Shown: piece after piece, positions 1 to 38,461 of the stretch
Layout of the letters: each line of letters opens with the position of its first letter
Numbering within the stretch: the stretch's first letter is position 1
Source: a virus
DNA: 38,461 bases
IMG/VR virus record: IMGVR_UViG_3300037083_000012
Coordinates: 1-38,461 of that record
Direction: 5' to 3' (one strand)
The notes under the pieces: model-generated
Told to the model about the DNA's origin: nothing
Database searches by the model: none
The model's input: only the letters and a program-made list of their open reading frames with translations
Translations under genes and position numbers: made by a program

Positions 1-127
1 GCAGGTTGTAAGTTGCCTACATCTGACATCACCGAGGCCTTTGATTTTGATAAAATCCAGATCAAACAAGTCATAGATACGAAAGAAGCCTTGATCGAGT
101 AATATTGTTTCTATGGGTTTAGGCAAT
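1..127. repeat. terminal direct repeat, left copy (assembly overlap)
   Basis: Bases 1-127 are identical to 38335-38461. An exact repeat whose length equals a common assembler k-mer is the usual sign of a circular or circularly permuted genome, so the two copies should be collapsed to one. It carries the last 34 codons of the plus gene 37807-38436 and, on the other strand, part of the alpha-CTD-like gene. A genuine short terminal repeat is possible but less likely. Confidence 0.9.
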
Positions 128-291
128 TGAAGTATTTCGATAGGCGCATCACAAGCCATATAGTTCAAAGTTTTTTTATACTCATCGAACTTCTTAAGCA
201 CCTCCTCTTTTATTTTCTGCATTTGCATATCTTTTTCAAAGTTTATATTTACATTGGTCTCATTTTCTTTTAAATTTTCGTTATCAGACAC
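1..291 (-). CDS. RNAP alpha-CTD / helix-hairpin-helix-like small protein (5' part; continues at 38308)
   Basis: Reading the minus strand from GTG at 291 gives an open frame that crosses the junction and stops with TAG at 38308-38310, 105 aa in all. No ATG lies near the start, so simple callers miss it; AGGA lies 8 nt upstream of the GTG. The first 45 residues are charged and helical. From about residue 50 the pattern is PIE-L-LP, then RIYDLF, then IKIKGLGDVR and a final helix. This matches the RpoA C-terminal domain and related helix-hairpin-helix folds that bind DNA or proteins. It is transcribed divergently from the scaffold gene. A transcription or DNA-binding role is inferred from fold resemblance only. 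Confidence 0.6.
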   Translation of the reverse strand, partial: MSDNENLKENETNVNINFEKDMQMQKIKEEVLKKFDEYKKTLNYMACDAPIEILQLPKPIETILLDQGFFRIYDLFDLDFIKIKGLGDVRCRQLTTC

Positions 292-292
292 A

Positions 293-303
293 AGGAGTTT
301 CCT
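293..303. promoter_or_regulatory. shared palindromic ribosome-binding site of divergent genes
   Basis: The 11-bp sequence AGGAGTTTCCT supplies AGGAG to the plus gene starting at 306 and AGGA to the minus gene starting with GTG at 291. The two start codons lie only 14 bp apart, so promoters for each gene must lie inside the other gene. Confidence 0.5.
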
Positions 304-305
304 GT

Positions 306-1097
306 ATGACGGTTTCAAACCCTGAAAATACGGCCACTGAGCCTATTATTCAAGATAAAGTTGACACAAATATATCACAAAAAAATAGTGACACAAATAT
401 ATCACAAAATCCCCCCATAGAGAATAAGGAAGGGGAGCAGGAAGATCCGAATTGGAGGGCATTCCGTGAGGCACGAAAACAAGACCGAGCACAAAGAGAA
501 GCAGCTGAAAAACGAGCAGTTGAAAAAGAAAATGAGGTTGCGGCTCTTAAAGCTGCGATGGAGACTGCTTTCTCAAAATCCTCGCCTACTCCGGAAGCTT
601 ATCAACAATATTATGGATCGAACCAATCTTACGATCAACAAGAAGAAACCGAAGATCAAAGGATAGAGAAAAAAGTAAATAAACTCCTTGCTGATAGAGA
701 AAATAAATATAGACAGGAGCAAGAAGAATATGAAAGGCGCGAATACCCGAATAAACTTAATAAAAATTACCCTGATTTTTCACAGGTGTGTTCACAAGAG
801 AATTTGGACTATTTAGACTATCACTTTGCTGAGATATCACGACCCTTACAACGTCTACCCGACGGATATGATAAATGGTCAGATATTTATCATGCTGTCA
901 AAAAATTAATCCCTAACCAAAATCGCCAGAAACAAGATTCGGCAAAAGCCGATGCAAATACTAACAAGCCTAAATCCATGTCGACTACACAACTAAGCCA
1001 GCCCGGTCACGCAAGCACAAGCTCATATCAAGAAATAGAGCAGCGTAGGGCAGAAAATTGGGCTAGAATGCAGAAAACTATCAATAGGATTGGATAA
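306..1097 (+). CDS. putative capsid scaffolding protein
   Basis: This 263-aa, highly charged, Gln/Glu/Lys-rich protein has a disordered N-terminus, a long predicted coiled coil (about residues 50-140) and a basic tail. That is the usual character of phage scaffolds, which chaperone coat assembly and then leave the procapsid. Its place just upstream of the major capsid gene supports the call; no sequence motif proves it. The start has an AAGGAG site 9 nt upstream. A 27-bp tandem duplication near the N-terminus repeats DTNISQ. Confidence 0.65.
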   Translation: MTVSNPENTATEPIIQDKVDTNISQKNSDTNISQNPPIENKEGEQEDPNWRAFREARKQDRAQREAAEKRAVEKENEVAALKAAMETAFSKSSPTPEAYQQYYGSNQSYDQQEETEDQRIEKKVNKLLADRENKYRQEQEEYERREYPNKLNKNYPDFSQVCSQENLDYLDYHFAEISRPLQRLPDGYDKWSDIYHAVKKLIPNQNRQKQDSAKADANTNKPKSMSTTQLSQPGHASTSSYQEIEQRRAENWARMQKTINRIG

Positions 1098-1331
1098 TGG
1101 AGTAAGGCTCAGCCAGCCGGGCAGAGAATAGAGGACAAAATTGCATGGTGTAAGCAATTCCTAAAAGACCATGGAATAACATCTCTTGATTAAAATATTT
1201 GATACATGTAGTTTTAATTTAACGAAATAGAGAGATCGTACCTCTCAGACTGTAAAAATACCTCGTCAGTATAGCGCAAATTAGTTCGTTCGCAGCGAAT
1301 AAAATTACAAACTATATAACGAGGTTTTTTT
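1098..1331 (+). promoter_or_regulatory. structured leader of the capsid gene
   Basis: No gene is seen in this 234-bp gap. It contains three stems: AATTGC/GCAATT (1139-1144 with 1154-1159), GAGAG/CTCTC (1230-1234 with 1242-1246), and CCTCGT (1261-1266) with ACGAGG (1319-1324). The last is followed by seven T's directly before the capsid ATG. The ACGAGG arm contains the only good Shine-Dalgarno sequence, so pairing would hide it and also resembles an intrinsic terminator. Regulation of capsid synthesis is inferred. Confidence 0.5.
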
Positions 1332-2300
1332 ATGGCTTTTGCAACCGGAATAACCGGTATTCAGAACATGGCACCTGAGCTTCCATTGCAGGCGAGCGAG
1401 GATCTTTTGTCAACTCCAATGTTTAATTTGATACACTCGTTCGGTGTAGATCTCCATCATGCAGAGAGTTACGTCGGACAAACCACGCGCATGTCAAGAT
1501 TTGAACGCCTATCAACTGATGGCGGTCAACTCGATGGAAGTGGAATTGATCCGTCTTCTGAGGTCCCTGTAAGAACCGACATCGACGCGAAGATGGAAAT
1601 CTATGCAAAGTCGATCGTCACTAACGAGCAGATCATTATTTGGGAGAATTCCAAAACTCTAACCAAGTTTACCGCGCTTCTAGGCGGATGGCTGCGTGAG
1701 AAAGAAGACTTGCTTATGCGAGATCTTTTCTCTAGCTCAGTGTCTTACATCAATTGTACCGGCGGTTTGAACGGCGATCAGCCATCAAACATCAGTTTGA
1801 ATGACGTAAACAACATTGAAAACATCCTACTTGGCAATGATGCAAGGTCAATGCTAACAAGTTTGGAAGCTACTAACAAGTTTGCTACAGCTGGCGTACG
1901 TGATGCGTTTATTGCTCTTTGCAGCACTAACCTATCATCTGATCTTCAGAAAGTACAAGGCGTACTGCTCAAGTCTGCATACCCAACACAAGAAGGGATC
2001 AGACCCGAAGAGTATTGCTCCATCTCAAGATTCAGGTTCTTTGTTTCATCTAAAGCAGCAAGGACACCAGGCATCTCTCTTAAAGGCAATACAGTCTACA
2101 CCATACCTATGTACGGTCTAGAAGCTGCTGCCAAAATTGAGCAAAACAACTACACAGCCGTCATTGGATATCGTCCTCCTTGGGTGGTTTCTTCTGTAGC
2201 TCAAAACAGCCAGCTATACGCTAAGTTTGCGATTGCCCGCGCGATCACTAACCAAAACTGGATCTCTGGTTTGAACGTCACAACTTTCCAACCATCATAA
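1332..2300 (+). CDS. major capsid protein, N4-gp56-like family
   Basis: The 322-aa product resembles the N4-gp56 family of HK97-fold coat proteins. It has a short N-terminus without a cleavage motif, an internal TRMSRFERLS segment and the long helical stretch around ITNEQI/LREKEDLLMRDL expected of the spine helix. It would form the icosahedral shell. It follows the scaffold gene and precedes decoration-like genes. The start is fixed by GAGG seven T's upstream. Assignment is by overall pattern, as the family has no catalytic motif. Confidence 0.8.
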   Translation: MAFATGITGIQNMAPELPLQASEDLLSTPMFNLIHSFGVDLHHAESYVGQTTRMSRFERLSTDGGQLDGSGIDPSSEVPVRTDIDAKMEIYAKSIVTNEQIIIWENSKTLTKFTALLGGWLREKEDLLMRDLFSSSVSYINCTGGLNGDQPSNISLNDVNNIENILLGNDARSMLTSLEATNKFATAGVRDAFIALCSTNLSSDLQKVQGVLLKSAYPTQEGIRPEEYCSISRFRFFVSSKAARTPGISLKGNTVYTIPMYGLEAAAKIEQNNYTAVIGYRPPWVVSSVAQNSQLYAKFAIARAITNQNWISGLNVTTFQPS

Positions 2301-2310
2301 GGAGATTAAC

Positions 2311-3348
2311 ATGGCTTTTACTCTTATCGATCAACAAACTTTTTTACAGCCTGCGACAGCAGTGACACAGTATATTGGCTGCCCGAGTGGTTGCGACTAT
2401 TTTGTTAGCACTAACCTAACTCAGATGGCTACTACAAATGCCACTGGACGAGTTGTTAGAGGGGAATGGTATGGAGGCGGTCTATTTGCTGATAACGATG
2501 GATTGAGATGGACTAAAACCAACTCTACGTCAGGGATCAACATTGACAATTTCTCTACTACTACCGCATCAAATGGATTCACGTATGTGCCGATATTTCC
2601 TGCGCCACAAGCAGCATTGACAGGAACTACAATCACTAATGCCTCTCCAGCAGTGGCTACGGTGACAAACACCTATTCCGAAGGGGATCAAGTAATTATC
2701 TACAATGCAGTTGGTATGCAGCAAATTAGTGGAATGAGTTTCACTATTTCTAGTGTATCTTCAAGTGGTTTCACTTTGCTAGGTCTGAATACTCCCGGAT
2801 CAGCCGCAACAGCTTTCACAGTGAGAAAAGTGGCTCCTGTTATGCCTGTACTACCACAGACATATCAAATCACAGGAATTACGCAAGCGTCCCAAGGTGT
2901 TGTGACTGTATCTCAGGTTCATAGTTATGTTGTTGGTCAGTGCGTGGAGTTTAGTATCCCGGCATCATGCGGAATGGTTCAACTCAACAACTTCAACCAA
3001 CCACAAAGCAAACCTCCGATTATCACGGCTGTGACGGCTTACACCTTCACAATCAATGTTAATACGACGGGTTACACTGCTTTTGCTCTTCCTGCGAGTA
3101 CGCTATCGCCAACAGCTCAACTGTTTCCGACAGTGGCACCGCAAGGGCAAAATGCTTCTTACAATCCTATTACAGGAGTGCAAACGGGATACAACTTTTT
3201 ACAAGTTCCATTCCACAGCGGCTTGTTTATACCATACATGATTTTACCTGCCGGATTACTATCCCCGGGTGGATCAGGCGGGGATAGGATTGTGGTTGAT
3301 ATCTACAAGATGGAACGCGGAACTCTAAATAGTCCTGTGCCGTCATAG
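2311..3348 (+). CDS. virion structural protein with FCCH/Ig-like beta repeats (head decoration candidate)
   Basis: This 345-aa beta-rich protein contains two copies of a repeat of the form ITxITQA..GVVTV....Y.VGQ.V.F....GM.QLN, then T..TFTI (about residues 105-165 and 180-255). Repeats like this are annotated in phages as E1-FCCH-type beta folds. It lies directly after the capsid gene with a strong site (AAGGAG, then ATTAAC and ATG). Decoration of the head is the likely role; a tail role cannot be excluded. Confidence 0.6.
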   Translation: MAFTLIDQQTFLQPATAVTQYIGCPSGCDYFVSTNLTQMATTNATGRVVRGEWYGGGLFADNDGLRWTKTNSTSGINIDNFSTTTASNGFTYVPIFPAPQAALTGTTITNASPAVATVTNTYSEGDQVIIYNAVGMQQISGMSFTISSVSSSGFTLLGLNTPGSAATAFTVRKVAPVMPVLPQTYQITGITQASQGVVTVSQVHSYVVGQCVEFSIPASCGMVQLNNFNQPQSKPPIITAVTAYTFTINVNTTGYTAFALPASTLSPTAQLFPTVAPQGQNASYNPITGVQTGYNFLQVPFHSGLFIPYMILPAGLLSPGGSGGDRIVVDIYKMERGTLNSPVPS

Positions 3349-3363
3349 ATAGTGCCAGTTTCC

Positions 3364-3398
3364 AAAAGGGTAGGAGCCTCCACTTCTACCCTTTTTTT
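3364..3398 (+). terminator. intrinsic terminator after the capsid/decoration genes
   Basis: A perfect 10-bp stem, AAAAGGGTAG (3364-3373) with CTACCCTTTT (3386-3395), is followed by a T run to 3398. It ends the capsid transcript, or makes it leaky, just 14 nt before the next gene's ATG. A longer reading of the next gene from GTG 3352 would merely translate this stem and was not used. Confidence 0.85.
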
Positions 3399-3411
3399 AA
3401 AAAGGAGAGGG

Positions 3412-3801
3412 ATGGCCAATCAGTATTTAAAACCCGTCATCACGGTTCCTAGCTCTCTGTTAATTACTGCCATCACGCAATCAATGCCGATGGTGGTCAC
3501 AGTAGCGATAGGCAACACGACGACAGAGGCAAATACGTATATTGTTGGCATGGCTGTGAGGTTGTTTGTTCCGGTGAGCTATGGGATGCGTCAAGCTAAT
3601 AACCTAGTAGGGACGATCACGGCGGTTAACGGTTCGAACTTAACGTTAGGCATCAACTCTTTATTCTTCGACGCTTTTGTCATTCCTACGGGAAAAACTG
3701 AACAACCTGCAAGTATCTCTTCTTTTGGGTCGAGAAACCTGCAATATAACAACAACACTGACCTGGTACCTAGCCAGTCATTAGATAACATTGGGAACTA
3801 A
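3412..3801 (+). CDS. small virion protein with one FCCH-like repeat
   Basis: This 129-aa beta-rich protein carries one divergent copy of the repeat seen in the preceding gene (ITAITQ..., VGMAVRLFVPVSYGMRQANNL, ITAVNGSNLTL). It is probably a shortened paralogue, perhaps a second decoration or head-fibre protein. The start ATG at 3412 is chosen because AAGGAGAGGG lies just upstream and the terminator ends at 3398. Confidence 0.6.
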   Translation: MANQYLKPVITVPSSLLITAITQSMPMVVTVAIGNTTTEANTYIVGMAVRLFVPVSYGMRQANNLVGTITAVNGSNLTLGINSLFFDAFVIPTGKTEQPASISSFGSRNLQYNNNTDLVPSQSLDNIGN

Positions 3802-3805
3802 ATAT

Positions 3806-3929
3806 ATGGCAAAAGAAAAAAATAACATGGGCGGCATGAACATGGCCGAAATGAAAAGGCGGATTGGCTCATAAAGAAAATATTGAAAGTTCCATTAAAA
3901 GAAGAAAAGAAAAACACGGCATCAAATAA
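3806..3929 (+). pseudogene. small Lys/Met-rich protein split by an apparent +1 frameshift
   Basis: The frame from ATG 3806 gives MAKEKNNMGGMNMAEMK and stops at 3874. From the AAAA run at 3854-3857 the next frame reads GGLAHKENIESSIKRRKEKH and on to TAA 3927-3929. Dropping one A would yield a single 40-aa basic protein. It resembles the other MAKEK mini-proteins at 36413 and 36684. A base-call or assembly indel, decay, or programmed +1 slip at AAA-AGG are all possible. Confidence 0.4.
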
Positions 3930-3949
3930 ATCCATAACAAGGAGAACAC

Positions 3950-4387
3950 ATGTCAAACCAACTACTAATGTCAACAGCCGGCGGTGAGCTTCACGGCCTC
4001 ATCAATACGCTAACTAACAGCGTTCCTTTCGACGACTTCAAGAACATGAAGCCAGAGCACAAGAAAGAACTACAATCCCAAAAGAAAGAAGATGCTCGCA
4101 TGGTGAAAGCCGAGTATATGAACTCTATGGGTCGCCATGAGCGTCTTACTAAGCCTTATACAAAATATGCTGGCGATCCTATCTTGATATATCATTTGAT
4201 CCCTGGAAAGGTGTATGAGCTGCCTTTAGGTTTCATTAATGAAGTTAATGATAAGAATAAACACATGAAAAAAAGAGAAGGCTTATTAAGTGTAGATGAT
4301 AAAGAAGTTACTAAAGATGGTTCACCACTATCTAGAGACCAGGATGGAGATTGGATTCACAAGCTAGTGCCTGTACAGTTTACCTAA
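3950..4387 (+). CDS. conserved-looking hypothetical protein in the head gene cluster
   Basis: The product is a 145-aa hydrophilic protein with a Lys-rich helical centre (residues 28-60), then a segment with IYHLIPGKVYELPLGFINEV and an acidic end. No domain was recognised. An AAGGAG site precedes the ATG. Its place between decoration and connector genes suggests a minor virion or assembly role, which is inference. Confidence 0.65.
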   Translation: MSNQLLMSTAGGELHGLINTLTNSVPFDDFKNMKPEHKKELQSQKKEDARMVKAEYMNSMGRHERLTKPYTKYAGDPILIYHLIPGKVYELPLGFINEVNDKNKHMKKREGLLSVDDKEVTKDGSPLSRDQDGDWIHKLVPVQFT

Positions 4388-4414
4388 TCTAGATCACAGA
4401 AAATACGGGGTAAT

Positions 4415-5563
4415 ATGGTAGTAGCACAAGCAAATACAACGCTCGGATTCATCATACAAAAAGTTAGAAGGCTGACTGCTTCCGCAAGTGAATCTGCTTT
4501 GTCTACTTCGGATATCACCGATGCTATCAACCGTTTTTATAGTCAAGACTTTCCATACGCCATTAAGATCGATCAACAGCGATCTGTTTATAAATTCCTA
4601 ACGATCCCGAACGTCGATAGGTACCCTGTGGATGTAAATAATCTACAGGGTTTTCGCGCTCCGGTTTATTTTGAAGGAAGGCAAGGTAATCTATTTAAAA
4701 ATAGGGATCAGCTATTCAATTTATATCCTCGCAATCCTACACAATTTCAACCTATTGCCGGGGATGGAGTAACTACAAATTTTACATTCTTACTTTTTGG
4801 CAATAATATAAATCCATTCCCTCAACCCAATTTTGGAATATTAAGCACGCAACTTGTTATCGGCGGCATTGATATAAATGGTAATCCTATCCGTATTATT
4901 GATGATGGAGGAGGAGTTGTTAATGGTTTTGGTATTGGTAGTAACACTACCCAGGGGCAGTTGTTATACATACAACAGAATAATGTTGGAAATAACGTTT
5001 ACCTTGACCCTATAACGAACGCGCAGAATCCTGCAATTCCTGTCCTATCTCCTATACCTATTCCGTCACCGCCGGTGACATTAACGCCTCAATATTGCGG
5101 AACTGTTAACTATGTGACGACGCAGATTACAATCAATTTTCCTGTAGCTCCTGCACCTGGCACGATGATTAACGTATGGGCAGCGACATACCAACCAGGA
5201 AGGCCATATAATCTACTGTTTTGGAACAATGAGATCACGATTAGACCAGTTCCTGATAACGTTTACCTTGTCGAAGTAGAGACATACCAAACTCCATGTC
5301 AGTTTATGAATACTACAGACAGCCCTATACTTAACCAGTGGGGGCAGTATATTTCATACGGAGTGGCGTGTGAGATACTTAGAGAGCGTCAAGATGTCGA
5401 AGGGGTGCAGAACCTATTGGAAGGTTTTGCGCGCCAGGAATCGCTTGTATTGGAGCGTCAGTCTATAGAGGAGATTGGGCAACCTAACTACACGTTATTT
5501 AATGATACTAGTTATGGTGGTTGTTCTGGTGCAGGCTGGGGCAACGGAAGTGGTGGCTATTAA
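4415..5563 (+). CDS. head-tail connector / head-completion protein (gp4-like)
   Basis: The 382-aa product begins with a helical segment, LGFIIQKVRRLT...LSTSDITDAINRFYSQDFP. This is the form usual in proteins that plug beneath the portal of short-tailed phages. A long beta-rich central insert (about 110-270) and a helical C-terminal part with ILRERQDVEGVQNL follow. The C-terminus is Gly-rich. Its TAA overlaps the next gene's ATG (TAATG), so the two are translationally coupled. Similarity to P22 gp4 or T7 gp11 is structural inference. Confidence 0.6.
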   Translation: MVVAQANTTLGFIIQKVRRLTASASESALSTSDITDAINRFYSQDFPYAIKIDQQRSVYKFLTIPNVDRYPVDVNNLQGFRAPVYFEGRQGNLFKNRDQLFNLYPRNPTQFQPIAGDGVTTNFTFLLFGNNINPFPQPNFGILSTQLVIGGIDINGNPIRIIDDGGGVVNGFGIGSNTTQGQLLYIQQNNVGNNVYLDPITNAQNPAIPVLSPIPIPSPPVTLTPQYCGTVNYVTTQITINFPVAPAPGTMINVWAATYQPGRPYNLLFWNNEITIRPVPDNVYLVEVETYQTPCQFMNTTDSPILNQWGQYISYGVACEILRERQDVEGVQNLLEGFARQESLVLERQSIEEIGQPNYTLFNDTSYGGCSGAGWGNGSGGY

Positions 5564-7956
5564 TGGGTGCATATTCGCCATTAAAAGTGACGGGGATGGC
5601 CACTGGACTTGTCCAATCACGAGAGAATTTCCTATTACCCGATGATGCATATCCTACGTTACAAAATGCTTATGTATGGCGCGAGCGCATCAAACGCAAA
5701 AAAGGATATCAATTTCTAGGCAGACTACAAAGATCGGTAGCTATTAGCACGACATTAGTTGATGGATCAATTAATTTACTTACAGCATTAGAACCTACGG
5801 CATCAATTGCACCCGGTACAATTAGTTTAATGGGAGGCACTGACGGGACTTTATATACCGACACCCTTCGAAATGGCACTTTAACTGCGACAGGTGGCAC
5901 AGGAACAGGCGGAACGATAAATTACGTCACTGGGGTTATTACGATCACTGCAGGGGCAGGAGAAACCCTTGTAGGAACGATCGGATATTATCCCGGATTG
6001 CCAGTGATGGGCATACGCACGAGAGAATTACAGAATAGCGCTAATGATGAGACAATATTTTTCGATCAGGTCTATGCTTATATTTACAACGCTTCTACTA
6101 GTTCTTTCATGGAATGGATACCTGGGACCACGTGGAATGCGCACGGGGGAAATGTTGCTGCTACGGATTTTTTTTGGTCGACGAATTACTGGATTGGCGC
6201 TCCTCTTATATCTATAGATTCAGTGCCGCCCGCTTATAAAACTGCATTTACGACAACGAATAAATTATTTTGGGTGACAAATAATACCGGTCAGTTTGGC
6301 CAAAATGCCGATCCACCAAGAATAACAGATGGTGTAACATGGATGGATTTCTATCATGATACTAGCCCAACAATCAACTCCCCTTGGGCACAGATAGACG
6401 CAACGAATTGGCTTGTTAATTGGTTGGCAATGCTTCCCTATCGTGGCAGAATGGTGACATTCAATACATGGGAGGGGACAAGTGCTGCTAGCGCTCAGAA
6501 TTTTTCTAATAGAATACGGTGGGATACTATTGGTAACCCTTTTATTCCTTATTATGCTGGTACGCCTGCCACAGGATCTTGGAGAGATGACATTCGTGGA
6601 CAGGGAGGATTTCTTGATATTCCTACGAGCGAAGATATCATTTCTATTGGTTTTGTTCGTGATAATCTTATTATTTATTGCGAGCGCTCTACTTGGCAGC
6701 TGCGGTATACTGGGCGCACTATTGCACCTTTTAATATAGAGAGAGTAAATAGCGAACTTGGTGTAGAAAGTACATTTTCAGCAGTTCAATTTGACACATC
6801 ATTAGTGGGGATTGGCGATAAAGGCGTTGTCGAATGCGATAGCTATAAATCCGAAAGAATAGATATCAAGATCCCTGATTTTGTCTTTCAATTTAATTCT
6901 TTGAATAATGGAGTTGCACGTATTCAAGGAATTAGGGATTTTACTAATAGGCTGGCTTATTGGACAATTCCATTAGTGCAGTTTTATCCTAACATCGGTA
7001 ATACAAATTGGATCTTTCCTACCGCTAGATTAGTCTATAACTACGAAAATGATTCATGGGCAATATTCAATGATTCACTAACTACTTTAGGTAATTTTCA
7101 ATTACAGAATAGCCCTAATTGGATTCAAATAAAAATACCTTGGATTGAATATGAGAAGACATGGCTTGATGATGATGCGGAAGATAACTTAATTGTTGGA
7201 GGAAATCAGCAAGGTTTTATTGAGATTTTGGATCAACTTACTGTCAATGATATCAGCTTATATATTTCGAATATTGTGAATAATGGAACTGGAATTGCTC
7301 AGATTACGTCTCCAAATCACAATATGCAATCAGGGTTTGTCATCGGCATTAGTCAAATTCCTGTAGGAACACCATTCTCCAATTTGAATGGGGGTATTTA
7401 TGGAATCAATGTATTAGATAATAATAACTTCACTCTCCTGACTTATAATATTGATTCAGATGATTTTGATGTTCCGGTCGTTGGATCGCCGACAGGAACT
7501 TATTTGGGAATAGGATATATTAATATTCGAGAGAATTTCTATATTACAAGTAAAAAATTCAATTTCTTGGATGAAGGCCAAAGCATACAGATTGGTTATT
7601 TGGATATCTTAATGGTTGCTGTAAATAATGGTGCTTTGTCTCTGAAAATGTATATCGATTATGATGATGAGACCCCATCAAACACTCTTTATAATAATAC
7701 TGTTATAGGATCTCAGCCCATCGTTCCGGATACATTTTTCAATTCTATTATTCCTACTTATCCATCTGACTTGGCTGTAGCGCAGCAAGGAACGAAGTTT
7801 TGGCAGAGAGTTTATTGCCCAACGAGAGCGAATTTCTTTACGATTGAATACACATTCTCAAACTCTCAAATGGCATCAACACAACAACAACTAGAAATAC
7901 AAATAGACGCACAGATTTTATGGATACGTAGAGCAGGGAGGCTCACGCAGTGTTAA
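5563..7956 (+). CDS. large tail/stabilisation protein (P22 gp10-like)
   Basis: The 797-aa protein opens with a segment containing LPDDAYPTLQNAYVWRERI and KRKKGYQFLGR. This is typical of large podovirus proteins that seal packaged DNA and form the tail hub or tube. The body is beta-rich, and one FCCH-like repeat occurs near residues 565-635. The start at 5563 is preferred over 5521 because it overlaps the upstream stop as TAATG. The length fits gp10/gp12-type tail proteins. The exact role is inferred from order and N-terminal pattern. Confidence 0.6.
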   Translation: MGAYSPLKVTGMATGLVQSRENFLLPDDAYPTLQNAYVWRERIKRKKGYQFLGRLQRSVAISTTLVDGSINLLTALEPTASIAPGTISLMGGTDGTLYTDTLRNGTLTATGGTGTGGTINYVTGVITITAGAGETLVGTIGYYPGLPVMGIRTRELQNSANDETIFFDQVYAYIYNASTSSFMEWIPGTTWNAHGGNVAATDFFWSTNYWIGAPLISIDSVPPAYKTAFTTTNKLFWVTNNTGQFGQNADPPRITDGVTWMDFYHDTSPTINSPWAQIDATNWLVNWLAMLPYRGRMVTFNTWEGTSAASAQNFSNRIRWDTIGNPFIPYYAGTPATGSWRDDIRGQGGFLDIPTSEDIISIGFVRDNLIIYCERSTWQLRYTGRTIAPFNIERVNSELGVESTFSAVQFDTSLVGIGDKGVVECDSYKSERIDIKIPDFVFQFNSLNNGVARIQGIRDFTNRLAYWTIPLVQFYPNIGNTNWIFPTARLVYNYENDSWAIFNDSLTTLGNFQLQNSPNWIQIKIPWIEYEKTWLDDDAEDNLIVGGNQQGFIEILDQLTVNDISLYISNIVNNGTGIAQITSPNHNMQSGFVIGISQIPVGTPFSNLNGGIYGINVLDNNNFTLLTYNIDSDDFDVPVVGSPTGTYLGIGYINIRENFYITSKKFNFLDEGQSIQIGYLDILMVAVNNGALSLKMYIDYDDETPSNTLYNNTVIGSQPIVPDTFFNSIIPTYPSDLAVAQQGTKFWQRVYCPTRANFFTIEYTFSNSQMASTQQQLEIQIDAQILWIRRAGRLTQC

Positions 7957-8002
7957 TATATCAAATATTCTACACAAATACATAATAAAGGAAGATTCTT
8001 AA

Positions 8003-8175
8003 ATGGCAGTAAGAGAGCAAAGGCATCAGGAAAAATAACGGAAGATCAGGTTATAGAAATAAGAGAGTTATATAAACAAGGAAGTTCGCAAAAGGAGCTT
8101 CAAGAAAAATTTAAACTGAGTCAGTCTCAAGTGTCCGGAATCGTTACTTATAGATTTTGGAAACATGTTACTTGA
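8003..8175 (+). pseudogene. small helix-turn-helix protein interrupted by an apparent -1 frameshift
   Basis: ATG 8003 has a good AAGGAAG site, but its frame stops after 11 codons at the AAAAATAA run (8030-8037). One step back, the frame reads ITEDQVIEIRELYKQGSSQK, then ELQEKFKLSQSQVSGIV and YRFWKHVT to TGA 8173-8175. This is a clear helix-turn-helix of the kind found at the C-terminus of HNH or homing nucleases. That frame has no start codon of its own. It may be a remnant, an indel error, or frameshift-expressed. Confidence 0.45.
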
Positions 8176-8194
8176 ATAGTTAAGGGAGATTAAC

Positions 8195-8845
8195 ATGCCT
8201 ACATATCAGCCAGGAATACCAACGGGTTTTATCCCACTGAATCAAGACTACTTGAGTCTTCAAGGGAACTTCACTTCTTTGAACGATCAATTTGAAGTGG
8301 ATCACGTCCCATTAAACAGCATTTCAGGAACTCCGCCGAATGGTTATCATGAATCTATTCATTTGGTTCCTCAGTCAGACACGACTTCCAATCCACCCAA
8401 TAATTATCCTCCCAATGGTTATGTTGCCACACCAGGATATGGACAACTTTTTGACGTGACAGATATTGATGGAACAAGTGGCACAACTCCAGATACACAG
8501 CTTTATTTTCTCTCCGGTGGCGGAGCGCTTACAGCGTTAACACGTAATTTTCAACCTGTATCTCTAACAAATGGCTATACATTTTTGCCGGGAGGATTAA
8601 TTTTCCAATGGGGAATAACAGCGCCAAGCACAGCGAGTCAAACAATAACTTTTGCAACTTCAGGAAACATTAATTTCCCAAAGAATATATTTAATATTCA
8701 GGTTACAGCAAATAAAGCCGCAACAGCTACAAATGTAACAACAAATGTTTATGTTAACTTATCATCGGTAACATTAGATGGATTTCAGATATTAAACGCT
8801 AATAATGGAACTCTGGGCTATTACTGGCAAGCACTGGGAAATTGA
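8195..8845 (+). CDS. tail fibre-like protein with gp53-like C-terminal domain
   Basis: The 216-aa protein ends in a domain starting YTFLPGGLIFQWG and closing with Y-W-ALGN. This matches the gp53-like C-terminal module of tail fibres (LP-GL-QWG ... W-A-G). The first half is Asn/Pro/Gly-rich, with repeated PPNGY. It probably forms a short fibre or spike contacting the host. The GGAGATTAAC spacer before ATG matches that of other virion genes. Confidence 0.6.
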   Translation: MPTYQPGIPTGFIPLNQDYLSLQGNFTSLNDQFEVDHVPLNSISGTPPNGYHESIHLVPQSDTTSNPPNNYPPNGYVATPGYGQLFDVTDIDGTSGTTPDTQLYFLSGGGALTALTRNFQPVSLTNGYTFLPGGLIFQWGITAPSTASQTITFATSGNINFPKNIFNIQVTANKAATATNVTTNVYVNLSSVTLDGFQILNANNGTLGYYWQALGN

Positions 8846-8846
8846 A

Positions 8847-9329
8847 ATGGACACTAGAGACAGCCAGATATTTGACAGCTACCTACCCGTCTATAATGTT
8901 GTACCCGAAAAATGGGAGGACGCGCGGCCTTTGCTTGTAGAAATCCTGAAAAAAATATCAGATGCGGTAAATATCCGTGAGATTGGTTGGTTTCTAGATG
9001 AGGAACTATTAACCGGCAAATCTTTCGTCCCTGGAATCAACTCAGTAAATGGTCAGACATCGCAGACATTCCGGCAGATATTGAGAAAAGTGATTATCTT
9101 CCCTGGTTTGACTATAGGATTGAATACGCAACCTCATGGTCTTACAGTGGATTACAATTTCACTTTGATCGCAATGTTTGGAGGAGCATCAGATGCAATC
9201 GCGCTCACAGGGGAACCATTACCTAATGGTGTAGATGTGATTAGTTATGATGCTACGAATGTTTATGTTACGGTTGCTGCTGCATATACAAGAGCCAGCG
9301 TGACAATGGAATACATACAAGAATTATAG
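8847..9329 (+). CDS. virion-associated hypothetical protein
   Basis: The 160-aa protein has a helical N-terminal half with EKWEDARPLLVEILKKI and a REIGWFLDEELLTGKSF motif, then a beta-rich half. Proteins of this form recur beside fibre genes in uncultured podoviruses, generally without known function. Start 8847 is used because the longer reading would overlap the preceding gene by 41 nt. A tail-associated role is inferred from position. Confidence 0.6.
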   Translation: MDTRDSQIFDSYLPVYNVVPEKWEDARPLLVEILKKISDAVNIREIGWFLDEELLTGKSFVPGINSVNGQTSQTFRQILRKVIIFPGLTIGLNTQPHGLTVDYNFTLIAMFGGASDAIALTGEPLPNGVDVISYDATNVYVTVAAAYTRASVTMEYIQEL

Positions 9330-9338
9330 GAGTTTAAC

Positions 9339-10061
9339 ATGGTAAAACTTAGTTTAGGATGGCTGGGATTAGCTCCCAAAAAGTGGAATAAAGGGGTTAA
9401 TGATTTCTTGACAGGTACGGATGAAATTAGAGAAAACGTATCTACATTACGTCCAGAGCAGGAACAGGGATTTCAAAACCTCCAAAATGCTTCGAATGGA
9501 CGCGGAGCCGGTGGAGCAGCAGGTGAAGTAGCAGACTATTATCGAAATAACCTAAGCGATAATCCTGCGGATCAACAAGCCTTCGCAGCACCACAAATGA
9601 GACAATACAACGAAGAGATTGTTCCTGGAATCTCAGAACAGTTCGCTGGTATGGGTGCAGGTGGATTATCTAGTTCTGGATTTCGTAATGCTCAAGTTCA
9701 AGGAGGAGTAGACCTTTCCGAGAGATTGGGAGCTATTAGGGCAGGATTAAGGCAAAATTCAGCTCAGGGATTACAAAATATAACTCAGCAAGCTTTGCAG
9801 CCATACAGCCAAAACATGGTCACAGAACCAGGTACAGAAGGTTTTTTTTCTCAAGCTGCGCCAGTAGTAGCAAATGCAGCACTGGCTTATGCAGGAATGC
9901 CTCCAGTAGCCGGCGGATTGAAAGCAATTCCAGGACAACCAGGGGCACCAGGAACTAAAACAATAGGTGGACAATCCAGTTGGACTGGGCAGAGAGGCCA
10001 ACCTGGTCAATTAGGATTGCAAGGGCCACAGGGGATGAGATCCAGCCCACAAATTAGATAA
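9339..10061 (+). CDS. putative internal virion / ejection protein with collagen-like tail
   Basis: The 240-aa protein has a hydrophobic start, a Gln/Asn/Ala-rich helical middle and a small apolar segment near residues 175-195. It finishes with a collagen-like Gly-Xaa-Yaa stretch (GQPGAPGTK, GQRGQPGQLG, LQGPQGM). It heads a run of three helical, Gln-rich proteins between tail and fibre genes, where P22-like phages carry ejection proteins. That role is inferred from order and composition. Confidence 0.5.
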   Translation: MVKLSLGWLGLAPKKWNKGVNDFLTGTDEIRENVSTLRPEQEQGFQNLQNASNGRGAGGAAGEVADYYRNNLSDNPADQQAFAAPQMRQYNEEIVPGISEQFAGMGAGGLSSSGFRNAQVQGGVDLSERLGAIRAGLRQNSAQGLQNITQQALQPYSQNMVTEPGTEGFFSQAAPVVANAALAYAGMPPVAGGLKAIPGQPGAPGTKTIGGQSSWTGQRGQPGQLGLQGPQGMRSSPQIR

Positions 10062-10072
10062 GGAGATTTAAC

Positions 10073-11557
10073 ATGGCACAGAGAATAAAACAGGGTAATA
10101 TTTTTGGCAGGATTGGCACCGGCATTGGTAGAGGTCTCGCTGAACAGGCACCTAAAGAGATTGAGCATTATAGGCTGCGAACCGGCCTACAGTCACTAGC
10201 CGATAAAGCAGATCAAGGCAATCTATCGCCTGCTCAATTTCTAGCTCAAGCAGCCGGCACATATGGCATAACGCCTCAGATGATTCAATCTTTCGGAGAA
10301 CTTGCAAAGCAGCAAAATAAATCAAATGCTTATAGGAATGCCGCGGGCGGTCAAACTAACGACATGAGATCATCTCCCGATCTAAGAAGGCAACAGGAAC
10401 AGCAATTATTAGATCAAGAAACAAATGATCAGCAATCAGGACAGCAAGGTTATAATCCTAATCAGATGCAGGGACAACCTAGTCGACCTTTAGGGATGAA
10501 TGGCCAACAAACGCCAAATGTTAGACCCAATGAAAGGCCTCCAGAAATAGCGACCAAAAATCCTCTAGATCCTGCGGCAGCACCTAGATTGCCATGGACG
10601 CGACAACAGAAGTTTGATAGGCATAACTATTATAGAAGCAAGGGATTCTTAGACGACATGGCAGAAAAACTTACTGCTGAGGACGAAAAGACGGATTTAG
10701 CCGAGCCAGGGGCATTAAAGAATCGAAATGACTATTTTGAAGAGCAAAGTCAAAAAGCCAGGGATGAGTTTCAGAGACAATTAGAGCAGAAGTTGCAAAA
10801 AAAAGGTGATGATGTATTTGCAGATTTACCGGGCGAATATAAAGCCAATATGGAAAGAGGGATAGAAAGAGATCTAAGAGAACATCCTAATCTTTCCTAT
10901 AAAGATGTTGCAGATGATTGGTCAGATAGAGCTCTTAAATTAGCTAAGACAAAAGGAAAATTTGAAAAAATGGCTGCAACTACAGGAATTGAAAGTTTTT
11001 GGAAAGGAGACGAAAACCGAAAGAAATTAGAGTCTTATTCTGGTATTTTCAAGAAGGCTGGCAACTCAGAGGAGTATTTCAACATGCTTCAAAGGAGTTC
11101 GGAACCTGCAATTCCTGCTACAAAAGAAGACCCTGGAGTTGCTGCAAAATATGGTTTTGACTTATCGCCTCAAGGAGCGGCAATAATAGCTTTTCCACCA
11201 AATCAAAACATGAGTAATTATGTTAAATCTTATAAACCAACAAGCAATATGTTTAAAATGACAGGTGCAGAATCTATACCAAGACAGATAGAGTCCGCAG
11301 CTAGAAAGGCAGCTATAGATATTGGAAAATTTCTAGATGAAGATCAAAGTCTTTTAACAGCCGCAAGAATGCTTAGCGATAGAGATCCTAATTTCGATCA
11401 GCAAGCTTTTTTTGACCAACTTAATGAAGACGAAGAAGCCGGTAAATTAAGAACAAATGCAAGACAAAGAGACGAATTAGCCGAAGGAAAAAAAGACATC
11501 GTGCCTCATTGGGGCGACATTTTAATATTCCCATGGCTTAGGAGATATGCACCATGA
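10073..11557 (+). CDS. putative ejection protein, helical Gln-rich
   Basis: The 494-aa mostly helical protein has a Gln/Asn-rich low-complexity part (about residues 75-160), then long charged helices, with no membrane segment. Size, composition and position resemble P22 gp16/gp20-type proteins that are injected with DNA. The stop overlaps the next start (ATGATGA), so the two genes are coupled. Confidence 0.5.
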   Translation: MAQRIKQGNIFGRIGTGIGRGLAEQAPKEIEHYRLRTGLQSLADKADQGNLSPAQFLAQAAGTYGITPQMIQSFGELAKQQNKSNAYRNAAGGQTNDMRSSPDLRRQQEQQLLDQETNDQQSGQQGYNPNQMQGQPSRPLGMNGQQTPNVRPNERPPEIATKNPLDPAAAPRLPWTRQQKFDRHNYYRSKGFLDDMAEKLTAEDEKTDLAEPGALKNRNDYFEEQSQKARDEFQRQLEQKLQKKGDDVFADLPGEYKANMERGIERDLREHPNLSYKDVADDWSDRALKLAKTKGKFEKMAATTGIESFWKGDENRKKLESYSGIFKKAGNSEEYFNMLQRSSEPAIPATKEDPGVAAKYGFDLSPQGAAIIAFPPNQNMSNYVKSYKPTSNMFKMTGAESIPRQIESAARKAAIDIGKFLDEDQSLLTAARMLSDRDPNFDQQAFFDQLNEDEEAGKLRTNARQRDELAEGKKDIVPHWGDILIFPWLRRYAP

Positions 11558-12405
11558 TGAGACCAGATGAACAAGCAAATCAAGCACAAATAGATAGAGA
11601 TAAACGCATAAGGCAAAATGTAGGAAGAGGAGTTAAAACGGCTGCCGAAATTGGTCTTACCGTGGCAAGTGCTTATGCTATTCCTGCGGCATCTGCTAGG
11701 GTTTTGCCTTGGTTAAATAAATACATTCCTCCTGAACTAGCAATGAAAGGTTTAAAGAAAGTTGCTCCAAAAGTGGCCGGTTTTCTTGAGCGCGGCCTAT
11801 CTATGGGTTTAGATCTTGAAGAGGGAATGAACTTCGTAAAAGACAAGATTTCTCCTAAAAACGAGAAAGAATCGCCAGAAAATGCAGAAAATCCGCACAA
11901 AACGGGCAAAAATGCCAAAGAAAGCCGAAATATCATCGAACAATACTCGCCGGAACTGCATCAATTTATCGATCAAGAAGTAAAGAAGGGGCGCCCGGTC
12001 ATACAAGCTGGTGCGCTTGCTCAGAATGATAAACGATTTACAGATATCATCAAGAAATTATCTAAAGATCATAAGACTGATTGGTCATCAATATTAGAAT
12101 CCGTCTACGGTGGCGCACAATCGCCTAACGCATCTCAACAGCAGCAATCGCCCCAACAAGGACAACAAATGCAGCCAGCGCAAGCGCAAGGCGGTCAACA
12201 ACAAAAGATGCAAGATCCATTAAGACAGGCGCTAATGATGGGGGATATCGGGGAAATAAAACGTGTCGCAAATGTAAATGACAAACAAGCTCAAGAAATG
12301 CTAAGACGATTTATTCAGAATTCACCCCAAGAAGCTAATCAACAAGATCAAGGCGATAAATGGGGTCAGATAGGGCAAACACTTAAAGACATATTGAATT
12401 CATGA
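11554..12405 (+). CDS. putative ejection protein with apolar helix
   Basis: The 283-aa protein has a hydrophobic stretch near residues 30-50 (IGLTVASAYAIPAASARVLP), then a charged helical part and a Gln-rich run near residues 190-225. It could insert in or cross the host envelope during DNA entry. Overlaps at both ends (ATGA type) place it in one operon with 10073 and 12402. Function is inferred from context. Confidence 0.5.
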   Translation: MMRPDEQANQAQIDRDKRIRQNVGRGVKTAAEIGLTVASAYAIPAASARVLPWLNKYIPPELAMKGLKKVAPKVAGFLERGLSMGLDLEEGMNFVKDKISPKNEKESPENAENPHKTGKNAKESRNIIEQYSPELHQFIDQEVKKGRPVIQAGALAQNDKRFTDIIKKLSKDHKTDWSSILESVYGGAQSPNASQQQQSPQQGQQMQPAQAQGGQQQKMQDPLRQALMMGDIGEIKRVANVNDKQAQEMLRRFIQNSPQEANQQDQGDKWGQIGQTLKDILNS

Positions 12406-13094
12406 ATGAAGAACGAATTCAGCAAATCAAGGATCAACTCAGGCAGCTAATGCAACAAATCTCAGAAATGGGAGAAGAGCCGCCGCCTGAAATTCAAGAT
12501 TTGCTACTTCAAGTTCTAGAAAAATCAAAACAGAAAATTCAGAAACTTAGAGAAGAAGAAAATAATCAACCTCCTCAGGGTGCGCCACCAACTCAACCCC
12601 CATTAGGTGGACAAACAGCGCCCGATCTTGAGGTTTCAAACGATGCACGTTTACTCTGGATTCTATCAGGTTCTCAACCTCAAGCATTCATTTCTTATTT
12701 GCGATCATTCCCAACGCCGGCAACCCAATCATTACTCAATGATCCGAATCATCTAAACGCAACAATCGAACAATTACAAAGATCCATACCTCAAGAAGCA
12801 CAACCTGTTGTCGATGGAATACCACACGCAGATCTGCAAAGTTCCAACATCTGGGGTGCTAACTACGACCCTGCGACAGGTAAAATGAAGGTGCGCTTCC
12901 AAGGTGGTTCAGAATATGAATACGATGGCGTGCCTAAGAATATATTCAATGCTTTCATCAAGGGTAATGCAAGCGCTAAGACTAAGGGAAAGAATCCATA
13001 TGGCGAGTGGTGGCCTCAAAAAAATCCATCGATGGGAGCCGCGATGAATCAGTATATTAAGGCTGGGGGTTTTACTTATCGGAAATTACGATAA
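12402..13094 (+). CDS. KTSC-domain virion protein
   Basis: The 230-aa protein begins with a coiled coil (residues 1-50) and a Pro/Gln-rich linker. Its C-terminal third matches the KTSC domain: SSNIWGANYDPATGKMKVRF, then GGSEYEYDGVP and a final basic segment. KTSC units are associated with RNA or lysyl-tRNA synthetase-linked proteins and turn up in phages without a known job. ATGA overlap couples it to the ejection-like genes. Confidence 0.6.
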   Translation: MNEERIQQIKDQLRQLMQQISEMGEEPPPEIQDLLLQVLEKSKQKIQKLREEENNQPPQGAPPTQPPLGGQTAPDLEVSNDARLLWILSGSQPQAFISYLRSFPTPATQSLLNDPNHLNATIEQLQRSIPQEAQPVVDGIPHADLQSSNIWGANYDPATGKMKVRFQGGSEYEYDGVPKNIFNAFIKGNASAKTKGKNPYGEWWPQKNPSMGAAMNQYIKAGGFTYRKLR

Positions 13095-13205
13095 TTTTTT
13101 AGCTATTATAGAGATGAAAAAAGCTGTTCCCATAATAACAATTGGAATTCCCATACAGATACATATTTCTTTTCCTATATAAGTGACTAATATATCTTGA
13201 ATCAT
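13086..13205 (-). CDS. 39-aa single-span membrane protein
   Basis: This short minus-strand gene starts at ATG 13205, overlapping the upstream stop as ATGA, and ends TAA at 13088-13086. It reads MIQDILVTYIGKEICI, then one apolar helix (about residues 15-34) and a KK end. Its 3' end overlaps the plus gene 12402-13094 by 9 nt. As last gene of a minus cassette it could be a holin-like or regulatory membrane peptide; that is a guess. Confidence 0.55.
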   Translation of the reverse strand: MIQDILVTYIGKEICICMGIPIVIMGTAFFISIIAKKLS

Positions 13206-13414
13206 AATTTAGGATCTTCTGGTAAATTCATCCAATGCGTAACGGTAGATAATGATTCTTCATAATTTTGAATATGCCATTCTATTTTGGGTCTTCTTTT
13301 TGATAAATATCCTGTGCTTATAGCTCCACTAGATAAATATAAAAGTTTTTCCCAGTTTACTTGAGGTAAAGAATCTTCGACTTTAATCCATTTGTTAATC
13401 AATGGGTGAATCAC
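13202..13414 (-). CDS. DUF551-like protein
   Basis: The 70-aa product follows the DUF551 pattern: W-IKVEDSLPQ near the start, an I-TGY centre, and VTHWMNLPEDP at the end. DUF551 proteins are common in phages and have no known function. Both ends overlap neighbours by ATGA, so it belongs to the seven-gene minus cassette. Confidence 0.7.
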   Translation of the reverse strand: MIHPLINKWIKVEDSLPQVNWEKLLYLSSGAISTGYLSKRRPKIEWHIQNYEESLSTVTHWMNLPEDPKL

Positions 13415-13740
13415 TTTTTTCTCTTTACCTGTAAAATTTGATCTCTCAAATGATTAGCAAGATATTCAATATTTTCATCTGGAGCATCATAGTCAGCTAT
13501 TAATTTCTTTAAAGAAAAAATCAAGAAATTAAGGGTTATTTCTTTAGCAAAATCCCTATCTTCATCATTTTCACAAAGCGATAATTTTTTATCTACTTGT
13601 TCAAAAAAGGAATTGACATTTTCCATTACTTTTTTAAAGCATAGTTCTGCGGCTTTTTCTTCTGCATTAACTTCTTCCATGTAAATAACAGTATCAGCTA
13701 ACTTATAAAATTCATCAAACATATCATCATTATCCATCAT
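13411..13740 (-). CDS. hypothetical acidic helical protein
   Basis: The 109-aa acidic, almost entirely helical protein shows no recognised domain. Two adjacent ATGs open the frame, which starts inside the upstream gene's stop region. It is translated within the minus cassette. Confidence 0.6.
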   Translation of the reverse strand: MMDNDDMFDEFYKLADTVIYMEEVNAEEKAAELCFKKVMENVNSFFEQVDKKLSLCENDEDRDFAKEITLNFLIFSLKKLIADYDAPDENIEYLANHLRDQILQVKRKK

Positions 13741-14038
13741 TCACCTTGTTCCTGAGTTTTAATCCACATAGGACAGCCTCTTCATCACAAGACAAGATAG
13801 ACCCATTCGGCACAACCGCAGGCACTCCATATGCTAATGGGACTTCTTGTTTCTTATACCACTCAGAGATTGGCCCGTTTAGGATTATGATTGCTTGTCT
13901 ACCTACACGTATCCTATTTAAGATATCTGGGTGATTAGAAAGATCATGGATTCCTTCGGCAATTCTTGAGAAAAATTCAGTCTGGCTAACGATCATTTCC
14001 CTAAGTATAACTTGGTCTTCGATTGGCATGTCGTTCAT
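13730..14038 (-). CDS. hypothetical protein
   Basis: The 102-aa protein has a helical N-terminal half (EDQVILREMIVSQTEFFSRI) and a beta-rich second half with ILNGPISEWYKKQEVPLAYG. Function is unknown. Its start overlaps the stop of the membrane/coil gene upstream as ATGA. Confidence 0.6.
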   Translation of the reverse strand: MNDMPIEDQVILREMIVSQTEFFSRIAEGIHDLSNHPDILNRIRVGRQAIIILNGPISEWYKKQEVPLAYGVPAVVPNGSILSCDEEAVLCGLKLRNKVNDG

Positions 14039-14211
14039 TTTTTGTTCCTTTCTTCAATTATGCAAAGCCTTCCATGAAAGTCTTTAATCTCTTTTTGAAT
14101 AGATTCCACTATCCTACAAGTATGCAAGAAGTCATTCCTTGATTGTCTTACAGACCACAAGAACAAACCTAAGTTAGCTCCAATTATCATCATTACTTGA
14201 TACCATTCCAT
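14035..14211 (-). CDS. 58-aa membrane/coil protein, paralogue of 29857 and 34048
   Basis: The gene reads MEWYQVMMIIGANLGLFLWS, then VRQS, a short coil and EIKDFHGRLCIIEE ending in KK. The start shares an A with the upstream TAA (TAATG), and the stop overlaps the next ATG. One N-terminal membrane helix plus a C-terminal EIKDFH-RL-LEE coil defines a family with three copies in this genome. Topology suggests a membrane-anchored regulator or lysis accessory protein; none is proved. Confidence 0.7.
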   Translation of the reverse strand: MEWYQVMMIIGANLGLFLWSVRQSRNDFLHTCRIVESIQKEIKDFHGRLCIIEERNKK

Positions 14212-14525
14212 TATTCAGCCTTTTTCGTTTGTGCTCGGTCATTAATCATGCAGCATTTTTTCATTTGAAGAATTGATTTTATTACCTGATTATCAGTGTG
14301 GATTATGCTAAGCAAGTTGTAAATTTTTTCTGTAGTTTCTTCCAGTTTATCAAGACGTTTATCGACAACCTTAATTTCTCCATTATCGACAACCTTAATT
14401 TCTCCATTGATTTCGATAACTTCGCTTTGCGTCTTATCAAGACTATAAAGAATATATCCAAATAAAAAAATTAAAATAGCCGTTTGTATTCCTATAGCCC
14501 ACGTCAAAATAGTCAATGCGTCCAT
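14211..14525 (-). CDS. membrane-anchored coiled-coil protein
   Basis: The 104-aa protein has one apolar helix (about residues 6-29), then a coil with a duplicated NGEIKVVD and a basic end. It starts the minus cassette behind a good promoter and an AAGGGG site. The plan (helix then coil) resembles its small neighbour, but the sequence differs. A 24-bp tandem duplication (14361-14408) explains the repeat. Confidence 0.65.
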   Translation of the reverse strand: MDALTILTWAIGIQTAILIFLFGYILYSLDKTQSEVIEINGEIKVVDNGEIKVVDKRLDKLEETTEKIYNLLSIIHTDNQVIKSILQMKKCCMINDRAQTKKAE

Positions 14526-14548
14526 AAAATCCCCTTGTTAGTCTAAAT

Positions 14549-14577
14549 ACCATACCATATTTTCTCTGTGAAGTCAA
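14549..14577 (-). promoter_or_regulatory. promoter of the 14525-13086 minus cassette
   Basis: On the minus strand TTGACT (14577-14572) and TATGGT (14554-14549) are separated by 17 nt. The spacer holds CAGAGAAAATATGG, shared with the promoter region of gene 34048. Confidence 0.65.
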
Positions 14578-14675
14578 AAACTCTAGCGCTTAAAAATATT
14601 ATTTGTTAGGTTGATGAAAGCGCATAAAGTGAGATCGCTACTCATCGGCTGGAATACGTAATCGCCCACGTAGAA

Positions 14676-14687
14676 ATTAGATCTAAT
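14676..14687. promoter_or_regulatory. 12-bp palindrome upstream of the fibre gene
   Basis: ATTAGATCTAAT is a perfect palindrome 27 bp before the ATG of the first large fibre gene. It could be an operator; no second copy was seen nearby. Confidence 0.3.
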
Positions 14688-14714
14688 AGAAAAAATCTTA
14701 TCTACGGAGATGTT

Positions 14715-17171
14715 ATGACAGCCTGCCTTCCAAATAATGTTAACGGTGCTTTTGCTGATGGTGTAGACGGATTTGTTTACCCACAATTTATTACAGGAAA
14801 CCGTGCACCGACCTCACAAGATATATATAATCCAGGTACAAGAATTTTCAATGCTTCGGTTAGTCCTGGTGTGATCTACGAAACTGTAGGCGCAGGCATT
14901 TGGAACCAAGCAGGAGGAGCACTTGCAACTGCCACAACAGCAGGTAACGTATTCCTAGCAACACTAGCTCAAACAGAATCAGGTGGTGCTCCTAGCGCTG
15001 CTTATGTATCATCTGCAAATGACGTGGCAACAGCTTTAGCAGCCATTGTCGTTGGTGCAGGCGTACCGGCAACCACAGCTCAACAGGGATATGTCTTCCT
15101 AGCTACCAATGCGGAATCAATTGCAGGCAGCCCCCTTACAACCAATTACGCTATCAATCCTGGTACTCTACAATATGCTCTTGCTAATGGAGTCTTCCCT
15201 ATTTCTGCGGGTGCTACGACCATTGTCGGCACAACCAACATAAATGCTTCAGGCGCAGCAGTCACAACTATCGCGACAGGCGGCACGGGTGCTTTAGCTC
15301 TTGGTAATGCGACGGGTAATACGACTTTGACAGGCAGCTTCTCGACGCTTACAGCAGCGGGAACATTCGCAATCGGAACAGCGGCTCAGACAGGTACTAC
15401 AACGATTGTTTCTTCTACCGCTGCAAATAGCGTGCTAATACAAAATGGTATAGCCGCGGGCGCGCAAATCACGAGCATCAATAACGGGGCTAATGCAGCC
15501 AATAGCACTCTAAACCTTATGTCTGGTGCAAATACAGGGGGAACACAAGCCGTTAACATCCTCACCGGCACATCGACAGGTGGAACGCAAACTCTAAATA
15601 TAGCCACAGGATCTTCTCCGGCTGTTGTCAATATTGGTAACTCTGCTGCTGGCGCCATTACTATCACCGTAGGTACGGGCGGTTATTCTATTGTAGGCGG
15701 CGGAAATACAATCGGAATTGGTAACGACGCAGTCGCTGCAAATACTATCGCAATTGGCGGTACAGGCGCAAACGTCATCGGGATCGGAAATACACAGACC
15801 GCAGGATCGATATCTCTTGGCGGTTCGATGACAACCGGTACGATCAGTATTGGAGGCACAATTGAAACAGGCGCCATCAACCTAGGTATTTCTACAGCAG
15901 CTCAAACTATCGGTATTTCTAACGCTGCATCCAATACAGGAACAAGTGTTGTAAACTTACTCAGCGGAGCGACTCCAGGAGCAGCACAGACATTAAATAT
16001 CATGACTGGTGTGTCTAGTGCATCCGTGGCGCAAACAGTCAATATTCAGACTGGTAATGTAGCTACGGGTACTTCTGTATTCAATCTAGGTACAGGATCA
16101 CAGCCTATTGCGATTAACATTGGCGGTACAGGCGCAGGAGTCAAAACCATAGCGATAGGTAACGGTGTATCGGGAAATCAAATCACTATCGGTAATGGAA
16201 CTAATACAACATCTCAAACTATTTCTATTGCAAGTGGAGCGTCTGCGACACAAGCAAGCGCTGTAAATATTCTAGATGGAGCAACTCCCGGAGGAAATCA
16301 AACCCTTGCTGTTATGGCAGGTGTTGCCTCTGCAGGAACGCAGTCAGTGCAGATTCTTGGTGGTGCAAATACTACTGGCAGCCAAAACTTCCAAGTATTT
16401 AATGGTGTGATTGCAGGTGCTACGGATTCAATAGCCTTGTTCAACGGCGCGATTGCATCAGGCACATGCACATTCAACCTATTCAACGGAAATGCGACAG
16501 GCGGAACACTTGTAGCCAACATTTTTGGTTCTGTAGCAGCAACCACATCCGGCACAATAAATCTAGGCACAGGCGCTGCGGCTCATATAGTCAACATCGG
16601 AAGTACGTCAGCAGGCGCTATAGGAATTACTTCAGCAGCTAATATCACCAACACCATCGCCACAGGGCATACATATGCAGTTGTTGGCGGCGGCGGTACA
16701 ATTAATATTGGTATCGATGCCGGCAATACTATAGCGATTGGTAACGGTGCATTTGCCACGACAGTTGCTCTAGGGTCTGCTAATACCACATCAACCACGA
16801 CAATTAGTGGTGGATCTGGAGGTCTTGCGATTGTACCCGCAAGCGGTAAGATATCAGTTACCCCATCTACAGCAACAAGCGCATCAGCTTCTCAAACTAT
16901 TAATAATAGATTTGGAGTGGCGACATTTACGGGATTCACAACAGCATCAGCAGGAACACAAGCCTTCACAATATCGAATACTAACATCTTGACTACATCA
17001 GCCATTAACGTCACAGTAACAAACTTAAATGCCTCTACGAATGGGGCTTTAATGGGTATTACGGGCATTACTCAAGCTGCTGGATCTATTGTTGTGACAT
17101 GCAAAAACAATGGCGGTGGTGCTTTAGGAGCTGGCGACAACGTTCTACTAACATTCTGGATATATTCATAA
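14715..17171 (+). CDS. large repetitive tail fibre / adhesin
   Basis: The 818-aa protein has an N-terminal part with a phage tail-fibre repeat (TTAQQGYVFLATNAESIAGS, then a YAINPGTLQYAL-like end). A central region (about 170-700) follows, made of short Gly/Thr/Ile/Asn repeats such as TIAIGNG, INIG-T and TLNI-TG. These would stack as a beta-solenoid or beta-prism fibre. The C-terminal 90 residues are a compact beta domain (TNLNASTNGALMGI), probably the tip. GGAGATGTT precedes ATG. It is the likely long host-binding fibre. Confidence 0.7.
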   Translation: MTACLPNNVNGAFADGVDGFVYPQFITGNRAPTSQDIYNPGTRIFNASVSPGVIYETVGAGIWNQAGGALATATTAGNVFLATLAQTESGGAPSAAYVSSANDVATALAAIVVGAGVPATTAQQGYVFLATNAESIAGSPLTTNYAINPGTLQYALANGVFPISAGATTIVGTTNINASGAAVTTIATGGTGALALGNATGNTTLTGSFSTLTAAGTFAIGTAAQTGTTTIVSSTAANSVLIQNGIAAGAQITSINNGANAANSTLNLMSGANTGGTQAVNILTGTSTGGTQTLNIATGSSPAVVNIGNSAAGAITITVGTGGYSIVGGGNTIGIGNDAVAANTIAIGGTGANVIGIGNTQTAGSISLGGSMTTGTISIGGTIETGAINLGISTAAQTIGISNAASNTGTSVVNLLSGATPGAAQTLNIMTGVSSASVAQTVNIQTGNVATGTSVFNLGTGSQPIAINIGGTGAGVKTIAIGNGVSGNQITIGNGTNTTSQTISIASGASATQASAVNILDGATPGGNQTLAVMAGVASAGTQSVQILGGANTTGSQNFQVFNGVIAGATDSIALFNGAIASGTCTFNLFNGNATGGTLVANIFGSVAATTSGTINLGTGAAAHIVNIGSTSAGAIGITSAANITNTIATGHTYAVVGGGGTINIGIDAGNTIAIGNGAFATTVALGSANTTSTTTISGGSGGLAIVPASGKISVTPSTATSASASQTINNRFGVATFTGFTTASAGTQAFTISNTNILTTSAINVTVTNLNASTNGALMGITGITQAAGSIVVTCKNNGGGALGAGDNVLLTFWIYS

Positions 17172-17188
17172 ACAAGGACAGATTAAAT

Positions 17189-17434
17189 ATGATGCAGCAA
17201 GTAACAAGGTTCACATCAACAATCGATAACAAGACAAGCCACTGGATTGTCGAAAGTGATACAACGCTCGAGATAGCAGAGAAAATGTGTATGCAGTTCA
17301 TGCAGCAACTTGGGTCTATAAAAGCACAACAAGAAGCGCTCAAAGCTGCACAAACTCCTGTTACTGAAGATAAAGTTCCTGATGGCGAATGCTGCAATAT
17401 AGAAAGCGAGGAGTCATGCGATGTCGAATGCTGA
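17189..17434 (+). CDS. small fibre-cluster protein
   Basis: The 81-aa product has a beta start (QQVTRFTSTIDNKTSHWIVE), a helix with Met/Gln (EKMCMQFMQQLGSIKAQQ) and a Cys-rich end containing CCNIESEESCDVEC. AAGGA lies 10 nt before the first ATG of a pair. It overlaps the next gene by 14 nt. It may be a fibre chaperone or accessory protein; this is inferred from position. Confidence 0.6.
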   Translation: MMQQVTRFTSTIDNKTSHWIVESDTTLEIAEKMCMQFMQQLGSIKAQQEALKAAQTPVTEDKVPDGECCNIESEESCDVEC

Positions 17435-17765
17435 ACAAGAATGGTTCCAGGCAATCACAGCGAGTCAATTTAACACAGGTACATTATCCGGTACATTTCA
17501 GCCAGTTTTTACTTCTGGATTTCCGGATAACTTTAAAATAATGACTGTATATAATGGTTCTGGTGTAGCCGTAGACTACAGTTTTGATGGTGTAAATTTT
17601 CATGGTGTATGGCCTGCAGGTGCGACGCTTATCGTAGACTTACAGGCAAATCACTCTGACAATCCTCCTTATGGATCTGGTACTTTAAACGGTATTGCCG
17701 GTCAAAATTTATGGGTCAGGACAGCCACCAATCCAACGTGGCTTACTGTTGGAGGATTTAGATGA
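17421..17765 (+). CDS. small tail structural protein
   Basis: The 114-aa beta-sandwich-like protein contains GFPDNFKIMTVYNGSGV and VDYSFDGVNFHGVWPAGATL. This resembles small virion proteins that assemble next to fibres. It is coupled to the next fibre gene by an ATGA overlap. Confidence 0.6.
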   Translation: MSNAEQEWFQAITASQFNTGTLSGTFQPVFTSGFPDNFKIMTVYNGSGVAVDYSFDGVNFHGVWPAGATLIVDLQANHSDNPPYGSGTLNGIAGQNLWVRTATNPTWLTVGGFR

Positions 17766-18679
17766 GCCAATTTTTCACAGTTGCCGCGTCATCTTCTGGT
17801 GTAGTGTTTTCGGTAACTGGGTCGAATGGTGTTACCGCTTCTCCAACCGTGGGTAACGTTGTCGTTTCTGGCGTAAACGCAACGACATCAACTGTTGGAG
17901 TAGCTTCTTTTAATTCAGCAGAATTCACAGTGAACGGAGCAGGTCAAGTTTCTTTGGTTGGAGCGTCGGCGCCGGCAATCCAAACTATCAACGGCATTAG
18001 TCCCAATGGATCTGGTAATTTTGGGATTTTAGGCACAGCGAATCAGATAGCAATCACTGCGGGTGTAAATCAAGATACTATCTCATTGATAGGCCCATAT
18101 ACCCCAAGCACTTTTACTACAAACGGCGTTCTATTTGGGAATGGGACATCTGGAATAGGCGTTACAGCAGCAGTAAATAGAGCGGTTTTGACTACAGGTT
18201 CAACAGGAATTCCCGCATTAATAGCATTGACAGATGGTCAATTGATTGTTGGATCAACAGCAGGATCACCAGGCGCAGCCTCTATAACAGCCGGCGCCGG
18301 CATTGCAGTAACACTTGGTAGCAATTCAATCACTATTGCCAATACCGCTGGCGGTTTCAAATGGAATGATCAGACAGCTGATCTCAATCCTATAGTTCCA
18401 GAGAATGGTTATTTCGCAGATAAAGCAGCTTCAAGATTAATTCTGACATTGCCCACAAATGCAGTACAAGGCGATTCATATATGATATCAGGATTTGGTG
18501 CCCAAGGTTGGCAACTAGTCGCTGGAGCAGGACAAGTAATTCATTTAGGGAACCAAGTAACATCCACTAATGGAACTTTAACATCTACTAATCAATGGGA
18601 TGGCGTAGAACTTGTTTGTAGTCCAGTGACAAGCATTTTTGTTGTTATTCATAGCATTGGAAGTATTACTGTGGCTTAA
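17762..18679 (+). CDS. tail fibre protein
   Basis: The 305-aa protein is Gly/Ser/Thr-rich in its first two-thirds, with STVGVASFNSAEFTVNGAG, a fibre-repeat form. It ends in a distinct domain (about 200-305) with GWQLVAGAGQVIHLGN and TNQWDGVELVCSP, the kind of beta tip found on phage receptor-binding fibres. It lies between two other fibre genes. Confidence 0.65.
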   Translation: MSQFFTVAASSSGVVFSVTGSNGVTASPTVGNVVVSGVNATTSTVGVASFNSAEFTVNGAGQVSLVGASAPAIQTINGISPNGSGNFGILGTANQIAITAGVNQDTISLIGPYTPSTFTTNGVLFGNGTSGIGVTAAVNRAVLTTGSTGIPALIALTDGQLIVGSTAGSPGAASITAGAGIAVTLGSNSITIANTAGGFKWNDQTADLNPIVPENGYFADKAASRLILTLPTNAVQGDSYMISGFGAQGWQLVAGAGQVIHLGNQVTSTNGTLTSTNQWDGVELVCSPVTSIFVVIHSIGSITVA

Positions 18680-18697
18680 TAAACACTAGGATAAAAT

Positions 18698-20848
18698 ATG
18701 GCGACTGGCAATGCAATAAATGCGGATACACCTGGGATTGTCGGTTATGACGGCGTGGGTAATTTTACTGGCACATCCGCCGTGCAATATAGCGTTGTAA
18801 TAGGAGGAGCGACATTAAGCACTCTTGTTATGATAGCACCTTCTGCAACTGTTGGAAACCCATTAGTATCTGCTGGAGTATCTTCAAATCCTGTTTACAG
18901 TGCTACACCAACCGTTACGAGCATTACAATTTCTAACGCTCCCGTTTCAGGAACAGATGGAGCAAATAAAACCTACGTTGATTCTGCGATAACAGCCGTT
19001 AACCCTGCTACTAGTGTCGTAGCTGCCTCCACAACAAATCTAAATTCCACATATCTAAATGGTGTTTCAGGAATCGGTGCTACTCTTACCAATGCTGGAT
19101 CTCTAGCAGCATTTACCATAGATGGTCAAACCCCTACAATCGGTCAGAGAGTTTTGATAAAAAATCAAACTTCTACTTTTCAGAACGGTGTTTACACAGT
19201 CTCAACACTAGGTACAGGTGCAATAGCATGGATCTTGACTCGTGCTTTAGATTATGATCAGCCTTCTGATATTAATAATACAGGAGTAATAAATGTATTA
19301 AATGGTACCGTGAATGCTTTGACAGGATGGTTATTAAATTCAACTGTTAATACAGTAGGAACAGATCCGATCACATATGTTCAATATAGCAATGCTCCCA
19401 TTTCAGTTACTCAGTACGATGTATTAGTAGGAGGAGCAGGAAATGCAATCAACAGTGTAGGTCCAGGAAGTGCAGGTCAATATCTGCAATCGGGAGGCAA
19501 TTCTGCTAATCCTGCTTATAGTACTGCTACTTTGCCTGCTACAGCAACAGGAACAGGAAAAGTTTTAATTGCTGACGGTACCAACTGGGTTGCAAGTACT
19601 CCTACATTCCCTAACGCTTCTGCATCATCAGGTAAAATTATTATTTCTGATGGTACTAATTGGATAGCATCTACACCCACGTATCCCAATACAAGCGGAT
19701 CGGCCGGCAAAGTAGTCATTTCTGATGGAACAAACAACGTTTACAGTACTCCTACATTTCCAAATGCCTCAGCTACAACGAGGAAAATCATAGTATCCGA
19801 TGGTACCAACTGGGTTGCATCTACGGAAACTTATGCGACTCCGGGTTCATCCGGTAACGTATTGACATCCAATGGCACTAATTGGACAAGTGCAGCACCA
19901 GCAACAAGTGGCACCGTGACGACTGTTTCTGTAGCATCGGCGAATGGTTTTGCTGGAACAGTGGCTAATGCTACAACAACTCCGGCAATTACACTAACGA
20001 CTACAATAACGGGTGTTTTATCAGGAAATGGCACCGCAATATCAGGAAGCACAGTCACACAGCATGGCGTTCTTTTAGGAGGCGCTTCTAACGCTGTAGG
20101 ATCAACCGCCGTTGGATCTACAGGACAAGTGCTACAGGCTAATACAGGAGCAGATCCCACATACTCTACAGCCACATATCCTTCTTCTTCAGGAGGTACA
20201 GGAAAAATTCTTTATGACAACGGCACTAACTTCGTTGAGTCTACACCTACTTTTCCGGCAAGTGCAAGCGCAACATCACGAAAGATCATTGTATCTGATG
20301 GTACTAATTGGATAGCAAGCACCGAAACATATGCGGTACCAGGTACATCAGGAAACGTTATGACATCTGACGGAACAAACTGGACAAGTGCAGCTGGTGG
20401 TGGAGCTACCATTTATAAGGCCAGTGGTTCTCTTACTAATACTCAAATAAAAGCCTTGGGAACAACTCCTGTAATCGTAATACCAGCGCAAGGAGCTGGA
20501 ACTGTAATCGTTCCAGTTTCAGCAGTCCTAGAATTAATTTATGGTGGATCAAATGCTTTTTCGGCTACGTCTGTACAGTTATACCTAACAACTAGCACGA
20601 CAGGAACATTCAATCTTATAATGGGTTTAGGTATTATGACCTTTATCCAAGCCACAAGCAATTCTATTTCGTGGGGTATTATAGGAGGACCTGCTCAATC
20701 AGGAGTGGGTTCTCCCCCGTGGGTCAGTTCTGCGGCATCGGTCAATATAGGTATGGCAATATGTGCCAGTGGAGCTATTACGGGTAATGCAGCCAACAAT
20801 AATACAATAAATTATTCAATTTATTACTATGTTGCTTCTGCCATATAA
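18698..20848 (+). CDS. large repeat tail fibre
   Basis: The 716-aa protein contains at least seven copies of a fibre repeat built on SDGTNW-AST-TF/Y (about residues 285-400 and 500-565), partly with GSSGNVLTSNGTNWTSA. A C-terminal beta domain follows (about 570-716) containing SLTNTQIKALGTTPV. The N-terminus includes a segment with AFTIDGQTPTIGQRVLIKNQ and TFQNGVYTVS, often seen in phage fibres. It is probably a trimeric receptor-binding fibre. Confidence 0.7.
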   Translation: MATGNAINADTPGIVGYDGVGNFTGTSAVQYSVVIGGATLSTLVMIAPSATVGNPLVSAGVSSNPVYSATPTVTSITISNAPVSGTDGANKTYVDSAITAVNPATSVVAASTTNLNSTYLNGVSGIGATLTNAGSLAAFTIDGQTPTIGQRVLIKNQTSTFQNGVYTVSTLGTGAIAWILTRALDYDQPSDINNTGVINVLNGTVNALTGWLLNSTVNTVGTDPITYVQYSNAPISVTQYDVLVGGAGNAINSVGPGSAGQYLQSGGNSANPAYSTATLPATATGTGKVLIADGTNWVASTPTFPNASASSGKIIISDGTNWIASTPTYPNTSGSAGKVVISDGTNNVYSTPTFPNASATTRKIIVSDGTNWVASTETYATPGSSGNVLTSNGTNWTSAAPATSGTVTTVSVASANGFAGTVANATTTPAITLTTTITGVLSGNGTAISGSTVTQHGVLLGGASNAVGSTAVGSTGQVLQANTGADPTYSTATYPSSSGGTGKILYDNGTNFVESTPTFPASASATSRKIIVSDGTNWIASTETYAVPGTSGNVMTSDGTNWTSAAGGGATIYKASGSLTNTQIKALGTTPVIVIPAQGAGTVIVPVSAVLELIYGGSNAFSATSVQLYLTTSTTGTFNLIMGLGIMTFIQATSNSISWGIIGGPAQSGVGSPPWVSSAASVNIGMAICASGAITGNAANNNTINYSIYYYVASAI

Positions 20849-20870
20849 CAGATGTCTGTAAAAAATAAAG

Positions 20871-20896
20871 AAAAAAGCCCAAGGTGGCCTCGGGCT
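20871..20896 (-). terminator. hairpin with minus-strand T run
   Basis: AGCCC (20876-20880) pairs with GGGCT (20892-20896), with an inner AGG/CCT. On the minus strand the stem is followed by six T's, a good intrinsic terminator. On the plus strand there is no T run. It could end antisense reading from the 22693 operon, or mark the end of the fibre mRNA. Confidence 0.6.
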
Positions 20897-21032
20897 AATA
20901 TGACTCTAAAACTCAAGTAGTTAACTTTGGCAAGAAACAACAAGGAGGATAGAATCACAATCAGAAGATAGATGAAAGAAAGATTTTCAGCAATAAATAT
21001 CCTCTCACTTGAGAGATAAACAGCAGTAAAAT

Positions 21033-21308
21033 ATGTGTAAAGATGACATGTCTAAAAAAGACTGTTGCTGCTGCAACCAAGGACCTCAAGGGGTTCCAGG
21101 ATTGCAAGGAGCTCAGGGAATTCAAGGCGTTCCAGGAGCTCAAGGATCAACTGGTCCTCAGGGCGTTCAAGGCGTAATGGGCCTACAGGGCGTTCCAGGA
21201 GTATGTCAGCCAGGAGATTGTACAGGTGGTGGAGGAGCAGCTTGCGAAAGATACGCAAACGTGATGCAGCCACACGCGAATATTAAAATATATATCAACA
21301 TCATATAG
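21033..21308 (+). CDS. collagen-like repeat protein
   Basis: The 91-aa protein starts [16 protein letters not shown]. It then has about 14 Gly-Xaa-Yaa triplets ([19 protein letters not shown] and on), a CQPGDC segment and a short C-terminal part. Collagen triplets form trimeric rods in phage fibres and surface proteins. The Cys clusters at both ends could lock a trimer. It follows the fibre genes, so a fibre role is likely. No strong ribosome site was seen. Confidence 0.6.
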
Positions 21309-21352
21309 TCTCTCTTCCTTGTTAGGGGGTTACTTGTCAAAAATGATGGGGA

Positions 21353-21379
21353 AAGGGCAAGCCTAAAAGACTTGCCCTT
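21353..21379. terminator. 9-bp hairpin between convergent genes
   Basis: AAGGGCAAG (21353-21361) and CTTGCCCTT (21371-21379) form a perfect stem with a 9-nt loop between the collagen-like gene and the minus gene 21386. The T run after it on plus (ACTTTTC) is short. It probably works in both directions. Confidence 0.6.
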
Positions 21380-21385
21380 ACTTTT

Positions 21386-21565
21386 CTACTCCCAAGTACT
21401 ATGTTGTTTGCAATGCAACCTTCTCTCTAGTATTAGATTTTCAGTCTGTAGACTTACGATCTTTTTGGCCAATATCCCGATGATTATCTCATCGGGATTA
21501 TCGGACATTTCAATCCATTCGGCAGCACTTTCGCGCACTTGTTCGATTATGTGTATGTGGTTCAT
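21386..21565 (-). CDS. small helical phage protein
   Basis: The 59-aa protein contains VRESAAEWIEMSDNPDEIII and LAKKIVSLQTENLILERRL, a helix plus coil arrangement found in many small phage proteins of unknown function. ATG 21565 is taken as start; a TTG at 21577 would add four residues and overlap the upstream gene. It ends the minus early operon. Confidence 0.6.
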   Translation of the reverse strand: MNHIHIIEQVRESAAEWIEMSDNPDEIIIGILAKKIVSLQTENLILERRLHCKQHSTWE

Positions 21566-21566
21566 A

Positions 21567-22538
21567 TTATGACCCAAGCCTTCCGGATTTTCCGTACACC
21601 ATCTCAGCGGTTGGAGTTAATATTCCCTTAGCTCTAGGCTTTTCCTCGAATAGATCCACTTGAATAGTCTCCTCTTCGACGATTTGTGTGGCGCATTCTA
21701 TTTTTTTAGATTGAAAAAGTTCCATATTTTTTATACATGCAGATTTAACTCTCTCGTAAATCTCTAACGGTATTTCTTCAAGAGTAGGCGCATAAAAGTT
21801 ATCCTTAAGCGAGGTCATTACGGATTCTTTATACTCGGGATCGCATTGATCGAGTATGCCAGATAGCTCACTCGCTTGATCTTTAGTAATAGCAACCATC
21901 GTTCCCGTCTCGATATCAATCTGAATATTTTTAGCAGATGGGATTGTTTCAAGCTCTGTTTCATCTACTAAACCAAGGCCGGATATGCTAAGCGTAACCC
22001 TTCTTTTAGCTTTGGTTTCCGCTTTCATGATAGCGTTAGCTTTGGCGTCTCCTTTCAAATGGCCGATAGTGACAGCACCTGTAGATTCGTCAGTACGTCC
22101 AATTCGATCACGCGCTCGCGCCTTAACGATATAAAGGTCATCGACTACCTTACCCTCAATTCCTTCGATTGAGATGCCGTTGAGCTTCCTAAGCTGTTCT
22201 GTGCATTCTTTTTTGGCGTATAGAGTTAGCTTCCCATTTAACAAGATGTAATCAAATGGCCGGGTAAAAGGATTAAGTCCTGCGCTTTCGCAAAACTTGT
22301 GATAATAATGGACTCTTTGACGGGGATTTAGCTTAGATAAATCTCCCTGCATAACGACTTGTTCGATGACCGAGAAGTCTAACTCATCAGTTGTAACTAA
22401 TGCTTGCATATTTCTACCTGTGTTTTTTGATTGATTAAAACCACTGGCAGCAATATGATCATTGCCGCAGCGACTTGGATTTTGATTAACTTGACTTGGC
22501 GGTCTGTTATATGTTTGAGGAGCTGCTCTATTTATCAT
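21567..22538 (-). CDS. putative single-strand annealing recombinase (RecT/Rad52-like)
   Basis: The 323-aa protein has a core (about 50-215) with LNPRQRVHYYHKFCESAGLN, PFDYILLNGKLTLYAKKECT and KAETKAKRRVTLSISGLG. This core recurs in phage proteins usually placed with RecT/Rad52-type annealing factors. The helical C-terminal part ends with a lone basic tail. Such proteins pair single strands in phage recombination. The N-terminal 45 residues are Asn/Gln-rich and disordered. No exonuclease partner was recognised. The family is assigned by pattern, so a search is needed to fix it. Confidence 0.6.
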   Translation of the reverse strand: MINRAAPQTYNRPPSQVNQNPSRCGNDHIAASGFNQSKNTGRNMQALVTTDELDFSVIEQVVMQGDLSKLNPRQRVHYYHKFCESAGLNPFTRPFDYILLNGKLTLYAKKECTEQLRKLNGISIEGIEGKVVDDLYIVKARARDRIGRTDESTGAVTIGHLKGDAKANAIMKAETKAKRRVTLSISGLGLVDETELETIPSAKNIQIDIETGTMVAITKDQASELSGILDQCDPEYKESVMTSLKDNFYAPTLEEIPLEIYERVKSACIKNMELFQSKKIECATQIVEEETIQVDLFEEKPRAKGILTPTAEMVYGKSGRLGS

Positions 22539-22580
22539 TTCGAATCCCTTTGTAATTTTTTTCTTTATTTTTTGCCATCA

Positions 22581-22606
22581 AAATCAGACTCTTACGAGTC
22601 TGATTT
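22581..22606 (-). terminator. 11-bp perfect hairpin holding a stop codon in its loop
   Basis: AAATCAGACTC (22581-22591) and GAGTCTGATTT (22596-22606) flank the 4-nt loop TTAC. The loop contains the TAA of the minus 33-aa gene. On the minus strand four T's follow. It may attenuate transcription into the recombinase gene or protect the mRNA. Confidence 0.6.
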
Positions 22607-22693
22607 ATTAAGTAAGTATTCTAGTCTATCTTCCAGACAATCAAATTCGTGATCATCTTCACATTCATCGTCTACGGGATCATCGATTATCAT
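22592..22693 (-). CDS. 33-aa acidic peptide, first gene of the minus early operon
   Basis: ATG 22693 follows AAAGGAGG, the strongest ribosome site in the region. The peptide reads MIIDDPVDDECEDDHEFDCL, then EDRLEYLLNKSDS. It is very acidic, like a DNA mimic or leader peptide. Its stop lies in the loop of a perfect hairpin before the recombinase gene. No family was recognised. Confidence 0.55.
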   Translation of the reverse strand: MIIDDPVDDECEDDHEFDCLEDRLEYLLNKSDS

Positions 22694-22733
22694 TTTATCC
22701 TCCTTTAGCCTTTACCTCGGCTCCTTGTGATAT

Positions 22734-22762
22734 ATATTATCATTTAGCTAATTTTTAGACAA
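22734..22762 (-). promoter_or_regulatory. minus early promoter with operator palindrome
   Basis: On the minus strand TTGTCT (22762-22757) and TAATAT (22739-22734) are 17 nt apart. The palindrome TTAGCTAA (22744-22751) sits in the spacer, and a half copy, AGCTAAA, lies at 22770-22776. This fits control by the adjacent Cro-like protein. Confidence 0.55.
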
Positions 22763-22797
22763 GACAAAAAGCTAAATATATGTAAAAAAACAATACT

Positions 22798-22824
22798 CTT
22801 GCGTTTAAAATAACAATTTTATAA
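22798..22824 (+). promoter_or_regulatory. weak candidate plus promoter for the Cro-like gene
   Basis: TTGCGT and TATAAC with a short 15-nt spacer lie about 30 bp before the Cro-like ATG. The match is poor and is offered only because a start must exist here for the divergent plus operon. Confidence 0.3.
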
Positions 22825-22853
22825 CATGGGTATGTAGAAAAAATGGAGGCACT

Positions 22854-23051
22854 ATGCAGGTAACAAACCTTAGATCATATTTAGCAGAAAAAAACATGAC
22901 GCTGAAGGAATTCGCTAAAAAATTGGATTACACTTATGTTTACGTGTCACGCGTAGCGAGCGGAAAAGTTAAACCGTCCTCTAGAATGATCCGTGATATT
23001 AATAAATTAACAGACGGCATTATTGATATTAATATAACACCCAAGCAATGA
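22854..23051 (+). CDS. Cro/CI-type helix-turn-helix regulator
   Basis: The 65-aa single-domain protein has a classic XRE helix-turn-helix: LKEFAKKLDYTYVYVSRVAS, then GKVKPSSRMIRDINKLTDG. Size and place, divergent from an early operon with a palindrome between, fit a Cro-like switch repressor. GGAGG precedes ATG. No larger CI with a cleavable domain was found. Confidence 0.8.
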   Translation: MQVTNLRSYLAEKNMTLKEFAKKLDYTYVYVSRVASGKVKPSSRMIRDINKLTDGIIDINITPKQ

Positions 23052-23084
23052 AAAAGGCGCAGGAATCTGGTAAAACCCACGCCT
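23051..23084. other. hairpin after the Cro-like gene
   Basis: AGGCG (23055-23059) pairs with CGCCT (23080-23084), extended by wobble pairs and GG/CC. It begins at the stop codon. Five A's precede it, so it is a terminator only for the minus strand; no minus gene ends here. Confidence 0.5.
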
Positions 23085-23143
23085 AAACCTGAGAGGGTTT
23101 CTGGATATAATTTACATAGTACTAATATATCGATCAACAAAAA

Positions 23144-23171
23144 AGCCTGAGCGCATCGAGACGCCCAGGCT
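23144..23171. other. two-part hairpin
   Basis: AGCCTG (23144-23149) pairs with CAGGCT (23166-23171), and an inner GCG/CGC (23151-23153 with 23162-23164) continues the stem. It is preceded by six A's and followed by TAAAC, like the stems at 20876 and 23055. Confidence 0.6.
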
Positions 23172-23305
23172 AAACAAAGGGAACAGGAATGTTAACGACC
23201 TGATCTACCGCATACGATAGCAGAGTAAATCACATAGGTCAACAAAAATGTGGCGTATAAAGATTGTGAGAGGTATAAAAAATAGCATTATGCTTGAAAA
23301 TGACA

Positions 23306-23325
23306 AGGAGCCTCCCCAGGCTCCT
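23306..23325. other. 8-bp perfect hairpin with CCCC loop
   Basis: AGGAGCCT and AGGCTCCT flank four C's. The left arm contains AGGAG, so on mRNA it could hide a ribosome site, but no gene starts just after it. Confidence 0.6.
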
Positions 23326-23419
23326 ATCCAAGATAACTGAGTGTGTAGAGCCCCAGATTATATACTATGTCATTTTTAAGTCAACACCTTCCTTAGCTCT
23401 AGAGGAAAAAGGACTAAAA

Positions 23420-24265
23420 ATGACAGATCATGAAGAAAAAGACTCTCCTAATTATTACGCGCATCTCATAGCACCAGTTAGATATTCCAAAAAGTTAGAG
23501 GCCGCCGCTAAACTTCTTTATGCTGAAATAACGGCCTTATCTAATAAACATGGATATTGCTGGTCTTCAAATAAATATTTCGCAGAGTTATATGATGTGG
23601 ATACACGAACTATCCAAAGATGGATGCAGTCACTAAAGGACGAAGGTTTTATTGTTATCGAGTTGCAAACGGAAGGCATACAAACAAAAAGAAAAATTTG
23701 GATTACAGAGACGATTAAATATAATCTTACAGAACGACAAAATTGTCACCCCCCCACGACAAAATTGTCACCCCCCCCTGGCAAAAATGTCGTACCTAAT
23801 ACTAAACCTAATACTAAACCTAAGAAACTACTTACTAGGAAAGAGGAGGCTACGCCTCAAGAAGTAGTATTTCCATGCCTTGACCAATTAAAACTCTCAG
23901 CCTCCAAGAAGAGACAGCTTTCCAAGAAACACTCTGAGGAGATCCTGATAGACGCGGTTAAGAAAGCCATGGCCTGGAAAGGGAAGAAGTCGCATGAAGC
24001 GGCCATTGAGACGATACTCTCCCGGGCAGGGGATTGGAATCAGGCTCCCGACAAAGAGGACATCATTGAAAAAAATAAAGAATATCTCAAAGGATTAGAA
24101 AAAAATGATGGCAAGAAACTGGGAAAATATCGCTGTATTGTCGCATATCAAACAATAGAATTTATCTCTGAAGGAATGGGAGCGATTCCCAAAATATTCG
24201 ACGTAAAACAATTAGATTTCGTTGATCAGGTCAATGAATTTATAAAACAAAACAAGCCGAGATGA
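23420..24265 (+). CDS. replication initiation protein with N-terminal winged helix-turn-helix
   Basis: The 281-aa protein has an N-terminal domain with LLYAEITALSNKHGYCWSSN, KYFAELYDVDTRTIQRWMQS and L-DEGFIVIE. This is the HTH_36-type fold of phage and plasmid replication proteins. A Pro/Lys linker and a helical C-terminal part follow. ATG 23420 is chosen over an upstream start (23294) because AAGGA lies 9 nt before it and the longer reading translates a hairpin. The stop lies in the loop of the next hairpin. An origin-binding role is inferred. Confidence 0.7.
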   Translation: MTDHEEKDSPNYYAHLIAPVRYSKKLEAAAKLLYAEITALSNKHGYCWSSNKYFAELYDVDTRTIQRWMQSLKDEGFIVIELQTEGIQTKRKIWITETIKYNLTERQNCHPPTTKLSPPPGKNVVPNTKPNTKPKKLLTRKEEATPQEVVFPCLDQLKLSASKKRQLSKKHSEEILIDAVKKAMAWKGKKSHEAAIETILSRAGDWNQAPDKEDIIEKNKEYLKGLEKNDGKKLGKYRCIVAYQTIEFISEGMGAIPKIFDVKQLDFVDQVNEFIKQNKPR

Positions 24266-24272
24266 CTCGGCT
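24255..24272. other. 7-bp hairpin with the stop codon in its loop
   Basis: AGCCGAG (24255-24261) and CTCGGCT (24266-24272) flank ATGA, which contains the TGA of the replication gene. It precedes the next gene's AAAGGA site. Confidence 0.65.
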
Positions 24273-24284
24273 AAAGGAAAAAAC

Positions 24285-24572
24285 ATGAAAGAAGACCATT
24301 CAATCGATAATTTAATCCCCGATTATGAGAGTGCTCTCTCATTAAATTTAAGTAAACTTAAAGGTTTAATAGATGAGATTAGAGAAAGATCATATCGTCG
24401 AGGTGTGACACATGGATACAGTTTTGGGATGTCTCATTGTGGATCATCGAAAGATGAAAATATAAAGAAAATAATGGAAAAAATTTACTTATGGAGTCGA
24501 GATATTAAAAAGACTGGAGGAGTTCCATGTACATATTTCGAGGAAATTCAAATGTATTTCCCAAAAGATTAA
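24285..24572 (+). CDS. hypothetical early protein
   Basis: The 95-aa helical protein contains RSYRRGVTHGYSFGMSHCGS and ends in an acidic, aromatic segment. No domain was recognised. AAAGGA precedes ATG, and hairpins lie on both sides of the gene. Confidence 0.6.
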   Translation: MKEDHSIDNLIPDYESALSLNLSKLKGLIDEIRERSYRRGVTHGYSFGMSHCGSSKDENIKKIMEKIYLWSRDIKKTGGVPCTYFEEIQMYFPKD

Positions 24573-24588
24573 ATAATATTAACATCAT

Positions 24589-24614
24589 GGCGGTAGGACT
24601 AAAAACCTATCGCC
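24589..24614. other. 9-bp hairpin before the RusA-like gene
   Basis: GGCGGTAGG (24589-24597) pairs with CCTATCGCC (24606-24614) with one G-T pair and an 8-nt loop. The next gene's AAGGA starts one base later. Confidence 0.65.
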
Positions 24615-24624
24615 AAGGAAACAA

Positions 24625-24993
24625 ATGCCTAAAATAACATGCGAAATACCAATACGCACAGTGAGCGAACTTAACTGCAATGAGCATTGGACTAAGAAAG
24701 CCAAGAGGCATAGGCAGCAGAAATTTTTTGTGCGAGAGGCATTGAAGCATGTGATCAAGCAGGTGACACTCCCATGTAAGGTGACGGTAACGCGATTGGC
24801 TGAAAGAACGCTGGATTCGCACGACAACCTGCCTTCATCAGTCAAATATCCGATTGACGCGATTTGTGAGCTTCTACGGCCCGATCTCGCGCCAGGCAGG
24901 GCAGATGACGACAAAGGCATTATAATCGCGTACGCGCAAAGCAAACAGGCAAAAATGGCAATTAGGATTGAGATAGAGTATGGAGGATCTTAA
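24625..24993 (+). CDS. RusA-like Holliday junction resolvase
   Basis: The 122-aa protein has the RusA layout: a beta strand start with a conserved Asn (LNCNEHW), a basic helix, then LDSHDNLPSSVKYPIDAICE and an acidic ADDDKGI before a last strand. The acidic residues after HDN and in DDDK match the metal-binding aspartates of RusA (D-DN ... D). RusA cuts four-way DNA junctions in phage recombination and replication. Length fits the family. It partners well with the annealing recombinase. Confidence 0.7.
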   Translation: MPKITCEIPIRTVSELNCNEHWTKKAKRHRQQKFFVREALKHVIKQVTLPCKVTVTRLAERTLDSHDNLPSSVKYPIDAICELLRPDLAPGRADDDKGIIIAYAQSKQAKMAIRIEIEYGGS

Positions 24994-24997
24994 ATAT

Positions 24998-25174
24998 ATG
25001 GAAACTATGGTAGGTTTGGATAAAGATGAGATGATATGGACATTCAGTGGCGGAAAGAGCATTCTGGGTCTTCGTTGCCTTTTGCATTATCTAGAATCAA
25101 GAGGATTTACGGGATTTTACACTTCTGAAGAAGTAGGTTTATACTTCATTAAAGGATCGAATGAAGATGAGTGA
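24998..25174 (+). CDS. small hypothetical protein
   Basis: The 58-aa product includes DEMIWTFSGGKSILGLRCLL and a final segment GFTGFYTSEEVGLYF. ATG 24998 is preferred because GGAGG lies 9 nt before it; a start at 24980 would overlap the resolvase gene. Function is unknown. Confidence 0.5.
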   Translation: METMVGLDKDEMIWTFSGGKSILGLRCLLHYLESRGFTGFYTSEEVGLYFIKGSNEDE

Positions 25175-25181
25175 TTCAGAA

Positions 25182-25358
25182 TCAAGAATGAGATCTCAAT
25201 GACTTCTTTGCCATACGATATTGACTGTGGATGAAGCGAATGGCATGATCAGGATCAATTAACGCCATTTTGTTAACATCCACATGTTGCTTCTTGAGAT
25301 TCTCGCACATCAAAGAGACAGCCATTTTCCGTTTTGTAGAGCCATTCAATTTTGTCAT
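25182..25358 (-). CDS. small overlapping hypothetical protein
   Basis: The 58-aa frame contains MAVSLMCENLKKQHVDVN and DPDHAIRFIHSQYRMAKKS, which look protein-like. ATG 25358 has GGGGA upstream. It overlaps the better supported minus gene 25273 by 86 nt in another frame. Only one may be real at that stretch, or a shorter start (25307) may apply. Confidence 0.35.
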   Translation of the reverse strand: MTKLNGSTKRKMAVSLMCENLKKQHVDVNKMALIDPDHAIRFIHSQYRMAKKSLRSHS

Positions 25359-25572
25359 GTTTTTGTTTCCCCAATACATCTTTAAGGTGTTCATTCTCAA
25401 TAAGAACATCACCCAAAATCTTTTTTAATGCCCCCACTTCAGCAAAGAGTTTCTTCCTTACTTTAGTCAAGCTATCACTCAGCGCATCAATTTGCTTTTG
25501 CATGATTTCAGCACGCAGCTCATCAGCGCTTTTATTTTCAATGTTAAATTCTAACTGAACGTCTACACTCAT
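25273..25572 (-). CDS. coiled-coil hypothetical protein
   Basis: The 99-aa protein has a beta start (VDVQLEFNIENK), a long coil (about residues 15-70) and a Cys-containing end (CLFDVRESQEATCGC). AAGAGG lies before ATG. It is one of few minus genes inside the plus early block. Function is unknown. Confidence 0.55.
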   Translation of the reverse strand: MSVDVQLEFNIENKSADELRAEIMQKQIDALSDSLTKVRKKLFAEVGALKKILGDVLIENEHLKDVLGKQKHDKIEWLYKTENGCLFDVRESQEATCGC

Positions 25573-25677
25573 AAAATCACCTCTTGGTAAGGATCATATT
25601 GTCGAGGTAGCATCAATTAAAACTCAACTGAAATTCCATAGATATGATATAAATTATTTTTTTTCAATAGGGCACTA

Positions 25678-25893
25678 ATGATTTCTGATGATGATTTAGA
25701 AAATATGGAAGACACTGATCTATTATCTATAGTAGATAGGTACAAATGCGTTAGATCTTTTGAATCCGAATTTATCGACTCACTCTATGAACGAGATGGA
25801 TTTACAGAAAATCAGAGAAATGCACTAATAAACATAATTGTAAAGTTTAGGATGATAAAAAAAATACAGATATATGAGATGAAAAATGATTAA
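25678..25893 (+). CDS. small acidic hypothetical protein
   Basis: The 71-aa helical, acidic protein contains LENMEDTDLLSIVDRYKCVR and DGFTENQRNALINIIVKF. Its end overlaps the methyltransferase start by 8 nt, so it may be coupled to it. No domain was recognised. Confidence 0.55.
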   Translation: MISDDDLENMEDTDLLSIVDRYKCVRSFESEFIDSLYERDGFTENQRNALINIIVKFRMIKKIQIYEMKND

Positions 25894-27151
25894 ATGGACT
25901 CTCAAAGAACTAGCCATTAAGGATCTAAAGAATCACCCCAAAAACCCACGCCAAATTAAAAAAGATCAGCTTGCGCGCCTCGCCGAAAATATGAATAAAT
26001 TCGGCCTAATCGACAAGCCAATCGTTAATGCCGATATGACCATCATTGGTGGACATCAGCGTATTCGCATTCTAAAGAAGCAGAAGGTTAAAACTATAGA
26101 ATGTTGGGTAGCACCAGAGCAATTATCAGACGATCAGGTTGATGAACTTTGCATTAGCCTTAATCTGCATGGAGGTGCATGGGACTTTGACATATTAGCA
26201 AACGAATGGGAGCCTTTAAAGCTATTGGAATATGGATTCACAGAAGAGCAGCTATTAGGACTCGCAGAAGGCGAAGGAAGTAAGTTAGATGATGAGTATG
26301 AATCCGAACTACTAGAACCGCCAAAGAATCCTAAAACTAAACCCGGTGACATCTACATCCTAGGCAACCATCGCCTGATATGCGGTGACTCAACCGATAA
26401 AGACACAGTCGATAAAGTACTTAATGGTGAAACACCCATATTAATGTGCACCGATCCTCCTTATGGGGTAGAATATGATGCTAGTTGGAGATCAAAAATA
26501 AAAACTCAAAAAGGAAAAACATCTATCGGTAAAGTAATGAATGATAATTTAATTGATTGGTCAGAATCATGGAAACAATTTCGCGGAACTATCTGTTATA
26601 TATGGCATGCGAGTATATTCGCTAGTGAAGTACAGAAATCATTAGAAAAATATGATTTTGAATTAAAATATCAAATAATTTGGGTAAAGCAACAAGCATT
26701 TAATCGAGGTGATTATCATTTTTATCATGAACCTTGTTTTTATATGGTGAAAAAAGGAAAAAATCATAATTGGAATGGAGATCATAAACAAAGGACTGTT
26801 TGGGAAATAGATTCTTTAAACCCATCAAGAAAATCAGAATCATTAGAAAATAATGAAAAAACAGCCCATTCGACCCAAAAACCATTAGAATGTATGGCTA
26901 AACCTATACGGAACAACACCGCGCCCGGCGAAGGCGTATATGACCCTTTCTTAGGATCAGGCACAACGCTAATAGCAGCCGAACAGCTAGGACGTAAATG
27001 TTTTGGAATCGAGCTAGATCCCGCCTATGTGGATATTATAGTTGACCGTTGGGTAAAGTATCGCGAGAAAAATGGATTAGACGCAAAAGTCACATTAAAT
27101 GACCATGATGTCTATTGGAATAGAATAATAGATTTAGGAAAAAAATCATGA
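25886..27151 (+). CDS. ParB-domain DNA methyltransferase (beta-class, N4/N6)
   Basis: The 421-aa protein joins an N-terminal ParB/Srx-like domain (about 5-130, with IIGGHQRIRIL at 53-63) to a DNA amino-methyltransferase. Motif IV TDPPYG is at 189-194 and the SAM site YDPFLGSGTT at 352-361, followed by FGIELDPAYV. The order IV then I is the beta class. It would methylate adenine or cytosine amino groups, possibly guarding phage DNA from host restriction. The central target-recognition part (about 200-330) is much more AT-rich than its flanks. Confidence 0.85.
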   Translation: MIKWTLKELAIKDLKNHPKNPRQIKKDQLARLAENMNKFGLIDKPIVNADMTIIGGHQRIRILKKQKVKTIECWVAPEQLSDDQVDELCISLNLHGGAWDFDILANEWEPLKLLEYGFTEEQLLGLAEGEGSKLDDEYESELLEPPKNPKTKPGDIYILGNHRLICGDSTDKDTVDKVLNGETPILMCTDPPYGVEYDASWRSKIKTQKGKTSIGKVMNDNLIDWSESWKQFRGTICYIWHASIFASEVQKSLEKYDFELKYQIIWVKQQAFNRGDYHFYHEPCFYMVKKGKNHNWNGDHKQRTVWEIDSLNPSRKSESLENNEKTAHSTQKPLECMAKPIRNNTAPGEGVYDPFLGSGTTLIAAEQLGRKCFGIELDPAYVDIIVDRWVKYREKNGLDAKVTLNDHDVYWNRIIDLGKKS

Positions 27152-27366
27152 AATCAGACGAAGATATACACCTTGGACATCAAATGATCATCAAAGAATT
27201 CAATAAATTGATGAGAGATGAGAAAGTGGGAAAGGGAAAAGTAAAATTTATGCGATTCGAACGATTATCCGACGAAGACACGTCATCTATTCGAGAAACA
27301 TGCCCCATTTGTTGGAACGAATCAGTAGCCTGCGTGTGCATGGAGGAAGATGCCCAGAGTTCCTAA
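27148..27366 (+). CDS. small zinc-binding-like protein
   Basis: The 72-aa protein has a helical start and a C-terminal ETCPICWNESVACVCMEED with CxxC and CxC, likely binding zinc. ATGA overlap couples it to the methyltransferase. Confidence 0.6.
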   Translation: MKSDEDIHLGHQMIIKEFNKLMRDEKVGKGKVKFMRFERLSDEDTSSIRETCPICWNESVACVCMEEDAQSS

Positions 27367-27763
27367 GAAATGCGAACATTGTAATGAAATTTACTGGTGC
27401 GAGCTTTCATTAATTTCCGAAGCTGTCCATGGTTGTCGAGGAGAAAATAAATTACATCTCATAGAAACAATAATTCATGAAGCAAGATCATATAAAATAG
27501 AAAAAATATATGTATCTAAGCCTAAGACATTAGAAACATATATATGTAATAACTGCGATCGTAAAATACAATCTAAAAGTAAGAGGGTATATTGTTGCAG
27601 GAGTTGTTATCATCACCATCATACTAAGCTCGCTAATGAAAGATGGATTAAAAGAAACAACGTAAAAAGGAAGCCTGCTTCTTGGGTAAATAACGCGCTA
27701 AATATGCGAGCTACTAAATCAGAAGGCAGTTGGTTAAAAAAATACAAATCAGTAAGGGGCTAA
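27350..27763 (+). CDS. putative zinc-finger protein
   Basis: The 137-aa basic protein has two Cys clusters, KKCEHCNEIYWCEL...GCRGE and YICNNCDRKI...RVYCCRSC, followed by HHHH. This suggests DNA or RNA binding. The C-terminal part is Lys/Arg/Trp-rich. It overlaps the preceding gene by 17 nt. Confidence 0.6.
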   Translation: MPRVPKKCEHCNEIYWCELSLISEAVHGCRGENKLHLIETIIHEARSYKIEKIYVSKPKTLETYICNNCDRKIQSKSKRVYCCRSCYHHHHTKLANERWIKRNNVKRKPASWVNNALNMRATKSEGSWLKKYKSVRG

Positions 27764-27764
27764 A

Positions 27765-27974
27765 ATGATCCTGCAATTATCTCCTAGTCTTCCAATCCTT
27801 ACCCCTAAAGGATCAGCCATTGCACATTTTTTGATAGACTATGGCATTGAATCTAATCTCATGTGGGTGTGTTTCATAGATGCTACCGGCGAATGCTGGA
27901 CATTTCAAAATCCAGACATTCGCGCGCAGAAAAACATTACTCAACATAGAAATAATATTACTTCGATTTCCTAA
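27765..27974 (+). CDS. small conserved-type phage protein
   Basis: The 69-aa protein follows a pattern common in phages: LPILTPKGSAIAHFLIDYGI, MWVCFIDATGECWTFQNPDI and RAQKNIT. Function is unknown. It ends the plus early operon and overlaps the convergent minus gene by 4 nt. Confidence 0.7.
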   Translation: MILQLSPSLPILTPKGSAIAHFLIDYGIESNLMWVCFIDATGECWTFQNPDIRAQKNITQHRNNITSIS

Positions 27975-28171
27975 TCTTCTTCGGTACTGATCATTTTCGT
28001 ATAATCATTTAATCTTTTATTAAGTATGCTCACAGAAAAATTGATATTATTTTCCATCATTATTTCTAACATAACATTTTTTTCTTCTAAATATCTATTA
28101 GATTTTTGCATCCAATATAAGCAAATATCTCTGATCTCTTCAATATTTTCGGAGTCATAAGGATTTTTCAT
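27971..28171 (-). CDS. hypothetical helical protein
   Basis: The 66-aa protein contains EEIRDICLYWMQKSNRYLEE and a short acidic end. The start overlaps the stop of the small HTH gene (ATGA). It is last in the 29532 minus cassette. Confidence 0.55.
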   Translation of the reverse strand: MKNPYDSENIEEIRDICLYWMQKSNRYLEEKNVMLEIMMENNINFSVSILNKRLNDYTKMISTEED

Positions 28172-28344
28172 TTCATGAACTCCAAATTTTCCAGCCTTCT
28201 AATAGTCAATTCAGACATTGGCCTGTTTGGGCTCTTCACCCATCGCATATAAGTCCCATATGGTATGTCTATTAGACGAGCCATCTTCTCTTTTGTGAGT
28301 CCAAGATGCAACCTTTGAGCCTCTAGTTTGTCGATTAGGTTCAT
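28168..28344 (-). CDS. 58-aa helix-turn-helix regulator
   Basis: This short gene reads MNLIDKLEAQRLHLGLTKEK, then MARLIDIPYGTYMRWVKSPN and RPMSELTIRRLENLEF. This is an XRE-like helix-turn-helix with the turn around IDIPYGTYMRW. It ends with a TGA overlapping the next ATG. It may act on the divergent region at 29533-29856 or on the early switch. Confidence 0.65.
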   Translation of the reverse strand: MNLIDKLEAQRLHLGLTKEKMARLIDIPYGTYMRWVKSPNRPMSELTIRRLENLEFMK

Positions 28345-28355
28345 TATTTTTTTCC

Positions 28356-28559
28356 TTATAAATTTCTATTTTTTATTTCTACTTTCAAAAAATCTTGAAA
28401 AAGATCTTCATATCTTTCGCGATTTTCATGTTTTAAAACATAAAGGGTCTCTTCGGCTTTCCTATGATCTCTACACGCATATAAGATAAATTCGTCAAAT
28501 TCTTCATATATTGCCGAATCAATCAAATGTAAGTTTCCATTTACTTCAAATTCTATCAT
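28356..28559 (-). CDS. small acidic hypothetical protein
   Basis: The 67-aa product contains AIYEEFDEFILYACRDHRKA and VLKHENRERYEDLFQDFL. No family was recognised. Its start overlaps the upstream gene by 4 nt. Confidence 0.55.
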   Translation of the reverse strand: MIEFEVNGNLHLIDSAIYEEFDEFILYACRDHRKAEETLYVLKHENRERYEDLFQDFLKVEIKNRNL

Positions 28560-28747
28560 GGCTTAATAATCTCCGAGTTAAGTTGCAAGCATCTTCCATT
28601 CATGCTACATGTCGCAGCTTCACTAAGTGTTTTTGTGTCGAAGTCAAAAAACATAATGGGAGTGTTTACAAGAATTTGCCATAGGATCGCATATTTAGTT
28701 TGTAAGTCTGCATCATTTATAAATTCCAATATTTCTAGCTTAGTCAT
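28556..28747 (-). CDS. small hypothetical protein
   Basis: The 63-aa product contains LEFINDADLQTKYAILWQIL and a Cys-containing end (TCSMNGRCLQL). It is coupled at both ends within the minus cassette. Function is unknown. Confidence 0.55.
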   Translation of the reverse strand: MTKLEILEFINDADLQTKYAILWQILVNTPIMFFDFDTKTLSEAATCSMNGRCLQLNSEIIKP

Positions 28748-28750
28748 TAC

Positions 28751-28969
28751 TTACCTCCGTTTAGTTGTGCTTCCATATTTCTTTCCTTCTTTAATTAGGT
28801 CGTAAATCATAATATGCATGGTATCCATTCTGGCATTGGCCGCAGCAATAGAGCTGATATTAGTTAGTGCTATCGACAAGGCAATTCCAAACAGAGCGAT
28901 ATTTACCGCAATGATTGCTATAGTGTCCGCATGGTCTTTGAAAAATTCCGTGTTGTTTTTAGGTTTCAT
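28751..28969 (-). CDS. single-span membrane protein
   Basis: The 72-aa protein has one apolar helix (about 16-37, TIAIIAVNIALFGIALSIAL) and a helical, basic end (KEGKKYGSTTKRR). Its plan resembles other small membrane/coil proteins here, without clear sequence kinship. Confidence 0.6.
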   Translation of the reverse strand: MKPKNNTEFFKDHADTIAIIAVNIALFGIALSIALTNISSIAAANARMDTMHIMIYDLIKEGKKYGSTTKRR

Positions 28970-29245
28970 TTAATTACTCCCAAACTTTTTCAATGTACGT
29001 TCTCTCAATGTTAATGCAGGCCCAGGTACATTTCTTTTATTGATTATTAATTTTGCATCATCTAAAAGATCTAATTTTCTTAACCATACATCTGCTATTT
29101 CCTCAGCATACTGATAATATCCTTCAGGCATCACGTCACCCGCTGTTTTTCTAGCCATGATGGAATCAATCCAGTGTTTAGTTTGTTGAATCCATGCTTT
29201 TTTAATTTCTTCTGCCCATGCGATTTGTTTCTCTGTACCTTTCAT
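28970..29245 (-). CDS. EKQIAWA-type phage protein, copy 2
   Basis: The 91-aa protein starts MKGTEKQIAWAEEIKKAWI and ends with LDLLDDAKLIINKRN and a basic tail. It is a paralogue of the next gene upstream. ATG 29245 is preferred because AAGGA lies 6 nt before it; the earlier in-frame start would overlap its neighbour. Family members occur in many phages without known function. Confidence 0.65.
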   Translation of the reverse strand: MKGTEKQIAWAEEIKKAWIQQTKHWIDSIMARKTAGDVMPEGYYQYAEEIADVWLRKLDLLDDAKLIINKRNVPGPALTLRERTLKKFGSN

Positions 29246-29259
29246 ATATATCCTTTTGT

Positions 29260-29532
29260 TTATCTTTCGTTTTCTTGTAATACACACCTGTAAAATGTCA
29301 AATCACTGCGGTTTTCTATGATAAATTTAGCATCTGTCAACGCGTTTAACCTGCTTGTGATAATTTTTATTTGTTCATCCGTATAGAGGGAAACATTGGT
29401 ATCTAATTTTCTAATAGCATCTGCTCTGATTTTATTTGCCCACTCTATTTGTTTTTCCGATCCTGTTAATTCTAATGAAACTTCGCTGCTGCCATTATTC
29501 ACGTAATATTCTAACATTTGGTCTTTTCTCAT
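29260..29532 (-). CDS. EKQIEWA-type phage protein, copy 1
   Basis: The 90-aa protein contains LTGSEKQIEWANKIRADAIR and LNALTDAKFIIENRSDL, matching the downstream gene over both segments. It heads the minus cassette, behind a strong promoter and an AGGGA site. Confidence 0.65.
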   Translation of the reverse strand: MRKDQMLEYYVNNGSSEVSLELTGSEKQIEWANKIRADAIRKLDTNVSLYTDEQIKIITSRLNALTDAKFIIENRSDLTFYRCVLQENER

Positions 29533-29627
29533 ATATATCCCTTTGTTTTTGTTTGTATCATCCTTTCCTACTTTAGCAACTGGCGCCTTGGCTACCAGCG
29601 TTACTCGCGTACTTGTTTGATGTACCT

Positions 29628-29656
29628 AATATAACACACATGTACATATATGTCAA
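29628..29656 (-). promoter_or_regulatory. strong minus promoter of the 29532-27971 cassette
   Basis: On the minus strand TTGACA (29656-29651) and TATATT (29633-29628) are exactly 17 nt apart. The 8-bp palindrome ATGTACAT in the spacer suggests repression. Confidence 0.75.
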
Positions 29657-29680
29657 CACACAATGATTAATTTAATTAAG

Positions 29681-29739
29681 TTAGCACATGAAGATAAAGA
29701 GTGCTAAATCCCATTGTCACTATAGGGTACTCCATAGTG
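29681..29739. repeat. two inverted repeats, possible recombination or operator site
   Basis: TTAGCAC-N13-GTGCTAA spans 27 bp, close to the 28 bp of resolvase-type crossover sites. CACTAT-N10-ATAGTG spans 22 bp and starts 11 bp later. Confidence 0.45.
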
Positions 29740-29802
29740 CGATACTAGAGAATAATTTGATTTAAATATAGATGTGTCACGTTAGAATCATGTTTAATAT
29801 TC

Positions 29803-29832
29803 TTGACAACATGTTATCAAATATCCTATTCT
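29803..29832 (+). promoter_or_regulatory. plus promoter for the 29857-31715 operon
   Basis: TTGACA (29803-29808) is followed after 18 nt by TATTCT (29827-29832), 25 bp before the first ATG. Confidence 0.55.
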
Positions 29833-29856
29833 CACTCTCACAAACAAGGGAATATT

Positions 29857-30066
29857 ATGGAATGGCCACAAGTCATATCAATCATTGGAGCCAATCTTGC
29901 TATGTTTTTATGGTCGGTTAGACAATCAAATACTTTTTACATGCACCTTGATAAAAAGATGGAAGACAACCGCAAAGAAACAAATGGACTAATAAAAGCC
30001 ATTCAAGAAGAAATTAAAGACTTCCATGAAAGACTATTTAAATTGGAACAGGAAAGAAAGAAATGA
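29857..30066 (+). CDS. membrane/coil protein, paralogue of 14035 and 34048
   Basis: The 69-aa protein reads MEWPQVISIIGANLAMFLWS, then VRQS, a helix and EIKDFHERLFKLEQERKK. It is nearly the same at both ends as the 58-aa minus gene 14035, with a longer middle. ATG 29857 is chosen because GGGA lies before it and the family starts MEW. Its TGA overlaps the recombinase ATG. Confidence 0.7.
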   Translation: MEWPQVISIIGANLAMFLWSVRQSNTFYMHLDKKMEDNRKETNGLIKAIQEEIKDFHERLFKLEQERKK

Positions 30067-30632
30067 AAGGTAAACGAGTCGGATATAAAAGAGTAAGCAC
30101 AAATGAACAAAATGCAGACAGCCAACTAATGTCGGTGGAGTTGGACAAAACTTTTATAGAATTTGAAACTGGCTATTCAACTAAGGATCGTCATCAGTTA
30201 GCCGCTTTGAAGGAATATGTTAGAGAGGATGACATCGTTTTCGTTGAATGTATGGATCGACTAGGACGTGACGGTTATGATCTAGATGAAATAGTTGAAT
30301 TCTTATTGGAAAAAGGCGTCCAGATTCATTTCGTTCGAGAAGGTTTCATTTTAGGTAAGAAAAATGATATCATGTCTAAACTATCTTATGACATGATGAA
30401 AGCTTTCATTCATTATTATTCTCATCTTGCTAAAGAACGCCAACGCAGAGGTATCGAAAGAGCAAAAAAAGAAGGAAAATATAAAGGTAGAAAATCTAAA
30501 TATGATGAATTGATGGGTCATAAAATAAGAGACGCACTTCAAACCAGAGACACTAAAACTAAAATTGCTAAAGACCTAGGAATATCACGCTTCAGTTTAT
30601 ATCGCTATATGGAGCAGCTTAATTTAAAATGA
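30063..30632 (+). CDS. small serine recombinase (resolvase/invertase family)
   Basis: The 189-aa protein has the standard size and plan of small serine recombinases. The catalytic Ser12 lies in YKRVST, followed by ECMDRLGRDG (usual S-DRL-RN), the long E helix and a C-terminal helix-turn-helix (KTKIAKDLGISRFSLYRYME). It would cut and rejoin DNA at paired sites, for inversion, resolution of dimers or, less often, integration. No large C-terminal integrase domain is present. It is coupled to genes on both sides by ATGA. Confidence 0.85.
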   Translation: MKGKRVGYKRVSTNEQNADSQLMSVELDKTFIEFETGYSTKDRHQLAALKEYVREDDIVFVECMDRLGRDGYDLDEIVEFLLEKGVQIHFVREGFILGKKNDIMSKLSYDMMKAFIHYYSHLAKERQRRGIERAKKEGKYKGRKSKYDELMGHKIRDALQTRDTKTKIAKDLGISRFSLYRYMEQLNLK

Positions 30633-30799
30633 AATATGCAGAGAAACTGGCAATAGCTCGCCTATCTTATAAAGATATAAAAGAAGTTGTCGACAAATGG
30701 CAGGCTTCTAATTTAGAAATATATGCTTATTGGGATGGAAAAATAGAAGTGGATGGAGAAATGTTTCAAGAATACCAATTGAGAGATCCTGAAGAATGA
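30629..30799 (+). CDS. 56-aa hypothetical protein
   Basis: This short gene reads MKYAEKLAIARLSYKDIKEV, then VDKWQASNLEIYAYWDGKI and an acidic end. ATGA overlaps on both sides place it firmly between the recombinase and phosphatase genes. No domain was recognised. Confidence 0.65.
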   Translation: MKYAEKLAIARLSYKDIKEVVDKWQASNLEIYAYWDGKIEVDGEMFQEYQLRDPEE

Positions 30800-31347
30800 T
30801 AATATTTGATTTAGACGGCACGCTATCAGATTGTGAGCATAGACGGCATTTTGTTGATCCTAGAAAGAACTCTAACGCTAAATATATTTATGATGGAATT
30901 ATAGAATGCGAAGATGGTCGCGCACTAAATGGTAATTATTATTACAAAGGAACTGAAAGAAGATGGCAGCCAGACTGGCAATCATTCTACGAGGCTTGCG
31001 ATCAGGATTTGCCGATTGAGCCTGTGGTTGAACTTTGGAATGATCAAATTTCGTTAGGAGCGATGGGTCATCATCAAATTTGGTCGGGAAGATGCGAATC
31101 AGTTCGAGCAATGACAGAAAAGTGGTTAAGTAAAAATCTGTTATGTTTTGAACCTAATCAATTAAAAATGCGTCCCATCGGCGACAATACACCTGATGAC
31201 CACTTAAAGGAGAAGTGGTTAGATGAAGAGATTTCTACAGGCAATAATATAGATTTCGTGTTTGAAGACGATCCTAAATGTATTGCGATGTATCGACATC
31301 GAGGAATATTTGTGTTTAACTGTGCACAACATGATGAGGAGTTTTGA
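30796..31347 (+). CDS. HAD-type polynucleotide 3'-phosphatase-like protein
   Basis: The 183-aa protein matches the phosphatase half of T4 polynucleotide kinase: FDLDGTLSDCEHRRHF (motif I, Asp5 and Asp7), IWSGR (motif II, 95-99), a KEKW segment (138-141) and FVFEDDP (motif IV). It would remove 3'-phosphates from nucleic acid ends, helping repair of RNA or DNA breaks. The kinase half is absent, and no ligase was seen. An insert of about 35 residues follows motif I. Confidence 0.75.
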   Translation: MIIFDLDGTLSDCEHRRHFVDPRKNSNAKYIYDGIIECEDGRALNGNYYYKGTERRWQPDWQSFYEACDQDLPIEPVVELWNDQISLGAMGHHQIWSGRCESVRAMTEKWLSKNLLCFEPNQLKMRPIGDNTPDDHLKEKWLDEEISTGNNIDFVFEDDPKCIAMYRHRGIFVFNCAQHDEEF

Positions 31348-31715
31348 TGGCAGATGAACTTTTACAAAAAGTAGTTGAGTCAATCGCTACTCACGAAAGA
31401 GAAATAATTGATGAATTTTGTAAGGCTTTCATGGCTCACAAAAGTTTAGAAGGGGTTAAAATCGAAGATATTTTTAAAAATTATACTTTATGTACAAATC
31501 CTTTTACACAAGAAACACGTAGACACTGGTTTGAAAAAAATTGTGAAGAACTAGAGCCTGATTTCACGTGGAAACTCTGGAAAACTCACCTAAACGAAGA
31601 GACAATGCACTTTGAGGGAACAATAGATATTCTAAAATTCAAACACCTGCTTACAATGCTCGAAGCGGCAGGTTATGACAATATTTTCTGTAAATTTCCT
31701 ATTGATATCACATGA
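31347..31715 (+). CDS. hypothetical protein
   Basis: The 122-aa helical protein contains EREIIDEFCKAFMAHKSLEG and ILKFKHLLTMLEAAGYDNIF. ATG 31347 with GAGGAG upstream is used instead of a TTG one codon earlier. Its A is the last base of the preceding stop. No domain was recognised. Confidence 0.6.
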   Translation: MADELLQKVVESIATHEREIIDEFCKAFMAHKSLEGVKIEDIFKNYTLCTNPFTQETRRHWFEKNCEELEPDFTWKLWKTHLNEETMHFEGTIDILKFKHLLTMLEAAGYDNIFCKFPIDIT

Positions 31716-31778
31716 GACTATTGATTCTCATCTCAACTCTGTAGTACTGTTTTCTTTAACAATAAAGAATGGTAATAA

Positions 31779-32189
31779 ATGGCTAGGTTACCAAAAGAAA
31801 TTGATTGGAAGGTTGTAGAAAAACTTGTGGAATGCGGATGTAGCGGAGTTGAAATAGCAAGAAAATGCGACATAAAAAAACAAACATTCTATTCTAGATT
31901 CGAAAAAGAATATAATGAAAAGTTTCAGGATTATCGTACCGAACTCGAGAGTGGAGGAACAGCAGATTTAAGGGCAATGATGCACGCTAAAGCCATCAAT
32001 AATCGCGCTCCTGGAAACACCACAATGCTTATCTTCTTGGCTCGATGTCGGCTAGGTATGCGTGAGCCTGATATCGTGCAGCATCTAGCACCTAACCAAG
32101 ATAGACTCGACCAGTCACATCTCATCATGGAACTACAACACAAAATCACTGAACTGGAAGCTAATGCCAACAAGCCCAAAGCAGAATAA
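31779..32189 (+). CDS. terS: terminase small subunit
   Basis: The 136-aa protein has an N-terminal helix-turn-helix (KLVECGCSGVEIARKCDIKK, then QTFYSRFEKEY) that would bind the packaging site, a helical oligomerisation part and a coil. It lies directly before the large subunit, overlapping it by 26 nt, as usual. A clear ribosome site was not seen. Confidence 0.75.
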   Translation: MARLPKEIDWKVVEKLVECGCSGVEIARKCDIKKQTFYSRFEKEYNEKFQDYRTELESGGTADLRAMMHAKAINNRAPGNTTMLIFLARCRLGMREPDIVQHLAPNQDRLDQSHLIMELQHKITELEANANKPKAE

Positions 32190-33438
32190 ATCGTTCGTAG
32201 AAGCCACTCATAGGTTCAATATATGGGTCGGTGCTGTATCATCTGGCAAGACATACTCAAGCATCGAGCGATTTATACATGACCTGAAGAATGGGCCGCC
32301 AGGCGATGCGATGATCATCGGCGTAAACCGCACGTCGATACAACGTAATATTTTAACACATCTATACAAACAATTGGGGTTTCCATGTCCGACGGAGAAA
32401 GCATCGAAGAGCACATTGTATGGACGCGATGTGTGGTTTGTGGGCGCCCCAGATGTAAGCGCTGTTTCTACCATCCAAGGCTCTACCTTAGCCTTAGCTT
32501 ACGTGGACGAGGCTACAAATTTACCCGAGCCTTTTTGGAAAATGTTGGAATCCCGATTGCGTGTCCCCGGTGCGAAACTCCTTGCTACCTGCAATCCTGA
32601 AGGACCGGCACACTGGCTTAAGAAAGACTATATTGATAAACCCGAACTAGATCTTGTACACTGGAACTTTAGCCTAGAGGATAACCCAACACTTGACGCA
32701 GCATACAAACAACAGCTTAAAGCTTCCTACACGGGAATGTGGTACAACCGTTACATACTCGGTGAATGGGCGCTCGCGCACGGTGCAATATATGACTGCT
32801 ATGACGCCACAAATGAGTATACCAATGAATTCCCAGCGCCCAATTATTATATTGTTGGAGTTGATTATGGTACTACAAATGCAACCGCTGCGGTATTATG
32901 CGCGGTTAGCCCTAATGCGTGGCCACAGATACGAGTGGAAGCGGAATATTACTATGATTCAGCTAAAAAGGGACGCTCGAAGACCGACCAAGAACTCGTT
33001 AGGGATATTAAGGACTTTATTGGATATAAAAACGTATCTGCAGTATATGTCGACCCTGCTGCAGCTTCCCTCAAAATCGCCCTTCGACAAGCCGACCTCC
33101 CCGCACTTGATGCAAATAATGATGTTCTTTTGGGCATTAAGATATGCTCAAAGTTCATTGGTGGCAAAAATATCGTCATACAAAAAGGATGTACAACACT
33201 AAGGGAGCACATACAATCTTATGCCTGGGATAGCAAAGCTGCCGATAGAGGCGAGGACAAACCAGTTAAAAAAAACGATCACATTCTGGATGCACTCAGA
33301 TATGCCGTGTGCACAGCTTTCCCGCAAGGCGAGTTTGCGCACCCTGATGAAAATATTTCGTACGATCAACTTCGCCGGCGCGTATTTGAAGAAGATACAT
33401 GGGGTCCATTAGGCAACACAGCAGGGGGATATTTTTGA
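32164..33438 (+). CDS. terL: terminase large subunit
   Basis: The 424-aa packaging motor has Walker A GAVSSGKT at 23-30, Walker B LALAYVDEA at 109-117 (Asp115, Glu116) and the coupling motif ATCNPEGP near 141-148. The RNase-H-like nuclease has acidic residues in GVDYGTTN (Asp234), YVDPAA (Asp297) and NDHILDAL (Asp372, Asp376). It cuts and pumps phage DNA into the head through the portal. Length and motifs fit the PBSX/P22-like group. The start overlaps the small subunit gene. Confidence 0.9.
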   Translation: MPTSPKQNKSFVEATHRFNIWVGAVSSGKTYSSIERFIHDLKNGPPGDAMIIGVNRTSIQRNILTHLYKQLGFPCPTEKASKSTLYGRDVWFVGAPDVSAVSTIQGSTLALAYVDEATNLPEPFWKMLESRLRVPGAKLLATCNPEGPAHWLKKDYIDKPELDLVHWNFSLEDNPTLDAAYKQQLKASYTGMWYNRYILGEWALAHGAIYDCYDATNEYTNEFPAPNYYIVGVDYGTTNATAAVLCAVSPNAWPQIRVEAEYYYDSAKKGRSKTDQELVRDIKDFIGYKNVSAVYVDPAAASLKIALRQADLPALDANNDVLLGIKICSKFIGGKNIVIQKGCTTLREHIQSYAWDSKAADRGEDKPVKKNDHILDALRYAVCTAFPQGEFAHPDENISYDQLRRRVFEEDTWGPLGNTAGGYF

Positions 33439-33584
33439 TGCAAGATAAAAATGAAAACCTGACAGATAGAAATCCATTAGAAGCTGCGAAGCTCATCGTT
33501 ATGTTAGATAAATGCAAATGCGAGAAATGCCCATCGGAGATCGTTAGATTAAAGGAGAAATACGGATGGACAAACAAGAATTGA
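33438..33584 (+). CDS. 48-aa Cys-containing small protein
   Basis: Starting at ATG 33438, which shares its A with the terminase stop, it reads MQDKNENLTDRNPLEAAKLI, then VMLDKCKCEKCPSEIVRLKE. CxCxxC may bind zinc. Its end overlaps the next gene. Confidence 0.5.
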   Translation: MQDKNENLTDRNPLEAAKLIVMLDKCKCEKCPSEIVRLKEKYGWTNKN

Positions 33585-33742
33585 TATTGAAGCTGATTGA
33601 TATATCTATTAAGCAGGTTAATGAAGATCCCGACGGAAATTTTGAAAAGGATCATTACGAGGCAGATGCCTTGTTATTGCAATACATAAACGATCCCATG
33701 GTGACCAAAGCATTCAACGAAATAGAGAAATGGTATTCATGA
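33566..33742 (+). CDS. 58-aa hypothetical protein
   Basis: ATG 33566 follows AAAGGAG at good distance. It reads MDKQELILKLIDISIKQVNE, then DPDGNFEKDHYEADALLLQY and a helical end. Its TGA overlaps the next gene's ATG. Confidence 0.6.
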   Translation: MDKQELILKLIDISIKQVNEDPDGNFEKDHYEADALLLQYINDPMVTKAFNEIEKWYS

Positions 33743-33942
33743 AACTTTCTCAATTAATAGATAACGGATATGAAATAATTGGATCTTTTTGTATTCCAGA
33801 TGATGCTGTGGAGATGTGTAATCATAGCAAAGGATATTATCATGATGTTGCTTGGTGCAGATATAAGGGAAAAGCAGGACAAGAGGATTCTTTCGCAGTT
33901 CTTTGCAAAAACAGTAAATATTTCTTCAAAGAAAATGTTTGA
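33739..33942 (+). CDS. small hypothetical protein
   Basis: The 67-aa protein contains SQLIDNGYEIIGSFCIPDDA and VAWCRYKGKAGQEDSFAVLC. ATG 33739 is chosen for its ATGA overlap with the previous stop. The beta/alpha pattern is compact; no family was recognised. Confidence 0.55.
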   Translation: MKLSQLIDNGYEIIGSFCIPDDAVEMCNHSKGYYHDVAWCRYKGKAGQEDSFAVLCKNSKYFFKENV

Positions 33943-34001
33943 CTTTCCAATGTAATCTTGTGATATTTAATGAATAAACAAGCTGCTACAGCTGTTCGTT
34001 C

Positions 34002-34030
34002 GTTAGGGGTCGCTAGTAACGCCCCCTAAC
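34002..34030. terminator. 8-bp hairpin between convergent genes
   Basis: GTTAGGGG (34002-34009) pairs with CCCCTAAC (34023-34030) over a 13-nt loop. It lies between plus gene 33739 and minus gene 34048. T runs are lacking on both sides, so termination is uncertain. Confidence 0.45.
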
Positions 34031-34047
34031 AAGACTTTCCATTAAAC

Positions 34048-34245
34048 CTACTTCTTATTTTTTTCTTCCAATGAATACAATCTCATATGGAAATCTTTCA
34101 TTTCGTCATGTATTGCTCTCACCAATTCTCTTGTAGATTCTAGTTTTGTATCCATGTGTCTTATATCAGCACGCGACTCTGAACGATTCCAAAAGAAGCA
34201 ACCAAATACACCACCAGCAAATATAATAAATTGAATCCAATCCAT
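34048..34245 (-). CDS. membrane/coil protein, third paralogue
   Basis: The 65-aa protein reads MDWIQFIIFAGGVFGCFFWN, then RSES, a helix and DEMKDFHMRLYSLEEKNKK. It matches 14035 and 29857 in layout and in the C-terminal motif. ATG 34245 has GGAGG just upstream; a longer frame to 34437 has no such site. It stands alone on the minus strand between packaging and portal genes. Confidence 0.7.
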   Translation of the reverse strand: MDWIQFIIFAGGVFGCFFWNRSESRADIRHMDTKLESTRELVRAIHDEMKDFHMRLYSLEEKNKK

Positions 34246-34264
34246 GATGTCCTCCATTTCATAT

Positions 34265-34293
34265 ATTTTACCATATTGTCTCTGAGAGAGGAA
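34265..34293 (-). promoter_or_regulatory. promoter region of gene 34048 with shared 16-bp motif
   Basis: On the minus strand TAAAAT (34270-34265) stands 17 nt after a poor -35 (TTCCTC). The motif CAGAGACAATATGGTA (34284-34269) differs by one base from 14568-14553, in the same place relative to the -10. Confidence 0.5.
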
Positions 34294-34321
34294 TACGATC
34301 ATTTTATTTAAAAATTGCGTC

Positions 34322-34350
34322 TTGCAAACCTGAAAGTGATATGATATAAA
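34322..34350 (+). promoter_or_regulatory. promoter of the portal operon
   Basis: TTGCAA (34322-34327) and TATAAA (34345-34350) are 17 nt apart, 27 bp before the portal ATG. Confidence 0.55.
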
Positions 34351-34376
34351 AACATTTACTTTACACCGGTTTGCTG

Positions 34377-36404
34377 ATGGGTTCATACGAGTCTGGAAAT
34401 TATTCTCTAGGATATGTAGACCCAACCGATCTATCAAATAAAGATCTCAAACAGCATATGGATTGGTTTTACAATAATAATTACACGATCAATTCTACAT
34501 TTTGGTTACAGGCGGCAATTGACAAGCGTTTTAAAGTAGGCGACCAGCAGCTCTACAATCAGTTCTACGGCTCTAATTCACAGAACGTGCAAAAGTTTTT
34601 CTTTAACCTGATTCGTCGTCATATCAACATGATTGCAGGCTATCAGCGAAAGAATCGCAAATCTACAATCACCATGCCTATCAATGAAAATGACGATCCA
34701 TTAGCTGATGATTACAATAAAGTAATGCGCTGGTGTGATGATAGAGACGGCTTTCAAGAATATCTTTCCCAGGCATTTGAAGGGGCGTGCGACGTTGGCG
34801 AGTCTTTACTGCACCTGTACCCTGATTATACTTATGATGCTATTTCTGGGGATCTATTTACTGATAATGTAGCATCACCCAATTATCTCATGGATAGTTA
34901 CACACGCAAACAGGATCTTAGCGATTGCAATGGCATATGGCGTAGACGATGGACATCTAAGCAGATGGCTAAATTGCTACTACCTGGCTATGCTAAAGAG
35001 ATAGATCGTATGCGTCCGGGAGGAATGAAGGATGGGCGATTTCCACTACAAGCAGAATTGCAGAATATAGCTACCAGCAATCTATTCACTTACGACGAGT
35101 TCTACTACCGCACTACGCGACCAGGGAAAATGATTCTAGACCCATATACCGGCGAAGCGACGGAATGGCAGGAGGATGAGCAAGATAGTCCTGATATGTT
35201 CAAAAAAGTTATGCAGCAGCAACCATGGCTGAAAATAAAGAACGTTGAGGTTCCGACGGTTAAGCTTGTGATTAGCCTTTCAGGAAATATCGTATATCAC
35301 GGAGATAACCTACTTCGCATTGATGATTATCCTTTTGTGCCTACACAATGCTATGTAGAGCCAGATATACAATCATACGCATCGCGTAAGCAGGGCATCA
35401 TTAGAAACCTACGTGATTCTCAGTTTCTCTACAATATGCGTAAAGTAATCGAGCTACAGCTATTGCAATCTAGCTTAAACGCTGGTTGGATATACCCTGT
35501 GGACGTAGTGACAGACGCTAAATGCTTCCGGCAGACTAGTGGTGGAGACGGATTTCTTATCCCTCTTAAAGCTGGGCATCTACCAAATGAAATTCAAAGA
35601 ATTGAGCCTGTAGCACTACCACAGTCACTAATGGAACTATCAAACTCTTTAGCAGAGGACATAACTAAAATCTCGGGGGTGAATGAAGAATTGCTTGGAT
35701 CGGCCACTGATGACAAGAGTGGAATACTATCAATGCTACGACAAGGAGCAGGGCTCACGACGTTACAAACTATATTTGATAAATTGGACTACTCACAGAG
35801 ACTATACGGCAAGATTAGGCTACAAGCTATTCGCAAGAACTTTAGTAAAGGTAAAATTCGTAACATACTGGGACACGATGCGGATGAACGATTTTGGACA
35901 TCGCATAGCCAAAAATATGCTGTGGCTGTCGAGGAAGGGAATTACAGTACGACACAAAGGCAAATGGAGTTACAGCAACTCCTACATTTCAAAGAATTGG
36001 GAATTGATATCCCGAATAAATCTATTATACGAGCCGCCTTTATCACAAATAAGCGACAAGTTATGCAAGATATGGAAGAGCAATCACAACAGCAAATGCA
36101 ACAGCAGCAAGCTCAATCTCAGCAGCAAGAGAAGCTCGATAATGCTAAGGTTATGGCAGCGTTTAGTAAATCTCGCCTCGACATGGCTAAGATCGATGAG
36201 ACATATGCGAAGGTAAATGATTTGAATGCTAGCGCCGCACACAGGACGACGCAGAGCGAAATGGACATGGTAAAGAGCATGTTGGAACTCGAAACGATGG
36301 ATCTCGATATGATTCACAGATCATGGGAAATAGCTATGGCGATCAAAGGGGCGAATGCTCCAGAACAAGTTACACAACAATCAAACACGGCTATGGCCGG
36401 ATAG
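34377..36404 (+). CDS. portal protein (P22-like)
   Basis: The 675-aa protein is of P22-portal size and layout. Its N-terminal segment contains FFFNLIRRHINMIAGYQRKN and RKSTITMP. A long mixed core and a C-terminal Gln-rich coil (about 560-640) follow. It forms the dodecameric ring for DNA entry and exit. ATG 34377 is taken as start (a TTG two codons earlier is open). Downstream of the large terminase, it begins the head genes. Confidence 0.8.
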   Translation: MGSYESGNYSLGYVDPTDLSNKDLKQHMDWFYNNNYTINSTFWLQAAIDKRFKVGDQQLYNQFYGSNSQNVQKFFFNLIRRHINMIAGYQRKNRKSTITMPINENDDPLADDYNKVMRWCDDRDGFQEYLSQAFEGACDVGESLLHLYPDYTYDAISGDLFTDNVASPNYLMDSYTRKQDLSDCNGIWRRRWTSKQMAKLLLPGYAKEIDRMRPGGMKDGRFPLQAELQNIATSNLFTYDEFYYRTTRPGKMILDPYTGEATEWQEDEQDSPDMFKKVMQQQPWLKIKNVEVPTVKLVISLSGNIVYHGDNLLRIDDYPFVPTQCYVEPDIQSYASRKQGIIRNLRDSQFLYNMRKVIELQLLQSSLNAGWIYPVDVVTDAKCFRQTSGGDGFLIPLKAGHLPNEIQRIEPVALPQSLMELSNSLAEDITKISGVNEELLGSATDDKSGILSMLRQGAGLTTLQTIFDKLDYSQRLYGKIRLQAIRKNFSKGKIRNILGHDADERFWTSHSQKYAVAVEEGNYSTTQRQMELQQLLHFKELGIDIPNKSIIRAAFITNKRQVMQDMEEQSQQQMQQQQAQSQQQEKLDNAKVMAAFSKSRLDMAKIDETYAKVNDLNASAAHRTTQSEMDMVKSMLELETMDLDMIHRSWEIAMAIKGANAPEQVTQQSNTAMAG

Positions 36405-36412
36405 AGGAAAGT

Positions 36413-36673
36413 ATGGCAAAAGAGAAAAGTTTACTGCACAAATTAGAAGTAGGCGTAAAAAAGTTGGGAATTGGGAAAACTAAAAAACCCAAGAAAGAAT
36501 CAGAAAAAGCAAAAAGATCTTCTGTGTCAAAAGCTATGGAATCTAATATGTCAGGAAAAAAACACACTAAAGAAAGTTTCAAAGAAGCCGTGGAGAAAAG
36601 ATCAAAAGAAAATCAAGCTAGACGAGATGCAGAAGCAAAAGCAGAAAGAATGAAAAAGAAATCAGCCAAATAG
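36413..36673 (+). CDS. Lys-rich basic small protein
   Basis: The 86-aa protein is almost one-third Lys, containing LLHKLEVGVKKLGIGKTKK and a helical end. GAGGAAAG precedes ATG 36413. It may be an internal head or DNA-condensing protein, by analogy of composition only. Confidence 0.6.
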   Translation: MAKEKSLLHKLEVGVKKLGIGKTKKPKKESEKAKRSSVSKAMESNMSGKKHTKESFKEAVEKRSKENQARRDAEAKAERMKKKSAK

Positions 36674-36683
36674 AGAGTAAATC

Positions 36684-36827
36684 ATGGAAGAGAAATCCAA
36701 AGCAATGAAGAAAGAATGCAATATGAAAGAGAAAAAACCGAAAAGAAAGACAGGTTTTGCTAGAGGAACAGTTCCAAAAATAATGAAGAAGAAAGAAATC
36801 AGCCAAATGGCTAAGGAGAAAATATGA
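36684..36827 (+). CDS. 47-aa Lys-rich peptide
   Basis: The gene reads MEEKSKAMKKECNMKEKKPK, then RKTGFARGTVPKIMKKKEIS and ends MAKEKI. Its TGA overlaps the next ATG. It resembles the other basic mini-proteins next to it and at 3806. Confidence 0.5.
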   Translation: MEEKSKAMKKECNMKEKKPKRKTGFARGTVPKIMKKKEISQMAKEKI

Positions 36828-37030
36828 AAGGACACAAAAAACATGGGTCACATCCACATGACAAACACGCAGCAATGCCTCAATTCAACGAGGGACATTG
36901 GGAAAAGAAACCCGGCGACGTAATGTGCGGGGGCGGACGTTATGCCTCTGAAATGAATACAGAAGAAGAATATAAGCATGACGTAGATGCGCTATCTTCT
37001 TATGTTAAACATCATAAAGCTAAGCATTAA
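36824..37030 (+). CDS. His-rich small protein
   Basis: The 68-aa product contains KGHKKHGSHPHDKHAAMPQF, GGGRYASEMNTEEEYKHD and a His/Lys end. The His content suggests metal binding. AAGGAG precedes ATG. Function is unknown. Confidence 0.55.
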   Translation: MKGHKKHGSHPHDKHAAMPQFNEGHWEKKPGDVMCGGGRYASEMNTEEEYKHDVDALSSYVKHHKAKH

Positions 37031-37036
37031 TGTTTT

Positions 37037-37125
37037 GGATTCTGTAGACTCAAATATAGAGCGGCGGTGATTAAGGGAGAAATCCTATCTATGCAGGTTG
37101 TTGGTTCTAATCCAACCAGAATCCT
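37037..37125 (+). ncRNA. tRNA-like element (acceptor and T arm only)
   Basis: A perfect 7-bp acceptor (GATTCTG 37038-37044 with CAGAATC 37117-37123) and a 5-bp T stem (GTTGG/CCAAC) with loop TTCTAAT are present. T and A follow the acceptor, as at positions 8 and 9. A weak D-like stem and a CCT/AGG variable-type stem exist, but no proper anticodon arm was found. It may be a decayed tRNA, or a hairpin followed by TTTTT acting as terminator. Confidence 0.3.
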
Positions 37126-37210
37126 TTTTATCATTACATATTTTCAGTAGATTACATTTTGTAACCTACTGAATCTTTTAAGAGTTACATAGCAAACCAT
37201 TGAGGTTAAG

Positions 37211-37426
37211 ATGCCTAAAAAAGTACATCACAATCCTGATTACATAAAAAACACGACAGCAGATGTCATCAAACATGGCAGCAGCGATACAATCTACAAT
37301 CAACCATGGCAAGTGAATAGGGATATTACTCCTGCCGGAGATGATACTGGCTGGGGAGCATTCTTACCACGCGCAGGGAAAGACAGACCAACACCGCATA
37401 CAAAAACTAATGAGTGTGATCATTAA
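37211..37426 (+). CDS. hypothetical small protein
   Basis: The 71-aa hydrophilic protein contains KKVHHNPDYIKNTTADVIKH and DDTGWGAFLPRAGKDRPTP. No family was recognised. It follows the tRNA-like element. Confidence 0.5.
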   Translation: MPKKVHHNPDYIKNTTADVIKHGSSDTIYNQPWQVNRDITPAGDDTGWGAFLPRAGKDRPTPHTKTNECDH

Positions 37427-37436
37427 AGGACAAATA

Positions 37437-37550
37437 ATGTATGTGCTCGGTCTATTATGTTTGTTTGGTATCAGCATATTAATGTTTACTTCATTTATAA
37501 GTTATTTATTTAACAAAAAAGATGGAGATTGGCCCGATGGAACAGTTTGA
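37437..37550 (+). CDS. 37-aa single-span membrane peptide
   Basis: ATG 37437 follows AAAGGA. The peptide reads MYVLGLLCLFGISILMFTSF, then ISYLFNKKDGDWPDGTV, an apolar helix with a charged tail. It overlaps the next gene by 14 nt. It could be a holin-type or virion peptide; there is no proof. Confidence 0.55.
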   Translation: MYVLGLLCLFGISILMFTSFISYLFNKKDGDWPDGTV

Positions 37551-37779
37551 AAATGTAATAAAGATCGATCCCTCTAGAGATGAGGGTCAAGGATATGAGA
37601 AAAAATTTCCTATAGAGAAATCAGATTCTGAATATTACCAATCATGCGAAAAATATGTTATTGAAGAAATAAGAGAAGAATTAGGGATTAATAATGAGAA
37701 AAGTAAGAGTAAAGCTGCTAAGAAGAAGTCTAAGAAAAATGATACCCGATTACTCGATACAGCAGTGGAGAATTTTTAA
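37537..37779 (+). CDS. small charged protein
   Basis: The 80-aa product has an acidic start (DPSRDEGQGYEKKF) and a Lys/Ser-rich end (KSKSKAAKKKSKKND). ATG 37537 is chosen because GGAG lies 9 nt before it. Function is unknown. Confidence 0.55.
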   Translation: MEQFENVIKIDPSRDEGQGYEKKFPIEKSDSEYYQSCEKYVIEEIREELGINNEKSKSKAAKKKSKKNDTRLLDTAVENF

Positions 37780-37806
37780 AAAGAACTACAATAATGGATT
37801 GGTCTA

Positions 37807-38436
37807 GTGAAAGACAAGAAGATGAGAATCTCAGGCGGTGAACTATCTCGCAAGGCTCTATCCGACACAACGAAGTACAAAGCCTTGGAAGTCGGTCATT
37901 GGATGGCCGAAGATATAGAACCTCATCTCTATCAAGCGATTGCTAATTATGAGAACATGATCGATGAGAATGAGTTCTGCGTTGTGATGGTATTGGCTAC
38001 TGACCCTCTCATCAAGAATCTAATCCGTCGTAAATTCTATTGTTGGCCTTACTTGCCTAGTCCTAGACCAAACCAATCAGTTTTTTTATATAACAAATCA
38101 GCAGGCAGGATAATCAAAAGATTATGGGTTCTTCCTTCTGCTTTGGCAATGTCAGATCTTACAGATCCAAGATTAACAGTTAATAAAATGGTTCATAAAA
38201 GATACGAGACAATGCAAGCATGGTCTATGGCTTTCTTTGAGGGTAAATTCTGGGAGTATATTAGATACGAAAGCGAAATCAATATGCCATCAGAACATGA
38301 ATATTTCCTACAACATCGCGAAGAACTTATCCAAGCAGGTTGTAAGTTGCCTACATCTGACATCACCGAGGCCTTTGATTTTGATAAAATCCAGATCAAA
38401 CAAGTCATAGATACGAAAGAAGCCTTGATCGAGTAA
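37807..38436 (+). CDS. hypothetical head-cluster protein
   Basis: The 209-aa mixed alpha/beta protein contains ISGGELSRKALSDTTKYKAL, MDENEF-VV-V-ATDPLIKNL-type segments and WPYLPSPRPNQSVFLYNKSA. No domain was recognised. Starts at GTG 37807 or ATG 37822 are both weak. Its last 43 codons lie antisense to the alpha-CTD-like gene. Its position between portal and scaffold suggests a minor virion or assembly protein. Confidence 0.65.
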   Translation: MKDKKMRISGGELSRKALSDTTKYKALEVGHWMAEDIEPHLYQAIANYENMIDENEFCVVMVLATDPLIKNLIRRKFYCWPYLPSPRPNQSVFLYNKSAGRIIKRLWVLPSALAMSDLTDPRLTVNKMVHKRYETMQAWSMAFFEGKFWEYIRYESEINMPSEHEYFLQHREELIQAGCKLPTSDITEAFDFDKIQIKQVIDTKEALIE

Positions 38437-38461
38437 TATTGTTTCTATGGGTTTAGGCAAT
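38308..38461 (-). CDS. 3' part of the alpha-CTD-like minus gene
   Basis: This is the right-end portion of the 105-aa minus frame that begins at 291. It holds the IKGLGDVR hairpin motif and ends LDKFFAML then TAG at 38308-38310. It overlaps the 3' end of the plus gene (to 38436) by 129 nt in convergent orientation, so both strands would be coding here. Confidence 0.55.
   Translation of the reverse strand, partial: LPKPIETILLDQGFFRIYDLFDLDFIKIKGLGDVRCRQLTTCLDKFFAML
38335..38461. repeat. terminal direct repeat, right copy (assembly overlap)
   Basis: This is the exact copy of bases 1-127. With the copies merged, the plus gene starting at 37807 ends at 38436 (equivalent to 102), and the minus gene starting at 291 runs on to 38308. 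Confidence 0.9.

What the first reader, a model, noticed from the sequence alone, without database searches (positions are those of the whole stretch)
1..291. Alpha-CTD-like gene hidden across the genome junction, antisense to a late gene
After joining the ends, a 105-aa minus frame from GTG 291 to TAG 38308 has a strong alpha-CTD/helix-hairpin-helix pattern (RIYDLF, IKIKGLGDVR). It overlaps the plus gene 37807-38436 by 129 nt. A stand-alone phage copy of the RNAP alpha C-terminal fold could act in transcription control. Cutting the circle here hides it from linear gene callers.
Basis: partly seen in the sequence, partly recalled or inferred. Interest (0 to 1): 0.62.

Follow-up and report, generated by a model that had tools for sequence, protein, structure and literature searches.

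The report
Antisense alpha-CTD-like core phage gene
A small viral gene written backwards across the end of a head-region gene is real, is present in all 80 relatives tested, and encodes a free-standing version of the domain with which bacterial RNA polymerase touches DNA and regulators, although it lacks the usual DNA-contacting residues.

Summary
The record has a 127-bp exact end repeat (circle 38,334 bp). Across the join a minus-strand ORF of 105 aa runs from GTG 291 to TAG 38308, overlapping the plus gene 37807-38436 tail-to-tail by 129 nt, codon-in-register. It is a real gene: in all 80 relatives fetched only by the plus gene, the antisense gene is present and overlaps in the same register (mode 129 nt). 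Outside the overlap it has minus-frame codon periodicity; inside, both genes show synonymous-site constraint. Recoding the plus gene synonymously never recreates the family profile (0 of 2,050) and leaves the frame open in 13%. The fold assignment is also right: profile-profile match to RpoA alpha-CTD (probability 89%, 0 of 300 column shuffles), and AlphaFold plus Foldseek put RNAP alpha-CTDs at the top (rmsd about 1.1 A). But it is not a canonical alpha-CTD: no PF03118 hit, and the DNA-contact positions R265, N268, K298 and S299 are not kept. Most likely it is an RNAP- or DNA-associated regulator with an added N-terminal helix, expressed against the late operon. Expression and function are inferred. 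Stand-alone alpha-CTD proteins were already annotated in other phages; two relatives are in UniProt as uncharacterized.

The parts
1..291 (-). 5' 97 codons of the antisense alpha-CTD-like gene (GTG start at 291-289): N-terminal long helix (residues 3-46) and most of the alpha-CTD-like domain (residues 47-100)
   Evidence: joined frame; 80/80 relatives; AlphaFold; hhalign
38308..38334 (-). 3' end of the same gene (last 8 codons and stop TAG at 38310-38308), across the circle junction
   Evidence: contiguous on L001 2375-2692
38335..38461 (.). redundant terminal copy of window 1-127 (assembly overlap of a circular map)
   Evidence: exact 127-bp terminal direct repeat
37807..38436 (+). convergent partner gene, 209 aa, unknown function; its last 42 codons (conserved ...HREELIQAGCK...FDFDKI... 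tail) and stop lie antisense to the alpha-CTD-like gene
   Evidence: 175 relatives; no Pfam/PHROG/NCBIfam/PDB match; tail poorly ordered in AlphaFold
38308..38436 (.). 129-nt dual-coding overlap, codon-in-register antisense (equals 38308-38334 plus 1-102)
   Evidence: codon-position pattern; synonymous constraint in both frames; synonymous resampling
292..303 (.). near-palindrome AAGGAGTTTCCT (AAGGAGTCTCCTT in many relatives) giving Shine-Dalgarno-like sites to both divergent genes, whose starts are 14 nt apart
351..404 (.). 27-bp tandem repeat inside the first codons of the divergent gene; the minus-strand motif ATTTGTGTCAACTTT recurs about 80 and 107 nt upstream of the minus start in relatives; candidate control region of the antisense gene
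   Evidence: excess synonymous conservation over about 50 codons
306..1097 (+). divergent neighbour, scaffold-like by position and composition (between the portal side and the capsid gene), 263 aa
   Evidence: assignment inferred
1332..2300 (+). major capsid protein, N4-gp56 family
   Evidence: TIGR04387 E=2.1e-17, above cut-off
34371..36404 (+). P22-like portal protein
   Evidence: PF16510 E=1e-66
32164..33438 (+). terminase large subunit
   Evidence: PHROG 2 E=9.6e-52; Terminase_6N / Terminase_3

Best explanation
SHOWN BY COMPUTATION: a real, core antisense gene of an uncultured family of viruses of about 37-39 kb with a P22-like portal and an N4-gp56-like capsid encodes a small protein made of an N-terminal helix (residues 3-46) followed by a domain with the RNA polymerase alpha-CTD fold. 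Its last 42 codons and stop are dual-coding with the tail of a convergent head-region gene. INFERRED: it is a regulator that works through RNA polymerase, its activators or DNA, with the alpha-CTD fold as docking module and the helix as a pairing or adaptor element. Because it is divergent from one late gene and convergent into another, it cannot be transcribed together with them, so it is probably made before or apart from late expression, from a promoter inside the first codons of the divergent gene, and late transcription would tend to silence it. Since the residues used by RpoA for the minor groove are not kept, protein contacts or a different DNA-binding mode are more likely than UP-element binding.
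For: Gene reality: 80/80 relatives chosen by the partner gene; codon-position differences outside the overlap .39/.27/.57, inside .40/.13/.39; synonymous excess identity in the minus gene -0.01 to 0.02 over most of the non-overlap (0.24 in the first block, which spans the start region) versus 0.15-0.39 inside, in the partner 0.01-0.06 versus 0.14-0.27; Shine-Dalgarno-like sites; 0/2,050 synonymous recodings reach the real family score, 13% keep the frame open. Fold: hhalign prob 89%, score 35 versus shuffles 10.5 +/- 2.2, maximum 17.5; overlap part alone prob 52%; AlphaFold pLDDT 81; nearly all of the 50 listed PDB fold matches are RNAP alpha subunits, TM 0.81 to 9dvt_A. Control region: synonymous constraint and 27-nt-spaced motif upstream of the minus start. 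Synteny in the head module.
Against: No expression data; no consensus sigma-70 promoter found upstream in most relatives. Canonical DNA-contact positions not kept. Foldseek E-values are modest (best 0.019), partly because the domain is short. The comparison set of RpoA sequences was small (6). The control-region motif was chosen by looking at the same sequences and lies within a coding repeat, so protein-level repetition may contribute. Conservation shows that the gene matters, not that it regulates transcription.
Confidence: 0.5

Rival explanations
1. It is an alpha-CTD-derived anti-host factor: a decoy that occupies host activators, sigma region 4 or RNA polymerase and redirects or inhibits host transcription early in infection.
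For: Stand-alone alpha-CTD fold; loss of the DNA contacts with retention of the fold fits protein decoying; phage proteins that act on the host alpha subunit are known (PMC7552054, abstract listed).
Against: The activator-contact positions 258-261 and the 285-288 loop are also not kept, the loop being shortened by three residues; conservation across a diverse family argues for a core function.
Confidence: 0.2
2. It is a head-assembly or packaging factor that uses an alpha-CTD/HhH fold to bind DNA or a partner protein, and its position between the partner gene and the scaffold-like gene reflects this.
For: Invariant position inside the terminase-portal-scaffold-capsid module; weak match of a bacterial alpha-CTD to a PmgS-like head morphogenesis family (E=0.0074).
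Against: Opposite strand to every head gene near it, so it cannot be co-transcribed with them; the PHROG match is to host alpha-CTD, not to this protein.
Confidence: 0.2
3. The antisense frame is a by-product of the plus gene's codons and of the in-register antisense geometry; no protein is made.
For: In-register antisense frames stay open fairly often (13% after synonymous recoding).
Against: 80/80 conservation, about 63 of 105 codons lie outside the partner gene with minus-frame periodicity, and 0/2,050 recodings reproduce the family profile.
Confidence: 0.01

Closest known systems
C-terminal domain of the bacterial RNA polymerase alpha subunit (RpoA alpha-CTD, PF03118; for example 9dvt_A, 1doq, 1z3e, 3k4g)
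   Same: Whole domain aligns in register over 54 columns; same fold, rmsd 1.1-1.3 A for the best matches; helix-hairpin-helix with a mostly conserved Gly (52/70)
   Different: Below Pfam detection; 3-residue deletion in the loop before the hairpin; R265, N268, K298, S299 not kept; family-specific D48, R71 (70/70 each), P50, Y73, D79; no alpha-NTD; added N-terminal helix
Stand-alone alpha-CTD-like proteins of other phages (BFVD A0A6J5MNY7, A0A6J5L490, Mycobacterium phage Mithril A0A5Q2WLP1; Microbacterium phage Morrill gp24, 'DNA binding protein'; Bacillus phage Goe8 'RNA polymerase subunit alpha')
   Same: Small phage proteins carrying this fold
   Different: Low sequence identity in the fold matches (about 15-25%); Morrill and Goe8 genes were found by similarity to a bacterial alpha-CTD and lie in same-strand gene runs
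Uncharacterized proteins A0A6J5LGC0 and A0A6J5LGT9 of uncultured Caudovirales phages
   Same: Members of the same family by identity (56% and 61%, whole length)
   Different: Deposited without function; their gene context could not be read here
Antisense overlapping gene pairs in phages and bacteria (for example Pseudomonas phage Fc02 olg1/gene 10, PMC9936078; subject of PMC7457138)
   Same: Two proteins from opposite strands of one stretch
   Different: Here one partner has a recognisable fold and the arrangement is kept across at least 80 loci

Membership tests
RpoA alpha-CTD (PF03118) | matches the family profile above its cut-off | tested here: not met
   no PF03118 hit for the window protein or any of 40 members; none in the window by profile search
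RpoA alpha-CTD (PF03118) | alpha-CTD fold with helix-hairpin-helix | tested here: met
   AlphaFold model and Foldseek; hhalign prob 89%, 0/300 shuffles
RpoA alpha-CTD (PF03118) | DNA-contact residues R265, N268, K298, S299 (roles of R265, N268 and K298: PMC5101437, PMC11434276; S299 from general knowledge) | tested here: not met
   R265 position T/V/A/K/S; N268 12/70; K298 position V/T/R/S; S299 position R 51/70
RpoA alpha-CTD (PF03118) | linked to an alpha N-terminal assembly domain | tested here: not met
   complete ORF is 105 aa; residues 3-46 form one helix
Phage stand-alone alpha-CTD-fold proteins | small phage protein whose only recognised domain has the alpha-CTD fold | tested here: met
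Phage stand-alone alpha-CTD-fold proteins | binds RNA polymerase or DNA | not testable with these tools
   needs a binding assay
Antisense overlapping (dual-coding) gene pair | both frames under purifying selection in the overlap | tested here: met
Antisense overlapping (dual-coding) gene pair | both proteins expressed | not testable with these tools
   no transcript or peptide data

The most novel reading that the evidence does not exclude
A core viral transcription adaptor built from an alpha-CTD that has exchanged DNA binding for protein docking, in which the dual-coded overlap and the divergent start with shared ribosome-binding palindrome form a built-in early/late switch: its own transcription opposes the head operon, and late transcription shuts it off.
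Probability: 0.15. Interest if true: 0.72.

Novelty: new variant of a known kind. Interest (0 to 1): 0.5.

Why it matters
If it works on transcription, it is a reduced, free-standing alpha-CTD that viruses keep under double coding constraint, a clean system for asking what this domain does without its DNA contacts. It is also a clear, testable case of long-term antisense dual coding in tailed phages (mode 129 nt, in register, 80 of 80 loci), where one product has a recognisable ancient fold, which suggests the direction of overprinting: the partner's tail was probably laid over the older alpha-CTD-like gene. In annotation terms, it shows a core gene that profile libraries miss.

Tried and rejected
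Single-sequence Pfam, PHROG and PDB sequence searches gave only chance-like hits (UBL_UBAC1, vimentin, a lipoprotein). INPHARED phages and GTDB genomes hold no detectable relative of the protein, so the host is unknown. The partner gene matches nothing by sequence or fold. Consensus sigma-70 promoters before the minus gene: none convincing. A spurious ORF was rejected. Canonical UP-element binding considered and disfavoured. Literature searches found no paper on this family or on phage stand-alone alpha-CTD proteins in the held library. Superinfection exclusion by antisense genes (PMC9936078) is a precedent for the layout only.

Full report
Observation. The first 127 bases of the window recur exactly at its end, so the record is a circular map cut open, of 38,334 bp. 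Joining the ends gives one minus-strand ORF of 105 codons from GTG 291-289 to TAG 38310-38308. It overlaps the plus ORF 37807-38436 by 129 nt tail to tail, and its start lies 14 nt from the start of the divergent plus ORF 306-1097. On contig L001 the same ORF is uninterrupted.

Is it a gene? A scan of IMG/VR with the protein found 11 relatives and, with their alignment, 50, none with an internal stop; wherever the contig covers the end of the gene it overlaps the partner antisense and codon-in-register by 111-186 nt. To avoid selecting for the answer, I then fetched relatives of the plus gene alone: 175 were found, 80 kept, and all 80 carry the antisense gene in register, 51 with exactly 129 nt of overlap. 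In the 41-sequence codon alignment the part outside the overlap differs at codon positions 1/2/3 by .39/.27/.57, the pattern of a minus-strand coding region where no plus gene exists; inside the overlap it is .40/.13/.39, as expected when position 2 is shared and positions 1 and 3 are each constrained by one strand. Synonymous identity exceeds expectation in the overlap for both genes (0.14-0.27 for the partner, 0.15-0.39 for the antisense gene); outside it is near zero in both, except for the first block of the antisense gene (0.24), which spans the start region. When the partner's overlap codons are resampled synonymously, the antisense frame stays open in 13% and never reaches the real family score (0 of 2,050). 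That score comes from a profile trained on these sequences; against the independent profile of bacterial alpha-CTDs the real antisense stretches average 6.5 bits and the recoded ones -0.04 (sd 2.0), with 60 of 2,050 recoded copies reaching their own real score. The gene is real by comparative evidence; expression itself is not shown.

What is it? Single-sequence searches see nothing useful. The family profile places three RpoA chains among its seven best PDB sequences in the right register, at weak E-values. Profile-profile comparison with six RpoA alpha-CTDs gives probability 89% and score 35 over 54 columns; 300 column shuffles average 10.5 (sd 2.2, maximum 17.5), the reversed profile gives 10, the partner family 11.6. 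The overlap part alone scores 23, the other part alone 12. AlphaFold gives pLDDT 81 with one long helix (3-46) and a compact helical domain. Nearly all of the 50 listed PDB fold matches are RNAP alpha subunits, rmsd 1.1-1.3 A for the best short ones, TM up to 0.81, though E-values are modest. In the viral library two UniProt proteins of uncultured Caudovirales (56-61% identity) belong to the same family, followed by phage proteins already named as RNAP alpha C-terminal.

What it is not. No member reaches PF03118. Mapped by the profile alignment onto E. coli, the positions of R265, N268, K298 and S299 are not kept in 70 non-redundant sequences, the 285-288 loop is shortened by three residues, and the activator-contact positions 258-261 differ; instead D48 and R71 are invariant and P50, L64, Y73, D79 nearly or fully so (roles of R265, N268 and K298 from PMC5101437 and PMC11434276). 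It therefore has the alpha-CTD fold but should not be filed as an RpoA alpha-CTD.

Context. The order terminase large subunit, P22-like portal, partner gene, antisense gene, scaffold-like gene, N4-gp56 capsid is kept in distant relatives. The partner (209 aa) has no known match; its dual-coded tail is poorly ordered in the model, which may explain why the overlap is tolerated. Because the alpha-CTD fold spans the overlap boundary and has relatives outside these viruses, the partner's tail is probably the overprinted, younger part (inference).

Control. The divergent starts share a near-palindrome that gives each gene a Shine-Dalgarno-like site. The first 50 or so codons of the scaffold-like gene show excess synonymous conservation that largely vanishes further on, and a minus-strand motif ATTTGTGTCAACTTT sits near -80 and -107 from the antisense start with 27-nt spacing in many relatives. 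The motif was picked by eye from the same sequences and overlaps a coding repeat, so it is a lead. No consensus sigma-70 promoter was found there in most relatives.

Mechanism. Best supported: an RNAP-, activator- or DNA-associated regulator, made from a transcript opposed to the late operon and hence probably before or apart from late expression (0.5). Rivals: anti-host decoy (0.2), head-assembly or packaging factor (0.2), spurious ORF (0.01). No cultured relative of the family was found, so none could be tested here.

Verdict. Observation confirmed; fold interpretation supported, function open. New variant of a known kind: stand-alone alpha-CTD-fold proteins of phages exist, but this family's core status, antisense dual coding and altered surface are distinct.

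Noticed in passing
window 351-404; L001, about 134 to 66 nt upstream of the minus start: 27-bp in-frame tandem repeat, two copies in the window and three in the 99%-identical L001, inside a stretch with excess synonymous conservation
   Followed up: partly
window 292-303: Shared near-palindromic Shine-Dalgarno site between two divergent start codons 14 nt apart, kept in many relatives
   Followed up: partly
window 1332-2300: Capsid protein is 91-96% identical between genomes whose neighbouring genes are only about 50-65% identical
   Followed up: no
window 25886-27151: ParB-N / DNA methyltransferase fusion
   Followed up: no
window 30063-30632 and 31779-32189: Resolvase/invertase-like protein, and a short HTH-like ORF before the large terminase that may be the small terminase
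   Followed up: no
L052 5677-6863: Capsid gene matched by two separate ORFs with a gap between them, as if interrupted by an insertion
   Followed up: no
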